DNA from: Nitrosospira lacus | Lineage (GTDB): Bacteria > Pseudomonadota > Gammaproteobacteria > Burkholderiales > Nitrosomonadaceae | Assembly (NCBI RefSeq): GCF_000355765.4 | Contig: NZ_CP021106.3 | Location: 2,327,137 to 2,391,136, forward strand | Length of the DNA stretch: 64,000 nt | Direction of reading: 5' to 3' | Part shown: positions 1 through 64,000 of the stretch, one piece after another | Layout of the letters: each line of letters opens with the position of its first letter | Numbering within the stretch: the first letter of the stretch is position 1 | Program-made: the position numbers and the translations under genes | Notes under the pieces: model-generated | The model's database searches: none | Told to the model about the DNA's origin: nothing | Seen by the model: the letters and a program-made list of their open reading frames with translations, nothing else

Positions 1-108
1 GATACAAGAACAACGACCGCTCGCCAAATTCATGTATCCGAGTCAACGGCGGGAGGCGCTGTTGACTCTCCGTACGTTTTTCTCGCTTTCTTCGGAGACT
101 TGGTATGA
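1..108 (+). CDS. C-terminal end of an unidentified (probably phage) protein, 5' partial
   Basis: The first reading frame is open from base 1 and ends at a TGA at 106-108, giving about 35 residues that finish ...FLAFFGDLV. The stop overlaps the ATG of the next gene in an ATGA junction, the usual sign of consecutive genes in one transcript. No domain can be recognised in so short a piece. Its position before a tail-type gene suggests a phage structural gene. Alternatively it is a chance open frame; the coupled junction is the only real support. Confidence 0.4.
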   Translation, partial: DTRTTTARQIHVSESTAGGAVDSPYVFLAFFGDLV

Positions 109-665
109 AAATAACCTATACCCGCCCTGACGGCGGGACGTCCGTAATAACTATTGCAGGTCAAGAGTCGGTGGCAAAATCCCTAGCCGGTACAATGGGA
201 CCATCCATTTCCGCTATGACCGAATCCCAATTTATTGACTGGGTAAAAGGAAAGGATGTTCCCGTCGACGCGACCAATGTTCAGGTTGTTGAGGATAGCG
301 ATGTGCCAGTGGATTACACTGGGCGAATTGCTTCCGCCCATAAGCGCATCAATGTCGCGTACAAAACGGCTATCCGACAAATGACTGCCGACTACCCGGC
401 GGATGAGGTAATAAGTTGGCCCAAGCAGGAAGAGGAAGCTCTCGCATGGCTGGCCAATAACAGCGAACCCACCCCATGGATTGATGGCGCGGTCTTAGGG
501 CGCGGTATCACCAAAGCCGAATTCGTCGATAAGATCATCGCCAATGCCGTCCTGTTTGCCCCGGCCCACGGCAAGCTGACGGGGAAAAGGCAGAAACTTC
601 GCGATCAGATCGAGGCGCTGGGCGCTGCCCCGACTCAGTCACAACTGGACGCAATCCAATGGTAG
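105..665 (+). CDS. Phage tail-type protein (tail-fibre-assembly/DUF4376-like), 186 aa
   Basis: Soluble protein of 186 residues with no signal peptide or membrane segment. The second half (about 95-180) has the pattern seen at the C-terminus of small phage tail-fibre-assembly and DUF4376-type proteins: a run of short helices containing ALAWLANNSEPTPWID, followed by a charged helix ending KRQKLRDQIEALG. The start ATG overlaps the stop of the upstream frame, and its own stop overlaps the ATG of the next gene, so it sits in a tightly packed phage-like operon. The assignment rests on pattern and context, not on a catalytic motif. It could be another virion-associated protein. Confidence 0.55.
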   Translation: MKITYTRPDGGTSVITIAGQESVAKSLAGTMGPSISAMTESQFIDWVKGKDVPVDATNVQVVEDSDVPVDYTGRIASAHKRINVAYKTAIRQMTADYPADEVISWPKQEEEALAWLANNSEPTPWIDGAVLGRGITKAEFVDKIIANAVLFAPAHGKLTGKRQKLRDQIEALGAAPTQSQLDAIQW

Positions 666-964
666 AGATCGACGCAAAGCCGAAAAAATCCACGCTGGCC
701 GAAATCATCGATCAGACGGCACATGCCGCTGTCGGCATCGTTTTGATGTATTTATTCGTGCTTTTTCCTCTGCTGGGCATCGCCGTATTGGTAATGATCA
801 TCGCTCTTCTCAGGGAACTACCACAGCATGAATGGAGAGGTTACGGCAGATTGGACATGATTTTCTGGGGCGTTGGCTGCCTGCTGTTCATGACCGTGTA
901 TTACACGATTGGCGTGCCGGATTTGGAGTCAATCAAAGCATTAATAACCGCCTGGCAAGCATGA
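659..964 (+). CDS. Small membrane protein, phage-associated, 101 aa
   Basis: The ATG at 659 lies inside the end of the preceding gene (7-base overlap), so translation is probably coupled. The protein has two hydrophobic segments, roughly residues 24-50 and 68-88, separated by a short polar loop. Size and position between a tail-type gene and another tiny membrane protein would fit a holin-like or lysis accessory protein, but there is no diagnostic motif and no endolysin is visible beside it. I do not recognise the family. Confidence 0.55.
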   Translation: MVEIDAKPKKSTLAEIIDQTAHAAVGIVLMYLFVLFPLLGIAVLVMIIALLRELPQHEWRGYGRLDMIFWGVGCLLFMTVYYTIGVPDLESIKALITAWQA

Positions 965-1008
965 GCATACCCGGCATCACTTTTAACCACAGACGAAGGA
1001 GATCGACC

Positions 1009-1236
1009 ATGAACGTTGAAGATGTGAAGGTTCAAATAAAAGTGCTTCAGGATACGCTGGCCAACGCTTTAATCGAGGCTAAGAATCTGAATCAGCGGGC
1101 CGATGCTGTTGTAGACAGAGGATTGAATGCGATCGGACAATCGAGTTACTCCGCTCCTATAGTAATAAGCATCTCGACGGTGATGCTGATGATCGGCGGG
1201 GTGGTGGGCTGGGTAGTGAAGAGCCTGTTTGTCTGA
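1009..1236 (+). CDS. Small single-pass membrane protein, phage-associated, 75 aa
   Basis: A longer in-frame start exists at 832, but the ATG at 1009 has an AAGGAG ribosome site seven bases upstream and removes overlap with the preceding gene, so it is preferred. Residues 1-45 are polar and helical; residues about 50-70 form one membrane segment near the C-terminus. It is probably tail-anchored. Like its neighbour it could belong to a lysis module of the prophage remnant. No family recognised. Confidence 0.6.
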   Translation: MNVEDVKVQIKVLQDTLANALIEAKNLNQRADAVVDRGLNAIGQSSYSAPIVISISTVMLMIGGVVGWVVKSLFV

Positions 1237-1401
1237 TTACCATCATCTACGTATCGAATACGCAGATGAGAGAGCGACCGGAGACATGCGCAAACATACC
1301 TCCGGCCGCCGCAACCCACAGAATACAGCTGTGAGCCACAGCCAAGGCTCCCTGCCACGTACGCGGCAACGGGAGTCTAGCATAACCATGTGAGGCTCAC
1401 T

Positions 1402-2166
1402 ATGACCGCAACACCTATCATCCCCTGGATCGGCGGCAAAAAGCGCTTGGCCAACAAGATCATGCCGCTATTCCCAAACCACGAGTGCTATGTGGAACCA
1501 TTCGCCGGTGCGGCCGCACTTTATTTCCGTAAGACGCCGGCGCCGGTGGAAGTGCTCAATGACATCAACGATGAATTAATTAATCTCTACCGGGTCGTAA
1601 AGCATCACCTCGAGGAATTCACCAGGCAATTCAAATGGGCATTAACCAGCCGCCAGGTATTCAAGTGGTTGCAGGCCACGCCCGAGGAAACGCTGACCGA
1701 CATCCAGCGTGCGGCTAGATTCTACTATCTGCAAAAACTGGCGTTCGGTGGCAGAGTCAGCAGTCAGACTTTTGGTACCGCTACCACCACGCCACCCCGG
1801 CTCAACCTGCTGCGTTTGGAAGAGGATTTGAGCCAGGCACACTTGCGCTTGTCGAGCACATGGATAGAGAGTCTCCCGTGGCAGGAATGCGTGCGCCGAT
1901 ATGATCGCGCCCACACGCTTTTCTACTGTGATCCGCCATACTGGGGCACTGAGGGCTATGGCGTGCCCTTTGGACTGGAGCAGTACGACCAAATGGCCGA
2001 CTTGGCCAGATCAATTAAGGGCAAAATGGTAATCAGCGTCAATGATATTCCTGAAATGCACAAAGCCTTTAACGGGCTGGCAATGGAGTCGGTCGATATC
2101 ACCTACACCGTAGGCGGTGCCCAGCGGAGCGGCAAGCGCTCTGAGCTGATCATAAGGAACTGGTGA
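1402..2166 (+). CDS. DNA adenine N6-methyltransferase (D12 class, Dam-like), 254 aa
   Basis: Transfers a methyl group from S-adenosylmethionine to adenine N6 in DNA. Family motifs are visible: PWIGGKK near the N-terminus, the AdoMet-binding YVEPFAGAAALYF at about residues 32-44, and the catalytic DPPY at 177-180, in the order typical of alpha-class Dam enzymes. An in-frame GTG lies at 1390, but the ATG at 1402 begins at the usual distance before the first motif. No restriction endonuclease gene is adjacent. With three phage-like small genes upstream this is best read as an orphan prophage methyltransferase, perhaps protecting phage DNA. The recognition sequence cannot be read from the protein. 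Confidence 0.88.
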   Translation: MTATPIIPWIGGKKRLANKIMPLFPNHECYVEPFAGAAALYFRKTPAPVEVLNDINDELINLYRVVKHHLEEFTRQFKWALTSRQVFKWLQATPEETLTDIQRAARFYYLQKLAFGGRVSSQTFGTATTTPPRLNLLRLEEDLSQAHLRLSSTWIESLPWQECVRRYDRAHTLFYCDPPYWGTEGYGVPFGLEQYDQMADLARSIKGKMVISVNDIPEMHKAFNGLAMESVDITYTVGGAQRSGKRSELIIRNW

Positions 2167-2419
2167 AGCGCTTCCGGAGATCGTCTATATGGGCTGGATT
2201 CCATAATCGCTCAACCGCATCCCCTGCTCTCATTCGGAAGACCTCCCATTTCCCTGTACCGATGGAAATGATGAAGCAGTGGTTTGGGCGATTAGGGACA
2301 TCAGCTATGTAGAATTCGTTTCCAAACTCGTGACCACCTGGCAGCATACGACGGCACCCCGTCAACGTTTGTTCAGGAGGGAGCTCAGTTAACCATTTTG
2401 GGGGTTTTAGCTTCTTCAT
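2150..2419 (-). CDS. Hypothetical protein, 89 aa
   Basis: An open frame running towards the methyltransferase and overlapping its last 17 bases. The protein starts MKKLKPPKWL and contains a compact mixed segment with CFIISIGTGKWEVFRM, which looks like genuine beta-strand sequence. There is no good ribosome-binding site. It resembles small phage-borne proteins of unknown role, but I recognise no family. It may be a chance frame. Confidence 0.3.
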   Translation of the reverse strand: MKKLKPPKWLTELPPEQTLTGCRRMLPGGHEFGNEFYIADVPNRPNHCFIISIGTGKWEVFRMRAGDAVERLWNPAHIDDLRKRFTSSL

Positions 2420-2499
2420 TGGGAGCTTACGTCAACGGTAATTGACGTGCGACATTGGATCGTAAGCGGAGGGGGTACTGGGTTACTTAGGATAGGATA

Positions 2500-4599
2500 T
2501 TGTATGCTGTACAATTCGTTTGCAACAGTCACAAATTAACGAATTGTCAAATATCACATCCGTGGGCGACCAATTATCGCGCGCGGCTTCATCAACTACC
2601 GGATTTAGATTTAATTCGTACCCCGTTCCGCGCCCTTGCGCTGTCCGCATTCGCATTGTGCGCCTCGGCATCCCCGGCGAATGCCCAACCAGAAGAGCCA
2701 CCTGGAAATACCCGCGTGGTTGAAAATCCGCCGTTGCTGGAGATCATCCGCCCCGCCAGACCGCGGCCGGAAGCGCGCATGGCCGTACCGGAGGGCGCAC
2801 CCGCGCCGGCGGCCGAGGCATCTTTGGACCTGAACGTCACCTATACTAACGGCAAGATCTGGAATCCGGCGGAACAACGTTACGATGCAGTGAGGTTGCG
2901 AAGCTATCAGGGCAAGGAGATCAATCCCGATATTCCTTATGTGTCGCCCACGATCTCTATCCTGCCCGGCGAGACGATCCGCATGACATTGCATAATCAG
3001 CTCCCACCGGACCCAAGCTGCAGCGGGGAGAGCAAGAACATGAACATTCCCCACTGCTTCAACGGCACCAATCTCCACACGCATGGCCTGTGGGTAAACC
3101 CGGCGGGCAATGGCGACAATGTGCTCATCTCCATCAACCCCGGTGTCAGCTTTCAGTATGAATACAAGGTACCGTCCGACCATCCGGCTGGCACATTCTG
3201 GTATCACACGCATCGCCATGGCTCCACCGCGTTGCAGGTAGCAAGCGGCATGGCCGGAGCGCTCATTATTCGCGGCACGCGTTACCCGTCGCAGGAGTCG
3301 AACGGTGATATCGATACCTTGCTGGCGCCTACTGTCACCCAGCCCTTCACTGAGCGCTTGCTGGTCATGCAGCAGATCCAGTACGCATGCCGCGATGCGC
3401 AGGGTAAAATCAAGACAAATGCGGATGGCAGCTACAAATGCGATCCGGACGATGTCGGCGGGATCGAGGGATATGATCAGTTCGGCCCCGGGACATGGCC
3501 CGCTTCGGGTCGCTACACCAGTATCAATGGCCAGGTTCTCCCAACCTTCAGCAGCGCCAGAACGGGTCAGATTGAGCGCTGGCGCGTAATCCATGGGGGT
3601 GTTCGCGACACTATCAATCTGCAGTTCCGCAAGCTCAAGGCAGGTGGCCGCAGCCCCGCCTTGTTGACGGCCGCTCAGCACAACGCGTATGTGCAAGAGA
3701 ACTGCACCGGTCCCACGCTACCCCAGCACTTGGTCGCAGCGGACGGACTGACCCTTAAATCCGTGATCAAGACCGATGTCACTGTTTATCAGCCTGCCTA
3801 TCGCTGGGATACGCTAATGGTTTTTCCGCAAGCAGGCATTTACTGCGTGATTGACGACGCGGCTCCGCCATCCGCAAGCGTGGAACAGGCTCCCCCGTCA
3901 CGCCAGCTGCTGGGCCTCGTCACCGTCGAACAAGGTCACTCCGTTCCTCGCGACATCACCGCCTACCTGACCCGGGAACTCGTCGTGGCAGCCAGGCTGA
4001 ACCTGCCTGATTCCATCCAGTCCAGAGTGGCAAGCGACCTGCGCAATGGCCTGAAGCTTACCAAATTCATGCCGCATGCCGATATCAAGGATGATGAGGT
4101 TACCGGCACCCAGGAACTCCGGTTCAATATAGACGTCAGCAAAAGTCCCATGGAATTCCAGGTGAACGGCAAACCCTATGACCCGGGCAGAATCGACCGG
4201 GTGCTTACATTGGGCGGCGTGGACGAGTGGACGTTGAAGTCCGATTTCGTCAGCCATCCTTTCCATATACACGTCAACCCTTTCCAGATCGTCAAGATTC
4301 TGGACCCCAACGGGAAGGACGTCAGCACGGCGGATGCCGTGGATTCGATCGACGCGCCCGACCCGCAATACCGCGCGCTGAAGGGTGTATGGAAAGATAC
4401 GCTATGGGTGAAAAACCTGGTACCGCCCGGAAAGCCGCCCGGCCAGTACACACTGGTGGTGCGCACCCGTTATCAACGCTACATCGGCGATTTCGTGCTG
4501 CACTGCCATATCCTGGACCATGAAGACCAAGGAATGATGCAAAACGTCCGTATCGCCCTGCCGGATGGCGGCGGGAGCGAAAGTCACGGCCACCGTTAA
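2500..4599 (+). CDS. Exported multicopper oxidase (laccase/bilirubin-oxidase type)
   Basis: Couples oxidation of a substrate to reduction of oxygen to water through one T1 and a T2/T3 copper cluster. All four copper-binding clusters are present: HTHGLW (H193, H195), WYHTHRHG, HPFHIH (586-591) and HCHILDHEDQGMM (from 668, with the T1 cysteine at 669). A signal peptide ending SPANAQ is followed by a proline/alanine-rich stretch, so the mature protein is periplasmic. The start is odd: the only usable codon is a TTG at 2500, which would place about 40 extra residues before the signal peptide, and no ATG or GTG lies near the signal peptide itself. The 5' end may be damaged or start at a rare codon. 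The substrate is not readable; copper tolerance or phenolic oxidation are possible. Confidence 0.85.
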   Translation: MYAVQFVCNSHKLTNCQISHPWATNYRARLHQLPDLDLIRTPFRALALSAFALCASASPANAQPEEPPGNTRVVENPPLLEIIRPARPRPEARMAVPEGAPAPAAEASLDLNVTYTNGKIWNPAEQRYDAVRLRSYQGKEINPDIPYVSPTISILPGETIRMTLHNQLPPDPSCSGESKNMNIPHCFNGTNLHTHGLWVNPAGNGDNVLISINPGVSFQYEYKVPSDHPAGTFWYHTHRHGSTALQVASGMAGALIIRGTRYPSQESNGDIDTLLAPTVTQPFTERLLVMQQIQYACRDAQGKIKTNADGSYKCDPDDVGGIEGYDQFGPGTWPASGRYTSINGQVLPTFSSARTGQIERWRVIHGGVRDTINLQFRKLKAGGRSPALLTAAQHNAYVQENCTGPTLPQHLVAADGLTLKSVIKTDVTVYQPAYRWDTLMVFPQAGIYCVIDDAAPPSASVEQAPPSRQLLGLVTVEQGHSVPRDITAYLTRELVVAARLNLPDSIQSRVASDLRNGLKLTKFMPHADIKDDEVTGTQELRFNIDVSKSPMEFQVNGKPYDPGRIDRVLTLGGVDEWTLKSDFVSHPFHIHVNPFQIVKILDPNGKDVSTADAVDSIDAPDPQYRALKGVWKDTLWVKNLVPPGKPPGQYTLVVRTRYQRYIGDFVLHCHILDHEDQGMMQNVRIALPDGGGSESHGHR

Positions 4600-4645
4600 G
4601 CACTGGGCGCGGGTTATGATCCTGCGAGGAAATACCATGAATTTC

Positions 4646-4734
4646 GTCATTCCGGGCTTGACCCGGAATCCAGTCCAGATACCGACGGTGGTGCACTTTG
4701 AACTCCACTGGATATCGGCTTTCCCCGGTATGAC
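4646..4734 (+). repeat. MITE-like dispersed repeat with imperfect terminal inverted repeats
   Basis: An 89-base element begins GTCATTCCGGGCTTGACC and ends CCCCGGTATGAC, the two ends being imperfect inverted copies (each continues inward into a TGGAT/ATCCAG block). This is the common proteobacterial palindromic repeat that yields spurious VIPGLTRNP-type frames. It fills part of the gap between the multicopper oxidase and the large membrane protein. The rest of the gap to 5016 shows no credible gene. Confidence 0.6.
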
Positions 4735-5016
4735 ATCTGTATTGGTTTCCTGCCCGATTAATAGCATAGTGTAATCTTGCCATCCCGTCTCGCAACCTCT
4801 TAATCATGGACGGGAGGACCAGGTGGGCGCGAATCAAATGATACATCAACATTACGGCGCAATGCGCTTCGCTTATTGACGCCCTACACCTACCGGCGTT
4901 TGAAAATCGCCGGCATAATGGGTTTTTACCGCCATCCATGCTATAAATAATTACGACGCATAACCAGTGGCCTGTGCATCACGCGCTCAAGCGGCCCGGC
5001 CCAAAAAATTTATCAC

Positions 5017-8000
5017 ATGGCGGAACAACAAGACGACAAATCCAGGCTGCCGTTACCCGGGATCTTAGCGTTGGTGGCGATCGTAAGCAGTTTCCTCATC
5101 TATGAGGGAATTTCGCTCAAAACCTCCCGGCCCATCGACAAGGAAACAGCGGGGAAAGCGTTCCCGGGGATGGGTCTGGTGCAGGCTCGCCTGTGGCAGG
5201 ACCCCTTCGAAGCCGTTGAAACGTACCGGCTCCAGGAGGCGAAACAGCCAGGGTTGACAGGTAAGCCGCACACGCTGGATAACCTGATCAAGGTCATCGG
5301 CGAATCCGGCGTTCGGGCCGGTATCCGCATCGTGCCGGTATTCGTGGACGGAAGCCCTTATGTCAATGGCGTTGAGTCCCGGCTCAAGGACCGTTACGCC
5401 ATGGTATCGGCCTTGGGTGCGGCGGGTTATGTGCCGGAGTCGGGTGAGCATATCCGGGTATTCAGGTGGGATCAGGAAAAAATGCTGGAGACCGATGCGC
5501 CTCCCTTGCTGATTCCCGTCGAGCTGTTTTTCCCGAAGGCAAAACTCCGGGACAAGGAATACGGCAAACAGGTTCTGGTCGTATGGCTCAAAGACCAGGA
5601 TTTCGGGCGGCTGGATAAACTGCTGGCGCATCTCGATGAAACTCTGCGCAAAAGCCTGCCGCAAATAGAACCCGTGTATAGCGTACTGGGACCACGAGGT
5701 TCCGCGACCCTGAGCGTCATGCTCAAGGAATTGCGGGATATTCAATCCAATCTTCTCGCGAATCCCCCTTTCGGCACATTGAAACATCTCAAATTCTATT
5801 CCCCCTGGGCAACGGCGGAGGACACGTTTCTGCTTGATGACCTGCCCAGCCTGCCTGGTTCGCCCGGCTCCTCCAATTCGTATGGGAGGCAGGAAACGAA
5901 AATAACCGTTGAAGAGCTATTCAAGTATCCAAGAATCGAGTTTATCAGGACGATCAAGACCGATGCCATGCTGGCGGAGCAGCTTATACAGGAATTGAAG
6001 CGCCGCCGGGTGGATTTGAAACCTTGCCCGGACAAGGATTGTAATCCGAAAGTCGCGTTGATTTCGGAATGGGATACGCTTTATGGCCGCTCGCTTCCAC
6101 GTACCTTTGCGGCGGTGGCAATGAATAACGGTTCCGGCAAAGCCGGGCCGGCGCTGGAATCCGAAATCAATAAATTGCGCAGAGACGAATGGCCCGGCTG
6201 GATAACCCCGCATTCATATCTTGCGGGACTTGACGGCGAATTACCGGCGAAAGAGGATGACCAGAAAAAAGAGGCCGCTCAGTCCAGGGTAAAGGCATGG
6301 TACGAAGGCTCGTCTCAGGATATTGAGCAAAATGCGGGACAGCGCCCCGAGGGCCGCGGTCAACTGGACTATCTCCTCAGGCTGGCGGCGGCCTTGAAGC
6401 GGGAGGAAGAAAAAAGCGGAGAGGAATTCAAGGCAATCGGCGTGCTGGGCAGCGATGTCTATGACAAGCTCCTGATTCTGCAGGCACTGCGCCAGACATT
6501 CCCTCGCGCCGTCTTTTTCACTACCGATCTTAACGCCCGGCTGGCTTACCCTCCTCAGTGGCAGTTCACACGCAATCTCATCGTTGCTTCGCACTTTGGG
6601 CTGGAACTCCAGCCAGCGCTGCAAACACCCATCCCTCCATTCCGCGACAATTACCAGACATCGCTGTTTTATGCGGCCCTATGGGCCTTGGAGCACTTTT
6701 CGGCAAGAGCGGATTGTCCGGACTGCTTCCAGTTGAGCGTGGGCATGGGCAAAGAACCGCAGCCAGCGATATTTTCCGGGAATGTAACACCACGATTATA
6801 TGAAATCGGACGGCACGGCGCCTTTGATATCAGCACCGATATCCAAACAAGCATCGGCCCTCAGGCTTCGGATTACGCAAGTGTCCACGCGCAGCGTCCG
6901 GATCTGAACGCTTATTCCGGCACATGGCGAAACCTGAAACAGATGGGCGGAATGGCGCTCGCGGCCGTTGTGCTTATCCTCGCCGCCATGCTGATCAGCA
7001 GCGCGGTGGCAGATGCCTGCCTCCGGCTTGCCTCGAACAAATCGTTCTGGCTGGGTCTCGCCATGGCGGGCGCGGCGGGTTACGGCGTGGCGGCACTGAT
7101 GACTTGGATGGTGCCGAATCCGGCGGAGAACGAACCGTTCACACTGACTGAGGGAATCAGCGCATGGCCGGCGGCGTCAATTCGCCTGCTCGCATTGGTA
7201 ATGAGCGCGATCTTTCTCTGGTATTCCTGGCGAAAGATGAAAGACAATGAGCGCATTCTGGCGCGTGATTTTAATCTCACAGACGAAGACGGCGCGCCCG
7301 TGGATAAACTGGATTGTAGCCCTCCCGCCTTATCCGCATGGTCGCTTCGCCGTAGCGTGGGAATACACACCTGGCGGCCGCAAACGGCGGATCAGGTCAA
7401 TGCCGCGCGCCTTTGGCAGGAATACGCCGGGCTGGGGGAGTTGAGAAACTTTGCCATGCGGGGCGTGCCGCAAGTGGCGCTTGCGCTGCTTTTCGCATTT
7501 CTGATGATGGTTCTTTTCGGTTTCCCCAACACGCCCTGCAGGGGCCAGGGCTGCTTTGCAATTAATGATATTATCATAATTCTGAGCGTGGTCATGATGC
7601 TGATCCTGATATTCTATGTGATAGATGCCACGCGGCTCTGCCGCAGATGGGTCGAGTGTGTCGCCATAAAAAAAATCCAGTGGTCCGATGGAGCGCATAC
7701 AAAAATGGCCAAAGAGCGTGGCCGAGGCAGCAGCACGGGCACGAACATGGACAAAGACAATCTGGATGAATGGCTCGGCATCGAATTGGTCGCCGAACGA
7801 ACAACGGTTATAGGCAATTTTATCTATTTTCCTTTCGTCATCATGTTGCTTCTGGCAATCGCCCGCCACAACTACTTCGACAACTGGGGATTTCCAGCCG
7901 CACTCGTCATTATCTTCACCCTCAATGCGACCCTCGTTGTCGTCAATGCGATGGCATTGCGGCGTTCCGCCGAAATGACCAAACGGGAAGCCATCAAACG

Positions 8001-8214
8001 GCTGGAAAAGAAACTTCTTGAACTGCCGGATCAGACAGCATATGGGGAATCGCAAAAGCACGAGATCGAGTGGACACTTGGAGCAATCAGGAACAATCAA
8101 AAAGGCGCCTTCCTGCCATTCACCAAGCACCCGGTGTTCGGTGCCGCGATAGCGCTGCCGTCCGGGGGCTATGGTCTCGTGCTTTTGTTCGAATACTTGG
8201 CGACGGCTTTTTAA
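5017..8214 (+). CDS. Large membrane protein with periplasmic receptor-like region, 1065 aa
   Basis: I do not recognise a named function. One membrane anchor lies at about residues 13-31, followed by about 600 extracytoplasmic residues. Within that region two stretches, around ALISEWDTLYGRSLP and AIGVLGSDVYDKLLILQAL, recall type 1 periplasmic ligand-binding (receptor) folds, and VQARLWQDPFEAVE near residue 55 looks like a conserved family signature. From about 645 onward come several membrane helices (near 650-675, 680-700, 725-745, 815-840, 845-870, 925-945, 955-975 and the C-terminus) with charged cytoplasmic loops. It is followed on the same strand by a BON lipoprotein and another exported membrane protein, suggesting an envelope system. 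A sensor or transport role is only a guess. Confidence 0.75.
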   Translation: MAEQQDDKSRLPLPGILALVAIVSSFLIYEGISLKTSRPIDKETAGKAFPGMGLVQARLWQDPFEAVETYRLQEAKQPGLTGKPHTLDNLIKVIGESGVRAGIRIVPVFVDGSPYVNGVESRLKDRYAMVSALGAAGYVPESGEHIRVFRWDQEKMLETDAPPLLIPVELFFPKAKLRDKEYGKQVLVVWLKDQDFGRLDKLLAHLDETLRKSLPQIEPVYSVLGPRGSATLSVMLKELRDIQSNLLANPPFGTLKHLKFYSPWATAEDTFLLDDLPSLPGSPGSSNSYGRQETKITVEELFKYPRIEFIRTIKTDAMLAEQLIQELKRRRVDLKPCPDKDCNPKVALISEWDTLYGRSLPRTFAAVAMNNGSGKAGPALESEINKLRRDEWPGWITPHSYLAGLDGELPAKEDDQKKEAAQSRVKAWYEGSSQDIEQNAGQRPEGRGQLDYLLRLAAALKREEEKSGEEFKAIGVLGSDVYDKLLILQALRQTFPRAVFFTTDLNARLAYPPQWQFTRNLIVASHFGLELQPALQTPIPPFRDNYQTSLFYAALWALEHFSARADCPDCFQLSVGMGKEPQPAIFSGNVTPRLYEIGRHGAFDISTDIQTSIGPQASDYASVHAQRPDLNAYSGTWRNLKQMGGMALAAVVLILAAMLISSAVADACLRLASNKSFWLGLAMAGAAGYGVAALMTWMVPNPAENEPFTLTEGISAWPAASIRLLALVMSAIFLWYSWRKMKDNERILARDFNLTDEDGAPVDKLDCSPPALSAWSLRRSVGIHTWRPQTADQVNAARLWQEYAGLGELRNFAMRGVPQVALALLFAFLMMVLFGFPNTPCRGQGCFAINDIIIILSVVMMLILIFYVIDATRLCRRWVECVAIKKIQWSDGAHTKMAKERGRGSSTGTNMDKDNLDEWLGIELVAERTTVIGNFIYFPFVIMLLLAIARHNYFDNWGFPAALVIIFTLNATLVVVNAMALRRSAEMTKREAIKRLEKKLLELPDQTAYGESQKHEIEWTLGAIRNNQKGAFLPFTKHPVFGAAIALPSGGYGLVLLFEYLATAF

Positions 8215-8299
8215 GCTACCATGAGAAGGAGAAACAAGGCGGTTTTGTCACGGGCTTCGGATTTCGTCAGCGGTGCATACTCACGGGGAGAGGCTTTGC

Positions 8300-8620
8300 A
8301 TGGTCTTGCTTAATCGCTTAACCGCTTTCTTTTCCGCCCTTCTTCTGGTTTTGCTCCTGGGATGCGCATCGCCCCCCACACCAGGGGGAACCGGAGAACC
8401 CACTGACGACAGCGTCATTACTGCCAGAGTAAAAGAAGCAATTCTCGAGGAACCCTCCTTGAACCCGGAAGAGATTGGCGTCGAGACTATCCAGGGCGCG
8501 GTGCGGTTGACAGGCTTCGTCAGTTCCATCATCGTCATGGAAAAGGCGATCGAAGTGGCGCGTGGCGTCAAAGGTGTAAGATCAGTAAAGGATGAGATGA
8601 GGCTCAAGTGGCAGCATTGA
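8300..8620 (+). CDS. BON-domain lipoprotein, 106 aa
   Basis: The signal peptide ends in a lipobox (LLLGC), so the mature protein is lipid-anchored. The remainder is a single BON domain (about residues 38-105) with the usual pattern: TARVKEAILEEPSLNPEEIGVETIQGAVRLTGFV then a second helix EKAIEVARGVKGVRSVKDEM. BON domains are found in OsmY/DolP-type envelope proteins and bind phospholipid. The ATG at 8300 has a GGGGAGAGG ribosome site; a GTG at 8273 is less likely. It lies between two membrane-protein genes on the same strand, probably one transcript. Confidence 0.82.
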   Translation: MVLLNRLTAFFSALLLVLLLGCASPPTPGGTGEPTDDSVITARVKEAILEEPSLNPEEIGVETIQGAVRLTGFVSSIIVMEKAIEVARGVKGVRSVKDEMRLKWQH

Positions 8621-8646
8621 GCCCAAACCTTTGAGGAATGATTGAT

Positions 8647-9789
8647 ATGTATCATATAAAACTCTTGTTGACTCTCGCGTTCATTTTGCTCGCGCCACAC
8701 ACTTTCGCGCAGGAGCCGCCACAGAACCCGTTTCCTCCAGCAAGCTTCGAAGGCATTGTCATACAGGCTGATCCCCTGGAGGTAAAATCGGTAAGCGGGG
8801 AAGTACGCCAGTTTCTTTCCCCTGACCGGCAAGGTCCGGCACAAGCCCCGGCGATAAGGCCCAAGTCCGGCGATCTGGTTGCGCTGACTTACGAACCCAC
8901 TCCCAAAGGCAATATACTCAAGGAAGAAATCAGGATTACCGGTGCCACCATCGTCGGCACCATCAAGGAAATCGCCACCGATATGTCATGGCTCATCGTC
9001 AGGACCCGCAACCTGGATAAACCCGAGAGCGAGGTCAATGTTCCGCTCCAGACAAGCACCCAGTTCCAGCCGCTGGTATCGGCCATGCGTCCCGGCGACG
9101 GCATCCAGGCAACCTACATCCGTAGCGGGGGCATCAATGCCACGGATGGCATCAACTCCGTAAAATCCCTGGAGTGGCAAAGCAAATCGGTAGGCCGCGC
9201 CGCGCGCTGGTGGTCGCTCATCGGTGCAATGATAGCACTCTACATTCTGGCTTACGTTTTCACCAAGGGCCACCCGACAGAGCTCTTCCTGGGTACGGAC
9301 AATCGCTATAGCAGCTCAAAATTCCAGACTGTCCTCTGGTTCTCGCTCGTTATCAGTGCTTACATCGCCATTGTATCTCACCGCATCTTTGCAGCTGGCT
9401 GGAGTTATGTGGGCGGGGTGGATATCCCACCGAACCTGCTCATCCTTTCCGGAATCAGTGTGCTCAGTTTTACGGCTGCCAAAGCAATCACCGTAGGCAA
9501 GGTCGAAAAAGCCACCGCGGAGGGAAGGACAGACATGAAAGCCAACGCTGATACCCCCAGGGTTCTTGACCTTGTCAACGACGATTCCAACCACACCGAC
9601 CTCGGCGACTTTCAGATGGTGGCGATTACCCTCCTGGCGGCGATTATTTATGCCATATCCGCAGTTGAGTTTATGGACCACATCGAATTTCGCCGCGTAG
9701 TCACAATGCCCGATGTCGATGCAACGCTGCTTTCCATCTTCGGTCTCGGCCAGGCGGCGTATTTAGGCAAGAAGGCGGCTGGAGATTAG
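8647..9789 (+). CDS. Exported membrane protein of unknown function, 380 aa
   Basis: Start chosen at 8647 because GAGGA lies nine bases upstream; the ATG at 8638 is too close to it. A cleavable signal peptide (to about residue 22, ...APHTFAQ) precedes a soluble region of about 150 residues rich in beta-strand pattern (two similar segments near IVIQADPLEVKSVSGEV and ATIVGTIKEIATDMSW). Membrane helices follow at about 185-205, 225-247, 260-283 and 325-345, and the protein ends with the short helix ATLLSIFGLGQAAYLGKK. No family recognised. Placement directly after the BON lipoprotein suggests a shared envelope role. Confidence 0.7.
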   Translation: MYHIKLLLTLAFILLAPHTFAQEPPQNPFPPASFEGIVIQADPLEVKSVSGEVRQFLSPDRQGPAQAPAIRPKSGDLVALTYEPTPKGNILKEEIRITGATIVGTIKEIATDMSWLIVRTRNLDKPESEVNVPLQTSTQFQPLVSAMRPGDGIQATYIRSGGINATDGINSVKSLEWQSKSVGRAARWWSLIGAMIALYILAYVFTKGHPTELFLGTDNRYSSSKFQTVLWFSLVISAYIAIVSHRIFAAGWSYVGGVDIPPNLLILSGISVLSFTAAKAITVGKVEKATAEGRTDMKANADTPRVLDLVNDDSNHTDLGDFQMVAITLLAAIIYAISAVEFMDHIEFRRVVTMPDVDATLLSIFGLGQAAYLGKKAAGD

Positions 9790-9842
9790 TTACCGTAACC
9801 GGCGCCTACGCCATCCTGCTACCGCCCGATTGTTGGGTTATC

Positions 9843-10448
9843 TCAGGTTTTGGCGCATTGTGTGCCATAAGGAGTGCGAATGGCGCCAGCCCATGATTCG
9901 GCCGGTGCGGCTGCTCTGATCTCCGCGGCTCGCTTCGCGGCAGTTTCAGCATTCTTCGGACGTCCCGCTCCGGAAAGAGCCGACGCATAATCTTCAAGCA
10001 CGGCCACATAGAAGTCGGGGGCTTTTTTGGAAACGATTTCGGGATCCAGCTCGGCTAAGACGCTTTCAAAGTAGGTAACGGCTTCAGCATATTTTTTTTG
10101 AGCAAGATTGAGGCGCGCCAATTCCGTCAAGGACAAATAAAATACTCCTCCGCTTTTCTTGTCCATGTCGTGAGCAATCGTAAGCTCGTGCTCTGCTTCC
10201 TTAAAAAAACATGTTACGCCGAGAGAGCGGCCATACTCATAGTGAAGAACAGCCCGGAAGCGGGGACTGGTCTGAGCCAGATTGGTATGAGTGAATGAAT
10301 GAGCGTAAATTTTGCGTGCCGCATCCCAATCCCCTCGGTCCCGGGCAGCGGCGGCGGCCTGCATGTTGTCGCCCGCTGATTTCTCGTTGACGGAGGCACA
10401 ACCCGCCAAGCTGAGTAAGAGAATGATGCCTGGAACTAATCGCTTCAT
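9843..10448 (-). CDS. TPR-containing lipoprotein, 201 aa
   Basis: The signal peptide ends LLLSLAGCAS, a clear lipobox. The rest is helical with tetratricopeptide-like pairs: ARDRGDWDAARKIYAHSF, LHYEYGRSLGVTCFFKEAEHELTIAHD and LARLNLAQKKYAEAVTYFESVLAEL. Such proteins are usually outer-membrane-anchored scaffolds; the partner is unknown. The C-terminal end (SWAGAIRTPYGTQCAKT) is not TPR. The gene is convergent with the membrane protein that ends at 9789. Confidence 0.75.
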   Translation of the reverse strand: MKRLVPGIILLLSLAGCASVNEKSAGDNMQAAAAARDRGDWDAARKIYAHSFTHTNLAQTSPRFRAVLHYEYGRSLGVTCFFKEAEHELTIAHDMDKKSGGVFYLSLTELARLNLAQKKYAEAVTYFESVLAELDPEIVSKKAPDFYVAVLEDYASALSGAGRPKNAETAAKRAAEIRAAAPAESWAGAIRTPYGTQCAKT

Positions 10449-10829
10449 ATATTTTCCCCTGATCTAACGACGCCGGATAAGAATAATCTGATTATTGCCG
10501 CTACGGGGTCTCCTCTGCCCCTTCGCTGATTATATTAACATTAAATGCTGATCGGATTTGATCGCCACTTGCGTCACCGGTAAAAGGGTCGAGCCGATCA
10601 TGCATGGAGCGATAGGATACCGCCAGGATAATCCCGGAATTCCGATTACTCGGTGCTCCTGCGAACTACCCGGCACTGAGGGCGATCCAGTCAGGCTACG
10701 CGGCTTCGACCCGGGTCCAAAATGAGCAGTCAACGCCGCCGCGATCTCACTGAACACAGGCGGTGCGATGGCAAGGAACGATGCATAATCCACCATCCGG
10801 CATATTCCTTCACGATACCCGGCAATATG
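10449..10829. other. Intergenic stretch without a supported gene
   Basis: An 88-codon frame on the minus strand (10530-10796) is proline/serine-rich, lacks a ribosome site and shows no domain. I see no repeat or terminator here. Confidence 0.5.
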
Positions 10830-11318
10830 TCATGGCAATTTCCGCAGCTCGCACTTCCCCGTATCCAATGTCAATCCCTTATCTCCATAACCCCAGACAG
10901 CGTTGAAGTCCCCGGCCTTTTTGCCGGTGATATCGCGGTCATCATGAGATTGGATCGTCAACGAAACAATTACCGGTTCACTGCCAGGATGCGCGGTGGG
11001 TTTCAATTTGCCGGTCGCCATGATAGTCCCGGCAACGGCATTTTTTAATACCGCCACTGTTGCCGCATAGCAATTCGTCCATAGACACGCCGAAAGTTCG
11101 CTGGTTTTCGTGTTATAGGCGAATGACTCGGCATGCTGGAAACCGTCGGTTATCTTTTTGCACTGGCCGCGTGCGCACTCATGCTGGGTATCGGGGATGC
11201 AGTAATATTCCCTGTATTCCTCGGAAGAGCCCCTCGCCGGACTCAACAACAATGGGAATAGCGGCACGAACGCACATGGAATAGTGACCCTCCAGTTGAG
11301 ATGGCCACCAGAAATCAT
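10830..11318 (-). CDS. Small exported protein, cysteine-containing, 162 aa
   Basis: The start at 11318 is set by a perfect ATGA overlap with the stop of the upstream deacetylase gene, although the frame stays open further upstream. The N-terminus (MISGGHLNWRVTIPCAFVPLFPLLLSPARG) reads as a signal peptide. The mature part holds six or so cysteines (YYCIPDTQHECARGQCKK, ACLWTNC, KCEL) consistent with disulfides in the periplasm, and ends with a strand-rich segment. No family recognised. Translational coupling implies a role linked to the deacetylase, perhaps cell-wall or exopolysaccharide modification. Confidence 0.6.
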   Translation of the reverse strand: MISGGHLNWRVTIPCAFVPLFPLLLSPARGSSEEYREYYCIPDTQHECARGQCKKITDGFQHAESFAYNTKTSELSACLWTNCYAATVAVLKNAVAGTIMATGKLKPTAHPGSEPVIVSLTIQSHDDRDITGKKAGDFNAVWGYGDKGLTLDTGKCELRKLP

Positions 11319-11911
11319 GGTTCCGCGATGATGAAGCCCCATTCCCCCAACTGGGAGATAAAGGAAGGCAGATCCTTGGCGGTCGCCCCCTGCACGTGCA
11401 TGAGTATATTGTAGGAAACCTTGCGCCACTGTTGCGTGAACTGTGCCTCGATATTTCTTATCTTTTCGGGCCCCAGCCCTTTCGGCGCTTTCCAATCCTC
11501 GGTATCGATATCCCAGGTCACAATAGTGAGCGACAAGTCGTCGGCCACTTCGACCAGTTCCGGATCGAGATTCCCACGAAATCCCCCTGCCCCATACGGT
11601 GGGCGGATTTTCGTTGGTGTCACCCCCGTGACATCGGCAATGATATTCTGGGTATCTTCCAGCTCCGACCGCACGTTTCGCTCTGTCGCTCTCGCCAGAT
11701 CCGAATGACTCCAGGAATGATTCTGGATATCATGTCCCTCGCGAACAATCATCCTTGCCGCCTCGGGATACCGTATTACCTCGCTCCCCAGAACATAAAA
11801 CTCCGCCTTGATTTCATTTGTCTTCAACGTATGCAGAATGCTCTCCAGCGCAGCCACGGGCGCCGGTCCGTCATCAAATGACAGAATTACCGATTTTCCG
11901 TCACCAACCAT
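11315..11911 (-). CDS. Polysaccharide deacetylase (NodB homology, CE4), 198 aa
   Basis: Removes N- or O-acetyl groups from polysaccharides in a metal-dependent way. The CE4 motifs are all visible: SFDDGP (motif 1, catalytic Asp and metal Asp), HSWSH (motif 2, metal His), RPPYG (motif 3), the DTEDW segment (motif 4 region) and ILMHV (motif 5 His). It has no signal peptide, so either it is cytoplasmic or the true N-terminus lies further upstream. A purine-rich GGGGGG site precedes the ATG. Its stop overlaps the start of the small exported protein (ATGA). Confidence 0.88.
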   Translation of the reverse strand: MVGDGKSVILSFDDGPAPVAALESILHTLKTNEIKAEFYVLGSEVIRYPEAARMIVREGHDIQNHSWSHSDLARATERNVRSELEDTQNIIADVTGVTPTKIRPPYGAGGFRGNLDPELVEVADDLSLTIVTWDIDTEDWKAPKGLGPEKIRNIEAQFTQQWRKVSYNILMHVQGATAKDLPSFISQLGEWGFIIAEP

Positions 11912-12128
11912 TTCCCCCCCTGGATAAAATAAGCGATCGGACCTTCATTCAGGCCCTCACCTATCCTGCCACAATTTCCCCGCTTGATTATTACCGCTTT
12001 TTCAATATAGAACATTTTTGAGAAAAGATGCCGAAAGCACGGATGAATTGCATCAAATTAATATAACTGGAGAATATTCCAGGAATGAGCGCTGCGCCAT
12101 GCCACAGGCGGCCACGGCATGCCGACAA

Positions 12129-12450
12129 TTATTCCTTCCGCAAGGAGTTTGCCCTGACAATCATCCTCAAGGACTGATCTTTCGTAAAAAAAGCCACCGC
12201 CCAATTGGCCATTGTCATGAGTCTGTTGCGATAAGTAATCAAGGAAAAAAGATGTACCAGCAGCCACATTACCCACGCCACGAATCCGTTGAAGTGTATT
12301 TCAAGTTTGGGGAGGTCAGCCACCGCTTTGCTTCTTCCGATTATCGCCAGGGAGCCTTTGTCACGGTAGGTAAATGGCTTTAATGTCCAGATGCTTCACC
12401 AGGTTCAGCCCGGCAAAGCCGCCTCCTATGATGACAATTTCTTTTTTCAT
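12129..12450 (-). pseudogene. ndh: Type II NADH dehydrogenase reduced to its two ends (internal deletion)
   Basis: Reading down the minus strand from 12450, the first 22 or so codons give MKKEIVIIGGGFAGLNLVKH, the FAD-binding start of an NDH-2 enzyme. At about 12382 the sequence changes frame and continues KPFTYRDKGSLAIIGRSKAV, then ends with the membrane-binding tail HFNGFVAWVMWLLVHLFSL ... MTMANWAVAFF, stop at 12129. Both pieces are characteristic of NDH-2, normally about 430 residues, so some 300 central residues are missing and the junction is out of frame. The gene lies directly behind an MDR oxidoreductase on the same strand. Confidence 0.82.
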
Positions 12451-12487
12451 TTCTTCTACGAGAGAAATAATTTATGAGCACTCGGGT

Positions 12488-13498
12488 TCAGAAATCGAGA
12501 CATATCTTGCCGAAGTGCCGGTTGCTTTCCTGATAGCGGAACGCGTCGACGATCTCCTCCAACGCAAAATGACGATCAATTACCGGCTTCAATCCGGTGG
12601 CATCAATTACGCGAATCATGTCCATTTGCTGGCGGCGGCTGCCAACGACCAGCGCCTGCAGGCGCAATTGCCGTGTCAATGCCAAAAGCAGCGACAGCGT
12701 CCCTGTCACCCCCGAGAGAATGCCGATCATCGCGATGTGTCCACCAACACGCGCCGCCACCATGGACTGTGCCAGCGTTGACGGTCCGCCTATTTCAATG
12801 ACATGATCGACACCGCGCCCTCCTGTCAATCGACGCACCGAATCGCCCCAGTTTTCATCCTCACGGTAGTTGATGAGGTGATCCGCGCCCAGCGCTTTAA
12901 GCCGGGCGAGTTTCTCATCGCTCGACGATGTGGCGATTACCGTCGCACCCGCTATCTTGGCGAATTGCAAAGCGAATATTGAAACGCCGCCGGTGCCCTG
13001 AACCAGAACGGTCTCGCCGGGTTTCAATGCACCGTCGACCATCAATGCCCGCCAGGCTGTCAATCCCGCGCAGGTAAGCGTCGCTGCTTCCGTATGACTA
13101 TAACCCTTGGGGGCATGAGTGAATGCGGTCGCCAGCATTGTTACCTGCTGGCGCGCGAAACCATCAATGCCGTCGCCCGGCACGGTCTCCATGCTCTCAA
13201 CCTCAGGTTCGCCATCCAGCCAGGTGGGAGAGAAAGTACTGACGACGTGATCGCCTATTGCGAAGTCAGTCACTCCCTCACCCACCGCGATGACCTCCCC
13301 CGCTCCATCCGACATGGGGATACGAGGCACTGATGGCGCCCACATGCCGCTGACCACCGCGTAATCATGGTAGTTAAGCGAACTCGCCCGGATACGGACC
13401 ATGATCTCGCCGGCTTTCGGCATGGATGAATCGCAGGTGCCCAGCGTTACATTATCAAATCCGCCGCCCGGCTGCACATAGATTGCCTTGATAGTCAT
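12488..13498 (-). CDS. MDR-family NAD(P)-dependent alcohol dehydrogenase/quinone reductase, 336 aa
   Basis: Medium-chain dehydrogenase/reductase with an N-terminal GroES-like domain (RIRASSLNYHDYAVVSG, PMSDGAGEVIAVG) and a Rossmann domain (VLVQGTGGVSIFALQFAKIAGATVIATSSSDEKL, then GADHLINY). The structural-zinc four-cysteine loop is absent, as in zinc-independent quinone-oxidoreductase-type members. Start at 13498 has a GAGAGGAC ribosome site; the frame is open further upstream. It is closely related to the 14478-15488 gene and is followed by the broken ndh. The substrate cannot be read. Confidence 0.85.
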   Translation of the reverse strand: MTIKAIYVQPGGGFDNVTLGTCDSSMPKAGEIMVRIRASSLNYHDYAVVSGMWAPSVPRIPMSDGAGEVIAVGEGVTDFAIGDHVVSTFSPTWLDGEPEVESMETVPGDGIDGFARQQVTMLATAFTHAPKGYSHTEAATLTCAGLTAWRALMVDGALKPGETVLVQGTGGVSIFALQFAKIAGATVIATSSSDEKLARLKALGADHLINYREDENWGDSVRRLTGGRGVDHVIEIGGPSTLAQSMVAARVGGHIAMIGILSGVTGTLSLLLALTRQLRLQALVVGSRRQQMDMIRVIDATGLKPVIDRHFALEEIVDAFRYQESNRHFGKICLDF

Positions 13499-13605
13499 GA
13501 TTGTCCTCTCTCTCAAAAACCTGAACACGTTGAACCGGGGAGCCAGTGTATACGCACAGCATGGTCGTAAACAAATATTACCACTCCATCGACACCGTCT
13601 CAGCC

Positions 13606-13801
13606 TCAAAGCGCGGCGGATATGATCGTGAAGACTGTGTTTTGCCCTCCAGGACTTCCCAGCAGCCTCAATCCCTCACGGTTTGCATTCACGATCCACG
13701 AGGAAACCTGGCCGAACGCGGGAGACACGAAACCCAGACCGGCGCTCAGGGCTGCGGCCGGAATAAATTTGCCGATTTTAAAAAAAATAAATCGTTTTCA
13801 T
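13606..13801 (-). pseudogene. Short exported-protein frame with a homopolymer frameshift
   Basis: An ATG at 13801, with GGAGCG ten bases upstream, opens MKTIYFF and then meets a stop caused by a run of eight T on the minus strand. With one T fewer it would continue KIGKFIPAAALSAGLGFVSP and on through AFGQ to a stop at 13606, about 64 residues, beginning with a classical signal peptide cleaved after AFG. It is either a real frameshift, a phase-variable tract or a sequencing error. It lies just upstream of, and co-oriented with, the MDR gene. The rest of the gap to 14121 shows nothing convincing. Confidence 0.5.
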
Positions 13802-14121
13802 GTTGAAATCGCTCCATGGTAGGGGATACATTTAAAGTCTGCAGGGCAGGAAAGTATAGTCGGGCAAAAGATATTGCTATCGCCCATTTGGCCCCTTAAT
13901 ACCTCATTAGCGGGCTGTACTCTCCAGCTAACAAGCAGGGTCCGGAACATTACCCCGGGCTTGCATTTTCCCGAATAAACCCGGGATCCAGTAGTTGGGT
14001 GTAGAGCATGCAGCATGGCCGATGCGCGACGCGGCGTGGCATGACTTCATTCAGTAAGGATCACTTTATACGTCCGGCTCAATATTGATTAATCTTTTCT
14101 GATAAATAAGGAAACAAATTC

Positions 14122-14442
14122 ATGGAGTCAAAACCCATTACCAATACAGACAACATAATAAATTCCCGGGATTTGTTGACGCGCATCAATTGGCTCAAGC
14201 AGGCATTGAACTACCGGTTTTCTGAAGAGTACTCAAGAGAATTGAAAGCACTGAATGCATTCGAAAGGAATATCGAACCTGTCGCTTCATCCTCGACTTA
14301 CGAGCCTGGTGCGGATCTGATTCGCGACAACTATATTGAAGAATACAAAGAGGCGATGGAGAAACCCGATATGGCGGAGGATTCCAAGGCAGCCTTCAGT
14401 CCTGTCGATTTCAATGGCGTGATTTACTGGCTGCGCCATTGA
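14122..14442 (+). CDS. Small acidic protein of phage/plasmid type, 106 aa
   Basis: AAGGAA precedes the ATG. The protein is acidic and helical: LLTRINWLKQALN, then a long helix EEYSRELKALNAFERN, the segment YEPGADLIRDNYIEEYKEAM, and the C-terminal VDFNGVIYWLRH. The combination of LIRDxYxxEY followed by a VDFxGVxYWxR ending is a pattern I associate with small phage or plasmid proteins often annotated antirestriction-like, but no function is proven. It is convergent with the second MDR gene. It could be a leftover of a mobile element. Confidence 0.65.
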   Translation: MESKPITNTDNIINSRDLLTRINWLKQALNYRFSEEYSRELKALNAFERNIEPVASSSTYEPGADLIRDNYIEEYKEAMEKPDMAEDSKAAFSPVDFNGVIYWLRH

Positions 14443-14477
14443 AGCAAAGCTCTCTCCACCGAAGCCGGGCCACTGTT

Positions 14478-15488
14478 TCAGTAGGTGATTACGGTCTTTC
14501 CGATATGATCCCCCTCTTGTTGATAGTGATACGCATAATTGGCGTGATCGAAAATGAATGTGCGAGCGATGATCGGCCGCAAGCCGGGAGCAGCGATGGC
14601 CCGATTCATCGCATGGAACATTTCGATGGAGCCGACATTGATGCCGAGCATGCGGACCGAACGCTGCATCAGCGGCAGCGGATCGATCTGTCCAAAACCG
14701 GAAATTACCCCGATAAACGCAATAAAACCTCCAAACCGCACGGACCTCAGCGAGCGCTCCAGCGTATTCGCGCCACCGACTTCCATCACGATATCGGCAC
14801 CCCGGCCACCGGTCAGCTTCATGACTTCCTCGTCCCAATGCGGCGTGGTACTGTAGTTGATGAGATGATCTGCGCCCATCGCCTTGGCCCGCTCCAACTT
14901 CTCATCACTGCTTGAAGTCTGGATAACCGTTGCACCATGCAACTTGGCAAACTGCAAGGCGAATAAACAGACTCCGCCGGTACCCAGCAAGAGAACCGTC
15001 TGACCGGCATGGATTTGCCCGGCTGCCACCAACGCATGCCATGCAGTCACACCGGCATTCGGTAGCGTTGCCGCTTCCTCGTAGCTCAAATGTGCCGGAA
15101 AAGGAATAGCCGCATGCTCGGGAAGCACCACATACTCGGCCAGCATGCCGTCGATTGGCCCGCCCAGGGAGCGCCGGAAAATCTCTTGCGTGAGCGGCCC
15201 GGCTATCCAGTCGGGAAAAACTGCGCCCGCAACGCGATCTCCTATCTTGATGCCTGTTACGTTCTGCCCGATCGCGACCACATCGCCAGCGCCATCCGAT
15301 AGTGGAATGACATGGGATTTCACCCCGGCAGGGTACCGCCCGTGCGCGACAATGAAATCACGAAAATTCAATGAATTGGCCCGCACGTGGATAAGCGCCT
15401 CGCCAAGGCCGGGCTGGGGCCGGTCGAGATCCTGGCGCAACATCAGCCCTCCAATACCACACGCCTCCCTGAGTTGAAAAGCCTTCAT
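14478..15488 (-). CDS. MDR-family NAD(P)-dependent oxidoreductase, 336 aa
   Basis: Same architecture as the gene at 12488-13498: GroES-like N-terminal domain (HVRANSLNFRDFIVAHGRY, PLSDGAGDVVAIG) and Rossmann domain (VLLLGTGGVCLFALQFAKLHGATVIQTSSSDEKL, then GADHLINY). No zinc-binding cysteine cluster. Ribosome site AAGGAG lies nine bases before the ATG. The two proteins are clearly paralogous and of equal length; both are preceded by a very short exported-protein frame. The substrate is unknown; small aldehydes, alcohols or quinones are typical. Confidence 0.86.
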   Translation of the reverse strand: MKAFQLREACGIGGLMLRQDLDRPQPGLGEALIHVRANSLNFRDFIVAHGRYPAGVKSHVIPLSDGAGDVVAIGQNVTGIKIGDRVAGAVFPDWIAGPLTQEIFRRSLGGPIDGMLAEYVVLPEHAAIPFPAHLSYEEAATLPNAGVTAWHALVAAGQIHAGQTVLLLGTGGVCLFALQFAKLHGATVIQTSSSDEKLERAKAMGADHLINYSTTPHWDEEVMKLTGGRGADIVMEVGGANTLERSLRSVRFGGFIAFIGVISGFGQIDPLPLMQRSVRMLGINVGSIEMFHAMNRAIAAPGLRPIIARTFIFDHANYAYHYQQEGDHIGKTVITY

Positions 15489-15545
15489 TGAATTAACTCC
15501 TTCTTAATCAATGTGTTATTTCTGTATACCCTCTGTGCTTATGTA

Positions 15546-15671
15546 TCAGATAGATTTGTGCCGAGCGGCTAGGCACCGGGCGTCGTTGATCAAGCCGCCG
15601 CCCAAAGCCGTAGATGCGAAACTCAGGCCGACGCTCAAGAACGAGAAATGCTGCCTAGAAAATTTGACCAT
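15546..15671 (-). CDS. Very short exported-protein frame, 41 aa (possible remnant)
   Basis: ATG at 15671 opens MVKFSRQHFSFLSVGLSFAS then TALGGG, signal-peptide-like (basic start, hydrophobic core, Ala/Gly-rich cleavage region), and the frame stops 15 residues later. Its position upstream of the second MDR gene mirrors the 13606-13801 frame upstream of the first. It may be the surviving N-terminus of a longer secreted protein. There is no strong ribosome site. Confidence 0.35.
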   Translation of the reverse strand: MVKFSRQHFSFLSVGLSFASTALGGGLINDARCLAARHKSI

Positions 15672-16099
15672 ATTGTCAGGGTAGATAACAGATCTGAATT
15701 GTCAAGGTGGAAAAAAACCTCGACATTACAGATTTCACCCAAGATATAGTTGGACCAATGGGAAACCTCTGTTATATACCCAAGATATACCCAAAGCCGG
15801 GATTGTCACTCGTCTGTTAGGGGTTGAGGTTAAATACGCCCCTTGAATTTCCTGTAATACGTGCTATTCATTACTTAGGCCAGGGGGAGAAGAAGTGGGG
15901 TGCGTCACTTGGCGGCTGGCGCCGAAAAGGCAACCACGGTAGCATCCAAAACAGGCACGCTTAAACTTGATCCTTCCATATTTTCAAACTGAGCGGGCAA
16001 TCACGCGACAGCACGCCCATGCGCTTTTAATGTGCTTCAACGTATAGACCAAAAAATTTACTTTCCTTTATCTTTCACTCTTATCTTCGGGAGAACGGG
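15672..16099. other. Intergenic stretch with a 12-base direct repeat
   Basis: No gene is supported. The sequence ACCCAAGATATA occurs at 15737-15748 and again at 15778-15789, 41 bases apart, in an AT-rich context; it could be a binding-site pair or chance. The MDR gene reads away to the left and the DUF2383 gene to the right, so promoters for both must lie here. Confidence 0.4.
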
Positions 16100-16558
16100 A
16101 TGAATAATGACGAAATCGTAAGCATACTGAATGGCCTGATCGAGATTTCACGCGATGGCGCCGAGGGTTTCAGGACTTGCTCGGAAGATGTGGACGATGT
16201 GGCCTTGAAGCTATATTTTAAGAATCGGGCCGAAAGTTGCGAAAAAGCCATTCGCGAATTGAACACCGAGGTCAGGCGACATGGCGGCGATCCTGATTCG
16301 GGTGGCACTTTAACAGGCACATTGCATCGCGCCTGGGTTAATCTTCAAGCGGCGATCATCAGCCGGGACAATCTTTCCGTACTTGAAGAATGCGAACGCG
16401 GCGAAGCCGCTGCCGTGCTGGCCTATGAAAATGCACTGAGGGAAGAATTGCCGGGCGAACTGCGCGCGCTCCTTGACAAGCAATTGGACGGCGCAAAAAG
16501 AAATCACGACCGCGTGCGCCAGATGCGCGACACAGCCAGGCATTCCAGCACGACTTGA
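16100..16558 (+). CDS. PA2169-type four-helix-bundle protein (DUF2383), 152 aa
   Basis: A ferritin-like four-helix bundle with no signal peptide. Characteristic features are the opening MNNDEIVSILNGLIEISRDGAEGF, the second-helix segment LKLYFKNRAESCEKAIRELNTEV, then HGGDPDSGGTLTGTLHRAWVNL, which is the hallmark of the family, and a last long helix with LLDKQLDGAKRNHDRVRQMRD. Ribosome site GGGAGA. The function of the family is not established; members are often stress-induced. Confidence 0.88.
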   Translation: MNNDEIVSILNGLIEISRDGAEGFRTCSEDVDDVALKLYFKNRAESCEKAIRELNTEVRRHGGDPDSGGTLTGTLHRAWVNLQAAIISRDNLSVLEECERGEAAAVLAYENALREELPGELRALLDKQLDGAKRNHDRVRQMRDTARHSSTT

Positions 16559-16702
16559 CGTCATCGGATGCCTGACATGGGGTAATCTCCCTAATGCGCG
16601 CACGGGTGGAGCGAAGCGCAACCCATCAAAACCCGCACACGCTACCCATGGCCGGCTACAGGTATGATATAGCCCAAATCCTATCGCGATTTTTCAGCGC
16701 CG

Positions 16703-18100
16703 TTATTTCGAAATCCGATACAACGTCAATGTGGCGCCTTCCTTCATCGCCAGTGTTGCGGTATTCCCGTCGGCTCCCAGCTTGAACGAACTTACCTCCT
16801 TCCCCGAAAAACCCGCGCAGCCATTGGTATCGTAGGTAAATGCTTTGATGACTAAAGTACCGCCAGCATCGTAAGTGTAGGACGCGAATTCGACGCCCGG
16901 ATCGCCGCAACTTTCATGGCCGGGACTCGCGACATCCCCGATGGGATCGATCATCATGTATTTCCCGCCGGGAAAGAATACATAAGTGGAAGTCTTGATG
17001 GCGGCCGGCTCAGCCGCCCAGGCTCCGATAATTCCCTTGGGATCATTCTCCACCTTGAAATAGCGGATCTCCTTGACTTCCGTTTTGATAGGCTCCTTCG
17101 AGGAACTGATCTCCAGCGTGCCGGCGATATGAAAGAGTTCACCGAAGAGACTCTTTTGTTCCCGCTTCCTTTGCACAGTGAAAATGTCCGAGGTAATCAA
17201 ATCGGAGCCATCGCTACGGATTCGCCAGTTTGGCCGCGGGTGCGACAGCCCGGCATGAAGATTGGTATCGATTACCGGCTGGGCCACGAACTTGAATCCG
17301 CGCGTATCGACCTCGGAAACCTTCGCCGCGCCGTATTCCACCCCGGCTTTGCTGACCACATTGCCGCCGCATACGCGATTGGTATCGCAGGAATCCTCCG
17401 GCGTCGCCTCTCCTACCAGGTACTCGCCCGTGCCATCCGCCGAGAAACGGATAACGGAAGTCGCCGCTCCGTCTTGTTTAACCCAGATGTTGGTGCTGAG
17501 CAGGTTGATGCCTTGCGAAAGAAAATGGGCATTGGCCTCTGCTGCGGTTTTGACGGGGCCGGCGATGCCGCCCGCCTCCCTTGCCTTCTGCAACTCGGGG
17601 GACGCGGCAAACGCGGCGGGGTCACTGTCCAGATTGAGAGAAGCGCTGACAGCGGATGCGGCATTGGAAGGAATGGAAATGCCATTTCCGGGATTGCCAT
17701 CCACATCCAGCGACTGAAACAGGATAAGCAGGTTTTTCAACCGCTTGTCGTTATCTCCAGCCAATTCGATCGGCGTGATAATCACCGCACCATTTACTTT
17801 CCCCAGGCTCAGGCCACCCAGCTTGAACTCAACCATATCTCCATGATTAAACTTGAAAGTCCCCTTCTCATCCGTGGTGCCTGAACCAGAAGGCGCCACA
17901 TAGGCGACCCCGCCCACCGCGGCATCCAGCAATCTTCCCGTAGCCGGACCTGTCTGTGGTTTGCCGGCACTGGCGCCCTTGTTGGCGCCATTATCCGATT
18001 CAGGTCCGCTTCCATTACCACAGGCAACAAGACCCAAGGCGAATGCCAAAGGCATCAAGCGTGCCCAGGAGATTTTTCTTTTTCGCTGATTGAATTTCAT
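16703..18100 (-). CDS. Large surface lipoprotein, 465 aa
   Basis: The signal peptide ends LGLVACGNG, a lipobox followed by a Ser/Gly/Asn-rich linker. The first folded region (about residues 52-110: LLDAAVGGVAYVAPSGSGTTDEKG and the following KLGGLSLG, ITPIEL) is of the type repeated in many proteobacterial surface lipoproteins and resembles carboxypeptidase-regulatory-like beta domains. The C-terminal half is strand-rich with paired cysteines (SCDTNRVCGG, SCGDPG, NGCAG) and ends LTLYRISK. No enzyme motif is seen. It is probably displayed on or under the outer membrane. Confidence 0.72.
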   Translation of the reverse strand: MKFNQRKRKISWARLMPLAFALGLVACGNGSGPESDNGANKGASAGKPQTGPATGRLLDAAVGGVAYVAPSGSGTTDEKGTFKFNHGDMVEFKLGGLSLGKVNGAVIITPIELAGDNDKRLKNLLILFQSLDVDGNPGNGISIPSNAASAVSASLNLDSDPAAFAASPELQKAREAGGIAGPVKTAAEANAHFLSQGINLLSTNIWVKQDGAATSVIRFSADGTGEYLVGEATPEDSCDTNRVCGGNVVSKAGVEYGAAKVSEVDTRGFKFVAQPVIDTNLHAGLSHPRPNWRIRSDGSDLITSDIFTVQRKREQKSLFGELFHIAGTLEISSSKEPIKTEVKEIRYFKVENDPKGIIGAWAAEPAAIKTSTYVFFPGGKYMMIDPIGDVASPGHESCGDPGVEFASYTYDAGGTLVIKAFTYDTNGCAGFSGKEVSSFKLGADGNTATLAMKEGATLTLYRISK

Positions 18101-18223
18101 CCAGGTAGTCCGATTTAATTAAGAATTATTAAAAGTTATTATTTTAAACTATAACGCCGCGGTCTTGAAAAGCATCATGCGTGCCACTTCCACGGAATTG
18201 AGGCATGGCGGCCAATCGACCCA

Positions 18224-18937
18224 TTACTCCTCCCGCTCGGCCTTTTCCTTCAGTTGAACCCAGTGGCTGCCCCCATCCTTGCGGGTCACCAGTTCAGGGT
18301 ACGTCCGAATCATTTCCAGCAATCCGGAATAACCAAATTGTTGAGGCGAGAATCCCGGATTGGTTCTGCGCATATACTGCCCTAATGCACCCAGCCCAAC
18401 CCAATCTTCCGAGGCATCCGCAGCCAGCAATGAAACAGCGTCGACAAGCGCCTTGGGGCGTTGTTTTTTTACCTTTGAAGGCTGGGCCTTGACACTTTCG
18501 GATTCCGGCGGCTGATACTCAAAAAACTGATCGCTGGCATTTCGCAATGCATCGGGCGTCTTTTTCTCCCCCACGATATACACCATGGAACCCCGTTCCC
18601 TCAGCTTGCGGCACAAGTAAGAGAAATCGGAATCGCTGGTAACCAGGCAGTAGGTCTCGGCTCTGTCATCGAACAAGTCCTCCAGGGCATCCAGTGCCAG
18701 CGCGATATCCGCCGTATTCTTTCCCGATGCATATTGGTATTGGAGGCAAGGCGTGAACGCCAGTCGAACCAGGGCCTCTTGCCATTTATTGGCGAGCGTT
18801 GCGTGATTTCCATAACCACGGCGTACCACCACGCGGCCAAACTGCGCTACCACACGCAGCGCATACTCAAGAATTTCGGGTGAAGTATTATCGCAGTCGA
18901 CCAGCACCGCGACACGATCTTCCTGGTTATCAAGCAC
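18224..18937 (-). CDS. NYN (PIN-like) nuclease domain with C-terminal OST-HTH/LOTUS domain (LabA-like), 237 aa
   Basis: The NYN domain (residues about 1-140) has the acidic active-site residues expected of PIN-like RNases: VAVLVDCDN at the first strand, the KNTADIALALDALE segment, and CLVTSDSDFSYLCRKLRERG. A charged linker leads to a LOTUS/OST-HTH domain (about 160-230: LVDAVSLLAADASEDWVGLGALGQYMRR and GFSPQQFGYSGLLEMI), which binds RNA. The GTG at 18937 is preferred because AAGGGAG precedes it; a TTG at 18958 is the longer alternative. It is likely a cytoplasmic RNase or RNA-binding regulator. Confidence 0.85.
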   Translation of the reverse strand: MLDNQEDRVAVLVDCDNTSPEILEYALRVVAQFGRVVVRRGYGNHATLANKWQEALVRLAFTPCLQYQYASGKNTADIALALDALEDLFDDRAETYCLVTSDSDFSYLCRKLRERGSMVYIVGEKKTPDALRNASDQFFEYQPPESESVKAQPSKVKKQRPKALVDAVSLLAADASEDWVGLGALGQYMRRTNPGFSPQQFGYSGLLEMIRTYPELVTRKDGGSHWVQLKEKAEREE

Positions 18938-19182
18938 TGATGCACTCCCTTCCGGCAAATTGGATGATGGGTGGAGGATAAGCTACAGCCACTCCGCACC
19001 CGCCGCCTATAAAACCATACCACCCCATTATTGGCGAACGACACTATACCAAATGTAGCAACTGATGCAGACCCTTTAGTGAGCTGTCAGTGGGTGGTCA
19101 CGGAGGATACGTATCTGAACAAAGGTTGCCATTAACGAAGGGAAGATACTGGCATGAGAGCGGTATTTCGTCAAAGCCTGCC

Positions 19183-19851
19183 TTACATTCCCGAGTTGCG
19201 CGGTGTCAGCAGAAAAATACTTTCCTGCAACCGGCTCAGGCCGCGCTTGCGAAAGCGCGGCTCCTGGGCGAGGATATCCAGTTGCTTGAGAAGGCGTATC
19301 TCGCCGTACCCCTGGTAAAGTGTCTCGACTTCACCCGGAGAAACGGCAAACGGCGGCCCTTCCATTTCCGGCTGGGCGTAGTCGAACGTAACGAGCAGGA
19401 TTTGCGTTGCGGGCGGCAGAATGCTCAGCAGGTGACGTACATAGCCTTCGCGCATTTCCGGCGGCAGCGCCACCAGTGATGCGCGGTCATATACCGCACT
19501 TGCTTTCGCCAGATCATCCTTCCCCAAATCGAAAAAATCACCGCAAAGGATACGAATACCATCCGCATCGTAGCAATTGAATTTTTTGCCGGTAACGTGA
19601 TGCGGGGTATAGCCGTTTTCCTTGAAGAACGCTTGCACCGCCATGGTGCTCCATTCCACACCCAGTACCGAATGCCCCTGCTCGCGCAGCCATAGCATGT
19701 CACGGCTTTTGCCACACAGCGGCACGAACACCTCACTGCCGGAGGCAAGTTGCAATTTTCCCCAGTATTGACGCAAATAGGGACTAATTTCATCCTGATG
19801 AAAACCGGTTTCTTCCCGTTCCCAGCGCGCCAGCCAATAATCTTTTTTCAT
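19183..19851 (-). CDS. tpm: Thiopurine S-methyltransferase, 222 aa
   Basis: AdoMet-dependent methylation of thiol, selenium or tellurium compounds in the cytoplasm. Clear family features: YWLARWEREETGFHQDEISP at the N-terminus, VFVPLCGKSRDMLWL (AdoMet-binding motif I), VLGVEWS, the GDFFDL motif, DRASLVALPPEMREGYV and LLVTFDYAQPEMEGPPF, which contains the conserved substrate-side sequence. The length is that of bacterial TPMTs. It is a single gene, divergent from the large AT-rich gene to its right. In bacteria it is linked to tellurite or selenium tolerance. Confidence 0.93.
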   Translation of the reverse strand: MKKDYWLARWEREETGFHQDEISPYLRQYWGKLQLASGSEVFVPLCGKSRDMLWLREQGHSVLGVEWSTMAVQAFFKENGYTPHHVTGKKFNCYDADGIRILCGDFFDLGKDDLAKASAVYDRASLVALPPEMREGYVRHLLSILPPATQILLVTFDYAQPEMEGPPFAVSPGEVETLYQGYGEIRLLKQLDILAQEPRFRKRGLSRLQESIFLLTPRNSGM

Positions 19852-19956
19852 TTTTGTGATCTAATATTAATGCCCGAGTTTGATCAATACTGAAATAGAC
19901 ACTGCCATCGGGCCACGTAACGCCCTCTCATGCCCAACGGCCCTCGTTAAACCATA

Positions 19957-22257
19957 ATGTGCGGCGCCGTTCGCAAGAATATGCAAGAAGGGTATCATTT
20001 GCAAGACTGCCCCATTTATTTAATAGCACACATCATGGATCAGGAAAAAATAGAAGTCATTGACTTACGTTCCATTCATCGAGATATTGCCTGCTCCTAC
20101 TTGAATGAGTTCATTCAAATTCATGAATCTGTTTTTCCAGATTCCATTGAGCTTAAGGATTCAGAACAATGGCGGCAATCATTTTCGGAATTTTCACCCT
20201 CGGTTGCCCAGGTGAAGATCGCAATTGCCCTCAATCGAGAACCCAATCAGGAACCACGTGTAATAGGTGGACTTGTATTTAAGCACTACGGAAAAAGTGG
20301 CTGTGGATTATGGACTTCTTTTGCCGTGAAACCATCTCATCAAGAAAAAGATATAGCCACACGCTTAATCAGATATGTAACCGATTCGCTGGAAATACTC
20401 CTCTTTGCTGAAACCAGGGATCCAGAAAAATATTCCGTTGCGGATGAAAGGAAAAAAACCGTAGGACAAATCGGTTTTTTTGCAAAATTGGGTGCCAGGA
20501 AAATTGACATTCCTTGGCTCTCGAAGTTGAGGCATACCCAGGAAGGATATGACCATTTGCTGTGTTTTCCGGTAAATCAAGACCTGGAATCCATTGATAG
20601 GGATCGTATTGCACCATTTTTACTTGAATTCCATGAAATCTCCGGCGATGAAGAGCCTAACTTGCATGCCAATATCATCCTAATGACGCAGGATTTACCG
20701 AAGCAAATCAAGCTGGAAAAACTGCCGGCGAGAGAAGAACCGGTGCTGCCTTTAAAAGCCGCGTCGGTTTGTCTCCATTTTGTCCAGCGAAAAGCGGAAT
20801 TGAGAGAATCCGAGCCTGATAGAGTTTTCGGGTCGATGGAGTTGGATCTATTGAATTATCAGTTTCAGGTGAACCCGCCCTTGACCAGCAGGCACAAACT
20901 CGGAGAGGGAAATATGGCGGAAATAATATTTCCATCATCATTCCAATATCACTCTGAAGGGCGATTTGAATCCCTTATTTGCGATCAAATGCAGAAAAAG
21001 GTCAATTGCATGCTTAATATGACTGAATTTAAGCATAGCAAGATAAGAATATGGCATTTGACACTATCAGCTCATGAGGATAATCCGCTCAACGAATTTG
21101 AAATCATTAAACTTATCAGTCTCTATGATGGGCGATCCGAAGATACCGGCCCGTACGCGCCCCCCTCCAAAGAAAATACGGCTTCTGAAAAAAAGATCCT
21201 TGCTAACGAAATAAAATTTAAATACGGCGACGAACCGTTTTCGATAATTGGATTGATTAGCAAGTTGGTTGCAAATTATAGAGACCCCCCATCACAACAT
21301 AAATCCTCAGAGCTCGAACTTAAAAGTGGAACGATTCAGCTTCTGCTAAAAGATGAAGAGACAAAAACATTGTTATGGAACGCTATCAGGGCGAGGTCAA
21401 AGGCTGAACAAAGTACTGAAAATGTACAAAGTGCTGTGAATGGGAATAATCCTCATGAGGCAACTCGCGCTGTGATGGCCGAAAATGGCCTTCCAGCAAA
21501 AGCCCTTCAGGCATTATCGGGAATAACCATCGGAATTTTTGATTTTGGTCAAACAGATTTTGAAGAGATTGTGGACACATTTGAACCATCATTCGAAGAT
21601 GGCAGCGTATTTATAAAATTCAATCGATGCACGCTTTTATCCATAGCACAAGATGATCGTGCCTTTGAAGCCTGTAAAAAAACGATCGGTATCAGTCCCT
21701 ATCTGATTATTCCTCACGCTGTTCTTATCCATAATGAAGAATTGGTACAGATGGCGGAGAAAGAAATACAATCAATTGAAGAGAAAAAGTCTTTTTTTTC
21801 TATCCTTAAGCTGGGCAGCCTGGAGGCTGCATATAACACCGCCAGTGAATATTTGTACAGCCAGCATTTACCGATGATTTTTAATTATCCAACCGAGACT
21901 ATTTTATTCAAACAGGGCAAAAGGAAACGCGGCTCCACTCAAAAATACAAAATAGTTCAATCCCAATTATTAGAGTTTCAGAAGAGAATTGAGGAACTGT
22001 GGCAGTTGCGTCGCGGGATTGTGGGCGCGGTTATTGCAACTCTACTGGCGTTTATTTCAGTAATGCAGGCTCGTACCGTATTTGATATGCAAGTTCGCGA
22101 TGTTATGACTATCGTCTATGATATCGTGGATTTCGATGGTACGAAACTTCTCGATCATATAAGAGATGCCGACGTGCTTGGTGCATTTTTTATATTCCTT
22201 GTGCCCATCGTAGTAGCGTGGTTATCCCTCATGGGGCTGAAAAAAATAAAAAAATAA
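19957..22257 (+). CDS. GNAT acetyltransferase-like N-terminus fused to a long region with C-terminal membrane hairpin
   Basis: Residues about 30-230 look like a GNAT fold: an IHESVFPDSIEL start, the strand PRVIGGLVFKHYGKSGCGLWTSFAVKPSHQEKDIATRLI (acetyl-CoA-loop-like) and VGQIGFFAKLGARK. The following 430 residues have no recognisable domain, though GIFDFGQTDFEEIVDTFEPS and the segment CTLLSIAQDDRAFEACKKTI look folded. The end carries a charged helix (IEELWQLRRG) and two membrane helices (about 688-705 and 742-762) closing with KKIKK, so the bulk faces the cytoplasm. The start is uncertain (19957, 19981 or 20035; none has a ribosome site). Base composition is visibly more AT-rich than its neighbours, suggesting transfer. 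Confidence 0.65.
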   Translation: MCGAVRKNMQEGYHLQDCPIYLIAHIMDQEKIEVIDLRSIHRDIACSYLNEFIQIHESVFPDSIELKDSEQWRQSFSEFSPSVAQVKIAIALNREPNQEPRVIGGLVFKHYGKSGCGLWTSFAVKPSHQEKDIATRLIRYVTDSLEILLFAETRDPEKYSVADERKKTVGQIGFFAKLGARKIDIPWLSKLRHTQEGYDHLLCFPVNQDLESIDRDRIAPFLLEFHEISGDEEPNLHANIILMTQDLPKQIKLEKLPAREEPVLPLKAASVCLHFVQRKAELRESEPDRVFGSMELDLLNYQFQVNPPLTSRHKLGEGNMAEIIFPSSFQYHSEGRFESLICDQMQKKVNCMLNMTEFKHSKIRIWHLTLSAHEDNPLNEFEIIKLISLYDGRSEDTGPYAPPSKENTASEKKILANEIKFKYGDEPFSIIGLISKLVANYRDPPSQHKSSELELKSGTIQLLLKDEETKTLLWNAIRARSKAEQSTENVQSAVNGNNPHEATRAVMAENGLPAKALQALSGITIGIFDFGQTDFEEIVDTFEPSFEDGSVFIKFNRCTLLSIAQDDRAFEACKKTIGISPYLIIPHAVLIHNEELVQMAEKEIQSIEEKKSFFSILKLGSLEAAYNTASEYLYSQHLPMIFNYPTETILFKQGKRKRGSTQKYKIVQSQLLEFQKRIEELWQLRRGIVGAVIATLLAFISVMQARTVFDMQVRDVMTIVYDIVDFDGTKLLDHIRDADVLGAFFIFLVPIVVAWLSLMGLKKIKK

Positions 22258-22303
22258 ATATCCCAAATATCCCAATTCTATGCTCATTATTTAAAATTAA
22301 GAT

Positions 22304-23866
22304 TTACCGAAGTGAATTAATAATTGCCTGAGCGGCAATGCGGCCAGTTTCAGCGGCGCCATTCATATATCCTTGAAATTTATTACTGCAATGCTCGCCC
22401 GCAAATAGCAGATTGCCAATTTGGCGCCCAATTTCACCGTTAAATTGCGTCCATTGGCCCAGCCTAAAGCAGGAGTATGCACCCAGTGAAAAAGGCTCTG
22501 AAGGCCAATGAATGCGAAAGCTGGCATTTGTACGATTTAAATTAAACCCGGGATATACCTGGTCAAGTGCTGCAGATAATTCTTGCGAGCGCCTTTCAGT
22601 AGTGCCATCACCTATCTCTATTCCGGCTTTACCCCCCAAATAGAATGTGTACACGCCACTCGGCCCTGCCTGAAGCCGGCTGGCGTCCCAACCCGTTTGA
22701 AACGCCTTGTCGGAATAGCATTCGCCGCTATACCCCTGCTCCCGCCAAATTCTCTTATCGACGCCTACCACAAGTTTTGTATTCGTTCCATAACCGAGAG
22801 TACGGACCGCACTTCGCTTTATGGGCGGTAGCATGTCCCCCATCTCCACCTCACGCAACAACGTAAAGGGTAACGTCAGGATTACCCAATCGGAATCAAC
22901 AGAAATCGTTTTTCCCGGGGTTGCTAAAGCCAGACGAAATCCCTTGCCATTAGGTCGTATTGAAACTAACCGATGCCCAAACTGAACGTCTTGCCCGATG
23001 CGTTGCGCAAGCTCATCTATGATGCGATTATTGCCGCCTTGAATTTTGAAGCGCTGGTCGCTTTCACCAAAAATCTTGAATCCATCTTTCACCGTTGCAT
23101 CAATCATGGATAAAAGGTTGATACAGGAAAGCTCGCTCGCATCCAGGCCATACTCGGTTACATAAGCGACATTGATTAAATCGAGAATCCAGCCGGTAGC
23201 GCCTATCTCGTGAAGATATTCTGATAAGGAGATTGCATCAAACTCCGCGTCGATGTTGCTGTGCGCTCTTGCGGTAATATTCGAGGACAGGCGCGCCGCA
23301 TCACTGGCGATTTTTATTGCAAGCGGTCTGAATTCGGCAATTACCTGCTCTTCGCTATAGCAGCGTTTATTGAAAAAGAACATTGTTTTCAGGTTGTGTT
23401 CATTTTCGATTCCGGTATCGAGCAAAGGGAGCCCGAACGTTTTAGCAAGGGCAAGCATGTCAAGATGCGTTGAGTCAATGAACTCACCCCCTAGCTCAGT
23501 TATCAGGCCTGGAGCGATATCGCCGTGGGAGGTGCGTATTCGCCCCCCAATCCGTTGCGACGCTTCATATACAGTGGCCTGATATCCAGCTTGGCGCAAT
23601 ACATACGCTGCGTTAAGCCCGGCAATACCCGCCCCTACGATGGCGATGCGCGGATTTTCTTTTTTTACGTCGGCCAGGATCGGTGTGGCATAGGTGGCGG
23701 TCAGTGCGGCAACTGAGCGGAGGAAATTTCTCCGTGATCCGGAGTAATCAGCATTGACCTGCAACTTATAGCCCGGATCAGAACGATTCAGGGCTTTTGA
23801 AACCAACCGGAATAATTGGCTTCGCCCGGGCCTGGAGGCGGAGTTTGGATAATTTTGTGTTATCAC
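22304..23866 (-). CDS. Tat-exported flavin monoamine oxidase family protein, 520 aa
   Basis: FAD-dependent amine oxidase. After a 45-residue lead the sequence SRRNFLRSVAALTATYATPI is a twin-arginine signal, so it is exported folded with its FAD. The ADP-binding motif RIAIVGAGIAGLNAAYVLRQAG and VYEASQRIGGRIRT follow, then LGGEFIDS; the C-terminal FAD motif is LLFAGEHCSNKFQGYMNGAAETGRIAA. The aromatic-cage region holds PFSLGAY. Plausible substrates are amino acids or polyamines. It is convergent with the GNAT-membrane gene. Confidence 0.86.
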   Translation of the reverse strand: MITQNYPNSASRPGRSQLFRLVSKALNRSDPGYKLQVNADYSGSRRNFLRSVAALTATYATPILADVKKENPRIAIVGAGIAGLNAAYVLRQAGYQATVYEASQRIGGRIRTSHGDIAPGLITELGGEFIDSTHLDMLALAKTFGLPLLDTGIENEHNLKTMFFFNKRCYSEEQVIAEFRPLAIKIASDAARLSSNITARAHSNIDAEFDAISLSEYLHEIGATGWILDLINVAYVTEYGLDASELSCINLLSMIDATVKDGFKIFGESDQRFKIQGGNNRIIDELAQRIGQDVQFGHRLVSIRPNGKGFRLALATPGKTISVDSDWVILTLPFTLLREVEMGDMLPPIKRSAVRTLGYGTNTKLVVGVDKRIWREQGYSGECYSDKAFQTGWDASRLQAGPSGVYTFYLGGKAGIEIGDGTTERRSQELSAALDQVYPGFNLNRTNASFRIHWPSEPFSLGAYSCFRLGQWTQFNGEIGRQIGNLLFAGEHCSNKFQGYMNGAAETGRIAAQAIINSLR

Positions 23867-24254
23867 TTTGATTTTTAGCTGGAATGTTTCATAAATTCGC
23901 GTGATGATTGCAGGATATTGTTTTGTAGGGAGGTTTGTGAAAGAGTGATGTAGTTACTCATACACCCGACTGCACCAAATTTCTATACGAGACCAGCGAG
24001 GGCGCGCAAATTTATGAAATATTCGGGCTAGATCACTTGTTGAAGTAACGATCTTTTTACCCAATGAGTGGGCAAGTTGGCATCCCGCATAATAGTGACA
24101 GGAGCGTCATCCAGGTTTCTGGCGCACGAATGGAATACTTGGCGGCTATTCAGTACGCTCCGTCAGGCTATACTATCGACAATCGCTGGACAAGCCAATC
24201 CTTGCCGGCATAATGCAGGCAAACAGAAGCGGTCAATCATTCGGAGGAAACAGC
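23867..24254. other. Intergenic stretch without a supported gene
   Basis: Divergent promoter region between the amine oxidase and the VOC gene. I see no credible frame, terminator or repeat. Confidence 0.5.
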
Positions 24255-24701
24255 ATGGACGAGAAAACAAAACCGCACCTGGTCGGTGTCAATCACATCG
24301 CGCTTGAGGTCGGGAATATCGAAGAAGCACTCGCCTTTTATGCTCGCATCTTCACGTTCAGATTGCGGGGCCGCGGCCAAGGTGCCGCCTTCATCGACAT
24401 GGGCGATCAGTTCATCGCGCTGAGCGAAGGGCGATCGCAAGGCGCGGACGACGACAGGCATTTCGGCCTCGTCGTCGATGACCGTTCCCAGGTGCGAGCA
24501 CTCGCTGAAGCAGCGGGAGCGAAGATTCTGGAAGGCAATACCCTGGACTTTCTCGACCCGTGGGGCAACCGCGTGCAAGTGGTCGAATACCGCGATCTGC
24601 AATTCACGAAGACGCCCGCCGTGCTGAAGTTCATGGGACTGGATCTGGACAAGAGCGCAGAAGCCAAAGCGGAGTTGCTCAAAAAAGGAATCGAGCCGTA
24701 A
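24255..24701 (+). CDS. VOC-superfamily (glyoxalase/dioxygenase-like) protein, 148 aa
   Basis: Single-chain VOC fold with two beta-alpha-beta-beta-beta modules: VNHIALEVGNIEEALAFYARIF in the first, DDDRHFGLVVDDRSQVRALAEAAGAKIL and LDFLDPWGNRVQVVEY in the second. Metal-ligand candidates are H14 in NHIAL, H in DRHFGL and E in VVEYRD. Ribosome site GGAGG lies before ATG 24255. The substrate is unknown; many such proteins act on aldehydes, antibiotics or aromatic compounds. A decayed copy of this gene lies at 31095-31275. Confidence 0.85.
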   Translation: MDEKTKPHLVGVNHIALEVGNIEEALAFYARIFTFRLRGRGQGAAFIDMGDQFIALSEGRSQGADDDRHFGLVVDDRSQVRALAEAAGAKILEGNTLDFLDPWGNRVQVVEYRDLQFTKTPAVLKFMGLDLDKSAEAKAELLKKGIEP

Positions 24702-24974
24702 AAGGCAAGGCACAGGTTCAGCGGGCGCACGATGTACCACAGGTTTTTCAGGGTGATCATGAGCGAGAGAAGCAACCGTGGAGCAGTTTTTTTGTTGCAC
24801 GCCAGTCGCGGGGGATGTCAAAAATCGGATCCTTATGCGATACTACGCGCGCGCCAGGTTCAGTTTCAAAAAAATTGGCGATACAATACCCATGCGGTTA
24901 AGGGGCTTGACGTTGTTTGGCTTGGTTTGGTTTCTGCCTCACATTCACCTGCGGCCTGCTCGTAAGGAAAATCC

Positions 24975-26168
24975 ATGAAAACACTTCCCATCGCCTTCCT
25001 CCTATCCATCGTGATGAGCGCGGCGACACCTGCTCATGCGCAAGAGTCGAAGTGGCGGACGATAAGCGAGGAGGCGATATCACTTTACGAGAAGGGCCAG
25101 TACGACCGCGCGGTGGCGGCTGTCAAGAAGTCGCTCGCCGTGGCGGAAAAAGCGGTTGGGCCTCACCACCCCAATACAGCGACCAGCCTGAACAACCTCG
25201 CGGAGCTCTACCGCGACCATGGCCAATATGCGCTGGCGGAGCCACTCTACAAGCGAGCCGTGGCAATCCGGGAAAAATACTTTGGCCCCAACCATTCCCT
25301 GGTGGCGACAAGCCTGAACGGCCATGCGGAGCTCTACCGTGCCCAGAATCGATACGCTGAGGCCGAGCTGCTCTACAAGCGCGCGCTGGCAATCCGGGAG
25401 AAAACCCTCCGCCCCAACCATCCCGATGTGGCCCAAACGCTGAATAATCTTGCGGAACTCTATTGCACCCAGGGTCAGTATGCATCGGCCCAACCCCTTT
25501 ATGAACGTTCACTGATGATCCGGGAGAAAGTGCTCGGTGGCGATCATCCCAGCATGGCAACAGGACTGAACAATCTGGCGCTGATCTATCATACTCAAGG
25601 CCAGTATGCGCAAGCCGAGCCGTTTTACAAACGTGCCCTGGGAATTTACGAGAAAACCCTCGGCCTCGATCATCCCAATGTGGGAACGAGCCTGAGCAAT
25701 CTTGCGGCGATCTATCATAACCAGGGTCAATACGCACAAGCCGAGCCGCTCTACCAGCGCGCACTGACGATACGGGAGAAAACACTCGGCCTCGATCATC
25801 CCGATGTGGCGAGGGACTTGAGCAGCCTTGCGGAGCTCTATCGTATCCAGGGTTTGTATGCGCAAGCCGAGCCATTCTATGGGCGTTCGCTGGCGATCTT
25901 CGAGAAAACACCGGGTGTCTACCGTCTTGACATGGCAACAAGCCTGAACAACCTCGCGTTGATCTATCACACCCAGGGCCGGTATGCGCAGGCCGAGCCG
26001 TTCTACCAGCGTGCGCTGGGAATTTTCGAGAGCACCCTGGGCCCCGACCACCCCAACGTGGAGAAAAGCCTGGATAACCTTGCAAAACTCTACCGCGCAA
26101 CAGACCAGACCGGTGCAGCTGAGAAACTGGGTGTGCGGCTGGCGAGCTTTCGGGCCGCTCCGCGATAA
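24975..26168 (+). CDS. Secreted tetratricopeptide (kinesin-light-chain type) repeat protein, 397 aa
   Basis: Signal peptide MKTLPIAFLLSIVMSAATPA, cleaved after AHA, then about eight TPR units in a 42-residue period of the TPR_10/TPR_12 type (NNLAELYRDHGQYALAEPLY, KRALAIREKTLG.DHPDV). At DNA level the units repeat every 126 bases with moderate divergence, so copy number can change by recombination. AAGGAA precedes the ATG. It is a periplasmic protein-protein scaffold; the partner is unknown. The last unit is followed by GAAEKLGVRLASFRAAPR. Confidence 0.88.
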   Translation: MKTLPIAFLLSIVMSAATPAHAQESKWRTISEEAISLYEKGQYDRAVAAVKKSLAVAEKAVGPHHPNTATSLNNLAELYRDHGQYALAEPLYKRAVAIREKYFGPNHSLVATSLNGHAELYRAQNRYAEAELLYKRALAIREKTLRPNHPDVAQTLNNLAELYCTQGQYASAQPLYERSLMIREKVLGGDHPSMATGLNNLALIYHTQGQYAQAEPFYKRALGIYEKTLGLDHPNVGTSLSNLAAIYHNQGQYAQAEPLYQRALTIREKTLGLDHPDVARDLSSLAELYRIQGLYAQAEPFYGRSLAIFEKTPGVYRLDMATSLNNLALIYHTQGRYAQAEPFYQRALGIFESTLGPDHPNVEKSLDNLAKLYRATDQTGAAEKLGVRLASFRAAPR

Positions 26169-26346
26169 CTCCAGGCGGTAATAACTTCGGTCGCTGGCGT
26201 TCCTGAGAGTTTCCTGAGAGATAATCGCAATCACCGTTGCCCCATTTTACACTCGTGGCATCCGTCCCATTGATTCAGGGTGGTCCAATACAAAACTGAT
26301 TCATCTTGTTTTCATCAGCCGCGCAGCCGCTCTGGCATCGCTACTG

Positions 26347-27363
26347 TTGATGATCACCAGCTGCGTACATACCGTGCCCTTCAAGGACGCGGCAGGCCGC
26401 ACTATTCCGGGCAGCATCGCAAGCATGGAAACCGTGCCCATCGGCGGCATATCCCAAAGCATCTGGTTACGCGGAGTATCCCAGTTCAATCCGGCGCTGA
26501 TCATTCTGCACGGGGGCCCCGGCACCAGCGAATCAGCGCTCTTTCGCCACTACAATTCCGCCCTCGAACGACATTTCCTGGTTGTGTACTGGGAGCAGCG
26601 TGGAACCGGGCGTTCGTTCCATTCCGATATTCCCCCGGCATCCATGACCATCGCGCAATTCGTGCACGATCTCGACGAAGTCGTGGAATGGGTGAGGCGG
26701 CGTTTTGACAAGGATAAGGTTGTGCTGCTGGGTCACTCCTGGGGCACGGTACCGGGTACGATCTACGCTTCCCTCTACCCGGAGAAAGTCTCGGCTTATG
26801 TAGGCGTTGCACAGATTGTGGATGTGCCGCAAACTCGCCGCCTGTCCTATGAATTTGCTTCTTCGGAGGCAAGGAAGCGCGGCAACTCCAGCGCGCTCTC
26901 TGAATTGGAAGCCATCGGGCCGCCCCCTTACGATTCGGTGGATGAGAAATTGACAACCGGCAAATGGGTCGAGCGCTTTGGAGGCGTTTTTCACGCCAAT
27001 CTTTCGACAGGGAAACTTATCTGGGTGGCTCTCAACACCGATGAGGCCAACCTGATCGACCTCGTCAAATTCGGGCAGGGCAACCGCTTTTCCCTGGTAG
27101 AGCTTGAGGATGAAATCTCACGGCTTAATCTGAGCGAGCACTACCAGTCCTTCGACGTGCCCGTATTTTTTCTACTCGGGCGCTATGACCGGCATGTTCC
27201 GGCCATCCTGGCCGAACAATATTTCGGGATGATCAGGGCACCGTACAAGCGCCTCGTCTGGTTCGAGCAATCGGCGCACAACCCGCCCTTTGAAGAACCG
27301 GTGAAGTTCGACCAGGTATTGATTGAAGAAGTGCTGCCACTATCAGAGCCGAAGAAACATTAG
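26347..27363 (+). CDS. Alpha/beta hydrolase, proline-iminopeptidase-like, probable lipoprotein
   Basis: The hydrolase fold is clear: ILHGGPGTSES (oxyanion HGGP of the S33 type), VYWEQRGTGRS, the nucleophile elbow GHSWGTVPG, the acid D in LLGRYDRHVPA and the His in QSAHNPPFEEP. The start is a problem: upstream in frame, codons from about 26299 read IHLVFISRAAALASLLLMIT then SC, a good lipoprotein signal with an ITSC lipobox, but no ATG, GTG or TTG opens it; the first candidates are a CTG at 26296 or ATT at 26299. The TTG at 26347 would leave only five residues before the lipid cysteine. The N-terminus given is therefore the shortest possible one. Confidence 0.8.
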   Translation: MMITSCVHTVPFKDAAGRTIPGSIASMETVPIGGISQSIWLRGVSQFNPALIILHGGPGTSESALFRHYNSALERHFLVVYWEQRGTGRSFHSDIPPASMTIAQFVHDLDEVVEWVRRRFDKDKVVLLGHSWGTVPGTIYASLYPEKVSAYVGVAQIVDVPQTRRLSYEFASSEARKRGNSSALSELEAIGPPPYDSVDEKLTTGKWVERFGGVFHANLSTGKLIWVALNTDEANLIDLVKFGQGNRFSLVELEDEISRLNLSEHYQSFDVPVFFLLGRYDRHVPAILAEQYFGMIRAPYKRLVWFEQSAHNPPFEEPVKFDQVLIEEVLPLSEPKKH

Positions 27364-27586
27364 AGAAAATTCAAAAAATGCTGCCCCACTTTTCCGTTAA
27401 GGAAAGTTACGTAATGCCCCCATTTCGACGGCATTCCGGCAAAAAGGGGGACTCACTCCTGAAACCATTCCGGGATCGACCTGATTTTTCGCTTATCACC
27501 CTTCCTATAAGCCCCGCATCCAGCACAAAAACATCAGCCATTATCCATTTCCGGTAGGGGGCGGCTGAGAGCCGCCTGTCAAATAC

Positions 27587-27934
27587 ATGTATTCAAAGGG
27601 TAAAAGCCCTGCAACAAACCTTCAGTACAATTCAGGACTCTGGGCTCATACAATATTGAATTTTATGTTTATCCTCACTGTGCAAACCATGAATAACAGG
27701 CGATTCCCACAAAGCATAAAGAAGGAAATGACGGAATACGTGCTCTATATCAGAAGCAAGACAGGCGCTATCGAGCGTAAAAGCAGCTACCCCATCTTCT
27801 GGTGTTATGAATGGCTTCTCCCTTACGCGCATGAAGAACCACTCATCGGATGGCCTGAATCCAAGGTGTTCTGGGCAAGGGAAATCGGACCCAGTGTGGG
27901 TATAGCGCCAGTTGCCTCCACTCCCCCGGATTAA
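27587..27934 (+). CDS. Small protein related to the 55 kb frame, 115 aa (possibly truncated)
   Basis: The C-terminal part contains YVLYIRSKTGAIERKSSYPI, then a Trp/Tyr-rich stretch and GWPESKVFWAREIGPSVGIAP. A related sequence, GFPESKVYWASCTGPCLGIAL, occurs at 55352-55414. The two DNA copies differ mostly at third codon positions, which argues that this frame is translated. The N-terminal half looks like read-through of non-coding sequence and there is no good start; a shorter protein beginning at an internal ATG (near 27689) is possible. No family recognised. Confidence 0.45.
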   Translation: MYSKGKSPATNLQYNSGLWAHTILNFMFILTVQTMNNRRFPQSIKKEMTEYVLYIRSKTGAIERKSSYPIFWCYEWLLPYAHEEPLIGWPESKVFWAREIGPSVGIAPVASTPPD

Positions 27935-28042
27935 TTTTTCGGACATTCAAGTTCACGTCAACTACGGACATACATCGCCCCCAAGTACAAATTCCATCTG
28001 TCTGTACTATCATGAATGTATCTGGGCACTTGAGGAGATAGT

Positions 28043-29692
28043 ATGGCTTCGGCAAAAACCACATCATGGATGCTGACGATACTGTTCTGCATCGCGCCAC
28101 CCGGAGCTTGGGGACATGATGAACATGACCCGGTGGGGAATGCTCTGCCCGAAAAACTGGGCGAGGTGAACTTCCCGGTCAGTTGCAGCACCGAGGCGCA
28201 GAAGGAATTCAACCGGGGTATGGCACTATTTCATTCCTTCTGGTTCTATCCGGCAATCGACTCGTTTGGCAGAGTACTCCGCCAAGATCCCGAATGTGGC
28301 ATGGCTTACTGGGGCATTGCGATCATGTCCATAGGCAATCCGTTCACGTGGCCGCCCGGCCCGAAGGCATGGAAGGAAGGTGCATCCGCCGTGGCAGATG
28401 CCCAGCGCGTGGGTGCCAAGAGCGAGCGTGAACGCGATTATATCGCCGCGTTAGCCGCGTTCTTCAAGGATTGGGAAACAACCGATTACCGCCCACGCCT
28501 ACTGGCTTTCCAGGAAGCAATGAAAGGCGTGGCGGCACGCTATCCGCGCGACATCGAAGCACAGATCCTCTACGCCCTCGTGCTCAACGCCACGGCGCTG
28601 CCCGCTGATAAAACTTTCGCTAACCAGCTTGCAGCGGCGAATATCCTGGAACCGTTATTCAAGAAACATCCGGATCATCCGGGGGTCGCCCACTATCTGA
28701 TCCACACGTATGATTATGCCGAACTGGCGGAAAAGGGTCTTCCTGCAGCCAGGGCCTATGCCCGGGTCGCGCCCTCGGTGCCGCACGCACTGCACATGCC
28801 GTCGCACATCTTCAGCCGGGTTGGCCTCTGGCATGAGATGGCGGAGAGCAATCGCGCCTCTTATCTTGCAGCCAAGAGCGAACTCAAGGAAGCGACCCTT
28901 GGCATTGGTGCGTATGATGCCCTGCACGCCATGGACTACATGGTTTTCGCCCACCTCCAGCAAGCGCAGGACAAGGCAGCCAGGCGCCTGGTGGACGAAG
29001 CCACGTCGATCCGCAAGGTCAACGTGGAAAATCTTCCGGCCGCGTACGCCTTTGCCGCCATTCCAGCTCGCTTTGCGCTGGAACGTGGCGACTGGAAAGG
29101 CGCTGCCGCACTCGAACTGTCCCCCGCCGACTTGGCCTGGAGCAAATTCCCGCAGGCCGAAGCGATCCTTGTCTTTGCCCGCGGCCTGGGCGCCGCGCGC
29201 AGCGGAGATATCGCGGCCGCACACAAGGATGTGGCACGACTCCAGGCACTCAAGGAAACGATGACGGCGGCCAAATTGGACTATTGGGCGGGTCAGACAG
29301 ACTTTCAAATCAAGGCGGTCGATGCCTGGCTTGCTCTCGCGGAGAATCGCAACGACGAGGCAGTGCGGTTGATGCGCGCTGCCGCGGAAGCTGAAGAGGC
29401 AAGCGACAAGCACCCGGTGACTCCGGGGAACGTGGCCTCTTCTCGCGAGCTGCTGGGAGAGATGCTGCTGGGGCTCGACCGTCCGGCACAGGCATTTGCC
29501 GAGTTCGAGCACTCATTGAAACGCGATCCCAATCGCTTCCGCAGCATTTACGGTGCTGCTCGCGCTGCGGAAGCGTCAGGCGACCGAAAGGAAGCCCGCG
29601 ACTATTACGCCAGGCTTCAGACCCTGGCGGCCAATTATGATACCGCACGCAGTGAACTGATTCAGGCCAAGGCCTTTCTTGGAAAGCACTGA
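28043..29692 (+). CDS. Exported TPR-repeat protein, 549 aa
   Basis: A signal peptide (MASAKTTSWMLTILFCIAPP, cleaved near AWG) is followed by a His-rich HDEHD. The helical body starts STEAQKEFNRGMALFHSFWFYPAIDSF and MAYWGIAIMSIGNPFTWPP, a signature of a large family of uncharacterised periplasmic TPR proteins, continues with HPGVAHYLIHTYDY and PHALHMPSHIFSRVG, and ends with two ordinary TPRs (LLGEMLLGLDRPAQAFAEFE, YGAARAAEASGDRKEARDYY). GAGGAGATAGT precedes the ATG. The conserved histidines (HYLIHTY, HMPSHIF) suggest metal or haem binding rather than a pure scaffold, but this is inference. Confidence 0.82.
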   Translation: MASAKTTSWMLTILFCIAPPGAWGHDEHDPVGNALPEKLGEVNFPVSCSTEAQKEFNRGMALFHSFWFYPAIDSFGRVLRQDPECGMAYWGIAIMSIGNPFTWPPGPKAWKEGASAVADAQRVGAKSERERDYIAALAAFFKDWETTDYRPRLLAFQEAMKGVAARYPRDIEAQILYALVLNATALPADKTFANQLAAANILEPLFKKHPDHPGVAHYLIHTYDYAELAEKGLPAARAYARVAPSVPHALHMPSHIFSRVGLWHEMAESNRASYLAAKSELKEATLGIGAYDALHAMDYMVFAHLQQAQDKAARRLVDEATSIRKVNVENLPAAYAFAAIPARFALERGDWKGAAALELSPADLAWSKFPQAEAILVFARGLGAARSGDIAAAHKDVARLQALKETMTAAKLDYWAGQTDFQIKAVDAWLALAENRNDEAVRLMRAAAEAEEASDKHPVTPGNVASSRELLGEMLLGLDRPAQAFAEFEHSLKRDPNRFRSIYGAARAAEASGDRKEARDYYARLQTLAANYDTARSELIQAKAFLGKH

Positions 29693-29811
29693 CCGCCGGC
29701 ACTTGCGTAGGCTCAGAGAGGCGTAGGCTCAGAGAGCCGCCTAATGGATTATCTGCATTTGGATTCCCATGCCAGATTGATTGGCGGGTATGTTTCAAGA
29801 AAGGAAAAATC

Positions 29812-31023
29812 ATGTCCCACTATGACCCCGACAAACTCGAACACCCTCCTCTTCGCCCGGAAAATGACCCGTTTACCAGCGAAAGCATGACGCAAAATGC
29901 TTTCCAAAGTCAGTGCCAGTGCGAGCATGACCGCGAAGTGCCTGAAGTGGATCTGCTGTCTCCATTGACCATTCGCGGCATTACCTTCCCCAACCGCATC
30001 GCGATGTCGCCGATGTGCATGTACTCGGCGGAGGACGGTTTTGCCAATGACTTCCATCTGGTCCACCTCGGTAGCCGGGCGATGGGCGGCGTGGGGCTGG
30101 TGATCGTCGAGGCGACGGCAGTCACCGCCGAGGGGCGCATCTCCCCTGCCGACATGGGAATATGGAAAGACGAGCATATCGAACCGCTGGCCCGGATCGC
30201 GCGGTTCGTGGAGACGCAAGGCGCCATTCCCGGCATCCAGCTCGCCCACGCCGGGCGCAAGGCCAGTTGCGATAAGCCATGGACCGGCGGGCGCAGCCTT
30301 AAAACAGCTACTGAGGGGGGCTGGCCGGTTATCGGACCCAGCCCCCTGCCCTTCGATGCGGGAGACCCGGTTCCGGCGGCGATGTCGGAAGCGGATATCG
30401 GGCATTGCATCGACGCCTGGGAAACCGCCACGAAACGCGCGCTGGCGGCAGGCTTCAAACTCATCGAGCTTCACGCCGCGCACGGCTACTTGATGCACGA
30501 GTTTTTATCGCCCCTCAGCAATCACCGCACCGATGAATACGGCGGCAGTCTCGAAAACCGCATGCGGCTCTTGCTGCGCCTCGCCGGACGATTGCGCGGG
30601 ATCATTCCCCACGAGTTGCCCTTCTTCGTGCGAATATCAGCAACCGATTGGACTCACGGCGGCTGGGACATCGAGCAATCGATTGTGCTTTGCAGGGAAC
30701 TGAAGGCGCTGGGCGTGGATCTGATCGACGTCTCCTCCGGCGGCGCGACACCCGATGCGAAGATTCCCGTATCAAGAGGTTACCAGATTCCTTTTGCCCG
30801 GCGCATTCGCGAGGAAGCGAAAATCCGCACCGGCGGCCTGGGTATGATTACCGATCCACAATATGCGGATGAAATCATCACCAGCGGCCAGGCAGACCTC
30901 GTTTTCATCGGACGGGAGCTGTTGCGCGAGCCGTACTGGGCCATCAAGGCGCAACATTCCATGGGGGAGGAACCGGCGTGGCCGACGCAGTATGGCTATG
31001 CGGTGAAACGGCGAGCGAAATAA
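29812..31023 (+). CDS. NADH:flavin oxidoreductase, Old Yellow Enzyme family (YqjM-like), 403 aa
   Basis: FMN-dependent ene-reductase in a TIM barrel. Visible: PLTIRGITFPNRIAMSPMCMYSAEDGF (FMN-binding start with the YqjM-type cysteine), GLVIVEATAV, GIQLAHAGRKAS, ELHAAHGYLMHEFLSPLSN with HAAH as the substrate-binding His pair, RTDEYGGSLENRMR, VRISATDW, and the phosphate-binding GLGMITDPQYAD. The N-terminus has about 45 extra polar residues with paired cysteines (CQCEHD), longer than typical YqjM. It reduces activated C=C bonds using NAD(P)H in the cytoplasm. Confidence 0.92.
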   Translation: MSHYDPDKLEHPPLRPENDPFTSESMTQNAFQSQCQCEHDREVPEVDLLSPLTIRGITFPNRIAMSPMCMYSAEDGFANDFHLVHLGSRAMGGVGLVIVEATAVTAEGRISPADMGIWKDEHIEPLARIARFVETQGAIPGIQLAHAGRKASCDKPWTGGRSLKTATEGGWPVIGPSPLPFDAGDPVPAAMSEADIGHCIDAWETATKRALAAGFKLIELHAAHGYLMHEFLSPLSNHRTDEYGGSLENRMRLLLRLAGRLRGIIPHELPFFVRISATDWTHGGWDIEQSIVLCRELKALGVDLIDVSSGGATPDAKIPVSRGYQIPFARRIREEAKIRTGGLGMITDPQYADEIITSGQADLVFIGRELLREPYWAIKAQHSMGEEPAWPTQYGYAVKRRAK

Positions 31024-31094
31024 AGGCCGCAATACAAGAAGTATCTGATGGAGGAAAGGCTTGAATAATTCATGTCAATCGAATAATCAGCAAA

Positions 31095-31275
31095 AATTCT
31101 TCACATTCAAATTGCGAAGCTGCGGCTGGGGTGCTGCCCCTTCTATATGGACGATCAGTTCATCGCGTTGAGCGAAGGACGAACACAGGGCGCAGACAAT
31201 GAAAGGCATTTCAACCTCGTCGTCAATGACTACTTCTGCGTCCGGGAACTAGAGTCGAACAGCAAGGCGATTAAG
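31095..31275 (+). pseudogene. Decayed fragment of the VOC gene at 24255-24701
   Basis: DNA similarity to bases about 24350-24530 of the intact VOC gene is obvious by eye. It starts with the CTTCAC.TTCA.ATTGCG block and runs through the codons for DDQFIALSEGRTQGADNERHFNLVV, after which it diverges. Both ends of the gene are missing, an indel breaks the frame near 31130, and no start or ribosome site remains. It sits between the Old Yellow Enzyme gene and the sugar transferase. It shows that this VOC gene was once duplicated or exchanged. Confidence 0.8.
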
Positions 31276-31298
31276 CGGAGGTTCACTAAAGTGAGATT

Positions 31299-32144
31299 TT
31301 ATAGATAGCGCTTCCAAATTTTTTGGAACGGCTCCATGATATTGAAGGAGAATGTCTCGCACAATACCTTTAAATGTTGAGGAAGTCCGTAGTGCTGTAA
31401 GAAAACCAAGTCAAATTTTATTGCTTCCGCAGAAGATATTTGTCGTCTAAGAGAATTAATCTGTGCAAGCCCTGTGATCCCTGGTCGAACCCGGAATCTC
31501 TGCTTATATACAGCACTTAGGGTCGTTTTTTGAAAGACATTCGGGCGTTCTGGTCGAGGTCCCACAAAGCTCATATCCCCACGAACTATGTTAATAAGTA
31601 GTGGCAAAACATTTAGATTTGCCTTAACCAATAGTTTCCCCAACGCCGTTTGTTCTCGTATACCCTGTCTATTCGAATAAGTATTTGCTCGTCTTCGTGT
31701 TCTAAATAAAAGATATTTAAACACCTTACCATCTCGTCCCACAGCTTCAATACCTTCGAAGCCGCTCCCCCGCGTTTCTAGACGTATCAAAACATACACT
31801 GCAAACAAAACCGGAAAAACTATCAAAATTACCAATAAAGCCAACCAAAAATCAAACATACGAATAAAAATTGGAGTCCATGGAGAAATTTTTCCTAAAC
31901 GGTGATAATGGTCAATTAAAAATGCCGCTCGACCAGTATCTAGAGCAAAGAATAATTTGCTCATTCGCCCCGGATATGTATCTAGGTCTGCCAACCATTC
32001 TTCTCTATACCGCTCACGTATGGATATGGATAGATTCCTTGTATTCCAATTGATTATGGCAACCGCAAGGCGAGAGGACCATTGAATAAGCTCATCAATA
32101 ATAATCGCGAGTAATATCGTGAGGGCGATTGTGCCTAAACTCAT
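31299..32144 (-). CDS. Bacterial sugar transferase (polyprenyl-phosphate glycosyl-1-phosphate transferase) with unusual N-terminus, 281 aa
   Basis: The C-terminal 170 residues are a bacterial sugar-transferase domain: one membrane helix (FWLALLVILIVFPVLFAVYV), the FKYLLFRTRR segment, LPLLINIVRGDMSFVGPRPERP and RVRPGITGLAQIN. The family starts exopolysaccharide or O-antigen units by moving a sugar phosphate to undecaprenyl phosphate. The first 90 residues are different: a membrane helix followed by RERYREEWLADLDTYPGRMSK and FFALDTGRAA, like a prefix domain seen before permeases and beside PadR regulators. Its ATG overlaps the stop of the PadR gene (ATGA). No other polysaccharide genes are adjacent. 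Confidence 0.83.
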   Translation of the reverse strand: MSLGTIALTILLAIIIDELIQWSSRLAVAIINWNTRNLSISIRERYREEWLADLDTYPGRMSKLFFALDTGRAAFLIDHYHRLGKISPWTPIFIRMFDFWLALLVILIVFPVLFAVYVLIRLETRGSGFEGIEAVGRDGKVFKYLLFRTRRRANTYSNRQGIREQTALGKLLVKANLNVLPLLINIVRGDMSFVGPRPERPNVFQKTTLSAVYKQRFRVRPGITGLAQINSLRRQISSAEAIKFDLVFLQHYGLPQHLKVLCETFSFNIMEPFQKIWKRYL

Positions 32145-32449
32145 GCAAATCCTCTGCCTTCAATGGTAATAAAAGCTTCAATCGTTTTCACTTGGCCTCT
32201 TGCGGTAATTTTATAGAAACGTTTGCGAGGACGCCCTACGTTAGAAGGCTCCACATCCTCCCATCGACTTGTAAGCCATCCAGCGTCTTCAAAACGCATC
32301 AAAATAGGATAGAGGGTACCAGAAGACAAACCTGTAACCATTCTTATGTCGGCCCCAGAGAGGTGGTCTTGTGGGCTTGTTGCAAACATTTGCAGAACTC
32401 TCAAACTTTGCAAGCTAAGTCGAGGCTCTTTTTTATCAGAATCTATCAT
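32141..32449 (-). CDS. PadR-family transcriptional regulator, 102 aa
   Basis: Winged-helix regulator: LQSLRVLQMF, then the helix-turn-helix SGADIRMVTGLSSGTLYPILMRFEDAGWLTSRWED and the wing GRPRKRFYKITARGQ, the hallmark of PadR proteins. The frame is open to 32500, but a promoter reads through that part (see 32457-32485), so ATG 32449 is chosen. The C-terminal dimer helix is short. The stop overlaps the sugar transferase start, so the pair is co-translated, and the regulator probably controls its own operon in response to an unknown ligand. Confidence 0.85.
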   Translation of the reverse strand: MIDSDKKEPRLSLQSLRVLQMFATSPQDHLSGADIRMVTGLSSGTLYPILMRFEDAGWLTSRWEDVEPSNVGRPRKRFYKITARGQVKTIEAFITIEGRGFA

Positions 32450-32456
32450 AGTAGCA

Positions 32457-32485
32457 AGTCTACATAGGGATTGAATCCTTGTCAA
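32457..32485 (-). promoter_or_regulatory. Sigma-70-type promoter of the PadR/sugar-transferase pair, with a possible operator
   Basis: On the minus strand TTGACA (32485-32480) and TAGACT (32462-32457) are separated by exactly 17 bases. Only seven bases separate the -10 from the ATG at 32449, so the transcript would be leaderless or nearly so. The -10 lies in an imperfect palindrome, GTAG-acttg-CTAC, a plausible autoregulatory PadR site. Sequence match only. Confidence 0.5.
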
Positions 32486-32594
32486 GATCGCGAAAACCAT
32501 TTCGGCGCGCTGAATGGCGAATACCTCTAATTTCTTATTCTTCCCTGTCTTATAAAGGCTTCAAATGAAATCTAATATTTGAATTCACTGCCCT

Positions 32595-34961
32595 TTAATT
32601 CTTCAATCTCGCAAAAGCCGCCGCCATTGCGCCGCTAGGTTCAGGTTCCCGTTTTTGTTGTTGCGACTTGGGCCGCGATGAATCATCCCTTCTGCCACCA
32701 CGATGTTCGGGTGTGTCGCTACGCTGCTCAGGCTTGCTTTCACGCTGCCCCGCTGTATCTGCCAAGCGCATGGTGAGCGCAATCCGCTTCCGCTTTTCGT
32801 CAATCTCCACCACCTTGACCTTCACCACCTGCCCCACCTTGACCACGGTATGAGGATCTTTCACGAATTTGTCGGCAAGCGCGGAAATATGCACCAGCCC
32901 ATCCTGATGCACGCCGATATCCACGAATGCGCCAAAAGCGGCAACGTTGGTCACCACCCCTTCCAGGATCATGTCCGGGCGCAGATCCTTCATCTCGTTC
33001 ACGCCCTCCTTGAAGGTGGCGGTGGTGAATTCCGGGCGCGGGTCGCGGCCCGGCTTTTCCAGTTCACCCAGGATGTCGCTGATGGTCGGTATCCCATACT
33101 TGCCATCCGCATACTTCGCGGGATTCAGCGACTTCAATAGCGGGCCGTTGCCGATAATCGCCTTGATATCCTGCTTGAGGTCGGCGATGATTTTTTCCAC
33201 CAGCGGATACGACTCGGGATGCACGGCCGAGGCATCCAGCGGGTTGTCGCCGTTCATGATGCGCAGGAACCCAGCCGCCTGCTCGAAGGTCTTGTCGCCC
33301 AGGCGCGGGACTTCGCGCAGAGCCGCGCGCGACGTAAACATTCCTTTTTTGTCGCGGTAAGCGACGATGCTTTGCGCTACGGTGCTGTTGAGCCCGGACA
33401 CCCGTTCCAGCAATAGCGGCGAGGCAGTATTGACATCCACGCCCACGGCATTGACACAATCCTCCACCACGGCATCAAGCGAACGCGCGAGCTGGGTCTG
33501 TGCGACATCGTGCTGGTATTGGCCGACCCCGATGGACTTGGGATCGACCTTAACCAGTTCCGCCAGCGGGTCTTGCAAGCGGCGTGCAATGGATACGGCA
33601 CCGCGCAGCGATACGTCCATATCGGGCAATTCGCGCGAAGCGAATTCGGAAGCGGAATAGACCGACGCGCCCGCTTCCGACACCACGATCGAGGTCAGTT
33701 TGAGCGCGGGGCGCAGCTTGATCAGGTCTCTCGCCAGCTTGTCGGTTTCCCGCGAGGCCGTGCCGTTACCGATGGAAATCAGCGATACTCCATGTTTTTC
33801 AGCCAGTTTTCCCAGAGCATGCAGTGATCCCTCCCAATCGTTCTTCGGCTGGTGGGGATAAATCACGGCGGTTTCCATGACCTTGCCGGTGGCATCCACC
33901 ACCGCCACCTTTACGCCGGTGCGCAGGCCAGGGTCGAGGCCCATGGTGGCGCGCGGCCCGGCGGGTGCCGCCAGCAGCAGCGCCTTCAAGTTGCGCGCAA
34001 AAACATGGATGGCCTCGGTTTCTGCACGCTTGCGCAGTGCGCCCATCAATTCGTTTTCCAGATGCGGAAAACTCTTCACCCGCCAAGTCCAGCGGACGGT
34101 ATCGCTGAGCCATGCGTCAGCCGGCCGGCCCTGATTTTTGATGCGGAAGCGGGTGGCAATATGCGCCTCGCAGGGATTGAGCGGTGCATCCCATTTGGGT
34201 TTTTCCGCTTCGGAATCGAGCCGCAAGCCGACATGCAGGATTTCCTCGCGGCGGCCACGCAGCATCGCCAGGGCGCGGTGCGAAGGGATGGTATTGATCG
34301 TTTCGGAAGAGTCGAAGTAATCGGCAAATTTGGCGCCCTCTTCTTCTTTTCCCTTGATGATCTTCGACTCCACTACGCCATGCGCCAGCAGGTATTCACG
34401 TAGCCATTGAAGCAGCGTTGCATCTTCGGCAAAGCGCTCCACCAGGATCTGGCGCGCGCCTTCAAGCGCGGCTTTGGCATCTTCCACACCCGGGTTGTCG
34501 CCCTGATCGGTGGTAAAAGCGGCTTTCAGGTATTTACCGGCTTCTTCCTCGGGTTGCAGCATTGGGTTAGCCAGCAACGCATCCGCCAACGGTTCCAACC
34601 CGGCCTCCAGTGCGATTTGCGCCTTGGTGCGGCGCTTTTTCTTGAAGGGCAGATACAGGTCTTCGAGGCGCGTCTTGTCTTCCGCCTGGTTGATCGAGGC
34701 CAGCAATGCCGGTGTCATCTTTCCCTGCTCCTCGATGGAAGCAATGATCGCGGCGCGCCGGTCCTCCAGTTCGCGCAGATAGGTCAGCCGCTCCTCCAGC
34801 AGGCGCAACTGGATATCGTCCAGCCCGCCGGTAGCCTCCTTGCGGTAGCGTGCGATAAACGGCACAGTAGCGCCTTCATCGAGCAAGGCAATGGCGGCGG
34901 CAACCTGTGCAGGCTTGGCGGCAAGTTCATGGGATAAACGTTGTTCGATGGATGGCAGCAT
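32595..34961 (-). CDS. tex: Tex family RNA-binding protein (YqgF-like + HhH + S1), 788 aa
   Basis: Cytoplasmic nucleic-acid-binding protein conserved across bacteria. Order: N-terminal helical domain ([22 protein letters not shown]), YqgF/RNase-H-like domain ([34 protein letters not shown]), the segment [33 protein letters not shown], helix-hairpin-helix ([19 protein letters not shown]), then an S1 domain ([26 protein letters not shown]) at about 655-725 and a disordered basic tail. The length is as usual for Tex. It is a single gene; homologues influence transcription and are needed for virulence or toxin gene expression. Confidence 0.96.
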
Positions 34962-35310
34962 AGGTCTGATTGGGGAATAATGTTTTTGAATATGCCTGAT
35001 ACGGCATGGCGAGGCAGGTCTGACGCAGGACCGCGCCCATCATATCATCGATGGCGGCTGATCCGGAGGCGAGTGCCGCGCAGACAGGTTAAAACCCGGA
35101 TTCACGAGTCCAACGAAATAACCCGTGAGTGCCAAATAGTCCACCCCGCTCGGGCTGGGCTATTTTTTTCAGGCTTTGAGTTTTCGTATTTCCTCTGCCA
35201 GTACCCACAAGGCGCGGTTGATCCTTATCTTTTGGTCAATGCCGGTAACAGCGCGAGCGGTGGTGGCGCGTCCGTTGCTGCTGCGGCCACGCAAACCGCC
35301 CCTCTTCCCT
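34962..35310. other. Intergenic stretch with a terminator-like hairpin
   Basis: No gene is supported; a 125-codon plus-strand frame is an artefact of base composition. On the plus strand ATAGTCC (35136-35142) pairs with GGGCTAT (35157-35163) around a CG-rich loop and is followed by seven T, so it could terminate a rightward transcript, although none is obvious upstream. Confidence 0.35.
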
Positions 35311-35604
35311 TTATCTGACCTTGCAGGCAATTAACATTGTTCTTTCATTTGTCTTAGCACCAAATGCACCTTGAAAACCGCCACCTATCGCTGCCATACT
35401 TTCACTGTTTCTATCAAGTACGTCGTAGCCGTGTGTGCCGCATATTTCACCTGCTGCTGAGTAACACTTATCCCAGCCTCTTGCAGTTCCACTACAATTG
35501 AGTGCATATGCTTTACGGCCGTCTGGCCCATAACTTTCTCGTACAGTCGCACAGCCTGTTAAGAGCATTGCTACAAGGAATGCGGTTATCCCACTTTTAA
35601 ACAT
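35311..35604 (-). CDS. Small lipoprotein, 97 aa
   Basis: The signal peptide MFKSGITAFLVAMLL ends in the lipobox TGCA. The mature part has four further cysteines (ALNCSG, KCYSAAGEIC, ACKVR) in a pattern with GTARGWDKCYSAAGEICGTHGYDV and a Gly-rich segment (GGGFQGAFGA). This pattern of paired cysteines around a GWDKCY block occurs in small outer-membrane lipoproteins of unknown function. AT content is higher than in the flanking genes. Confidence 0.7.
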   Translation of the reverse strand: MFKSGITAFLVAMLLTGCATVRESYGPDGRKAYALNCSGTARGWDKCYSAAGEICGTHGYDVLDRNSESMAAIGGGFQGAFGAKTNERTMLIACKVR

Positions 35605-35953
35605 TGAAAGGCCCTAAAGGTGAAAAATTATGGATGTTTACATTTTATTCTTATATTTTAGGCTTTATGGCTGAGCTAGCGAATTGGACTTAAGTACAGC
35701 AGAACATCTACTCAACCAAAGGTTTGCCAAGCAAGAGAAAACTTTTGTTTGGCAGGCCTAAAAAGCCGGAAATTTCCATTTTAGACCGGTGCTGATTTTG
35801 GGTCCCACCATTGAGTATTAAAGTAAAATTTGGTGAATCAAATACGCTGTATGCGACTTTGGAAAGCGTGAAGCTGTCAGAGTGCTAATGGGGTCATGAC
35901 CACGTCTATTATTCATTCACCGCAAACAGGTTCCTGCACCTGGCTCTGATAGC
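35605..35953. other. Intergenic stretch, AT-rich, without a gene
   Basis: GCCAAGCAAGAG (from 35728) and CTTTTGTTTGGC form a hairpin with G-U pairs but no T run follows. Nothing else stands out. Confidence 0.4.
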
Positions 35954-36392
35954 TTCTTAAAAATATTCTTGTCATTATCTTTGCTGGTTTGCTCACGGTC
36001 ACCTACCGCCGATTTACCTTTTCAAACCTTTTGTATCTGTTAATAGCAATCTTCCTCACCTGCATGCCGTCGGCACAAATACCGGCTATGCCCAATCCCT
36101 ATCGGGGTTGGTTGAAAGAATTGTTCGGCCTGAGCAGAAATCCATATGATCGCGTTATCCATTTCGGGTTTGAGTTCCTGCTGACCTATCCGTTTCGAGG
36201 GCTTATGGTACGCACCAGCAACGTTCGAGGCTGGGCGGCGAACTGGCTGCCGGTAAGCTTGATCCTGACCGCGAGTATTGGCTTTGAGGTAATGGAATCA
36301 TTGGTAGCCAAAATTGTCAGTCCCGGCACTGGGCCGGCGTAATAGACGGCAATCAAATCAATGGCATTGATCTCTCAATCACGCCGCGTTCA
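35954..36392 (+). pseudogene. Remnant of a DUF2238 (YjdF-type) membrane protein gene
   Basis: The frame around 35960-36340 encodes the middle of a DUF2238 protein: TYRRFTFSNLLYLLIAIFL, WLKELFGLSRNPYDRVIHFG and FEVMESLVAKIVSPGTGPA. Family members have further membrane helices before this part and a Q.xQWD-type motif after it. Here a stop lies just before the first helix, two stops follow GPA, and in the shifted frame RRQSNQWH appears to continue the motif. The HYTYA loop is also replaced by TCMPSAQI. The gene is therefore truncated at the N-terminus and frameshifted near 36342. Confidence 0.72.
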
Positions 36393-36444
36393 GCCGGAAT
36401 AGATAACGAGAATTTTCTCTACTGGACGCTTCAGGGGCAAGCGC

Positions 36445-37014
36445 TTAATCCTTGGCGCCCATCGCCTGGGTTTTCGGAGCCGCAACCCCTCCCTGGTCTA
36501 CATAGATAAGCTTCTTTGTATCGAACCCCAGCTCGTCAGCTTTTTTTATAAACCTTTGCAATGCTTCGTCGTCGACGTGCGGCGTTCTGGAAAGAAACCA
36601 TAAATAACTGCGATCCGGTCCGGTGACGTACGAATACTGGTAGGCGGCTTCATCCAGGTCGAACACCACGTATGAACCATAAAATGGGCCAAAGAACGAC
36701 ACCTTGAGATAACCGATGTCAGGGCTTTCCACGAAATACGCCTTGCCCTCCGCTGTCCGCCACACTTTTTTCTGCGGATCATATCCGCTGTTCAGGACCC
36801 GGATGCCGCCGTCCTCACGGAGGCTGTAATTGGCCGTGATGTTGCTCAACCCTTTTTCATACGAATGCTCGAGCCGCGCAATCTCGAACCAGTCTCCGAG
36901 ATATCGCTGGGTATCGAAGTTCTTCACCGGGGTAATCCCCTTGGGAACCCCCACCGCGCATCCTGTCAGTATCAGCGAATATGCCGCTACCAGTATAAGC
37001 AATAATTTTTGCAT
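36445..37014 (-). CDS. blc: Outer-membrane lipocalin (Blc-like), 189 aa
   Basis: The signal peptide ends LILTGCAVG, a lipobox. The lipocalin signature is present: VKNFDTQRYLGDWFEIARLEHSYEKGLSNITANYSLREDGGIRVLNSG, with the GxW motif at GDW, then KVSFFGPFYGSYVVFDLD and YLWFLSRTPHVDDEALQRFI. Bacterial lipocalins bind fatty acids or lysophospholipids and act in envelope stress. Start at 37014; a longer frame to 37056 would put arginines before the signal. The last 20 residues (DQGGVAAPKTQAMGAKD) extend beyond the usual end. Confidence 0.93.
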   Translation of the reverse strand: MQKLLLILVAAYSLILTGCAVGVPKGITPVKNFDTQRYLGDWFEIARLEHSYEKGLSNITANYSLREDGGIRVLNSGYDPQKKVWRTAEGKAYFVESPDIGYLKVSFFGPFYGSYVVFDLDEAAYQYSYVTGPDRSYLWFLSRTPHVDDEALQRFIKKADELGFDTKKLIYVDQGGVAAPKTQAMGAKD

Positions 37015-37108
37015 TGGGCTTCCTCTCCAATTTGTTGAACGGCGACGTGCCCTCATGGCGGATCAGCGTTACCGCTAGAATATCGCAACCCGCCGCCCGC
37101 GGAAAGAT

Positions 37109-37474
37109 CTATTCAGAGACTCCCTCGGCACCACCCCGAGGGTGCGTGGCTTTCTTGCCCGCATCCGCGCGCCTGCGGTACATCCCCGCCCGCATCAGCA
37201 GCATCGCGGTTACGGGCGACGTGCCTACCACAAACAGCGTGATCAGCACCTCCTGGAACACCAGCCGGTGTGCCTGCAAGGAAGCAATCAATATCGACGC
37301 CAGCAATACGCAACCCAAACCAAGCGTATTGCCCATGGTAGGCCCGTGTATGCGCGCGAACAAATCGGGCAATCTCAGCAAGCTGAATGAGCCGATCAGC
37401 GTCAGCACGCCGCTGGCTATCAATAGCAGTGAAGCCAGCAGATCGGCCCATGGAGGAATATCCGGGATTGTCAT
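37109..37474 (-). CDS. mrpG: Mrp Na+/H+ antiporter subunit G, 121 aa
   Basis: Small subunit of the multi-protein monovalent cation/proton antiporter. Three membrane helices (about 10-32, 45-65, 70-92) with the family patterns LLIASGVLTLIGSFSLLRLPDLFARIHGPTMGNTLG and FVVGTSPVTAMLLMRAGMYR. It is the last gene of the mrp operon; its ATG overlaps the mrpF stop (ATGA). The C-terminus is basic and soluble. Confidence 0.93.
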   Translation of the reverse strand: MTIPDIPPWADLLASLLLIASGVLTLIGSFSLLRLPDLFARIHGPTMGNTLGLGCVLLASILIASLQAHRLVFQEVLITLFVVGTSPVTAMLLMRAGMYRRRADAGKKATHPRGGAEGVSE

Positions 37475-37752
37475 GGCTCGATCACCTCTCCGCGCAGCAG
37501 GAACTTCGCCATCGCGGCTGAACCGACGAAACCGAACAGGGCAATCAGCAGGGCGATATCGAAATAGATTCTTGAGCCGAACTGGATACCCAGCGTCAGC
37601 ACCGTCAACATGCTATTAACATATAATGTATCGAGCGCCAGCACGCGGTCTTCGGCGGCTGGTCCCCGCAACAGGCGGATCGCCGCGCATAGCATGGCCA
37701 GCGCGAACGCGATCAGCGCGAAGGATAGGGCCCAGGGCAACAGTGTAGTCAT
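37471..37752 (-). CDS. mrpF: Mrp Na+/H+ antiporter subunit F, 93 aa
   Basis: Three-helix subunit. The conserved RLLRGPAAEDRVLALDTLYVNSM (cytoplasmic loop after helix 1) and the acidic YFDIALLIALFGFVGSAAMAKFL identify MrpF. It overlaps mrpE upstream and mrpG downstream, each by four bases, so subunit ratios are probably set by translational coupling. Confidence 0.93.
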   Translation of the reverse strand: MTTLLPWALSFALIAFALAMLCAAIRLLRGPAAEDRVLALDTLYVNSMLTVLTLGIQFGSRIYFDIALLIALFGFVGSAAMAKFLLRGEVIEP

Positions 37753-38237
37753 TCGAAAATCTCCATCAATGGACGTTCGTAACGGTGCTTGATCGTGCGA
37801 ATCCAGGTTTCCTCATCCTGCAGATCCAGCACATGAAGCGTCAGGTCGCTCCCATCCGCCGACAGGCCGGCCCAGACGGTGCCCGGTGTCGCGGTAATTA
37901 TACAGGCCAGCGCCGCCAGCCCGTATGGATCGCGCAGATCGATGGGTATCTTCATGAAGCCCGAATTGGAGCGCCGTTTTGCCGAGCCCAGGATGACGCC
38001 CGCGACGGCAATATTCGAGCGGGCGATATCCAGCAGCACAACAAAAATGAGCCTTGCCGCGACCAGCAGATGGTGGGGGCGTGCGCGTAATGGCCGCATG
38101 ACAGCCGTCCCGAGCGTGATGGCAACCGTCAGTAACAGGCCCAGCAGCAGCTGGCCGGGCGCCAGCGTATCGTTGAGCAGGAACCATAAGGCAAGCAGCA
38201 TCACTGTGAATAATGTCAGGGACGGCCAGCGCTTCAT
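37749..38237 (-). CDS. mrpE: Mrp Na+/H+ antiporter subunit E, 162 aa
   Basis: Start fixed at 38237 by the ATGA overlap with mrpD. Two or three N-terminal helices (FTVMLLALWFLLNDTLAPGQLLLGLLLTVAITLG) and LLDIARSNIAVAGVIL are followed by the cytoplasmic domain with ALACIITATPGTVWAGL and LTLHVLDLQDEETWIRTIKHRYERPLMEIFE, both diagnostic of MrpE. It acts in assembly and activity of the complex. Confidence 0.93.
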   Translation of the reverse strand: MKRWPSLTLFTVMLLALWFLLNDTLAPGQLLLGLLLTVAITLGTAVMRPLRARPHHLLVAARLIFVVLLDIARSNIAVAGVILGSAKRRSNSGFMKIPIDLRDPYGLAALACIITATPGTVWAGLSADGSDLTLHVLDLQDEETWIRTIKHRYERPLMEIFE

Positions 38238-39940
38238 CGCCTTATTCCCCCTATTCCCCCGATGATCTCGATTACCTCTGTCTCTTGCAAGGAATGCGGT
38301 ACCGCTCCGCCTCCCAGTACCGTGTCGATGTACGTCTGCGGCGAGGACAACGAATGTCCCGCGAGACCCAAAAAATCCGATGCCGGGCCCGCCCCTGCCG
38401 TCAGCGCCACACTGAGCAGAAGCAGCACGGCGACGGGTGCCGCTTCGATCAGGTGCAACTGCGGCGTCACGATCTCGTCCGAACTCCAGAACAGCCGCAC
38501 GCCCATTTTGCACAGCGCGATGATGCCGACCAGGCTCGACCCCAGCACCGCCCCCCACAGCACCCACACCGATATCGGCAGCGCCTCGAGCGGCGTGTCG
38601 AGTGGTACGGTATCCAGCGCCGCGGAAAGAATCCAGAACTTGGCGACGAAACCCGATAATGGAGGCAGCCCGGTCACCAGGAGCGCGCATGCGATGAAGC
38701 TCATGCCCAGAAATGCCATTGCCGCCGGTATGACGATTCCCACGGCCTCGTCGGGACGGCTGGGATCAAGCGGTTCCTCAAGACCGGATGATTCGTCCGT
38801 ATCTTCCGCAACGTCCTTGCCGGATCGCTGGGTACGCTCGATCATCTCGCTCAGCATGAAGAAAGCACCCGTCGCCAGCACCGAGCTGACCAGATAAAAC
38901 AATGCGGCGCTCTTCATCCCGGCGCCGCCCAGACCGAGCGCTGTCAGCAGCGTGCCGGCCGATGCGATGACACAATATGCGGCCAGCCGCTGCAGCTGGC
39001 GCGCGGCCAGCATGCCGGCGGTGCCCAGCAAAAGGGTGGCCAGGCCGATGCCGAACAGCCAGTCGTCACCGAACGGGGCCGGGGCACCCAGGTGGCCGGC
39101 TGAAATGAATGAGTCGGATAACAGCGAGCCCAGGCGCAGCAACGCGTAAATCCCTACCTTTGTCATGATCGAAAATATGGCCGCCACCGGCGGCGCGGCG
39201 GCGCTATAAGTGGTCGGCAGCCAGAAGTTCAGCGGCCACGCTCCCGCCTTGAGCAGGAAAGCCACGCCCAGGATCGCCGCGCCGGTCTCGAACAGGATAC
39301 GGTCGCCGTCCGCCAGTGCCGGAACGCGTACGGCGAGATCCGCCATGTTCAGCGTTCCGCTTGCACCGTAGATCAATGAAACCCCGATCAGGAAAACAAA
39401 CGATCCCGCCAGATTGACGGCGATATAGTGCAGGCCTGCCTTGACCCTGGCCGCGCCCAGGCCATGCAGCGCCAGGCCATAGGAAGCGGCCAGCAGTACT
39501 TCCACGAATACGAACAGGTTGAACAGATCGCCGGTCAGGAATGCGCCGTTTATTCCCATGACGATAAACTGGAACAGCGACTGGAAATGCGGCCCCATCC
39601 GTTTCCAGCGCGCCAGTGCATACACCAGCGATGCCAGTGCCAGCACCGCGTTGAGCAGCAGCATCACCGCCGACAGCCGGTCCACCACCAGCACAATGCC
39701 GAATGGCGCCTCCCAGCCTCCCAGCAGATAGACAGCAATGCCTTCCGGCCAGGTCTCCGGCATTGCGTCGCTGACCACGTAAGTCAGCGCAACCGCGACC
39801 GCCAGATTCGCCAGTGCGGCGCAAAGGGCAACGATCGTGCGTTCCGTGCGCCGCGCTTCAGCGAACAGCAGCATGGTCGCCCCCGCCAGCAGCGGGATGA
39901 CTATCGGAAATATGGGAAGATGCTGTATCCAGGTATTCAT
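38234..39940 (-). CDS. mrpD: Mrp Na+/H+ antiporter subunit D (complex I NuoM/N-like), 568 aa
   Basis: Proton-pumping-module homologue with about 14 membrane helices. Typical segments: FVEVLLAASYGLALHG (key Glu in the helix), the Lys-containing FLLKAGAWPLNFWLPTTYSAAAPPVAAIFSIMTKVGIYALLRL, and LVTGLPPLSGFVAKFWIL. A loop around residue 380-405 (RTQRSGKDVAEDTDESSGLEE) is acidic and longer than usual. The operon position and ATGA overlaps with mrpC and mrpE are as expected. Confidence 0.95.
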   Translation of the reverse strand: MNTWIQHLPIFPIVIPLLAGATMLLFAEARRTERTIVALCAALANLAVAVALTYVVSDAMPETWPEGIAVYLLGGWEAPFGIVLVVDRLSAVMLLLNAVLALASLVYALARWKRMGPHFQSLFQFIVMGINGAFLTGDLFNLFVFVEVLLAASYGLALHGLGAARVKAGLHYIAVNLAGSFVFLIGVSLIYGASGTLNMADLAVRVPALADGDRILFETGAAILGVAFLLKAGAWPLNFWLPTTYSAAAPPVAAIFSIMTKVGIYALLRLGSLLSDSFISAGHLGAPAPFGDDWLFGIGLATLLLGTAGMLAARQLQRLAAYCVIASAGTLLTALGLGGAGMKSAALFYLVSSVLATGAFFMLSEMIERTQRSGKDVAEDTDESSGLEEPLDPSRPDEAVGIVIPAAMAFLGMSFIACALLVTGLPPLSGFVAKFWILSAALDTVPLDTPLEALPISVWVLWGAVLGSSLVGIIALCKMGVRLFWSSDEIVTPQLHLIEAAPVAVLLLLSVALTAGAGPASDFLGLAGHSLSSPQTYIDTVLGGGAVPHSLQETEVIEIIGGIGGIRR

Positions 39941-40284
39941 GGCTCCAGCTCTTCGCCTTCGACATGGTCAGTGCCCGTCAGGCCGCGTGAAGCCAGCAGC
40001 ACCACCAGAAACAGCGCCGTGGTGGCAAAACCAATCACGATTGCCGTCAGGACCAGTGCCTGCGGCACGGGATCATCGTAGAGCGATGAATCGGCTTGCC
40101 TGAGGGTATCGATGATGGGAACGAGCCCTACGGTCAGCCGCCCCATTCCGAAAATGAACAGGTTTACCGCATACGACAGCAAGGTAAGTCCCATGATGAC
40201 CTGAAAGGTGCGCGGACGCAGAAGCAGCCACACCCCCGATCCGGTCAATACGCCAATTGCCAGGGCATAGATAACTTCCATCAA
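39937..40284 (-). CDS. mrpC: Mrp Na+/H+ antiporter subunit C (NuoK-like), 115 aa
   Basis: Three-helix subunit homologous to NuoK: ALAIGVLTGSGVWLLLRPRTFQVIMGLTLLSYAVNLFIFGMG, then DPVPQALVLTAIVIGFATTALFLVVLLASRG, with conserved PVPQALVLTAIVI. It overlaps mrpA and mrpD by ATGA. Confidence 0.95.
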   Translation of the reverse strand: MMEVIYALAIGVLTGSGVWLLLRPRTFQVIMGLTLLSYAVNLFIFGMGRLTVGLVPIIDTLRQADSSLYDDPVPQALVLTAIVIGFATTALFLVVLLASRGLTGTDHVEGEELEP

Positions 40285-43268
40285 TTCTCCTTGCTGGCGT
40301 ACGCTGAAGTACCGGCCGGAGTCTCTGAGGCCTGCGCGGTGGGCGCCGTTGCCAGCCCGGCTCCGGGTTCCACGTATGCGGTGCCCTGCTTGCGATGTCC
40401 GCGCCGCGATTGGTGTGCCAGCGCCACCAGGATCAGTACCGTGGCGCCGATCACCAGCAGAAATACACCGATATCAAACAACATCACGGTGGAAAGATGC
40501 AGCTCGCCGATTAGCGGCAAGACCGTATGCCATGTCAGGGCAGAGAGGAATGGACGCGCCGCCAGCCATGCCGCCAAACCGGCGCCCAAAGCGCACAACA
40601 GGCCCAGCGCGATCCAGTATTGCGGAAAAATCCGGGTGCGCGATTCTGCCCAGGCGGTACCCCCCACCAGATATTGGAGGATGACCGCCGTCGCCACGAT
40701 CAATCCGGCGACAAAACCGCCGCCCGGCTCATTATGTCCGCGGAGGAGAAAGAAAACCGCTACCATGCCCGCGATCGGCAGCAGCAATTGCACGATCACC
40801 CCCGGCAGCATCATCGGTCCCGTTGGAAGCAATGCATGCGGGTCCGGCGGTAATGCACCGGTTTGCCCGTCCTGATCCCGCTGCTGGACCGGCAGTTCCA
40901 TGCTCTCGGGTGCAGGGCGGAAGCGTCGCAGCAATGCGAAAACCGTCAGCGCCACGATTCCCAGGACTGTGATTTCGCCCAGCGTATCGAAACCCCGGAA
41001 GTCGACCAGGATCACATTGATGACATTGGCGCCACCAGCGAGCGGCAGGGAATTCTCGATGAAAAATGGTGAAATGCCTTCCACCGCCTGCCGTGTCAGT
41101 ACCGCATAGCTCAACACGGCCAGGCCGGTGCCCGCAATTATCGCCAGCACCAAGTCCCGCAGCCGCCGGGTTCGGGCACGCAGGCGTACACGAAGCGGGA
41201 CCTGTTTGTCGTCCACCGATTTATAGCGCGGAGGAAGCCAGCGCAAACCCAGCAGGAGCAGGACAAGCGTCACCACCTCCACGATGAGCTGTGTCAGCGC
41301 CAGGTCGGGCGCGGAAAACCAGACGAAGGTCATGCAAGTGGCGAGCCCCGCCGCACCCGCCAAGCTGAGTGCCGCGAGACGATGGTACTTGGCCTGGGTG
41401 GCGGCGCCGATCGCGCAGGCCGCGCCGACGAGCCACATGAGCGCGAAAGCCGGTTCAACCGGTGCCACGGACATATTGCTCCTGGGCAGCCCCCCGTTTG
41501 ACAACGGGATCAGCGCGCTCGCAAATACCGCGCAGATCAGCAGCAGCAATTGAACTTGCAGCCGCTCTGTCGACAGCCACTGCGTCAACCAAACCGCCAG
41601 GGCGTCCAGCTTTACAAGAAGGAATTCAAAAATGAGTTTGCCGTCCAGGTGGAAGCGGTCGATCAACGGCACCACCGCCGTACCCTGTTGATATTTGCCA
41701 AGCATCCTGTACAGCACGACGCCGCCGGCCATTGCCGCCAGGCTCATGATCAGGGGCAGATTCCAGCCATGCCATACAGCCAGGCTGTAGAACGGCATGT
41801 CCGGCCCCAGCACGGATCGCGCTGCCATATCCAGATATGGCCCGACAGCTCTCGCGGGAATCATGCCGACCACAAGACAGGTCATCACCAGCAGCGCACT
41901 GGGAAACAGCATCCAGAACGGGGGTTCGTGCGGTTTTCTTGGCAAATCCGTGGCGGATGGCCCGAAATATACTTGCAGGATAAAACGCAGTGAATAGGCG
42001 ACGCTGAATATTCCCCAGATCACAGCCATTGCTGGCAAGCCGATGCGCGTGATCGCGTTGCCGCTGATGAATATCGTCTCGGTGAAAAACATCTCCTTCG
42101 AGATGAAACCATTGAGCAATGGCACCCCCGCCATCGCTGCCGCCCCAACCGTGGCAAGCGTGGCGGTGAGAGGCATCGCGCGGTACAAGCCGCTCAGCCG
42201 CGACAGGTCGCGTGTACCGGTTTCGTGGTCGACTATGCCGGCCGCCATGAATAGCGACGCCTTGAACGTCGCATGGCTCATGATATGAAAAATGGCCGCT
42301 ATCAATGCAAGTGAACTGTTAAGTCCGAGCAGCAGCGTAATCAGACCCAGATGGCTAATGGTCGAATACGCCAGCACGCCCTTCATGTCACGTTGAAAAA
42401 TTGCCATGTATGCGCCCAGGACCAGCGAGCAAAGACCCGCGCTGCCAATGATCCAGAACCACTCATCGGTGCCTGCGAGCACGGGCCAGAGCCGCACGAG
42501 CAGAAACACGCCCGCTTTAACCATCGTCGCCGAATGCAGATAAACGGATACCGGCGTGGGTGCCGCCATCGCATGCGGCAGCCAGAAGTGAAACGGAAAC
42601 TGGGCACTCTTGGTCAGGGCTCCCAGCGCGACCAGGATCAGCGCCGGCAGGTACCATGAATGCGCCCGAATCAGCTCGCCCGAAGCCAGCACTACATCCA
42701 GATCATAACTGCCCGCGATGCGCCCCAGTATCATCACCCCCGCAAGCAGGCACAACCCGCCTGCCGCGGTGACGGTCAGCGCCATGCGGGCGCCGTGACG
42801 CGCATCGGCACGGTGGTACCAGTATGCAATAAGCATGAATGATGTCAGGCTGGTCAACTCCCAGAACACCACCAGCTGAATCAGGTTGCCCGACAACACC
42901 ACGCCGAGCATGGCGCCCATGAAAGCCAGCAGGAATGAGAAAAAACGCGGCACGGGATCCTGCGCAGACATGTAGTAGCGCGCATACAGCACCACCAGCG
43001 CGCCCATCACGGTCACCAGCATGGCAAACAGCCATGCGAAGCCATCCATGCGAAACACCAGATCCAGACCCAGGCCCGGTGCCCATTGCAACGTCTCCCG
43101 CAGCACCTCCCCTTCGGTTATTTGCGGATAGCACTGCAACGTCATTGCCACGCAGGCAACCGCGACCGCACCCGCAAGCCAGGCCTCGGCATTGCGGGAG
43201 TGGGAAGGCACAAACGCAGCACAGAGACTGCCTACGAATGGCAGGACGACGATCCAGACTAGCGACAT
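40281..43268 (-). CDS. mrpA: Mrp Na+/H+ antiporter fused subunit A/B (NuoL-like), 995 aa
   Basis: The N-terminal 480 residues are NuoL/MrpA-like: VVFWELTSLTSFMLIAYW (Glu in helix), GALTKSAQFPFHFWLPHAMAAPTPVSVYLHSATMVKAGVFLLVRLWPVL and FNSSLALIAAIFHIMSHATFKASLFMAAGIVDHE-type segments. The MrpA-specific C-terminal part holds LTQLIVEVVTLVLLLLGLRWLPPR and NVILVDFRGFDTLGEITVLGIVAL. The last 150 residues are MrpB-like (GHNEPGGGFVAGLIVATAVILQYLVGG), so A and B are one polypeptide, as in the Pha-type systems of many proteobacteria. First gene of the operon; the complex exports Na+ (or K+) using the proton gradient and supports alkali and salt tolerance. Confidence 0.95.
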   Translation of the reverse strand: MSLVWIVVLPFVGSLCAAFVPSHSRNAEAWLAGAVAVACVAMTLQCYPQITEGEVLRETLQWAPGLGLDLVFRMDGFAWLFAMLVTVMGALVVLYARYYMSAQDPVPRFFSFLLAFMGAMLGVVLSGNLIQLVVFWELTSLTSFMLIAYWYHRADARHGARMALTVTAAGGLCLLAGVMILGRIAGSYDLDVVLASGELIRAHSWYLPALILVALGALTKSAQFPFHFWLPHAMAAPTPVSVYLHSATMVKAGVFLLVRLWPVLAGTDEWFWIIGSAGLCSLVLGAYMAIFQRDMKGVLAYSTISHLGLITLLLGLNSSLALIAAIFHIMSHATFKASLFMAAGIVDHETGTRDLSRLSGLYRAMPLTATLATVGAAAMAGVPLLNGFISKEMFFTETIFISGNAITRIGLPAMAVIWGIFSVAYSLRFILQVYFGPSATDLPRKPHEPPFWMLFPSALLVMTCLVVGMIPARAVGPYLDMAARSVLGPDMPFYSLAVWHGWNLPLIMSLAAMAGGVVLYRMLGKYQQGTAVVPLIDRFHLDGKLIFEFLLVKLDALAVWLTQWLSTERLQVQLLLLICAVFASALIPLSNGGLPRSNMSVAPVEPAFALMWLVGAACAIGAATQAKYHRLAALSLAGAAGLATCMTFVWFSAPDLALTQLIVEVVTLVLLLLGLRWLPPRYKSVDDKQVPLRVRLRARTRRLRDLVLAIIAGTGLAVLSYAVLTRQAVEGISPFFIENSLPLAGGANVINVILVDFRGFDTLGEITVLGIVALTVFALLRRFRPAPESMELPVQQRDQDGQTGALPPDPHALLPTGPMMLPGVIVQLLLPIAGMVAVFFLLRGHNEPGGGFVAGLIVATAVILQYLVGGTAWAESRTRIFPQYWIALGLLCALGAGLAAWLAARPFLSALTWHTVLPLIGELHLSTVMLFDIGVFLLVIGATVLILVALAHQSRRGHRKQGTAYVEPGAGLATAPTAQASETPAGTSAYASKEN

Positions 43269-43916
43269 GACATGTTGATTTAACCTAAATCCGGCAGGTG
43301 GATAGGGGAAGCGGATTCACCAAAAAGAAGATTAAGTTACGCAAAAATATTCCTAAATCATAATACGAGAAGCGGTCATCCGCCGGAGTCAGGGTTGATT
43401 CTCCCAGGAAGGGGCAGACCCTGACCAGTCCGCTCGATCCGGCGAATATGCCCACCTGCGGGCAAGAGCATCCGATACATTGAGATGAAAGCAGAACGGG
43501 CGGAAGCGAGCGATGCGCCACAACCCGGGCTAAGCAGTTTACATGCCAGCCCTAATAATATCATTATCTGTGAGACGCTCGCCCTGAAGAACTGGTACTC
43601 ATGGCGGCACGGGTAAATGAAGAAATTACCATCCGGCGGTAAAATGGACTTGAATGCCGGACAATGATTTACCATGCTCGTTCTTATATGGCGGCTGCGT
43701 TAAAAAGCAAGTAATATCTAAAGCGGCGTTTATCGACAAGATCAACGCATACATTCGGCACTCCCTTTACCGGCTTTTAATGAACGAACCGACGCCGCCT
43801 TGAGGATGTCGAACTCACCGTGGTTAAATAACGGATCATCGTTCAGAATGAAAGCTGCGATTGCCATGGCAACCGCTTCAAGTATTATCATCCCGGCCTA
43901 TGCGATGTAGAGAACC
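43269..43916. other. Long intergenic stretch without a supported gene
   Basis: It contains the promoter regions of the mrp operon (left) and of the msr fusion (right). Two short minus-strand frames (43285-43521, 43376-43675) have no ribosome site or domain. I see no terminator or repeat. Confidence 0.5.
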
Positions 43917-45185
43917 GTGACACCCACTCAAAAAACAGATTTGAAAACGGATTTCATTGTCCTGGGCATGGGTTGCTTTTGGGGCGCTGAAAAGCGCATG
44001 GGAGAAATTCCCGGGGTCGTGGATGTGGAAAGCGGCTATGCAGGGGGCGATCTACCCGGCGCGGGCTACCAGGACGTCCTTGATCACGAAAGGGCGCTTC
44101 GTACCGGTAAAGCAACCGCACGTAATCATGCGGAAGTCGTCAAAGTGACTTTCGATCCTGCCAAAGCAACGCTGGAAACGATTTTAGGCAAATTCTGGGA
44201 AAGCCATGACCCCACCCAGGGCGATCGTCAGGGCAATGATATTGGCAGCAATTACCGCAGCGCGATTTATTATCATGATATCGCCCAGAGAACCACGGCG
44301 CTGGCTACCCAAGCGGCATACCAGGCAGCGCTCGATGCTGCGGGTATTGGCTGGATAACCACCGAAATTCTGCCGGTGAAAAACTATATCGCGGCCGAGG
44401 AATATCATCAGAACTATCTGAAGAAAAATCCCGGTGGTTACTGCGGCCTGGGCGGTACCGGCGTAAAATACCCCAAACCGGCTGAGAACGTTGCGCAGAG
44501 CGACGTTCCAGCCGATGCTGCGGGCAGCTCCCTCAAGTCCCGTACACCCCTGGATAGCGGCAATCTGAATCTCGCGCAGCAACTCATCGTGTTCGAAGCT
44601 GAGAATTGCGAGTTTTGCAGGCTCTTCGACCAAGACATACTGAACCACTGGCAAGCCGAAGTTCCCATCGTCGCGACCATGAACGTCAATCCGCCCGCTG
44701 GCTGGGAATTGGAGAAACCCTTGTTCGCCGCACCCACCATTGTGCTGTTCAGAGATGGCAGGGAGGTGACCCGTTACACCGGCTACAATGGTGAGAAAGC
44801 CAATTTCTGGAAATGGCTGGGTTTTCAGCTGTTATCCCCTGAACAGCAAAAAATTGCCTTCCAGCAAGGCACCGAGCCTCCCTTTACCGCCACTAACCTG
44901 GATGAAAAACGTCCCGGAAAATTTGTTGACCCCATCACGGGTGCAACCCTTTTTCTCAGCAATGCCAAATTCGACAGCGGAACAGGCTGGCCCAGCTTTT
45001 TCGATCCAATTGAAGGGGCCGTTACCGAGCATGAAGATAAGACGCATGGGATGAGGCGGGTCGAAGTGCGCAGCGCGAGCTCCGGCATTCACCTTGGGCA
45101 CGTGTTTAACGATGGGCCCGCTCCCACCTTCAAACGCTATTGCATCAATGGAAATGTCTTGAAATTTGTGCCCGACAAGAAATAA
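43917..45185 (+). CDS. Fused methionine sulfoxide reductase: MsrA - thioredoxin-like - MsrB, 422 aa
   Basis: Repairs both diastereomers of methionine sulfoxide. Domain order: MsrA at about 10-180, with the catalytic GCFWGAE (C20), ESHDPTQGDRQGNDIGSNYRSAIYYH, AEEYHQNYL and a resolving-type NPGGYCGLGG; then a thioredoxin-like insert at about 220-310 with the redox pair ENCEFC and APTIVLF; then MsrB at about 315-420, with LFLSNAKFDSGTGWPSFFDP, HLGHVFNDGPAP and the catalytic RYCING. The MsrB part lacks the zinc CxxC pair. PilB-type fusions carry thioredoxin first; here it is between the reductases. GTG start; no signal peptide, so cytoplasmic. Confidence 0.92.
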   Translation: MTPTQKTDLKTDFIVLGMGCFWGAEKRMGEIPGVVDVESGYAGGDLPGAGYQDVLDHERALRTGKATARNHAEVVKVTFDPAKATLETILGKFWESHDPTQGDRQGNDIGSNYRSAIYYHDIAQRTTALATQAAYQAALDAAGIGWITTEILPVKNYIAAEEYHQNYLKKNPGGYCGLGGTGVKYPKPAENVAQSDVPADAAGSSLKSRTPLDSGNLNLAQQLIVFEAENCEFCRLFDQDILNHWQAEVPIVATMNVNPPAGWELEKPLFAAPTIVLFRDGREVTRYTGYNGEKANFWKWLGFQLLSPEQQKIAFQQGTEPPFTATNLDEKRPGKFVDPITGATLFLSNAKFDSGTGWPSFFDPIEGAVTEHEDKTHGMRRVEVRSASSGIHLGHVFNDGPAPTFKRYCINGNVLKFVPDKK

Positions 45186-45413
45186 CTGTGGCATGTTGCA
45201 GTTTTCTGGGGATGGGTACCGGTCAGAATCCGAATCCGGCACGATTGATTGCAGTTTTTGGAAGTGCAGAAACAGCCCGATGATGGGGGCGCTTTCGCTC
45301 ATCCATCCCCATGGACTCAAGCCGGGAGTCAGCAGTCTCTGACGGAATTGAGCCGCCTATTATTTTCAGCCTCACGGAAACCCGATGATTCTTGTTGAAT
45401 AAGGAGCGCACGC

Positions 45414-45875
45414 ATGGAACCACTCATCCGGAAAATCATTCTGGCGACCGATTTTTCAGAGGCTTCTCAAGATGCCATTCGCTATGCCGTGTGGATGGCT
45501 AAGTCACTCCAGGCAGAGCTGAAGGTTCTGCATGTGTTTGAACCGAGCGGGTGGATGGTTCCCTCACCCTACTACTTCACGCCTGGATTCGAACAATGGG
45601 TGGATGCCAGCCTCGATAAAACCCGGCAGGCAGGAAAAGAATCCCTTGAAGCCCTGGCCGAGTCGCTGGACATGCAAGCCGAAACTATCTTTGCCGAAGG
45701 CCCGACGGGTAAAGAAATTGTCCGGATCGCCGCCGAACACCGTGCCGATCTGCTCATTCTTGGTACGCATGGCTACACCGGTTGGAATCATTTAACTTTG
45801 GGGAGTATCGCGGAATATGTGGTCAGGCATGCCGCCTGCCCGGTCCTCACTGTCAAGCCACGCCAGCCTTCCTGA
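45414..45875 (+). CDS. Universal stress protein (UspA family), 153 aa
   Basis: Single USP domain: KIILATDFSEASQDAIRYAVWMAKSLQAELKVLHV at the N-terminus and the ATP-binding GTHGYTGWNHLTLGSIAEYVVRHAACPVLTVK (G-2x-G-9x-G-S/T pattern) at the C-terminus, so it is the ATP-binding type. AAGGAG lies before the ATG. It stands alone and is probably stress- or energy-regulated. Confidence 0.94.
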   Translation: MEPLIRKIILATDFSEASQDAIRYAVWMAKSLQAELKVLHVFEPSGWMVPSPYYFTPGFEQWVDASLDKTRQAGKESLEALAESLDMQAETIFAEGPTGKEIVRIAAEHRADLLILGTHGYTGWNHLTLGSIAEYVVRHAACPVLTVKPRQPS

Positions 45876-45942
45876 CGAGAAGCAAGGATTAACATGAAAA
45901 TCGGGCCGTGCAGCCGCAACGGCTCTGCCAGGGTAAGTTTAC

Positions 45943-46356
45943 CTATTGCTGCTTGATATCCCTGTCTTTTGCATCCTTCGCATTGCCGGTGAGGACGAGC
46001 ACCATCGCTTCGGTTTTTGCATTTTTCACTATTGTGTCCACATAGGATTGCGCGAAAACCGGGTCTGTCTTTTCAGCGACCAATGCCAGCTGGAGCCGCT
46101 GAACATTCTTTTTGCATGAATCCTCCGCTGTATCCACGACCAGGCGGGCATCGGGCGAACCCGCTCTCATTTTTTCAGCGTTCGACCAGACACAGATCGA
46201 ATACTCTTTCGCGGCCTTTTTGGCGATCTCTCCCACTGTTGTCTTTAACGGAGGCGCTGAGATTTGGGGCACCGGGATTGAAGGAGGTATGTTTTTGCAT
46301 CCCGTAAGCGTAAGGAAACACATCCCGGTCATGGTAACGACTTGTCGCATCTGCAT
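45943..46356 (-). CDS. Small lipoprotein, 137 aa
   Basis: The signal peptide ends CFLTLTGCKN, a lipobox. The mature part is a Pro-rich linker followed by helices: KTTVGEIAKKAAKEYSICVWSNAEKM, then two cysteines (SICVW, DSCKKN) likely joined by a disulfide, and KTDPVFAQSYVDTIVKNAKTEAMVL. GGAG precedes the ATG at 46356. No family recognised. It is an anchored periplasmic protein. Confidence 0.65.
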   Translation of the reverse strand: MQMRQVVTMTGMCFLTLTGCKNIPPSIPVPQISAPPLKTTVGEIAKKAAKEYSICVWSNAEKMRAGSPDARLVVDTAEDSCKKNVQRLQLALVAEKTDPVFAQSYVDTIVKNAKTEAMVLVLTGNAKDAKDRDIKQQ

Positions 46357-46799
46357 GGATATTCTCCGCCATAATCCGGTTTAATTGGCACCCGGTTCAT
46401 CGGCACGGTTACCGGCACGGACCCGTATGGGCCGAGCCAGGATTAAACCATATTATATCCTTAAATCTGAAGCAACTTGCATGCCATAATCTAAAAGTCC
46501 TATTTAATAATTTAAAAACATATTGTTATAAAAATCAATCAAACCCGCTGAAGTAGAAGTGTCATAATTCCCGTCAATTGCACAGCGTGCGATGGCGCAT
46601 AAAATAGCGCAACTGAACGTGGGAGGCAGGAATTCAAAATCAGATTTAATGAGCGGGTCGCGATCTGGCTACTTTACCTGGAAAAGATACGCTCCCTGCA
46701 GGGAATGGAAGGTATTCAAGCCGGGTGATCCATCAGAGCGCCACACGGTGCCGTCTGAGATAATGCCCTTTTATGAACCGGGAAGGTTAAACCAGGTTC

Positions 46800-47345
46800 T
46801 CAAATATCCAGCCGCTTCGCCTTCCAGTAGGCAGACTTCCAATAGGTCTCGCTCAAACGGGAAATAGTAACGCCCTGCTTTGTCGAGGCATGCAGAAACC
46901 TGCCTTCCTCCAGATAGACGCCCACGTGCCGGACCACTATACCGGTCTTGAAAAATACCAGATCACCTGCCCTGAGCTGACTTTTGTCAACGTCCTGCCC
47001 CAGCTCAGACTGAAATTCCGTCGATCTCGGCAGCACGATACCCAGTCTTGTCTTGAAGGTGACATGAACGAGGCCGGAGCAATCGATGCCATTTTTACTC
47101 AAACCACCAAGCTGGTATTTTGTATTTTTCCATTGACTGTACTGCGCATAAAGGCTTTCCTTCACCAGCGCAGTATTATCCAGATCAGACTTTGCACCGG
47201 TTACGTAGACAGCCTTGGGCGCTTCCCTTTCCGGAACGCTACTGCAACCGGCGAGAGCGGTGATGATGAGGACGCTCGCCAGCCACCGCAATCTATTCAT
47301 CGCAAGCAGCGATTTCTTATAGAGAATAAAGTGATTCTGCGGCAT
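46800..47345 (-). CDS. NlpC/P60 (C40) cell-wall peptidase lipoprotein, 181 aa
   Basis: The signal peptide ends ITALAGCSS, a lipobox. The NlpC/P60 domain covers about 65-180: YQLGGLSKNGIDCSGLVHVTFKTRLGIVLPRSTEFQ with the catalytic cysteine in DCSG, LRAGDLVFFKTG, RHVGVYLEEGRFLHAST with both candidate histidines, and ISRLSETYWKSAYWKAKRL. It cleaves D-gamma-glutamyl-diaminopimelate bonds of peptidoglycan. GGAAG stands before 47345; an ATG at 47300 gives a more usual signal length, so either start is possible. Confidence 0.9.
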   Translation of the reverse strand: MPQNHFILYKKSLLAMNRLRWLASVLIITALAGCSSVPEREAPKAVYVTGAKSDLDNTALVKESLYAQYSQWKNTKYQLGGLSKNGIDCSGLVHVTFKTRLGIVLPRSTEFQSELGQDVDKSQLRAGDLVFFKTGIVVRHVGVYLEEGRFLHASTKQGVTISRLSETYWKSAYWKAKRLDI

Positions 47346-47692
47346 AACGATTCTTCCAGTAATATCTCCCGATTGACCACCCCGCCATGAAGTATTATGA
47401 CGTCAGGATAGTCAGGCGGCCCGCTCAATCACAATAACTCAGGACCGGCCCGGAGAAATATCCAGGCACCTGGCGAATTCTATAGGATTATGCGTAAACT
47501 CAGCAATAGACAGTTTCGTTTGCCACCGCGCCATTACGATGAATGACGTCGTCCCGGAGCAATACGCGCTGCCCCACAGACCACATGAACAAAATAGTGC
47601 AGCAGAAACAGCGCCCCGATACCGCGTGCGTGCCGGTACGGGGCGCCACGAATAGAATCAGTTATTAACCACGATAATCGATGACTCCTGTG
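47346..47692. other. Intergenic stretch without a supported gene
   Basis: No frame with a start signal and no clear repeat or terminator is seen. Confidence 0.5.
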
Positions 47693-47947
47693 TCATTCTT
47701 TTAGCACCCCCGTATGCTGGGCTCCCCGATGCCGGGCTCCAGCAGGCTGCGCATCTTTTTCATGAGTCATTTCCGGAGGACAATCGCGGCCGGGCATTGT
47801 TTTCGAGCTACCAGTCTTATCAACTTTTTTCATCTTGGACGGCTCATTTCCAATAGCCTCTGGATTGGGTTCCCCCGCCCATGCGGCTGAAGAAGAGAAA
47901 CCCACGGTAATCAGCAAGAAAAACAATAATGAGTGTACGGTTTTCAT
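47693..47947 (-). CDS. Small secreted protein, 84 aa
   Basis: ATG 47947 follows an excellent GAAGGAGG ribosome site. The signal peptide MKTVHSLLFFLLITVGFSSS ends AAWA. The mature 60 residues are charged and low-complexity (KMKKVDKTGSSKTMPGRDC, then HEKDAQPAGARHRGAQHTG), with a single cysteine in GRDCPPEM. No family recognised; short His/Lys-rich periplasmic proteins of this kind sometimes bind metals. Confidence 0.65.
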   Translation of the reverse strand: MKTVHSLLFFLLITVGFSSSAAWAGEPNPEAIGNEPSKMKKVDKTGSSKTMPGRDCPPEMTHEKDAQPAGARHRGAQHTGVLKE

Positions 47948-48296
47948 ATGAACCTCCTTCGTGCGAAAAACGGGTTTTACGCACAACCAGCGTGATCCAT
48001 GGCTGGACAGCGATTCATGATGCTTGCAGCGCCCAGCTACAGGAAAACAATCCACCGGCTGCCGTTTTTTTATAGCATAATAACCATTATTTGTAAATGG
48101 TTATACGAGGGACGGATTGTCTCAATGAAAGGAACAGCAGGCTGAATTACGGAGAGGACCGGCAGGGGAACGATGACGCTGTTGCCTTATCGGGGAATCG
48201 CGCGAAAGACTGCTGGATTTCCTTGCTGAAGCCCCTGCTATTCGCTATTTGCGATCCTTTTGCCGCATGTTGAGCGGAGACTCCGTCGGGATGAAC

Positions 48297-48674
48297 TCAC
48301 GACATCTTGTAATCAACCGTCAGCATTTCCAGAAGATGCCCGCCGGGATCGCGGAAATAAACGCCACGCCCGCCATCGTTGTGATTGATGCTCATATTTT
48401 CCGGTTCGAAGGGACCACTGCCATAGGGAATATTCTCCGCTTTCAGGTGCTCGAATATTCCATCGAACTCTTCCTCGGGTACTTTAAACGCATAGTGATG
48501 AGGTTCATAATTCGCCTTATTATCAAAATCCAGAGAAAGCGTATCATTTACTTTCACCACAACAAAATGATGAAACTCACCTATGTAATCGAAACCGAAT
48601 ACCCGCGAATAGAACCTGGCGGACTCCACCTTGTCGTGTGAAGGCACAATAGTGTGATTTAGCGTAATAGCCAT
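48297..48674 (-). CDS. VOC-superfamily protein, 125 aa
   Basis: Glyoxalase/dioxygenase-type fold: LNHTIVPSHDKVESARFYSRVFGFDYIG (first metal His in NHTI), YEPHHYAFKVPEEEFDGIFEHLKAENI (HHYAF), and DGGRGVYFRDPGGHLLEMLTVDY (Glu of LLEM), which supplies a complete His/His/Glu metal set. GGAGAAGAAAAT precedes the ATG. The substrate is unknown. It is not closely similar to the VOC protein at 24255. Confidence 0.88.
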   Translation of the reverse strand: MAITLNHTIVPSHDKVESARFYSRVFGFDYIGEFHHFVVVKVNDTLSLDFDNKANYEPHHYAFKVPEEEFDGIFEHLKAENIPYGSGPFEPENMSINHNDGGRGVYFRDPGGHLLEMLTVDYKMS

Positions 48675-48947
48675 ATTTTCTTCTCCATTGACGAGAAAGC
48701 TGCCTTACCCGCAATCATAGGGAACCTGCTTCGACATTTCAACGCTCGATGGCAAATTTGCTTTTCAGATCATGATCTCTGGCACATAATAGGAACGTCA
48801 ACCATAGCCATTCGCTCTGGGTTGATTCTTCTGTCTTATGACTATTTAAACGCAACTCGAGAGTCAGAAGATTACTCCGTAAAATCAAGTAATTAAGAAC
48901 GATATAGTTTTTTTCAGGCTTTATAACAATAAGAGGGGGATTTCAAA

Positions 48948-49283
48948 ATGGCTGGGAAATTCGAGATTTATAAAGATAAAGCGGGTGAGTTCAGATTCAG
49001 ATTAAAAGCAAGCAATGGCCAGTCTATTCTTGCAAGCGAGGGTTATAAGGCTAAATCCGGCTGTACCAACGGCATAGCGTCTGTCAGGAAAAATGCCCCT
49101 GACGATGCGCGCTATGAGCGTAAAACAACCGAAAGCGGTAAATTCAGGTTCAATCTTAAATCAGGCAATCATCAGATCATCGGCACGAGCGAGTCTTATG
49201 AATCAGAATCCGCTCGGGATAACGGCATAGAGTCGGTTAAGAAAAATGCCCCTGATGCTTTGATAAACGACACTACAGACTAA
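48948..49283 (+). CDS. YegP-like protein (DUF1508, two repeats), 111 aa
   Basis: Two copies of the DUF1508 unit: FEIYKDKAGEFRFRLKASNGQSILASEGYKAKSGCTNGIASVRKNAPDD and FRFNLKSGNHQIIGTSESYESESARDNGIESVKKNAPD. These proteins are small, cytoplasmic and widespread, with no defined biochemical role. AGAGGGGG is the ribosome site. A perfect intrinsic terminator follows nine bases after the stop, so it is a monocistronic gene. Confidence 0.94.
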   Translation: MAGKFEIYKDKAGEFRFRLKASNGQSILASEGYKAKSGCTNGIASVRKNAPDDARYERKTTESGKFRFNLKSGNHQIIGTSESYESESARDNGIESVKKNAPDALINDTTD

Positions 49284-49291
49284 CCTGGATA

Positions 49292-49316
49292 GGGCTTCCA
49301 TCAGGAAGCCCTTTTT
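49292..49316 (+). terminator. Intrinsic terminator of the YegP-like gene
   Basis: GGGCTTCC (49292-49299) and GGAAGCCC (49304-49311) form a perfect 8-bp stem with a four-base loop, followed by five T. Confidence 0.88.
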
Positions 49317-49411
49317 GTTTGCTTTCCGTATTAAGGCTGGCCAAGGGCGGGACGGCATAACTTATTCTGACGAAGTCCGCCGATTTGAATGTTTCATGAT
49401 TTGAAGGCATC

Positions 49412-49435
49412 AAAAAACCCGCTTGAAGCGGGTTT
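49412..49435 (-). terminator. Intrinsic terminator of the PEP-CTERM-like gene
   Basis: AAACCCGCT (49415-49423) pairs with AGCGGGTTT (49427-49435) around TGA; on the minus strand the stem runs into six T. It lies about 30 bases after the stop at 49467. Confidence 0.8.
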
Positions 49436-49466
49436 AATTTAAACGGGAATGAATTGAATTCCGGTT

Positions 49467-49787
49467 TCAGGTGATGCCGCGGCGAGCGCGAGATTTCTGG
49501 GTTTTGCGCTGCGGCGCTCCGATAAGACCGGCCAGCGCAACGCCAATAAGCACGAGGGTTCCCAGTTCAGAGACTCCTTTTACCTCCATAAGATGCACAG
49601 GGCCTTGATCCTGGTTTTTCTTTTCCGCGACATCCGTATCCAGCGCGACTGATGCCCCAGTGAAATCCTGAAAGGATGCGTGATTTGACACCAAGGCATG
49701 GTTAGGTCCTGTTCCGCCTTCTTGCACCGTATCCATCACCAACGACGTCAAACCTATCAGCGCAATGATTACGATTGTAGTACGCAT
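49467..49787 (-). CDS. Small exported protein with a PEP-CTERM-like sorting tail, 106 aa
   Basis: An N-terminal hydrophobic segment (MRTTIVIIALIGLTSLVMDT) works as a signal. The C-terminus has the tripartite layout of an exosortase target: a short motif (VSELGT in the place of VPEP), a hydrophobic helix LVLIGVALAGLIGA, and a basic end QRKTQKSRARRG. The motif is a variant and the match is by layout, so membrane anchoring by the helix is an alternative. The middle is acidic and polar. An exosortase gene is not in the window, but a TIGR04073-type protein is (55960-56310). Confidence 0.6.
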   Translation of the reverse strand: MRTTIVIIALIGLTSLVMDTVQEGGTGPNHALVSNHASFQDFTGASVALDTDVAEKKNQDQGPVHLMEVKGVSELGTLVLIGVALAGLIGAPQRKTQKSRARRGIT

Positions 49788-50101
49788 ACTATTCTCCTTA
49801 GGTAAAAGGCTGCATATTTATCTCAGCCCAGCTAAAACAAACCTCTGACAGAGATACCTGCCGTCAGGCTCAAGCGTACAATGCCTGATTACATCCTACT
49901 CGTTTCGACACCATTTTCTATCGGACTTCAGTACAATTACCCCAATTACCCTACATTTAATGTGACTATAATCTAGCGGAAGAGTTCCCGATGCCAAATA
50001 ACCGCCGACCCACGCTAATGCTGAGGGATCCGGATTCAAGGTTAGAAATAATGACTTCGAGTGGCGGATTTTCAAACCACCGCCACGAGACCGGGTTTAC
50101 G
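49788..50101. other. Intergenic stretch without a supported gene
   Basis: Nothing convincing is seen besides the upstream region of the PEP-CTERM-like gene. Confidence 0.5.
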
Positions 50102-51445
50102 CTATGCCTCCTGAAAGTCGTAAATCGATCCCAGCGAAAGGATAGTGGTGAGCTCATCCAGCGCGGTGCGGCTCTCTCGCAACAATAACGGATCCGCCAG
50201 ATCCGGCGGCAAGATGCATTCACGATAGTTTTTCTCGATCCACGCCTTGAGCTCATCGTGAAGAGGCTGATCCAGAATAACGCGGCTCATTCTGGCGACA
50301 GCCTCGAATTCCCCCTTGGCAAGTACAACACGCAGCCGCAGACAAGCCGGGCCACCGCCATTTTTCATGCTTTGGCGCAAATTTACATACTCTATACGCG
50401 TAATGGGGTTAGTTGTGTCCTGGACGATACGCTCGAGAAAAGTTCGCGCCGAATCGCAGTCCTCGCATTCAACAGGCGCCAGCACTATCATTTCCCCGCC
50501 GGGAAGGCTTATCAGCTGGCTATTAAACAGGTAGGTGTTGATTGCGTCAGCGATAGGAATCTCGGATTCAGCGGCTCTTATGAATTGGATCGGGTAATCA
50601 CATGCTGCTGCTATTTTTTCTTCGATTTCCCACCAATCATCAAATGCCGCCTCGTGATAGAGCAGAACGTTGCAGTTACTTACAGCAAGCACGTCATTGT
50701 GAAACGCACCGGCGTCGATAGCGGCCGGACTCTGCTGAATAAACAGTTTTTTCCCGGCCTTGATCTTATGGAGGCGAGCAATTGCCTCGCATGCTTCCAG
50801 CGATTGGCGGGCAGGAAATTTCAACGGTTTGGGTGCGGCCTGATCGGCGGACCGGCCAAACACGAAAATCTCAAGACCGGTGTCAGCATGATCCGAACAT
50901 AGGCGCATATGATTCGCCGCGCCTTCATCGGCAAAATAAAGACCCGCCGGGAGCGGGTCATGATGCTGGAAATAGCGCTCTTCGCTGAAAATCTTCCTGA
51001 GAATCGCCGACGTGGCGGGTGGCTCAATACTTCTATGGAATTGAGAGGGCAGATTGGCTGGGGTGAGATGCACTTTTGCATCATCTGTATCTGCGCCCGG
51101 CGAAACCGTGGCGGCATTCGCGACCCACATGCTTGACGCGGAATAACAGGCGCGCAGCAATATGGGCGCAGCCGCGGCAGCTTGGCTGATAACGGATAAA
51201 TCATCGCCGGCAAAACCCAACTTCCTGAGCATATCAGCAGCCGGTCGGTTTTGGGGGGGCAGCACGCCTTGCCTGATACCCAGATCGAAAAGACGTTTCA
51301 TTTTCGCCAGACCCTGGAGCGCTGCTTCCCTGGGGTTGGAGCTGGTCAGCGCATTCTCCGCCGCCGCGACATTTCCCACCGCCAGTCCGCCGTAATTATG
51401 CGTGGGACCCACCAGGCCATCAAAATTAACTTCAAATGCGTTCAC
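50102..51445 (-). CDS. astB: N-succinylarginine dihydrolase, 447 aa
   Basis: Second enzyme of the arginine succinyltransferase pathway: converts N2-succinylarginine to N2-succinylornithine, ammonia and CO2. Diagnostic segments: FDGLVGPTHNYGGLAVGNVA at the N-terminus, MWVANAATVSPGADTDDAKVHLTPANL, RYFQHHDPLPAG, DEGAANHMRLC, and the C-terminal QSMKNGGGPACLRLRVVL holding the catalytic cysteine. Length matches the family. GTG start at 51445. No astA, astC, astD or astE is adjacent, unusual since the five normally form one operon. Confidence 0.96.
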   Translation of the reverse strand: MNAFEVNFDGLVGPTHNYGGLAVGNVAAAENALTSSNPREAALQGLAKMKRLFDLGIRQGVLPPQNRPAADMLRKLGFAGDDLSVISQAAAAAPILLRACYSASSMWVANAATVSPGADTDDAKVHLTPANLPSQFHRSIEPPATSAILRKIFSEERYFQHHDPLPAGLYFADEGAANHMRLCSDHADTGLEIFVFGRSADQAAPKPLKFPARQSLEACEAIARLHKIKAGKKLFIQQSPAAIDAGAFHNDVLAVSNCNVLLYHEAAFDDWWEIEEKIAAACDYPIQFIRAAESEIPIADAINTYLFNSQLISLPGGEMIVLAPVECEDCDSARTFLERIVQDTTNPITRIEYVNLRQSMKNGGGPACLRLRVVLAKGEFEAVARMSRVILDQPLHDELKAWIEKNYRECILPPDLADPLLLRESRTALDELTTILSLGSIYDFQEA

Positions 51446-51493
51446 GTGGGCACCAGGCGTCTTAAAATGCTTGATCGATCATGCGCATACCCG

Positions 51494-52189
51494 CTATTCG
51501 GGAATGAGTCTGGCAACGTTATCGTATAACCAGGCCACCAGCGCATGGGCATTGGCCCCGTAATGGATCTCGCGATGACAATTGGGACAAAGCGCCACGG
51601 CATTGGATATGATGTCCTGGCCCCCATCGGCCAGTTGCCGCATGTAATGCAATTCAAGATGGGGCAGCCCATCCACATTCTTGAAAGGCGCGGCCTTCTC
51701 GCAGCACTCGCAAACCCCTCCCGCCTGCTGCAATACCCATGCTTTCACGGGCGCATTTCGTCGAAATTGCGTCACCGTCACGCGCCGGGATTTCGGGCTG
51801 GTGCTGCCATGTGGAGTAGCAGGATTTTTTTGCTTCATCTCGTCCCTTACCGCGATCTTGAATGCAGCAACAGGCATCGCCTTTTGTCGCTGGGCTTCCC
51901 ACAGAAATTTTTCGATCCTTGCCGCAACGGCAGCATCAATATTTCGTGCGGGTTTGAGACCCGTCACCCAGCTGCGTCCCATGAGCGCCAGCACATACGA
52001 AATGTTTTGCATCCGGTATTCATATGCCTTTTCACTGCGGCCGAACGTCTGCGCGAGCCGTTTATAGTAATGTTTCTTTATAAAAGGCTGACCTAAACGC
52101 TCGTCGCGTTGCATCTCGACGTAGGCTTCCACGGAAGCTTTCAGTTCTTCGTCGTTCCACTCATCATTCATCCTGATATCCGTTAACAT
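51494..52189 (-). CDS. HNH endonuclease-type protein, 231 aa
   Basis: A C-terminal HNH/zinc motif is clear: a CECCEKAAPF knuckle, LELHYMRQLADGGQDIISNAVALCPNCHREIHYG with CPNCH. The N-terminal 130 residues are helical (EELKASVEAYVEMQRDE, HYYKRLAQTFGRSEKAYEYRMQNISYVLALMGRSW), a domain found in restriction-associated HNH proteins, and contain no methyltransferase motifs. An ATG at 52171 is an alternative start. It could be a modification-dependent restriction nuclease or a mobile homing-type nuclease; no partner is adjacent. Confidence 0.86.
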   Translation of the reverse strand: MLTDIRMNDEWNDEELKASVEAYVEMQRDERLGQPFIKKHYYKRLAQTFGRSEKAYEYRMQNISYVLALMGRSWVTGLKPARNIDAAVAARIEKFLWEAQRQKAMPVAAFKIAVRDEMKQKNPATPHGSTSPKSRRVTVTQFRRNAPVKAWVLQQAGGVCECCEKAAPFKNVDGLPHLELHYMRQLADGGQDIISNAVALCPNCHREIHYGANAHALVAWLYDNVARLIPE

Positions 52190-52244
52190 AATTAAGCCAT
52201 TCGTTCGGAATGGGTTGCCCTATATTTTTCAAAAAAAGTCACGG

Positions 52245-54032
52245 TTAAGATTTTCTGTCCCGGTCAGCCTTGTTGCTGCGCGAAATGGAAAGCAACAGCC
52301 ATATCCCCCCGATTGTCGCGCACAGAAAACCGAGCAGCCCGAAAAGAGGCAGCCCCAGCAAGGTGGGACCGCCGGACACGGTCATTACAATGGACGAAGC
52401 CACTATGATCGCCGCGACAACGATACCGATGACCATGCGGTTGGCAGCGCCATCCAGTTGGTCACCCACATGTTTGAGATGTGCGACCTCAATGTGAATA
52501 TCCAGTTTGCCACGCCGGGCGGCGCGCAGCAACCGTATAAGATCACGAGGCAGGTCAGCGATAAGGGCTGCTATATCAGAGGCCGCGCGCCAGCCTCGTT
52601 TGACCACGGACAAGGGCGCGTAACGGGCAGCCAGCTCATCCCGCAGCAATGGCAGAACCTCCCCGGCCAGATCCAGGTCCGGATCGAGCTCGCGCCCCAT
52701 GCCCTCCAGCGTAATGAAAGCCTTGACGAACAATGCCAAATCGGGTGGCAGGGAAAGTCGATGCCCGCGCAAGATAGTCACCAGATCGGAAAGCATATTG
52801 CCTAACTTTAGCTGCTTCAACGGCACGCCGAAATATTGATCGACAAATGTCTCGATCTCGCTGGTCAACGCATCCTCATTGATGTCGCTATCCATCGCAC
52901 TACTGCCTGTCCAATCGAGCAGTACATTGGCGACATGCATGGATTCATGCTGAACCAATCCCAGCAGGAGGCGGGCCAATTGGTCGCGGCGTTCTTCGCT
53001 CAACCGCCCGACCATGCCGAAATCGATAAAAGCGATGCGATTACCAGGCAGATAAAATATGTTGCCGGGATGCGGGTCGGCGTGGAACAAACCGTCCTCG
53101 ACAATCATCTTTATCACCGCATGCACACCACGGCGTGCAAGGACCTTGCGATCAAGACCGGCATGATCGGCAGCGGCGAGATTGCGGCCGGGAATGCCGC
53201 CGATATATTCCTGCACGCATACCCGCTCGCCTGTCCATTGCCAATAGACACGAGGAATGACGATGAGCGGGGGCATGGAGCCGGGCTCGGCCGTTGCCGC
53301 GGCGTTATCGCTGTGGGCAGTCGGATCACGCAGGGAATCGGGGCCGGAATATCCAGAGAAATTCGCCGCAATGCGCTCGGCATTACGGCACTCAGCGCCA
53401 AAATCCAGCTCCCGCCGAAGGGATTGTGTAAACTGCCTGACGACCTCCTCCCAGTGGAAATGGCGCAGTTCCGAATTTCCCGTTTCGATGATTTCCGCCA
53501 GCCTTGAGAGCCAGCGCAGATCCGCCTCGATGATTGACCGGATTCCGGGCCGGCGTACTTTTACCACCACCTCGCCGCCATCGTCCAGGCGGGCGCGGTG
53601 CACCTGCGCGATGGACCCCGTTGCCAGTGGCTGGGAATCAAATGCAGCGAATATTTCCTCGGGCGGCGCGCCGAGATCCTCGATTAATTGCTTATGAACC
53701 TCGGGATAGGGAGAAGCAGGCGTGCTGTCCTGCAGCTTGCTGAATTCAGCAATCCACTCGGGCTCGAAGAGATCGACACGGGTAGCCAGAATTTGGCCGA
53801 GCTTGACGAAAGTAGGTCCCATCTCCTCCAGTGCTCGCCGCACCCTCGCGTGAGGCGCTAGGTGAGCCAATTCTCCAGCCTCATGCCAGTGCAATACCCG
53901 CCCAGCCCGCTCCAGCGCATTGGCAAGTCCCATCCGGCGCACCATATCGCCAAAACCATAACGAATCAGGATTGATGCGATCTCATGCAAGCGTCCAAGA
54001 TCGCGGGCCGCCACAAGTGCCTGCCAAAGCAT
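52245..54032 (-). CDS. AarF/UbiB/ABC1-family kinase-like protein, 595 aa
   Basis: Atypical kinase of the UbiB family, linked to ubiquinone synthesis or distribution. Visible: GPTFVKLGQILATRVDLFEPEWIAEFSKLQDS (KxGQ motif), PLATGSIAQVHRARL (Ala-rich nucleotide loop), VVVKVRRPGI, LDFGAECRN, VCVQEYIGG, GLFHADPHPGNIF (catalytic loop) and IAFIDFGMVGRLSE. Two C-terminal membrane helices (about 535-590) anchor it. GGAGG precedes the ATG. An insertion around residues 237-260 (SDNAAATAEPGS) is longer than typical. No ubi genes are adjacent. Confidence 0.94.
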   Translation of the reverse strand: MLWQALVAARDLGRLHEIASILIRYGFGDMVRRMGLANALERAGRVLHWHEAGELAHLAPHARVRRALEEMGPTFVKLGQILATRVDLFEPEWIAEFSKLQDSTPASPYPEVHKQLIEDLGAPPEEIFAAFDSQPLATGSIAQVHRARLDDGGEVVVKVRRPGIRSIIEADLRWLSRLAEIIETGNSELRHFHWEEVVRQFTQSLRRELDFGAECRNAERIAANFSGYSGPDSLRDPTAHSDNAAATAEPGSMPPLIVIPRVYWQWTGERVCVQEYIGGIPGRNLAAADHAGLDRKVLARRGVHAVIKMIVEDGLFHADPHPGNIFYLPGNRIAFIDFGMVGRLSEERRDQLARLLLGLVQHESMHVANVLLDWTGSSAMDSDINEDALTSEIETFVDQYFGVPLKQLKLGNMLSDLVTILRGHRLSLPPDLALFVKAFITLEGMGRELDPDLDLAGEVLPLLRDELAARYAPLSVVKRGWRAASDIAALIADLPRDLIRLLRAARRGKLDIHIEVAHLKHVGDQLDGAANRMVIGIVVAAIIVASSIVMTVSGGPTLLGLPLFGLLGFLCATIGGIWLLLSISRSNKADRDRKS

Positions 54033-54356
54033 CAGGCATCCTCCGTAGAACCGTGAACCGACCGGCTGGAAAGGCTCATGGAAAAACTCATCTAATATGA
54101 TAATTGGAAATCATATGATAGCTGTTGTGAGCCTTATATCCTATTGCAAAACCCATAAAAAAACTCAGACTCTGAACAACCGTAAGATCCCTGAATAAAC
54201 GGCCATTTTTTCATGAGCAGCCGCCAAAGTGGGTAACCGCACAGAACCAGACAAGTTTATTCACTAGTATAGTGCGGCTCAAGAATGATGAGCTCATTCG
54301 CGAAGAATGAAGTCGTTACTTTACTCTTTTTTCGTTTTTTCCAATCGGAGGTAATC

Positions 54357-54779
54357 GTGAAGCTTTATTCGACGTTAAATATAACGGCGCAACTTGTCGC
54401 ACTGATTGCTTTAATCTTCGGTTTAAGCGGAGGTGTGCATGCCCAGGCCAGCATGTCTGGCGGGGACGTCCCGGCCTCGCAATCAAAGTCAGCCAAAGTC
54501 CCAAAACAACCTTGCGCGGGACCTAGTGCAATAACCTGTCCTGGCGGCATGAAGTGTATTGATGATCCATCCGACAAGTGCGACCCCACCAAGGATGGCA
54601 TCAATTGCATGGGCATCTGTGTGGCTGGCGCACCCGCAAGTAAGGTAAAACAGCCCTGTGGCGGACCTAGTGGAATTGTGTGCCCTGGTGGAATGATCTG
54701 CGTGGATGATACCACGGACACCTGCGACCCCACTAAAGACGGGGTCAATTGCATTGGTCTCTGTATAAACCGCCAATAA
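54357..54779 (+). CDS. Secreted cysteine-rich protein with two tandem domains, 140 aa
   Basis: The GTG at 54357 has a perfect GGAGGT site and opens a signal peptide ending GGVHAQ; the frame is open to 54285 but that lacks a start signal. After a Ser/Lys linker come two domains of about 45 residues: KQPCAGPSAITCPGGMKCID and KQPCGGPSGIVCPGGMICVD, each with six cysteines and a CDPTKDG turn, closing in ICV and LCI. The spacing is that of small disulfide-bonded modules; an inhibitor-like or ion-binding fold is possible but unproven. Duplication within the gene is recent enough to see at DNA level. Confidence 0.78.
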   Translation: MKLYSTLNITAQLVALIALIFGLSGGVHAQASMSGGDVPASQSKSAKVPKQPCAGPSAITCPGGMKCIDDPSDKCDPTKDGINCMGICVAGAPASKVKQPCGGPSGIVCPGGMICVDDTTDTCDPTKDGVNCIGLCINRQ

Positions 54780-54960
54780 CAGGTATTAATTGTTTGTACC
54801 GCTCACCGTCAAAATTTCTTTTCTGGCCAACTGAGGGTGAGCGGTTACAGTCCCGCATGGCTGATGGGCTTTCTCGGCGGACTGCCAAGAAAATTGATAG
54901 ACCTGTGGCGTGGCGCCGCAATGTCCTAATGGCGGTCTACGATACGCGGCAATAGCAAGA

Positions 54961-55032
54961 TCAGGTTACCAAAGCTCCCGAACCAGCCAGAAGAATCAGA
55001 ATAAAGACGCCCCAATAAATCATGTTGTCCAT
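54961..55032 (-). CDS. Tiny single-span membrane protein, 23 aa
   Basis: ATG 55032 follows GGAAGGTG at ideal spacing and encodes MDNMIYWGVFILILLAGSGA plus LVT, i.e. a lone membrane helix. The good ribosome site and the complete hydrophobic span make translation plausible, but no homologue is known to me. The rest of 54780-55143 holds nothing else I can support. Confidence 0.45.
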   Translation of the reverse strand: MDNMIYWGVFILILLAGSGALVT

Positions 55033-55143
55033 GGCATCACCTTCCTGTTCAGTTAGATAATCTTCGCTCATGATCCTCGCAAATTGTTACACCAGTTCGT
55101 TAGGGTGCCAGTGCGAGCTCGAATGGATTCCGATTGCTAAAGA

Positions 55144-55510
55144 GTGTACGTCAACATGAATCTGGAAAACTTTGGCCTGTCCCCCGCAATATTCAAATCA
55201 GAAAACCTGTACCCAAAACATGGATATAGACTTTTCTCATTGATATTCATCTATATGCGAGACCAGGACGGCCATGTCGAGCGTGTGGATTACGCTTTCG
55301 CAAACTATCCAGACGGGCCGGTACAATTTTTACGTGTATGAGGAACAGCTATCCGGTTTTCCTGAATCCAAAGTTTACTGGGCATCCTGTACAGGACCGT
55401 GTCTCGGAATAGCTCTTCGTTCCCCTTGTGCCGATTCAACTTTGGACGATACAAACCAATGTCAACTCGATGGGCTAGAAACAAAAAACCCGCCAAATAG
55501 CGGGTTCTGA
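55144..55510 (+). pseudogene. Frameshifted relative of the 27.6 kb small protein
   Basis: One frame (55144-55341) reads LFSLIFIYMRDQDGHVERVD then YAFANYPDGPVQF and stops; a second frame from about 55330 continues NFYVYEEQLSGFPESKVYWA and SCTGPCLGIAL. The 27587-27934 protein has YVLYIRSKTGAIERK and GWPESKVFWAREIGPSVGIAP in a single frame in the same order. The simplest reading is one ancestral gene broken here by a one-base shift near 55330. Confidence 0.5.
55483..55506 (-). terminator. Minus-strand intrinsic terminator-like hairpin
   Basis: AACCCGC (55487-55493) pairs with GCGGGTT (55500-55506) around CAAATA; the minus-strand product runs into six T. It lies some 450 bases beyond the TIGR04073-type gene and overlaps the end of the broken plus-strand frame. 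Confidence 0.6.
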
Positions 55511-55959
55511 AATAAGCATTCGGAAAGCGATGTAAAAGCCATGTTTGTGGCCCATGGCGGATAATCCGCCAAATGAAGATTTCGTAGCGCCCCCAAGGGG
55601 ATTCGTTCAAATCCCCGCCATTTCCAAGTGTGTAAATTTCCAGATTACACACATTGCGGAACGTGCTAACGTAGCGTAAATGCTCATATTTCTGACTTGA
55701 CGTACTCGGCATCCTCAGGCCTGATTGCCATGCCGTTGCACGAAACGATGCAAGCTTCAGTGTGCCAGATGCGGAATGCTGGCCTGCAGCGGATAAAACA
55801 GGCAGCCATCAAGCGGCACCAAGTATAAAACGCCGAAACACCACAATATGCTGCTTGTGTTCGGTCCCGTGCGGACAACCGTCACATGCGTCTATTTGCG
55901 CTATTTCACTTTCTCCAACGCTGGCAATATTCATACCAGCGCCCAGCGGGACTAAATAG
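55511..55959. other. Intergenic stretch without a supported gene
   Basis: A 64-codon minus-strand frame (55684-55878) and another at 55305-55712 have no start signals. I see no RNA gene or repeat. Confidence 0.45.
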
Positions 55960-56310
55960 TTAGATATTGAAGGTGGTTTGCTTATTAAAATCCTCCCAAA
56001 TGACTTCAGGGCTGACTAGTTTCTTGGTGGGAATTATAAATGTTGCCGCATCAAAAATGCCGAGTCCTGTACGAAAAACTGCATTCCAGAGCCCCTTGGT
56101 AAGCCCGAATGTCATACCGTAAACGGGACCCTTACTTTGACTGTCTACCATTATGGTCTTGGGGATTTCCAGAAAACCAGTAGTTGCGTTAGCGACGCCA
56201 TTTGTCAGTTTCTGGCCTGCTTTCTCCGTATAGTCTTCAGCCATGGCTGCCTGCGGTGATAAAAAAAATAGCGCGAATAGTACCAGCAGGGATTTGAACG
56301 TTGTTTTCAT
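55960..56310 (-). CDS. Exosortase-system-associated protein, TIGR04073 type, 116 aa
   Basis: ATG 56310 follows a GGAG site and opens a signal peptide (MKTTFKSLLVLFALFFLSPQ then AAMAEDY). The mature part fits the TIGR04073 pattern: YTEKAGQKLTNGVANATTGFLEIPKTIM, then YGMTFGLTKGLWNAVFRTGLGIFDAATFIIP. Members occur in genomes with PEP-CTERM/exosortase systems; their biochemical role is unknown. The protein is periplasmic, or membrane-associated through the central Gly-rich helix. Confidence 0.82.
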   Translation of the reverse strand: MKTTFKSLLVLFALFFLSPQAAMAEDYTEKAGQKLTNGVANATTGFLEIPKTIMVDSQSKGPVYGMTFGLTKGLWNAVFRTGLGIFDAATFIIPTKKLVSPEVIWEDFNKQTTFNI

Positions 56311-56611
56311 TAGTAGCTCCATAAAAGGAATTAAATAAAAATTTGCACGCGTTTTCACATTATTATTGGAGATGCTGGCTACCGCAAACTTAATAATATC
56401 CTGTTTTATTTGACGGTAGAAAAGTATCTTAGCTCAATATGATCAGGATCGTCAGCGTTCTGTGGGAAAGTTGAGTCTAATATCGCTCTCACGAAGCGGC
56501 AAATGCTATCTGGGCCCGATTGTTTGAACAACGACCTGAGTATTTTAGTGGAATCTCTGCTGATTTTCACGCGGCCAATTCAACCGTCGGCAGCATCACG
56601 GCATAAGTTAA
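56311..56611. other. Intergenic stretch, no gene seen
   Basis: AT-rich sequence leading into the decayed mobile elements; it may include IS flank, but no inverted repeat is visible. Confidence 0.4.
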
Positions 56612-56900
56612 TCAAGTGTTTTCCTGGCAAAGCTCGAATATGGCCTGGACCGGTTGTACCAGTTCCTGTATTGCATGACTGACTTTCAGGCTTCGGTGAC
56701 AAAAATCATAGATTGCAAATATACCTGCTTGTTTTTTCACCGATTTCCACAGACAATCGATGAACACGCTGTATTTCCAGGCTCCGCGCCCATCCATGCT
56801 GAGGCTGCGGCCGCCCGACTCTTGACGGCTTGTACGAACTCATGCGCAGGGAACTGACTGCCTTGGTCAGCATTTACAATCTCGGGACCATCAAAAGGTA
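56612..56900 (-). pseudogene. Fragment of an IS3-family transposase (orfB, integrase core)
   Basis: On the minus strand PEIVNADQGSQFPAHEF matches the conserved NTDQGSQF region of IS3-type transposases. In another frame MDGRGAWKYSVFIDCLWKSV corresponds to the following MDGRGRxxDNVFIERLWRSLK block. The two pieces are joined by a frameshift near 56790, key acidic residues are partly lost, and no terminal inverted repeats are visible. It is an old, dead copy. Confidence 0.7.
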
Positions 56901-57010
56901 GCAGATTTTCACTTCTAGGTTTATTCAAATTCCTTGGGGCCGCTTCTCTCAGGTACTTGCGCACGTCGCCAGAGATCTCCAATCGCCGATATTCATCAAA
57001 TCATGACTGA

Positions 57011-57418
57011 AAGTACGAGAAATCGGGAGAATTAACAGATAACGATGTCGAAGGACAGGAAATCCCAAGCGAAATAAAAGAACTTGATATGAAGATAAGC
57101 AAATTATCCGATCAGCTTTCCGAAACAACGGCAACCGAGTCGCTTATTAAAAAATAGAAGAATTTGCAGATCGCCGGGATTCGCTGAATGATCAGCTATG
57201 GACGCTTGAAGGAGTGCGGCGGCAATCAAAGGCAATGCAGGAAATAAAGGAATGAACGCAAAGGCAATGCTGTCAGCAATGGTCAATAATTTACCGAACC
57301 TTGACCACAATGATGCACTCAAAGACCTGATGCGCGGTCTTGTTGAACGTATTACGCTCAATCATCCTGATCTAGCTTATTGTATTCATTACAAAATCAA
57401 GCTACGAACAGGTGATTT
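57011..57418 (+). pseudogene. C-terminal remnant of a large serine recombinase
   Basis: Three frame pieces in order: EKSGELTDNDVEGQEIPSEI and a coiled coil ending ATESLIKK; then, one base shifted, IEEFADRRDSLNDQLWTLEG; then MLSAMVNNLPNLDHNDALKD with LMRGLVERITLNHPDLAYCIHYKI. The coiled coil plus the LVERI...IHYKI end is typical of serine site-specific recombinases. The catalytic N-terminal domain is gone. The remnant stops at the 3' end of tRNA-Glu (57421), pointing to an old integrated element. Confidence 0.65.
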
Positions 57419-57420
57419 GG

Positions 57421-57496
57421 TGGCGTCCCCAGGGGGATTCGAACCCCCGTACTCACCGTGAAAGGGTGATGTCCTAGGCCTCTAGACGATGGGGAC
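57421..57496 (-). tRNA. tRNA-Glu (anticodon UUC)
   Basis: The acceptor stem GTCCCC/GGGGAC, the T loop GGTTCGAATCC and the anticodon loop CTTTCAC with TTC are all readable, with encoded CCA at 57423-57421. It lies downstream of gltX on the same strand. Confidence 0.95.
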
Positions 57497-57544
57497 TAAA
57501 GGACTTTTTGAATCGATTGCGACAACTGCATCATTGCCGGAATC

Positions 57545-57620
<76 letters not shown>

Positions 57621-57724
57621 AATACCTGCCAATACCCGACAAAACGAAGGCGAATTATACTGAGCCACCCTGCCCCAGTCAATGTAAAGCGGGTGCAGGA
57701 AAAACGGGTCGACAATGAATTGCC

Positions 57725-59116
57725 TCAGGCAGGGAAGCAGCCGAGCCGCTCGTGCATGCGCTTAAGGGTTTCTTCCCTGCCGAGCAATTCCAGCACTGCG
57801 TTTATGGAGGGTGTCTGCGCTTCTCCCGTCACCATCACCCGCAGCGGCATGGCCACTTTGGGCATCTTCATGCCATGCGCCGTGGCGGCAGCCTTGATTG
57901 TATCCTGGATGGCATGGCTATCCCATTCGATAATGGCAAGCCGCTCCATCAGATCAACCAGCGCCGGTTTTGCCTCAACGGTGAAATGCTGCGTTTTGAG
58001 TTCCTCGGCAGGCTCCAGAAAACGGTAAAAATATACGGCTGCATCAGCCAGCTCCGCCACGGTGCTGACACGTTCCTTGAGAAGGTTCGTCACCTTCGGC
58101 AGGTCGGGACCCACGTCAACATTGCAGCCATCCGTTTCAAGAAAGGGCATGACGAGTTTCGCCAGGCGCGCATCATCGGCGGTTTTGAGATACTGCTGGT
58201 TGAGCCATTGCAGCTTCTCCGGGTTAAACTTCGCCGGCGAGCAATTGATCGACGCCAGATCAAACCATTCGACCAGCTGCTCGCGGCTGAATATTTCCTC
58301 GTCGCCATGCGACCAGCCGAGACGCGCGAGATAATTCACCAGTGCTTCAGGCAAATAGCCATCGTCCCGGTACTGCACCACCGACACCGCGCCGTGTCGC
58401 TTGGAAAGCCGCTCGCCGTCCGATCCCAGTATCATCGGCACATGCGCGTATTGCGGCAGCGGTGCCCCCAATGCCTTAAGAATGTTGATCTGGCGCGGCG
58501 TGTTATTGACGTGATCATCGCCGCGAATCACATGGGTGATGTTCATATCCAGATCATCGATCATCACGCCAAAGTTATAAGTCGGCACCCCGTCAGCGCG
58601 CAGCAGCACCAGATCGTCCAGCTCGCTGTTGGCGACAGTAATTTCCCCCTTGACCAGATCACGGAATGTAACCGCGCCATCCAGCGGATTTTTCAAGCGC
58701 ACCACTGGCTTCACCCCGTCGGGCGGCGCTTGCTTCGAATCGCGCCAGCGCCCATCGTACCGGGGCTTCAGTCCCGCCGCGCGCTGCTGCTCGCGCATTG
58801 CATCCAACTCTTCCTTGCTGGCGTAGCAATGATACGCGTTCCCCGACCGTAGCAACTGTTCCGCCACCTCTTGGTAGCGCGACAGCCGCTGCATCTGATA
58901 AAACGGCCCCTCATCGTAATCCAGCCCCAGCCAGGCCATCCCGTCGAGTATCGCCTGCGTGGATTGCGCCGTGGAGCGCTCAAGATCGGTATCCTCGATC
59001 CGCAAAATAAATTTGCCGCCATGTCGGCGGGCATAAGCCCAGGAAAACAGCGCAGTACGCGCGCCGCCGATATGAAGATAGCCGGTGGGGCTGGGGGCGA
59101 AACGGGTGCGGATCAT
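57725..59116 (-). CDS. gltX: Glutamate--tRNA ligase, 463 aa
   Basis: Charges tRNA-Glu with glutamate. Class I signature motifs: [20 protein letters not shown] (HIGH-type) and [10 protein letters not shown] (KMSKS-type), with [11 protein letters not shown] and YDGRWRD between them, and a C-terminal anticodon-binding domain. The length is normal. The gene is followed 105 bases later by tRNA-Ala and then tRNA-Glu, its own substrate, which would be transcribed in the same direction. Confidence 0.97.
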
Positions 59117-59224
59117 GGGATGCCGATTCCTGGCGATTGAAAAAGAGCGCTATTTTACGCGAAATACCGAGGCAATCGTGACTTACCTGGGATATCACCG
59201 GGCCGGCTCCTGGCAGGAGCATTG

Positions 59225-59250
59225 TCTTTCCCGCGAAAGCGGAATCCATG
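59225..59250. repeat. Solo dispersed palindromic repeat
   Basis: TTTCCCGCGAAAGCGGAATCC is an imperfect palindrome of the widespread TTCCCGC-GAAAGCGGGAA type; it lies between gltX and tRNA-Val. Only one copy is seen here. Confidence 0.4.
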
Positions 59251-59376
59251 TTTTATCCAAACCATGGCCTGACCCGCTCGATCGCACGCTTCCGCGCGTT
59301 GACCAGAAGCGAGGATTCATGCTCTAATTGCGCCTCCCCGAGCGGTTATCCATGAATTAATAGGATCAAACTCAGC

Positions 59377-59451
59377 GGGCGGTTAACTCAGCGGTAGAGT
59401 GCCACCTTCACACGGTGGAAGCCACTGGTTCGATCCCAGTACCGCCCACCA
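59377..59451 (+). tRNA. tRNA-Val (anticodon CAC)
   Basis: Acceptor stem GGGCGGT/ACCGCCC, anticodon stem CCACC/GGTGG with loop TTCACAC, T loop GGTTCGATCC and encoded CCA. It marks the border to the accessory block on its 3' side. Confidence 0.95.
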
Positions 59452-59729
59452 AAATATAATCCAGAAAAATCCGAACAAAAGCATAGAAACTACAGTCTTT
59501 CTGGATCTTTCCTGCACACCAGTTGCATGCTCCAGGACTGACCTTGCGGGAAGCATAAAACATAAGAGGCTGCGAGATGACCGCTACGTCCACAGTCGGA
59601 TCACCAGAAGCAATTGACTGTTCACACCAAATTGCTTACACCCTCAGTCTTAAAAACATACGCCCTAGGTGTTCCCACTTGAGCATAGCCTGAATTCTTT
59701 GAAGAACTGCGTTGGAATTTAAAACAATG
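59452..59729. other. Gene-free stretch between tRNA-Val and the peptide cluster
   Basis: No reliable frame is present; both strands hold only short open runs. An integrase would be expected here if the block on the right entered at the tRNA, but none is visible. Confidence 0.45.
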
Positions 59730-61394
59730 CTAGAACTGAGGCACTCGCCTGACGATCCCCATTTTCATCAACCACAGAATGTGCCTGTTGGCTTGATCTT
59801 GAGAAACGTGGAATTTCGCACTTAAGCTGGCAGCCATCATGCCTAGCGAACTGGATGTGCGACTGAGTTGCATCAAGGCTGCGTGCAGTAATGGTATTAA
59901 CAGTACCCCGAGTGCGCTGTGGTATGCAGGCAGTTGCGCTTCGCCATGGCAAACCTGGACGCCTAATTCACTCAGCGCAATCTTGGTATGCTGATCCAGA
60001 TTTTCTGTTGGGTAGTGAGAAAATACCTGGGAAATCAACATCAGGTTGTAGTCTTTCTTTGGTTTGGCTTGCCAGGCCGTGTTGTTGGCGATGTCCGCAA
60101 GCTCGTCCCATAAGGCTTCATGTTGTCTGACCACGACTTGCCAGTCGTAATTGGCGACTGCCTGCGCCCGCGAAGCTGCGCCCAGGCATCGGCGTAAATC
60201 GGTAGAATCAATCAGTGACTGCAGACGAAATTGCAGCGCGTCCGGGTCGACCACCACGCGTTGCCCGCTCAAGAGATGATCATACATATCGTAAGCATCG
60301 TAGATGCCAGCGGAGCGGCTGATATCCTCGTCGCAGGAGGCACTCCAGGTTGGCACGCGAAAACCCGTGACGTCATGCACCACCGTATCGCGATAGCCGT
60401 TCCAGTCGGAGACCACTTGCGGCACACCACAGGACATGGCTTCTATTGGCGTAATCCCAAAGGTCTCCTGGATGCTATCTATCGGCGAAACAAAAATATC
60501 GGCAGCAGCGTGATACAACTGGCGTGTATGCGCAGGAATGGGGCACAGCAAGACCCGCTCCGCCACCCCCAGTTCTGTCGCATACGCCTTCAGCGTCTGG
60601 CTGACAAATTTGTGGCCTGAGCCACCAATGACAAGGTAGAGCGGCTGCCTGTCAATACCACGCTGCAAACGGGAAAACACTTGTACCAAGGGCAGCAGAT
60701 CGGCTTTATCCAGCGGCGACAAGCGTCCAACCCACAGAATAATCACGGCATCCACTGGTAAATTGAGTTGTTCGCGCAAGGCCGTTTTTGGTCTGGGTTT
60801 AAATATCTTGCTATCCACCCCCAAGGGAATAGTTGCCAGGCGCGGCACGAATCTCAGCTTGAGTCCATGCGAACGCGACAAGTCTTCAGCAACACTGGTA
60901 ATCAGATTGGAAAAAACCTGCTTTGCGGACGCGGTCGGGCAGATCATCGCATCGCAAGTTTCGCCACCCTGCAATAGCATCCTGAGTATCCAATTGTGAT
61001 TCAGACCGGCATAACTAAATACATGTGGTGTCGCGGTAATCGGGTATAGGCGCGTGGAATAACGCTGGCGCAGATCATTGGCACTTTGCAGATTTCCATC
61101 CAGATCATGCCAGACAGAAAATGGGTGCGCAGCAAAATGATCGCGCAGTGCACGCATTTCACTCAAAATCGGATGCACATCCGGCGCGGCCAGCTGTTCA
61201 AAGCGCCGCAGGCTACCGGTGCGTCTTTGCAAGACCGGGCTGTTTTGAAAAAAGTGTAAATCTCCGGGTCTGGAATACCGCAATAGCGCATCACAAAAAC
61301 CTTCGACTGCTATATCGCGTCCAAACACACCATCGGCATCTGGTTCCGGATCGCTGATATCCAAGTATAAACCTACCCGCGCCATGCCATTCAT
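59730..61394 (-). CDS. GT4-family glycosyltransferase with C-terminal winged-helix (RRE-like) tail, 554 aa
   Basis: The first 440 residues are a GT-B glycosyltransferase of family 4: an N-terminal domain with HDLDGNLQSANDLR, then IPLGVDSKIFKP, ILWVGRLSPLDKADLLPLV, LYLVIGGSGHKF and the ExxxxxxxE donor site in ETFGITPIEAMSCGVPQVVSDWNG. The last 60 residues differ from ordinary GT4 proteins: LLIPLLHAALMQLSRTSSSL then GMMAASLSAKFHVSQDQANR and HILWLMKMGIVRR, read as a small winged helix of the type found in PqqD/RiPP-recognition domains. Its ATG overlaps the stop of the asparagine-synthetase-like gene (ATGA). It may glycosylate the repeat peptide; the donor sugar is unknown. Confidence 0.82.
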   Translation of the reverse strand: MNGMARVGLYLDISDPEPDADGVFGRDIAVEGFCDALLRYSRPGDLHFFQNSPVLQRRTGSLRRFEQLAAPDVHPILSEMRALRDHFAAHPFSVWHDLDGNLQSANDLRQRYSTRLYPITATPHVFSYAGLNHNWILRMLLQGGETCDAMICPTASAKQVFSNLITSVAEDLSRSHGLKLRFVPRLATIPLGVDSKIFKPRPKTALREQLNLPVDAVIILWVGRLSPLDKADLLPLVQVFSRLQRGIDRQPLYLVIGGSGHKFVSQTLKAYATELGVAERVLLCPIPAHTRQLYHAAADIFVSPIDSIQETFGITPIEAMSCGVPQVVSDWNGYRDTVVHDVTGFRVPTWSASCDEDISRSAGIYDAYDMYDHLLSGQRVVVDPDALQFRLQSLIDSTDLRRCLGAASRAQAVANYDWQVVVRQHEALWDELADIANNTAWQAKPKKDYNLMLISQVFSHYPTENLDQHTKIALSELGVQVCHGEAQLPAYHSALGVLLIPLLHAALMQLSRTSSSLGMMAASLSAKFHVSQDQANRHILWLMKMGIVRRVPQF

Positions 61395-62959
61395 GCTCGT
61401 GCCCCGATGCTGCGCAAGCTCATTTCCAGGCTGGCGGCGCTGTAAAACGGCAGTGCCTCGTCGTCCGTGCCATTCTCACACCAGTCAAGGAAGCGATTTC
61501 TAAGCTGGCGCGGATCGACCAGATCCAGTTCCGCCAATAGCGGTTGATCAAACAGTTCGCACAATTGCTGCCCCGCGCTGTGCCGCAAGCCGGATGACAA
61601 GGAACTCTGAAAGCTATCGACGGTGCGACTTTCCACCACTTCCGACGGGCAATCAAGTTGGCGCAACATGGCTCTTTCTATCGTGCGACCCACCCGCCAT
61701 GACCATGGCAGCGCGCCACAAAAGCGATTCAGTTCAGGCGTGCACAAGGGATGGATGGGCCAGATGCCGTGGCGCAGATAAATCGCCGAGCCAAAAGCGG
61801 CTGACTCCAGCGAAGATGCGTCGATCATGGCCCGTGGTGCAGCATCGGACAGCGTCGATCGCATAGCCCGCATGGCGCGTCGCGTCAGAAAATCCGGCGC
61901 GCTAGGCGTGGCAGAGGCAGGTTCCAGCACCGCCAATTCGGGCGGTGCCGGGTCTTCAAAGGCATAAAGCGGGCATAGCTCATCACCACCAAACCCGGTA
62001 AACATGGCTTGCACACCTTGCCTGGCGGCCGTGGCCAGCATTGCGTTGACGCCTTCATCATAGATTTCCCCCCAGGGAACCATCGTCGCTGCATGCCAAC
62101 GCGGAGAATCTGCGGCCAATGGCAGATGCGCGTTCAGGTCAACGCTGGCGTCATGAAAGCCGAAGCGCTCGATCAGTGACTGGCGGCGCTGCTGCTGCCC
62201 TGGTGCGTCCAGATGAATGCCAAAGGTCGATAAACCTGGCTGGTACTGGCGGCAAAGAATGGACACCAGGCTTGAATCCAGCCCACCGCTAAGTTCCGAC
62301 CCATATTGTATATCGGCATGTATCCAGCGTTTCACCGCCCCCTCCAATATCTTGAGCGCCGCCTCGGCAGGTCTGGCATCTGCACACAAGGTTCTCACAC
62401 CGGCCACGGATGCTGGATTGGGGTAGCTGATTCTGAGCCCGGTGTTGCCATTCCACAGCGCACAACTGAGCGCAGTGAGCATCTGCAATTCAAAAAATAA
62501 GGTACGGCGCGAATAAGGCATATCGAAGGAATGCAAGAAACGCGATGCTCGCCCCAGATCAAGGCAGTCTAGATAGGGATAAAATTCCAGCGGATCCCAG
62601 TGTCCACGCAGGGTATGCGCTGACTCCATCAGATAGATCGGTGCGGTGCCCCATGCACCTTGTCGTAACGACATCGCGCCTGCCTGATGATCGATGACCA
62701 GAATGGTGGTTTGTAAAGGCCATGCACGCGCGGCAAGCACCGCCCTGTAAAAATTCGCAGCATCAAGGACTTGGTTGGCCGGTGCTTCTGCACCGCGCTC
62801 ACGAACGATCATTGCACTAGCCTGGGGACAGCGCAAAGTGTAAGACTCCAGCATGGGATGTTGCAGAGAACGGATCCAGCTTTGCCCGCAACGCATTTCA
62901 GTTGCAGACATGCGCCATGGTCGTTTCAGGGAAGACGCCTTGATTTCCAAACTCAGCAT
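61391..62959 (-). CDS. Asparagine-synthetase-like ATP-dependent enzyme, 522 aa
   Basis: The C-terminal half is an asparagine-synthetase-type ATP pyrophosphatase domain: the PP-loop SGGLDSS at 224-230, then FGIHLDAPGQQQ, and GFGGDELCPLY. The N-terminal half resembles the amidotransferase-like domain of such proteins (ILVIDHQAGAMSLRQGAWGTAPIY) but lacks a starting catalytic cysteine, as in lasso-peptide cyclases and other enzymes that adenylate a carboxylate and join it to an amine. The start at 62959 has a GAGGT site; the frame is open to 63088 with no ribosome site. It is translationally coupled to the glycosyltransferase and downstream of the repeat protein, so a side-chain amide or macrolactam on that peptide is the favoured inference. 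Confidence 0.8.
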   Translation of the reverse strand: MLSLEIKASSLKRPWRMSATEMRCGQSWIRSLQHPMLESYTLRCPQASAMIVRERGAEAPANQVLDAANFYRAVLAARAWPLQTTILVIDHQAGAMSLRQGAWGTAPIYLMESAHTLRGHWDPLEFYPYLDCLDLGRASRFLHSFDMPYSRRTLFFELQMLTALSCALWNGNTGLRISYPNPASVAGVRTLCADARPAEAALKILEGAVKRWIHADIQYGSELSGGLDSSLVSILCRQYQPGLSTFGIHLDAPGQQQRRQSLIERFGFHDASVDLNAHLPLAADSPRWHAATMVPWGEIYDEGVNAMLATAARQGVQAMFTGFGGDELCPLYAFEDPAPPELAVLEPASATPSAPDFLTRRAMRAMRSTLSDAAPRAMIDASSLESAAFGSAIYLRHGIWPIHPLCTPELNRFCGALPWSWRVGRTIERAMLRQLDCPSEVVESRTVDSFQSSLSSGLRHSAGQQLCELFDQPLLAELDLVDPRQLRNRFLDWCENGTDDEALPFYSAASLEMSLRSIGARA

Positions 62960-63108
62960 ACCGACCTCATGAAGGATTTTTTTCTGGCGAGCTTCAATCG
63001 CCGCCAGATGAAAATTTGAGCGTGCTGGTGGAATGATGCGGGCCAAGTGCATTGCCATTTGCATTTGTATTCTTGCCTGCCGCAGCATCCACGGCTAAAA
63101 CCATCGTG

Positions 63109-63139
63109 CCCGCCTGGGAGCAGTCTGTCACCAGGCGGG
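63109..63139 (-). promoter_or_regulatory. Hairpin between repeat protein and asparagine-synthetase-like gene
   Basis: CCCGCCTGG (63109-63117) and CCAGGCGGG (63131-63139) form a perfect 9-bp stem with a 13-base loop. No T run follows on the minus strand, so it is better read as an attenuator or RNA-processing/stability element than as a full terminator. Confidence 0.6.
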
Positions 63140-63175
63140 TCTAAACGATATGACTACACTACAAGTACAGGGCAC

Positions 63176-64000
63176 TCATTTCTTTTTCTTCGCTTGCCGG
63201 TCGCGTGCACCGCCGATTTTTGCCAGATAGTCTTGCCCGACAAGTTCCATCAGTTCATGAATCAAGGCAGTCAGCAAGGAAGGTCCGCCATCATCCTCAT
63301 TAACCAGACTGCGCTTTTTACGACGTTGGCGATCGCGCGCACCACTGATCTTCGCCAGCAATTCGGCTTCCGCAACATCGCTCAGACGCATTTTCTTGCG
63401 ACGCTGGCGATCACGCGCACCGGATATTTTTGCATTCGGCTCCAGCGCTTCATCTTCCTCGTCGCCCTCTTCAAACTGATCTGAACCATCAGCGATGTAG
63501 AGATTCTCTTCATCAGCCAGACTGCGTTTTTTACGACGCTGGCGATCGCGCGCACCGCTGATCTTCGCCAGCAATTCAGCTTCCGCAACATCACTCAGGC
63601 GCATCTTCTTGCGACGCTGGCGATCGCGCGCACCGGATATTTTTGCATTCGGCTCCAGCGCTTCATCTTCCTCATCGCCCTCTTCAAACTGATCTGAACC
63701 ATCAGCGATGTCGAAATCGTCTTCATCAGCCAGACTGCGTTTTTTACGTCGTTGGCGATCGCGCGCACCGCTGATCTTCGCCAGCAATTCGGCTTCCTCA
63801 ACATCGCTCAGACGCATTTTCTTGCGACGCTGGCGATCACGCGCACCGGATATTTTTGCACTTGGCTCCGGCGCTTCATCTTCCTCATCACGCTCTTCAA
63901 ACTGATCTGAACCATCAGCAATGTCAAGATTCTCTTCATCAGCCAGACTGCGTTTTTTACGGCGCTGGCGATCGCGCGCACCACTGATCTTCGCCAGCAA
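63176..64000 (-). CDS. Repeat protein with at least eight basic AKISGARDRQ segments: candidate multi-core peptide precursor (5' partial)
   Basis: The frame enters from beyond the window, so the N-terminus (a possible leader) is not visible. The 274 residues seen hold eight copies of AKISGARDRQRRKK (last copy AKIGGARDRQAKKKK at the C-terminus). They alternate with two linkers: a 31-residue acidic one (RSLADEEN...SDQFEEGDEEDEALEPN) and a 12-residue one (MRLSDVAEAELL). The basic and acidic parts nearly balance. The last linker differs and holds a hydrophobic LLTALIHELMELVGQDYL. No known domain. RRKK dibasic ends look like processing sites. Context with an asparagine-synthetase-like enzyme and an RRE-tailed glycosyltransferase suggests a modified-peptide precursor; a nucleic-acid-binding repeat protein is the alternative. 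Confidence 0.7.
   Translation of the reverse strand: MLAKISGARDRQRRKKRSLADEENLDIADGSDQFEERDEEDEAPEPSAKISGARDRQRRKKMRLSDVEEAELLAKISGARDRQRRKKRSLADEDDFDIADGSDQFEEGDEEDEALEPNAKISGARDRQRRKKMRLSDVAEAELLAKISGARDRQRRKKRSLADEENLYIADGSDQFEEGDEEDEALEPNAKISGARDRQRRKKMRLSDVAEAELLAKISGARDRQRRKKRSLVNEDDGGPSLLTALIHELMELVGQDYLAKIGGARDRQAKKKK
63311..64000 (-). repeat. Exact-length 213-bp tandem super-repeat inside the repeat protein
   Basis: The GCG[CT]TTTTTACG block recurs at 63311, 63524, 63737 and 63950, always 213 bases (71 codons) apart. Copies are nearly identical; differences fall mainly in the acidic linker (EENLD, DDFD, EENLY). The array continues past the window end, so true copy number is unknown. 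Confidence 0.9.

What the first reader, a model, noticed from the sequence alone, without database searches (positions are those of the whole stretch)
59730..64000. Candidate new RiPP-type cluster: multi-core repeat peptide, asparagine-synthetase-like enzyme, RRE-tailed glycosyltransferase
Seen: three co-directional minus-strand genes. The first encodes at least eight copies of AKISGARDRQRRKK; the second is an asparagine-synthetase-type ligase without the amidotransferase cysteine; the third is a GT4 enzyme whose last 60 residues look like a PqqD-type winged helix, and it overlaps the second by ATGA. Known: asparagine-synthetase homologues close lasso macrolactams, and RRE domains deliver precursors to RiPP enzymes. 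Inference: the ligase modifies each repeat and the glycosyltransferase decorates it. I know no described class with this enzyme pair and a multi-core, dibasic-spaced precursor.
Basis: partly seen in the sequence, partly recalled or inferred. Interest (0 to 1): 0.9.

Follow-up and report, generated by a model that had tools for sequence, protein, structure and literature searches.

The report
Peptide ring-forming enzyme and repeat substrate
A bacterial gene pair (a lasso-cyclase-like ligase and a sugar transferase) sits beside a large protein that carries nine copies of a short motif with a lysine and an aspartate always six residues apart; related loci show the same spacing in small peptides, pointing to a possibly undescribed family of enzymes that staple lysine to aspartate inside peptides.

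Summary
The "repeat peptide" is the C-terminus of a 783-aa protein (Hint-like region, HExxH stretch, then nine cores; seven exact AKISGARDRQRRKK). The ligase is asparagine-synthetase (AS)-type without the amidotransferase Cys; it overlaps the GT4 gene by ATGA, as in two other genomes. Independent support for a RiPP reading is strong. An Acidobacteriota locus has a complete precursor-AS-GT4 cassette with a 48-aa precursor ending AKAAGARDAQKKKKT; another has a four-core precursor (KGTAGxDxQ) directly before its AS. Across 64 AS loci, small upstream ORFs show Lys-x5-Asp in 51, against 5-22 for other spacings; after clustering 17 of 19 against 4.3 expected, the strongest of all residue pairs at spacings 1-14, with no Glu or Arg equivalent. 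A lasso B2 profile finds nothing convincing beside any of the 64. Best reading: AS-type ligases that form Lys-Asp side-chain lactams (seven-residue rings); here the core was multiplied on a carrier related to proteins of toxin-complex and contractile-injection-type loci. The bond, the sugar, the RRE nature of the GT tail and the product's role are unproven. Nine literature searches listed no such class; most subscription papers are not held.

The parts
63176..64000 (-). C-terminal part of a 783-aa carrier protein (gene runs on to 65527 in window coordinates = L002 4313-6664): Hint-like region, HExxH stretch, then 9 cores
   Evidence: ORF; PT-HINT E 5.8e-4, AXH E 6.3e-4 over the same region, Peptidase_M78 E 0.061, all below the curated cut-offs; alignment with 6 homologues
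63182..63223 (-). core 9 (variant AKIGGARDRQAKKK(K), at the very C-terminus; by eye the copy most like the single-core precursor of L100)
63314..63355 (-). core 8, AKISGARDRQRRKK
63392..63433 (-). core 7, AKISGARDRQRRKK
63527..63568 (-). core 6, AKISGARDRQRRKK
63605..63646 (-). core 5, AKISGARDRQRRKK
63740..63781 (-). core 4, AKISGARDRQRRKK
63818..63859 (-). core 3, AKISGARDRQRRKK
63953..63994 (-). core 2, AKISGARDRQRRKK (core 1, AKSAGARDRQRRKK, lies just outside at 64031-64072)
63109..63139 (-). hairpin CCCGCCTGG...CCAGGCGGG between the carrier gene and the AS gene; possible attenuator or terminator
   Evidence: seen by eye, placed; the scan of the region finds 5 terminator-like sites against 4.0 expected, so weak
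62994..63104 (-). 36-aa ORF ending ...STLKFSSGGD (Lys-x5-Asp) in the place where relatives have their precursor; tentative second precursor or chance
   Evidence: no clear Shine-Dalgarno by eye, so low confidence
61391..62959 (-). AS-type ligase (PF00733), no N-terminal Cys; proposed Lys-Asp lactam-forming enzyme
59730..61394 (-). GT4 glycosyltransferase with about 110-aa C-terminal tail (about 59733-60050); ATGA overlap with the AS gene
   Evidence: tail model
59377..59451 (+). tRNA-Val bordering the block on its left (possible integration border, not tested)

Best explanation
The AS-type ligase is a peptide cyclase. It adenylates the Asp side chain of the motif K-x5-D with ATP at its PP-loop (SGGLDS) domain. 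The epsilon-amine of the Lys six residues earlier then attacks, giving a Lys-Asp isopeptide and a seven-residue side-chain ring (-18 Da per core). In most relatives the substrate is a small precursor encoded just upstream. In this genome the core has been multiplied to nine copies at the C-terminus of a 783-aa Hint/metallopeptidase-like carrier, and each copy is the substrate. The GT4, whose gene is coupled to the AS gene, then adds a sugar to the modified cores or to the carrier. Shown: gene order, conserved core, conserved AS-GT4 overlap, Lys-x5-Asp spacing across most of the family, absence of the Ntn Cys, a fold closest to beta-lactam and carbapenam synthetases, no lasso-type peptidase found beside the genes. 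Inferred: the bond, its order, the sugar, export and biological role.
For: (1) L100: complete precursor (MDVIK...MAKAAGARDAQKKKKT, with AAAAGGAG upstream of its ATG) - AS (36% id) - GT4 (41% over 542 aa). (2) L017: AS relative (37%) directly preceded by a precursor with four KGTAGxDxQ cores. (3) L018: AS-GT4 pair, GT4 40.5% over 553 aa, same ATGA overlap. (4) Lys-x5-Asp in small upstream ORFs of 51 of 64 AS loci, other spacings 5-22; 17 of 19 AS clusters against 4.3 expected, z 7.3, top of all residue pairs at spacings 1-14; Lys-Glu +6 in 2 (expected 3.9) and Arg-Asp +6 in 8 (expected 7.7), so an amine and an Asp specifically. All small ORFs in the three forward frames were used there, so the test does not depend on choosing a precursor. 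(5) AS model pLDDT 92.6; best PDB folds are beta-lactam synthetase and carbapenam synthetase, enzymes that form intramolecular amides (recalled). (6) The cores are held at protein level.
Against: No product has been seen. 13 of 64 loci lack Lys-x5-Asp in the stretch tested: four of them lack upstream DNA (L018, L025, L028, L035), three (L038, L053, L059) have Lys-x6-Asp in a precursor-like ORF, and six (L026, L060, L062, L075, L077, L078) were not resolved. A conserved Lys could be a recognition residue. GT4 is absent near the L017 AS (no match in that genome at E 1e-30) and was found with AS in 2 relatives only (L018, L100), so glycosylation is not general. No relative with both carrier and cores was found: of 6 Hint/HExxH loci none has AS, GT4 or the core, and no AS locus of 80 has the carrier, so the fusion rests on one genome. 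Six further Lys-x5-Asp pairs lie across the core-spacer junctions (KKRSLAD, KKMRLSD), so which pairs react is open.
Confidence: 0.6

Rival explanations
1. The ligase activates the core Asp but joins it to ammonia or to another small amine (amidation, nitrile, amino sugar), and the Lys is only a recognition element.
For: Other AS-like RiPP enzymes amidate or make nitriles (PMC13060819, passages read: TsrC, ScdTA, PesC act on C-termini; PesC also accepts free ammonia).
Against: No Cys after the Met in any of the 27 of 37 aligned rows whose start is shown (starts are inferred); the fixed Lys-Asp distance with no Arg enrichment is hard to explain by recognition alone; closest folds are lactam-forming enzymes.
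Confidence: 0.17
2. It is a lasso-peptide branch: a host protease frees an N-terminus near the Lys and a threaded lasso forms.
For: 29 of 37 members match the albusnodin/ikarugamycin cyclase model NF033561 (best E 4.3e-14) and 17 of 37 the lasso cyclase model NF033535; the spacing equals a seven-residue lasso ring (lasso ring sizes recalled).
Against: The window AS scores about 31 and 26 bits against cut-offs of 300 and 525 (scores of the other members are not shown); a lasso B2 profile finds nothing convincing in the flanks held of the 64 loci, in L002 or in L100 (one hit at E 0.25, L066), but finds it in 4 remote loci (L090, L093, L095, L096) and in all 13 stretches it was built from; 10 of 32 host genomes have no PF13471 match; the window cores before the last are internal.
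Confidence: 0.08
3. The repeats are charge-patterned linkers or binding modules of the carrier, and the AS+GT4 pair acts on something else, for example the 36-aa ORF between the genes, which also ends in Lys-x5-Asp.
For: The 36-aa ORF sits where relatives have their precursor.
Against: L100 and L017 carry the same kind of core next to the same enzyme; the 36-aa ORF lacks a clear ribosome site.
Confidence: 0.1
4. No functional link: chance proximity of a repeat protein and two enzymes.
For: The carrier family and the enzyme pair occur apart elsewhere.
Against: Shared core motif with L100 and L017; conserved AS-GT4 overlap; purifying selection on the cores.
Confidence: 0.03

Closest known systems
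Lasso peptide cyclase (C protein) and lasso peptides
   Same: AS-type family without Ntn Cys, macrolactam chemistry on Asp, ring of seven residues (lasso features recalled)
   Different: no B2 peptidase found beside it, Lys side chain in place of the N-terminal amine (inferred), internal and multiple cores
Beta-lactam synthetase / carbapenam synthetase
   Same: closest solved folds, intramolecular amide formation by an AS relative (recalled)
   Different: small-molecule substrates (recalled); 13-16% identity in the fold matches
Graspetides (microviridin type)
   Same: side-chain lactams, multi-core precursors (general knowledge; titles and abstract starts seen)
   Different: ATP-grasp ligase, here PF00733
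Nitrilobacillin synthetase PesC, TsrC, ScdTA
   Same: AS-like enzymes on RiPP precursors (PMC13060819, passages)
   Different: they act on the C-terminal carboxylate; PesC uses glutamine or ammonia; the same paper counts about 300 uncharacterised AS-like RiPP candidates
Hint/HExxH proteins with a partner zinc-ribbon-like protein in toxin-complex-type and injection-type loci (Streptomyces canus, Burkholderia, Mycetohabitans, Paenibacillus)
   Same: most of the first 460 residues of the carrier align (365-461 residues covered); partner gene close by in both
   Different: the 6 loci lack cores, AS and GT4; in Burkholderia, Mycetohabitans and Paenibacillus the C-terminus is a different extension, and the HExxH is lost there and in one S. 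canus copy (L006)

Membership tests
Lasso peptide cluster | AS-type cyclase without the amidotransferase Cys | tested here: met
Lasso peptide cluster | B2 leader peptidase (PF13471) beside the cyclase | tested here: not met
   nothing convincing beside the 64 AS loci, L002 and L100 (one E 0.25 hit, L066); the profile finds its 13 source stretches and 4 remote loci. Flanks are up to about 9 kb and shorter at contig ends.
Lasso peptide cluster | score above the curated cyclase models | tested here: not met
   window AS: about 30 and 26 bits against cut-offs 300 and 525
Lasso peptide cluster | RRE (B1/PqqD-like) | tested here: inconclusive
   no PqqD among the 25 commonest of 209 families of 101 neighbours (only these are listed); GT tail undecided
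Lasso peptide cluster | precursor leader with its conserved Thr before the core | not tested
   not scored; the conserved feature seen is Lys-x5-Asp
Lasso peptide cluster | threaded topology | not testable with these tools
   needs the product
Graspetide | ATP-grasp ligase | tested here: not met
   the ligase is PF00733
RiPP (general) | precursor gene beside a modifying enzyme, conserved core | tested here: met
RiPP (general) | demonstrated modification of the precursor | not testable with these tools
   needs mass spectrometry
RRE-fused tailoring enzyme | PqqD-type fold in the GT tail | tested here: inconclusive
   hairpin plus three helices at pLDDT 52, two-row alignment; best PDB hit E 0.31, PqqD E 0.81; the L100 tail lacks about 16 residues of this stretch
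Hint/HExxH protein family (as found) | similarity over most of about 460 residues | tested here: met
   (25-32% identity; E 2e-21 to 9e-59)

The most novel reading that the evidence does not exclude
AS-type ligases found in Acidobacteriota, Gemmatimonadota, Pseudomonadota, Actinomycetota and Myxococcota form an undescribed RiPP class that staples Lys to Asp (K-x5-D; no precursor is visible in the one Gemmatimonadota contig). In this genome the core was grafted as nine tandem copies onto a 783-aa protein of a family found in toxin-complex-type or injection-type loci, so that a whole protein tail becomes a string of glycosylated lactam rings.
Probability: 0.45. Interest if true: 0.87.

Novelty: new variant of a known kind. 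Interest (0 to 1): 0.77.

Why it matters
AS-type enzymes in RiPP pathways are known as lasso cyclases and C-terminal amidases or nitrile synthetases (PMC13060819, passages). A lasso-cyclase relative that needs no leader peptidase and closes a side-chain ring inside an uncut polypeptide would be a new biosynthetic logic. It has a simple candidate rule (K-x5-D), dozens of ready test loci, and possible use as a protein-stapling tool. The window shows such a core transplanted and multiplied on a large protein, which makes it directly testable whether modification works on internal repeats.

Tried and rejected
Rejected: lasso peptide (no B2 found; weak models); graspetide (no ATP-grasp); ordinary asparagine synthetase (no Cys). 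The 36-aa ORF as sole precursor was set aside as too weak (no clear ribosome site; other Lys-Asp spacings occur in 5-22 of 64 loci, so one such pair in a small ORF is not rare).

Led nowhere: closer relatives of AS in the order (1 of 200 genomes, own only, E 1e-20), in the own phylum (1 of 398, own only, E 1e-40), and in the phylum of G1304 (1 of 249, itself); carrier relatives in the own class (2 of 369, own plus one partial match of 33% over about 83 aa); viral contigs (AS and Hint queries: none; GT: one partial match, L097); other copies of the repeat in the own genome (only the array itself). Pfam and NCBIfam name none of 10 precursors given (one hit at E 0.14).

Limits: the genome-contig scan used one peptide pattern and kept 80 of 91 relatives. 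Flanks are cut by contig ends at several loci; gene calls in relatives are mechanical; loci are not independent, hence the clustering (3 of 22 clusters dropped for missing upstream DNA); cluster L038 counts as a miss although other members of it, such as L040, have Lys-x5-Asp. In the neighbour scan only 101 of the 203 ORFs listed were given (others went to or were left out), and only the 25 commonest of 209 families are shown. In one search only 32 loci were given of the 80 fetched. The lasso profile is home-made from 13 PF13471 matches.
Full report
What is there. The window ends inside a gene. Its own genome (G000, one contig; the window is 2327137-2391136) lets it be completed: the repeat ORF belongs to a 783-aa protein. 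Its N-terminal part is Cys-rich and Hint-like (PT-HINT E 5.8e-4; AXH matches the same region at E 6.3e-4; both below Pfam's cut-offs), followed by a HExxH stretch (AHEVGHLLG; Peptidase_M78 only E 0.061). From residue 486 on come nine cores: AKSAGARDRQRRKK, seven exact AKISGARDRQRRKK and a terminal AKIGGARDRQAKKKK; eight lie in the window. Upstream on the same strand are a protein of about 190-215 aa with a CxxC...CxxCGC pattern (by eye; no Pfam family) and a 2103-aa protein with five Laminin_G_3 stretches. Downstream are the AS-type ligase and the GT4 enzyme.

The cores are selected as protein. The exact cores fall into two codon classes that differ by 8-11 of 42 nucleotides with no amino-acid difference; only 24% of single changes in this stretch would be silent. 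The spacers between them are acidic or mixed segments.

The enzyme pair recurs, with a precursor. A scan of genome contigs with an AS alignment gave 91 relatives, of which 80 were kept as loci. The closest, L017 (an Acidobacteriaceae MAG), has directly before its AS a small gene with four KGTAGxDxQ cores. L018 (a Gemmatimonadetes MAG) has AS plus a GT4 40.5% identical over 553 aa; its contig starts inside the AS gene, so no precursor can be seen. A search of 347 genomes of the phylum of L017's genome gave one more (2 of 347 with L017's own). That locus, L100, holds the complete set: a 48-aa precursor ending AKAAGARDAQKKKKT, an AS, and a GT4 41% identical over 542 aa including part of the tail. 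AS stop and GT start overlap as ATGA in the window, L018 and L100. The last window core (AKIGGARDRQAKKKK) resembles the C-terminus of the L100 precursor, which suggests that a single-core end was the starting point and the array grew before it (inference).

The family rule. Small ORFs before the AS genes of Rhizobium, Xanthomonas, Luteibacter, Mesorhizobium, Cupriavidus, Bradyrhizobium, Streptomyces, Lentzea, Myxococcus, Gluconacetobacter and others differ widely between groups but carry a Lys with an Asp six residues on. Counted without choosing precursors (all small ORFs in the three forward frames upstream), 51 of 64 loci have it, against 5-22 for other spacings and 4-18 for the reverse order. 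With one locus per AS cluster at 50% identity (22 clusters, 19 with enough upstream DNA), 17 of 19 have it against 4.3 in shuffles (z 7.3), the highest of all residue pairs at spacings 1-14; Lys-Glu at +6 (2, expected 3.9) and Arg-Asp at +6 (8, expected 7.7) are not enriched. Of the 13 misses four lack upstream DNA, three (L038, L053, L059) have Lys-x6-Asp in a precursor-like ORF, and six were not resolved. The nine window cores, the four L017 cores and the L100 core all obey Lys-x5-Asp.

What the ligase is. It matches PF00733. In the 27 of 37 aligned rows whose start is shown, the Met is followed by Leu (19), Ile (4), Phe (3) or Asp (1), never Cys, so glutamine hydrolysis is not expected. A model from 37 sequences has pLDDT 92.6. 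The best PDB folds are beta-lactam synthetase and carbapenam synthetase, then TsnB9 and asparagine synthetases; by sequence the best is again beta-lactam synthetase (E 3e-7). NCBIfam's albusnodin-type and lasso cyclase models match 29 and 17 of 37 members; the window AS lies far below both cut-offs.

It is not a lasso cluster by the tests made. A profile built from 13 PF13471 matches finds its source stretches and four remote loci (L090, L093, L095, L096), but nothing convincing beside the 64 AS loci, the window block or L100 (one hit at E 0.25, L066). Of 32 host genomes searched 10 have no PF13471 match. Neighbours of the AS genes vary: GNAT, APH-type kinase, methyltransferase, acyltransferase, ABC transporter, autoinducer synthase, and also plainly unrelated genes, which would fit optional tailoring and transport.

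The glycosyltransferase tail. The tail is conserved in outline in three GT4 proteins. A two-row model shows a hairpin and three helices, but pLDDT is 52. The PDB matches are mostly small DNA-binding domains (winged helices among them) and, at rank 3, a PqqD, none significant. The RRE idea stays open.

The carrier. Most of its first 460 residues match proteins on plasmids of Streptomyces canus (two), Burkholderia stagnalis and pyrrocinia, Paenibacillus cellulosilyticus and Mycetohabitans rhizoxinica (6 records). A homologue of the CxxC/CGC protein lies close by in all six; two further records (Sinorhizobium meliloti, Azospirillum oryzae) match this protein only. In Burkholderia pyrrocinia and Mycetohabitans the pair lies between a neuraminidase-like-domain gene and an SpvB/TcaC gene, in one S. 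canus plasmid beside a baseplate J gene, a LamG gene and an AHH-domain gene. None of the six loci has AS, GT4 or the core; the 2103-aa LamG protein matches only 90 residues in one of them (E 3e-5). None of the 80 AS loci has the carrier, its partner or the LamG protein at E 1e-3. The window thus joins two modules found apart. This rests on one genome.

Mechanism and status. The likely reaction is adenylation of the core Asp and attack by the core Lys, giving a side-chain lactam. It follows from the fixed spacing, the residue specificity, the missing Cys and the lactam-forming fold relatives, but no product has been seen. The GT4 probably decorates the same substrate because the genes are coupled, but L017 does without it. 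Whether the HExxH domain trims at the basic ends of the cores is speculation.

Literature. Nine full-text searches on AS-type RiPP enzymes and one on the carrier context listed no side-chain Lys-Asp class made by an AS-type enzyme; apart from PMC13060819 only listings with titles and abstract starts were seen. Passages of PMC13060819 say that of about 3,800 AS-family candidates near RiPP elements about 3,500 are lasso-related, TsrC and ScdTA amidate C-termini, and about 300 are uncharacterised. The library lacks most subscription papers, so an existing description cannot be excluded.

Noticed in passing
L030 7787-8365 and 8688-8846 (also 6 other Rhizobium loci): In rhizobia the AS gene and its single-core precursor follow a LuxI-type autoinducer synthase (PF00765, E 9e-20 for L030; homologues in 6 more loci), suggesting a quorum-controlled peptide.
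   Followed up: partly
L005-L010: A conserved pair (Hint/HExxH protein plus CxxC/CGC protein) sits in toxin-complex-type and injection-type loci; the HExxH is degenerate in the Burkholderia, Mycetohabitans and Paenibacillus copies and in one S. canus copy, and S. canus NBC_01002 has two near-identical copies in opposite orientation.
   Followed up: partly
window 62994-63104: 36-aa ORF ending KFSSGGD between the carrier and AS genes, in the position of the family's precursor but without a clear ribosome site.
   Followed up: partly
AS loci L019, L022, L024, L029, L048, L061, L079, L027, L051, L058: Optional neighbours of the AS genes: GNAT, APH-type kinase, methyltransferase, acyltransferase; possible tailoring enzymes of the same peptides.
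   Followed up: partly
window 25179-26083: 126-bp tandem repeats (42 aa per unit), tetratricopeptide-like by eye; domain not checked.
   Followed up: no
window 54285-54779 (+): 164-aa ORF with two Cys-rich repeats (PC.GPS.I.CPGGM.C.DD...CDPTKDG.NC.G.C); not examined.
   Followed up: no
L038, L053, L059: Precursor-like ORFs with Lys-x6-Asp instead of Lys-x5-Asp, a possible larger-ring subgroup.
   Followed up: no
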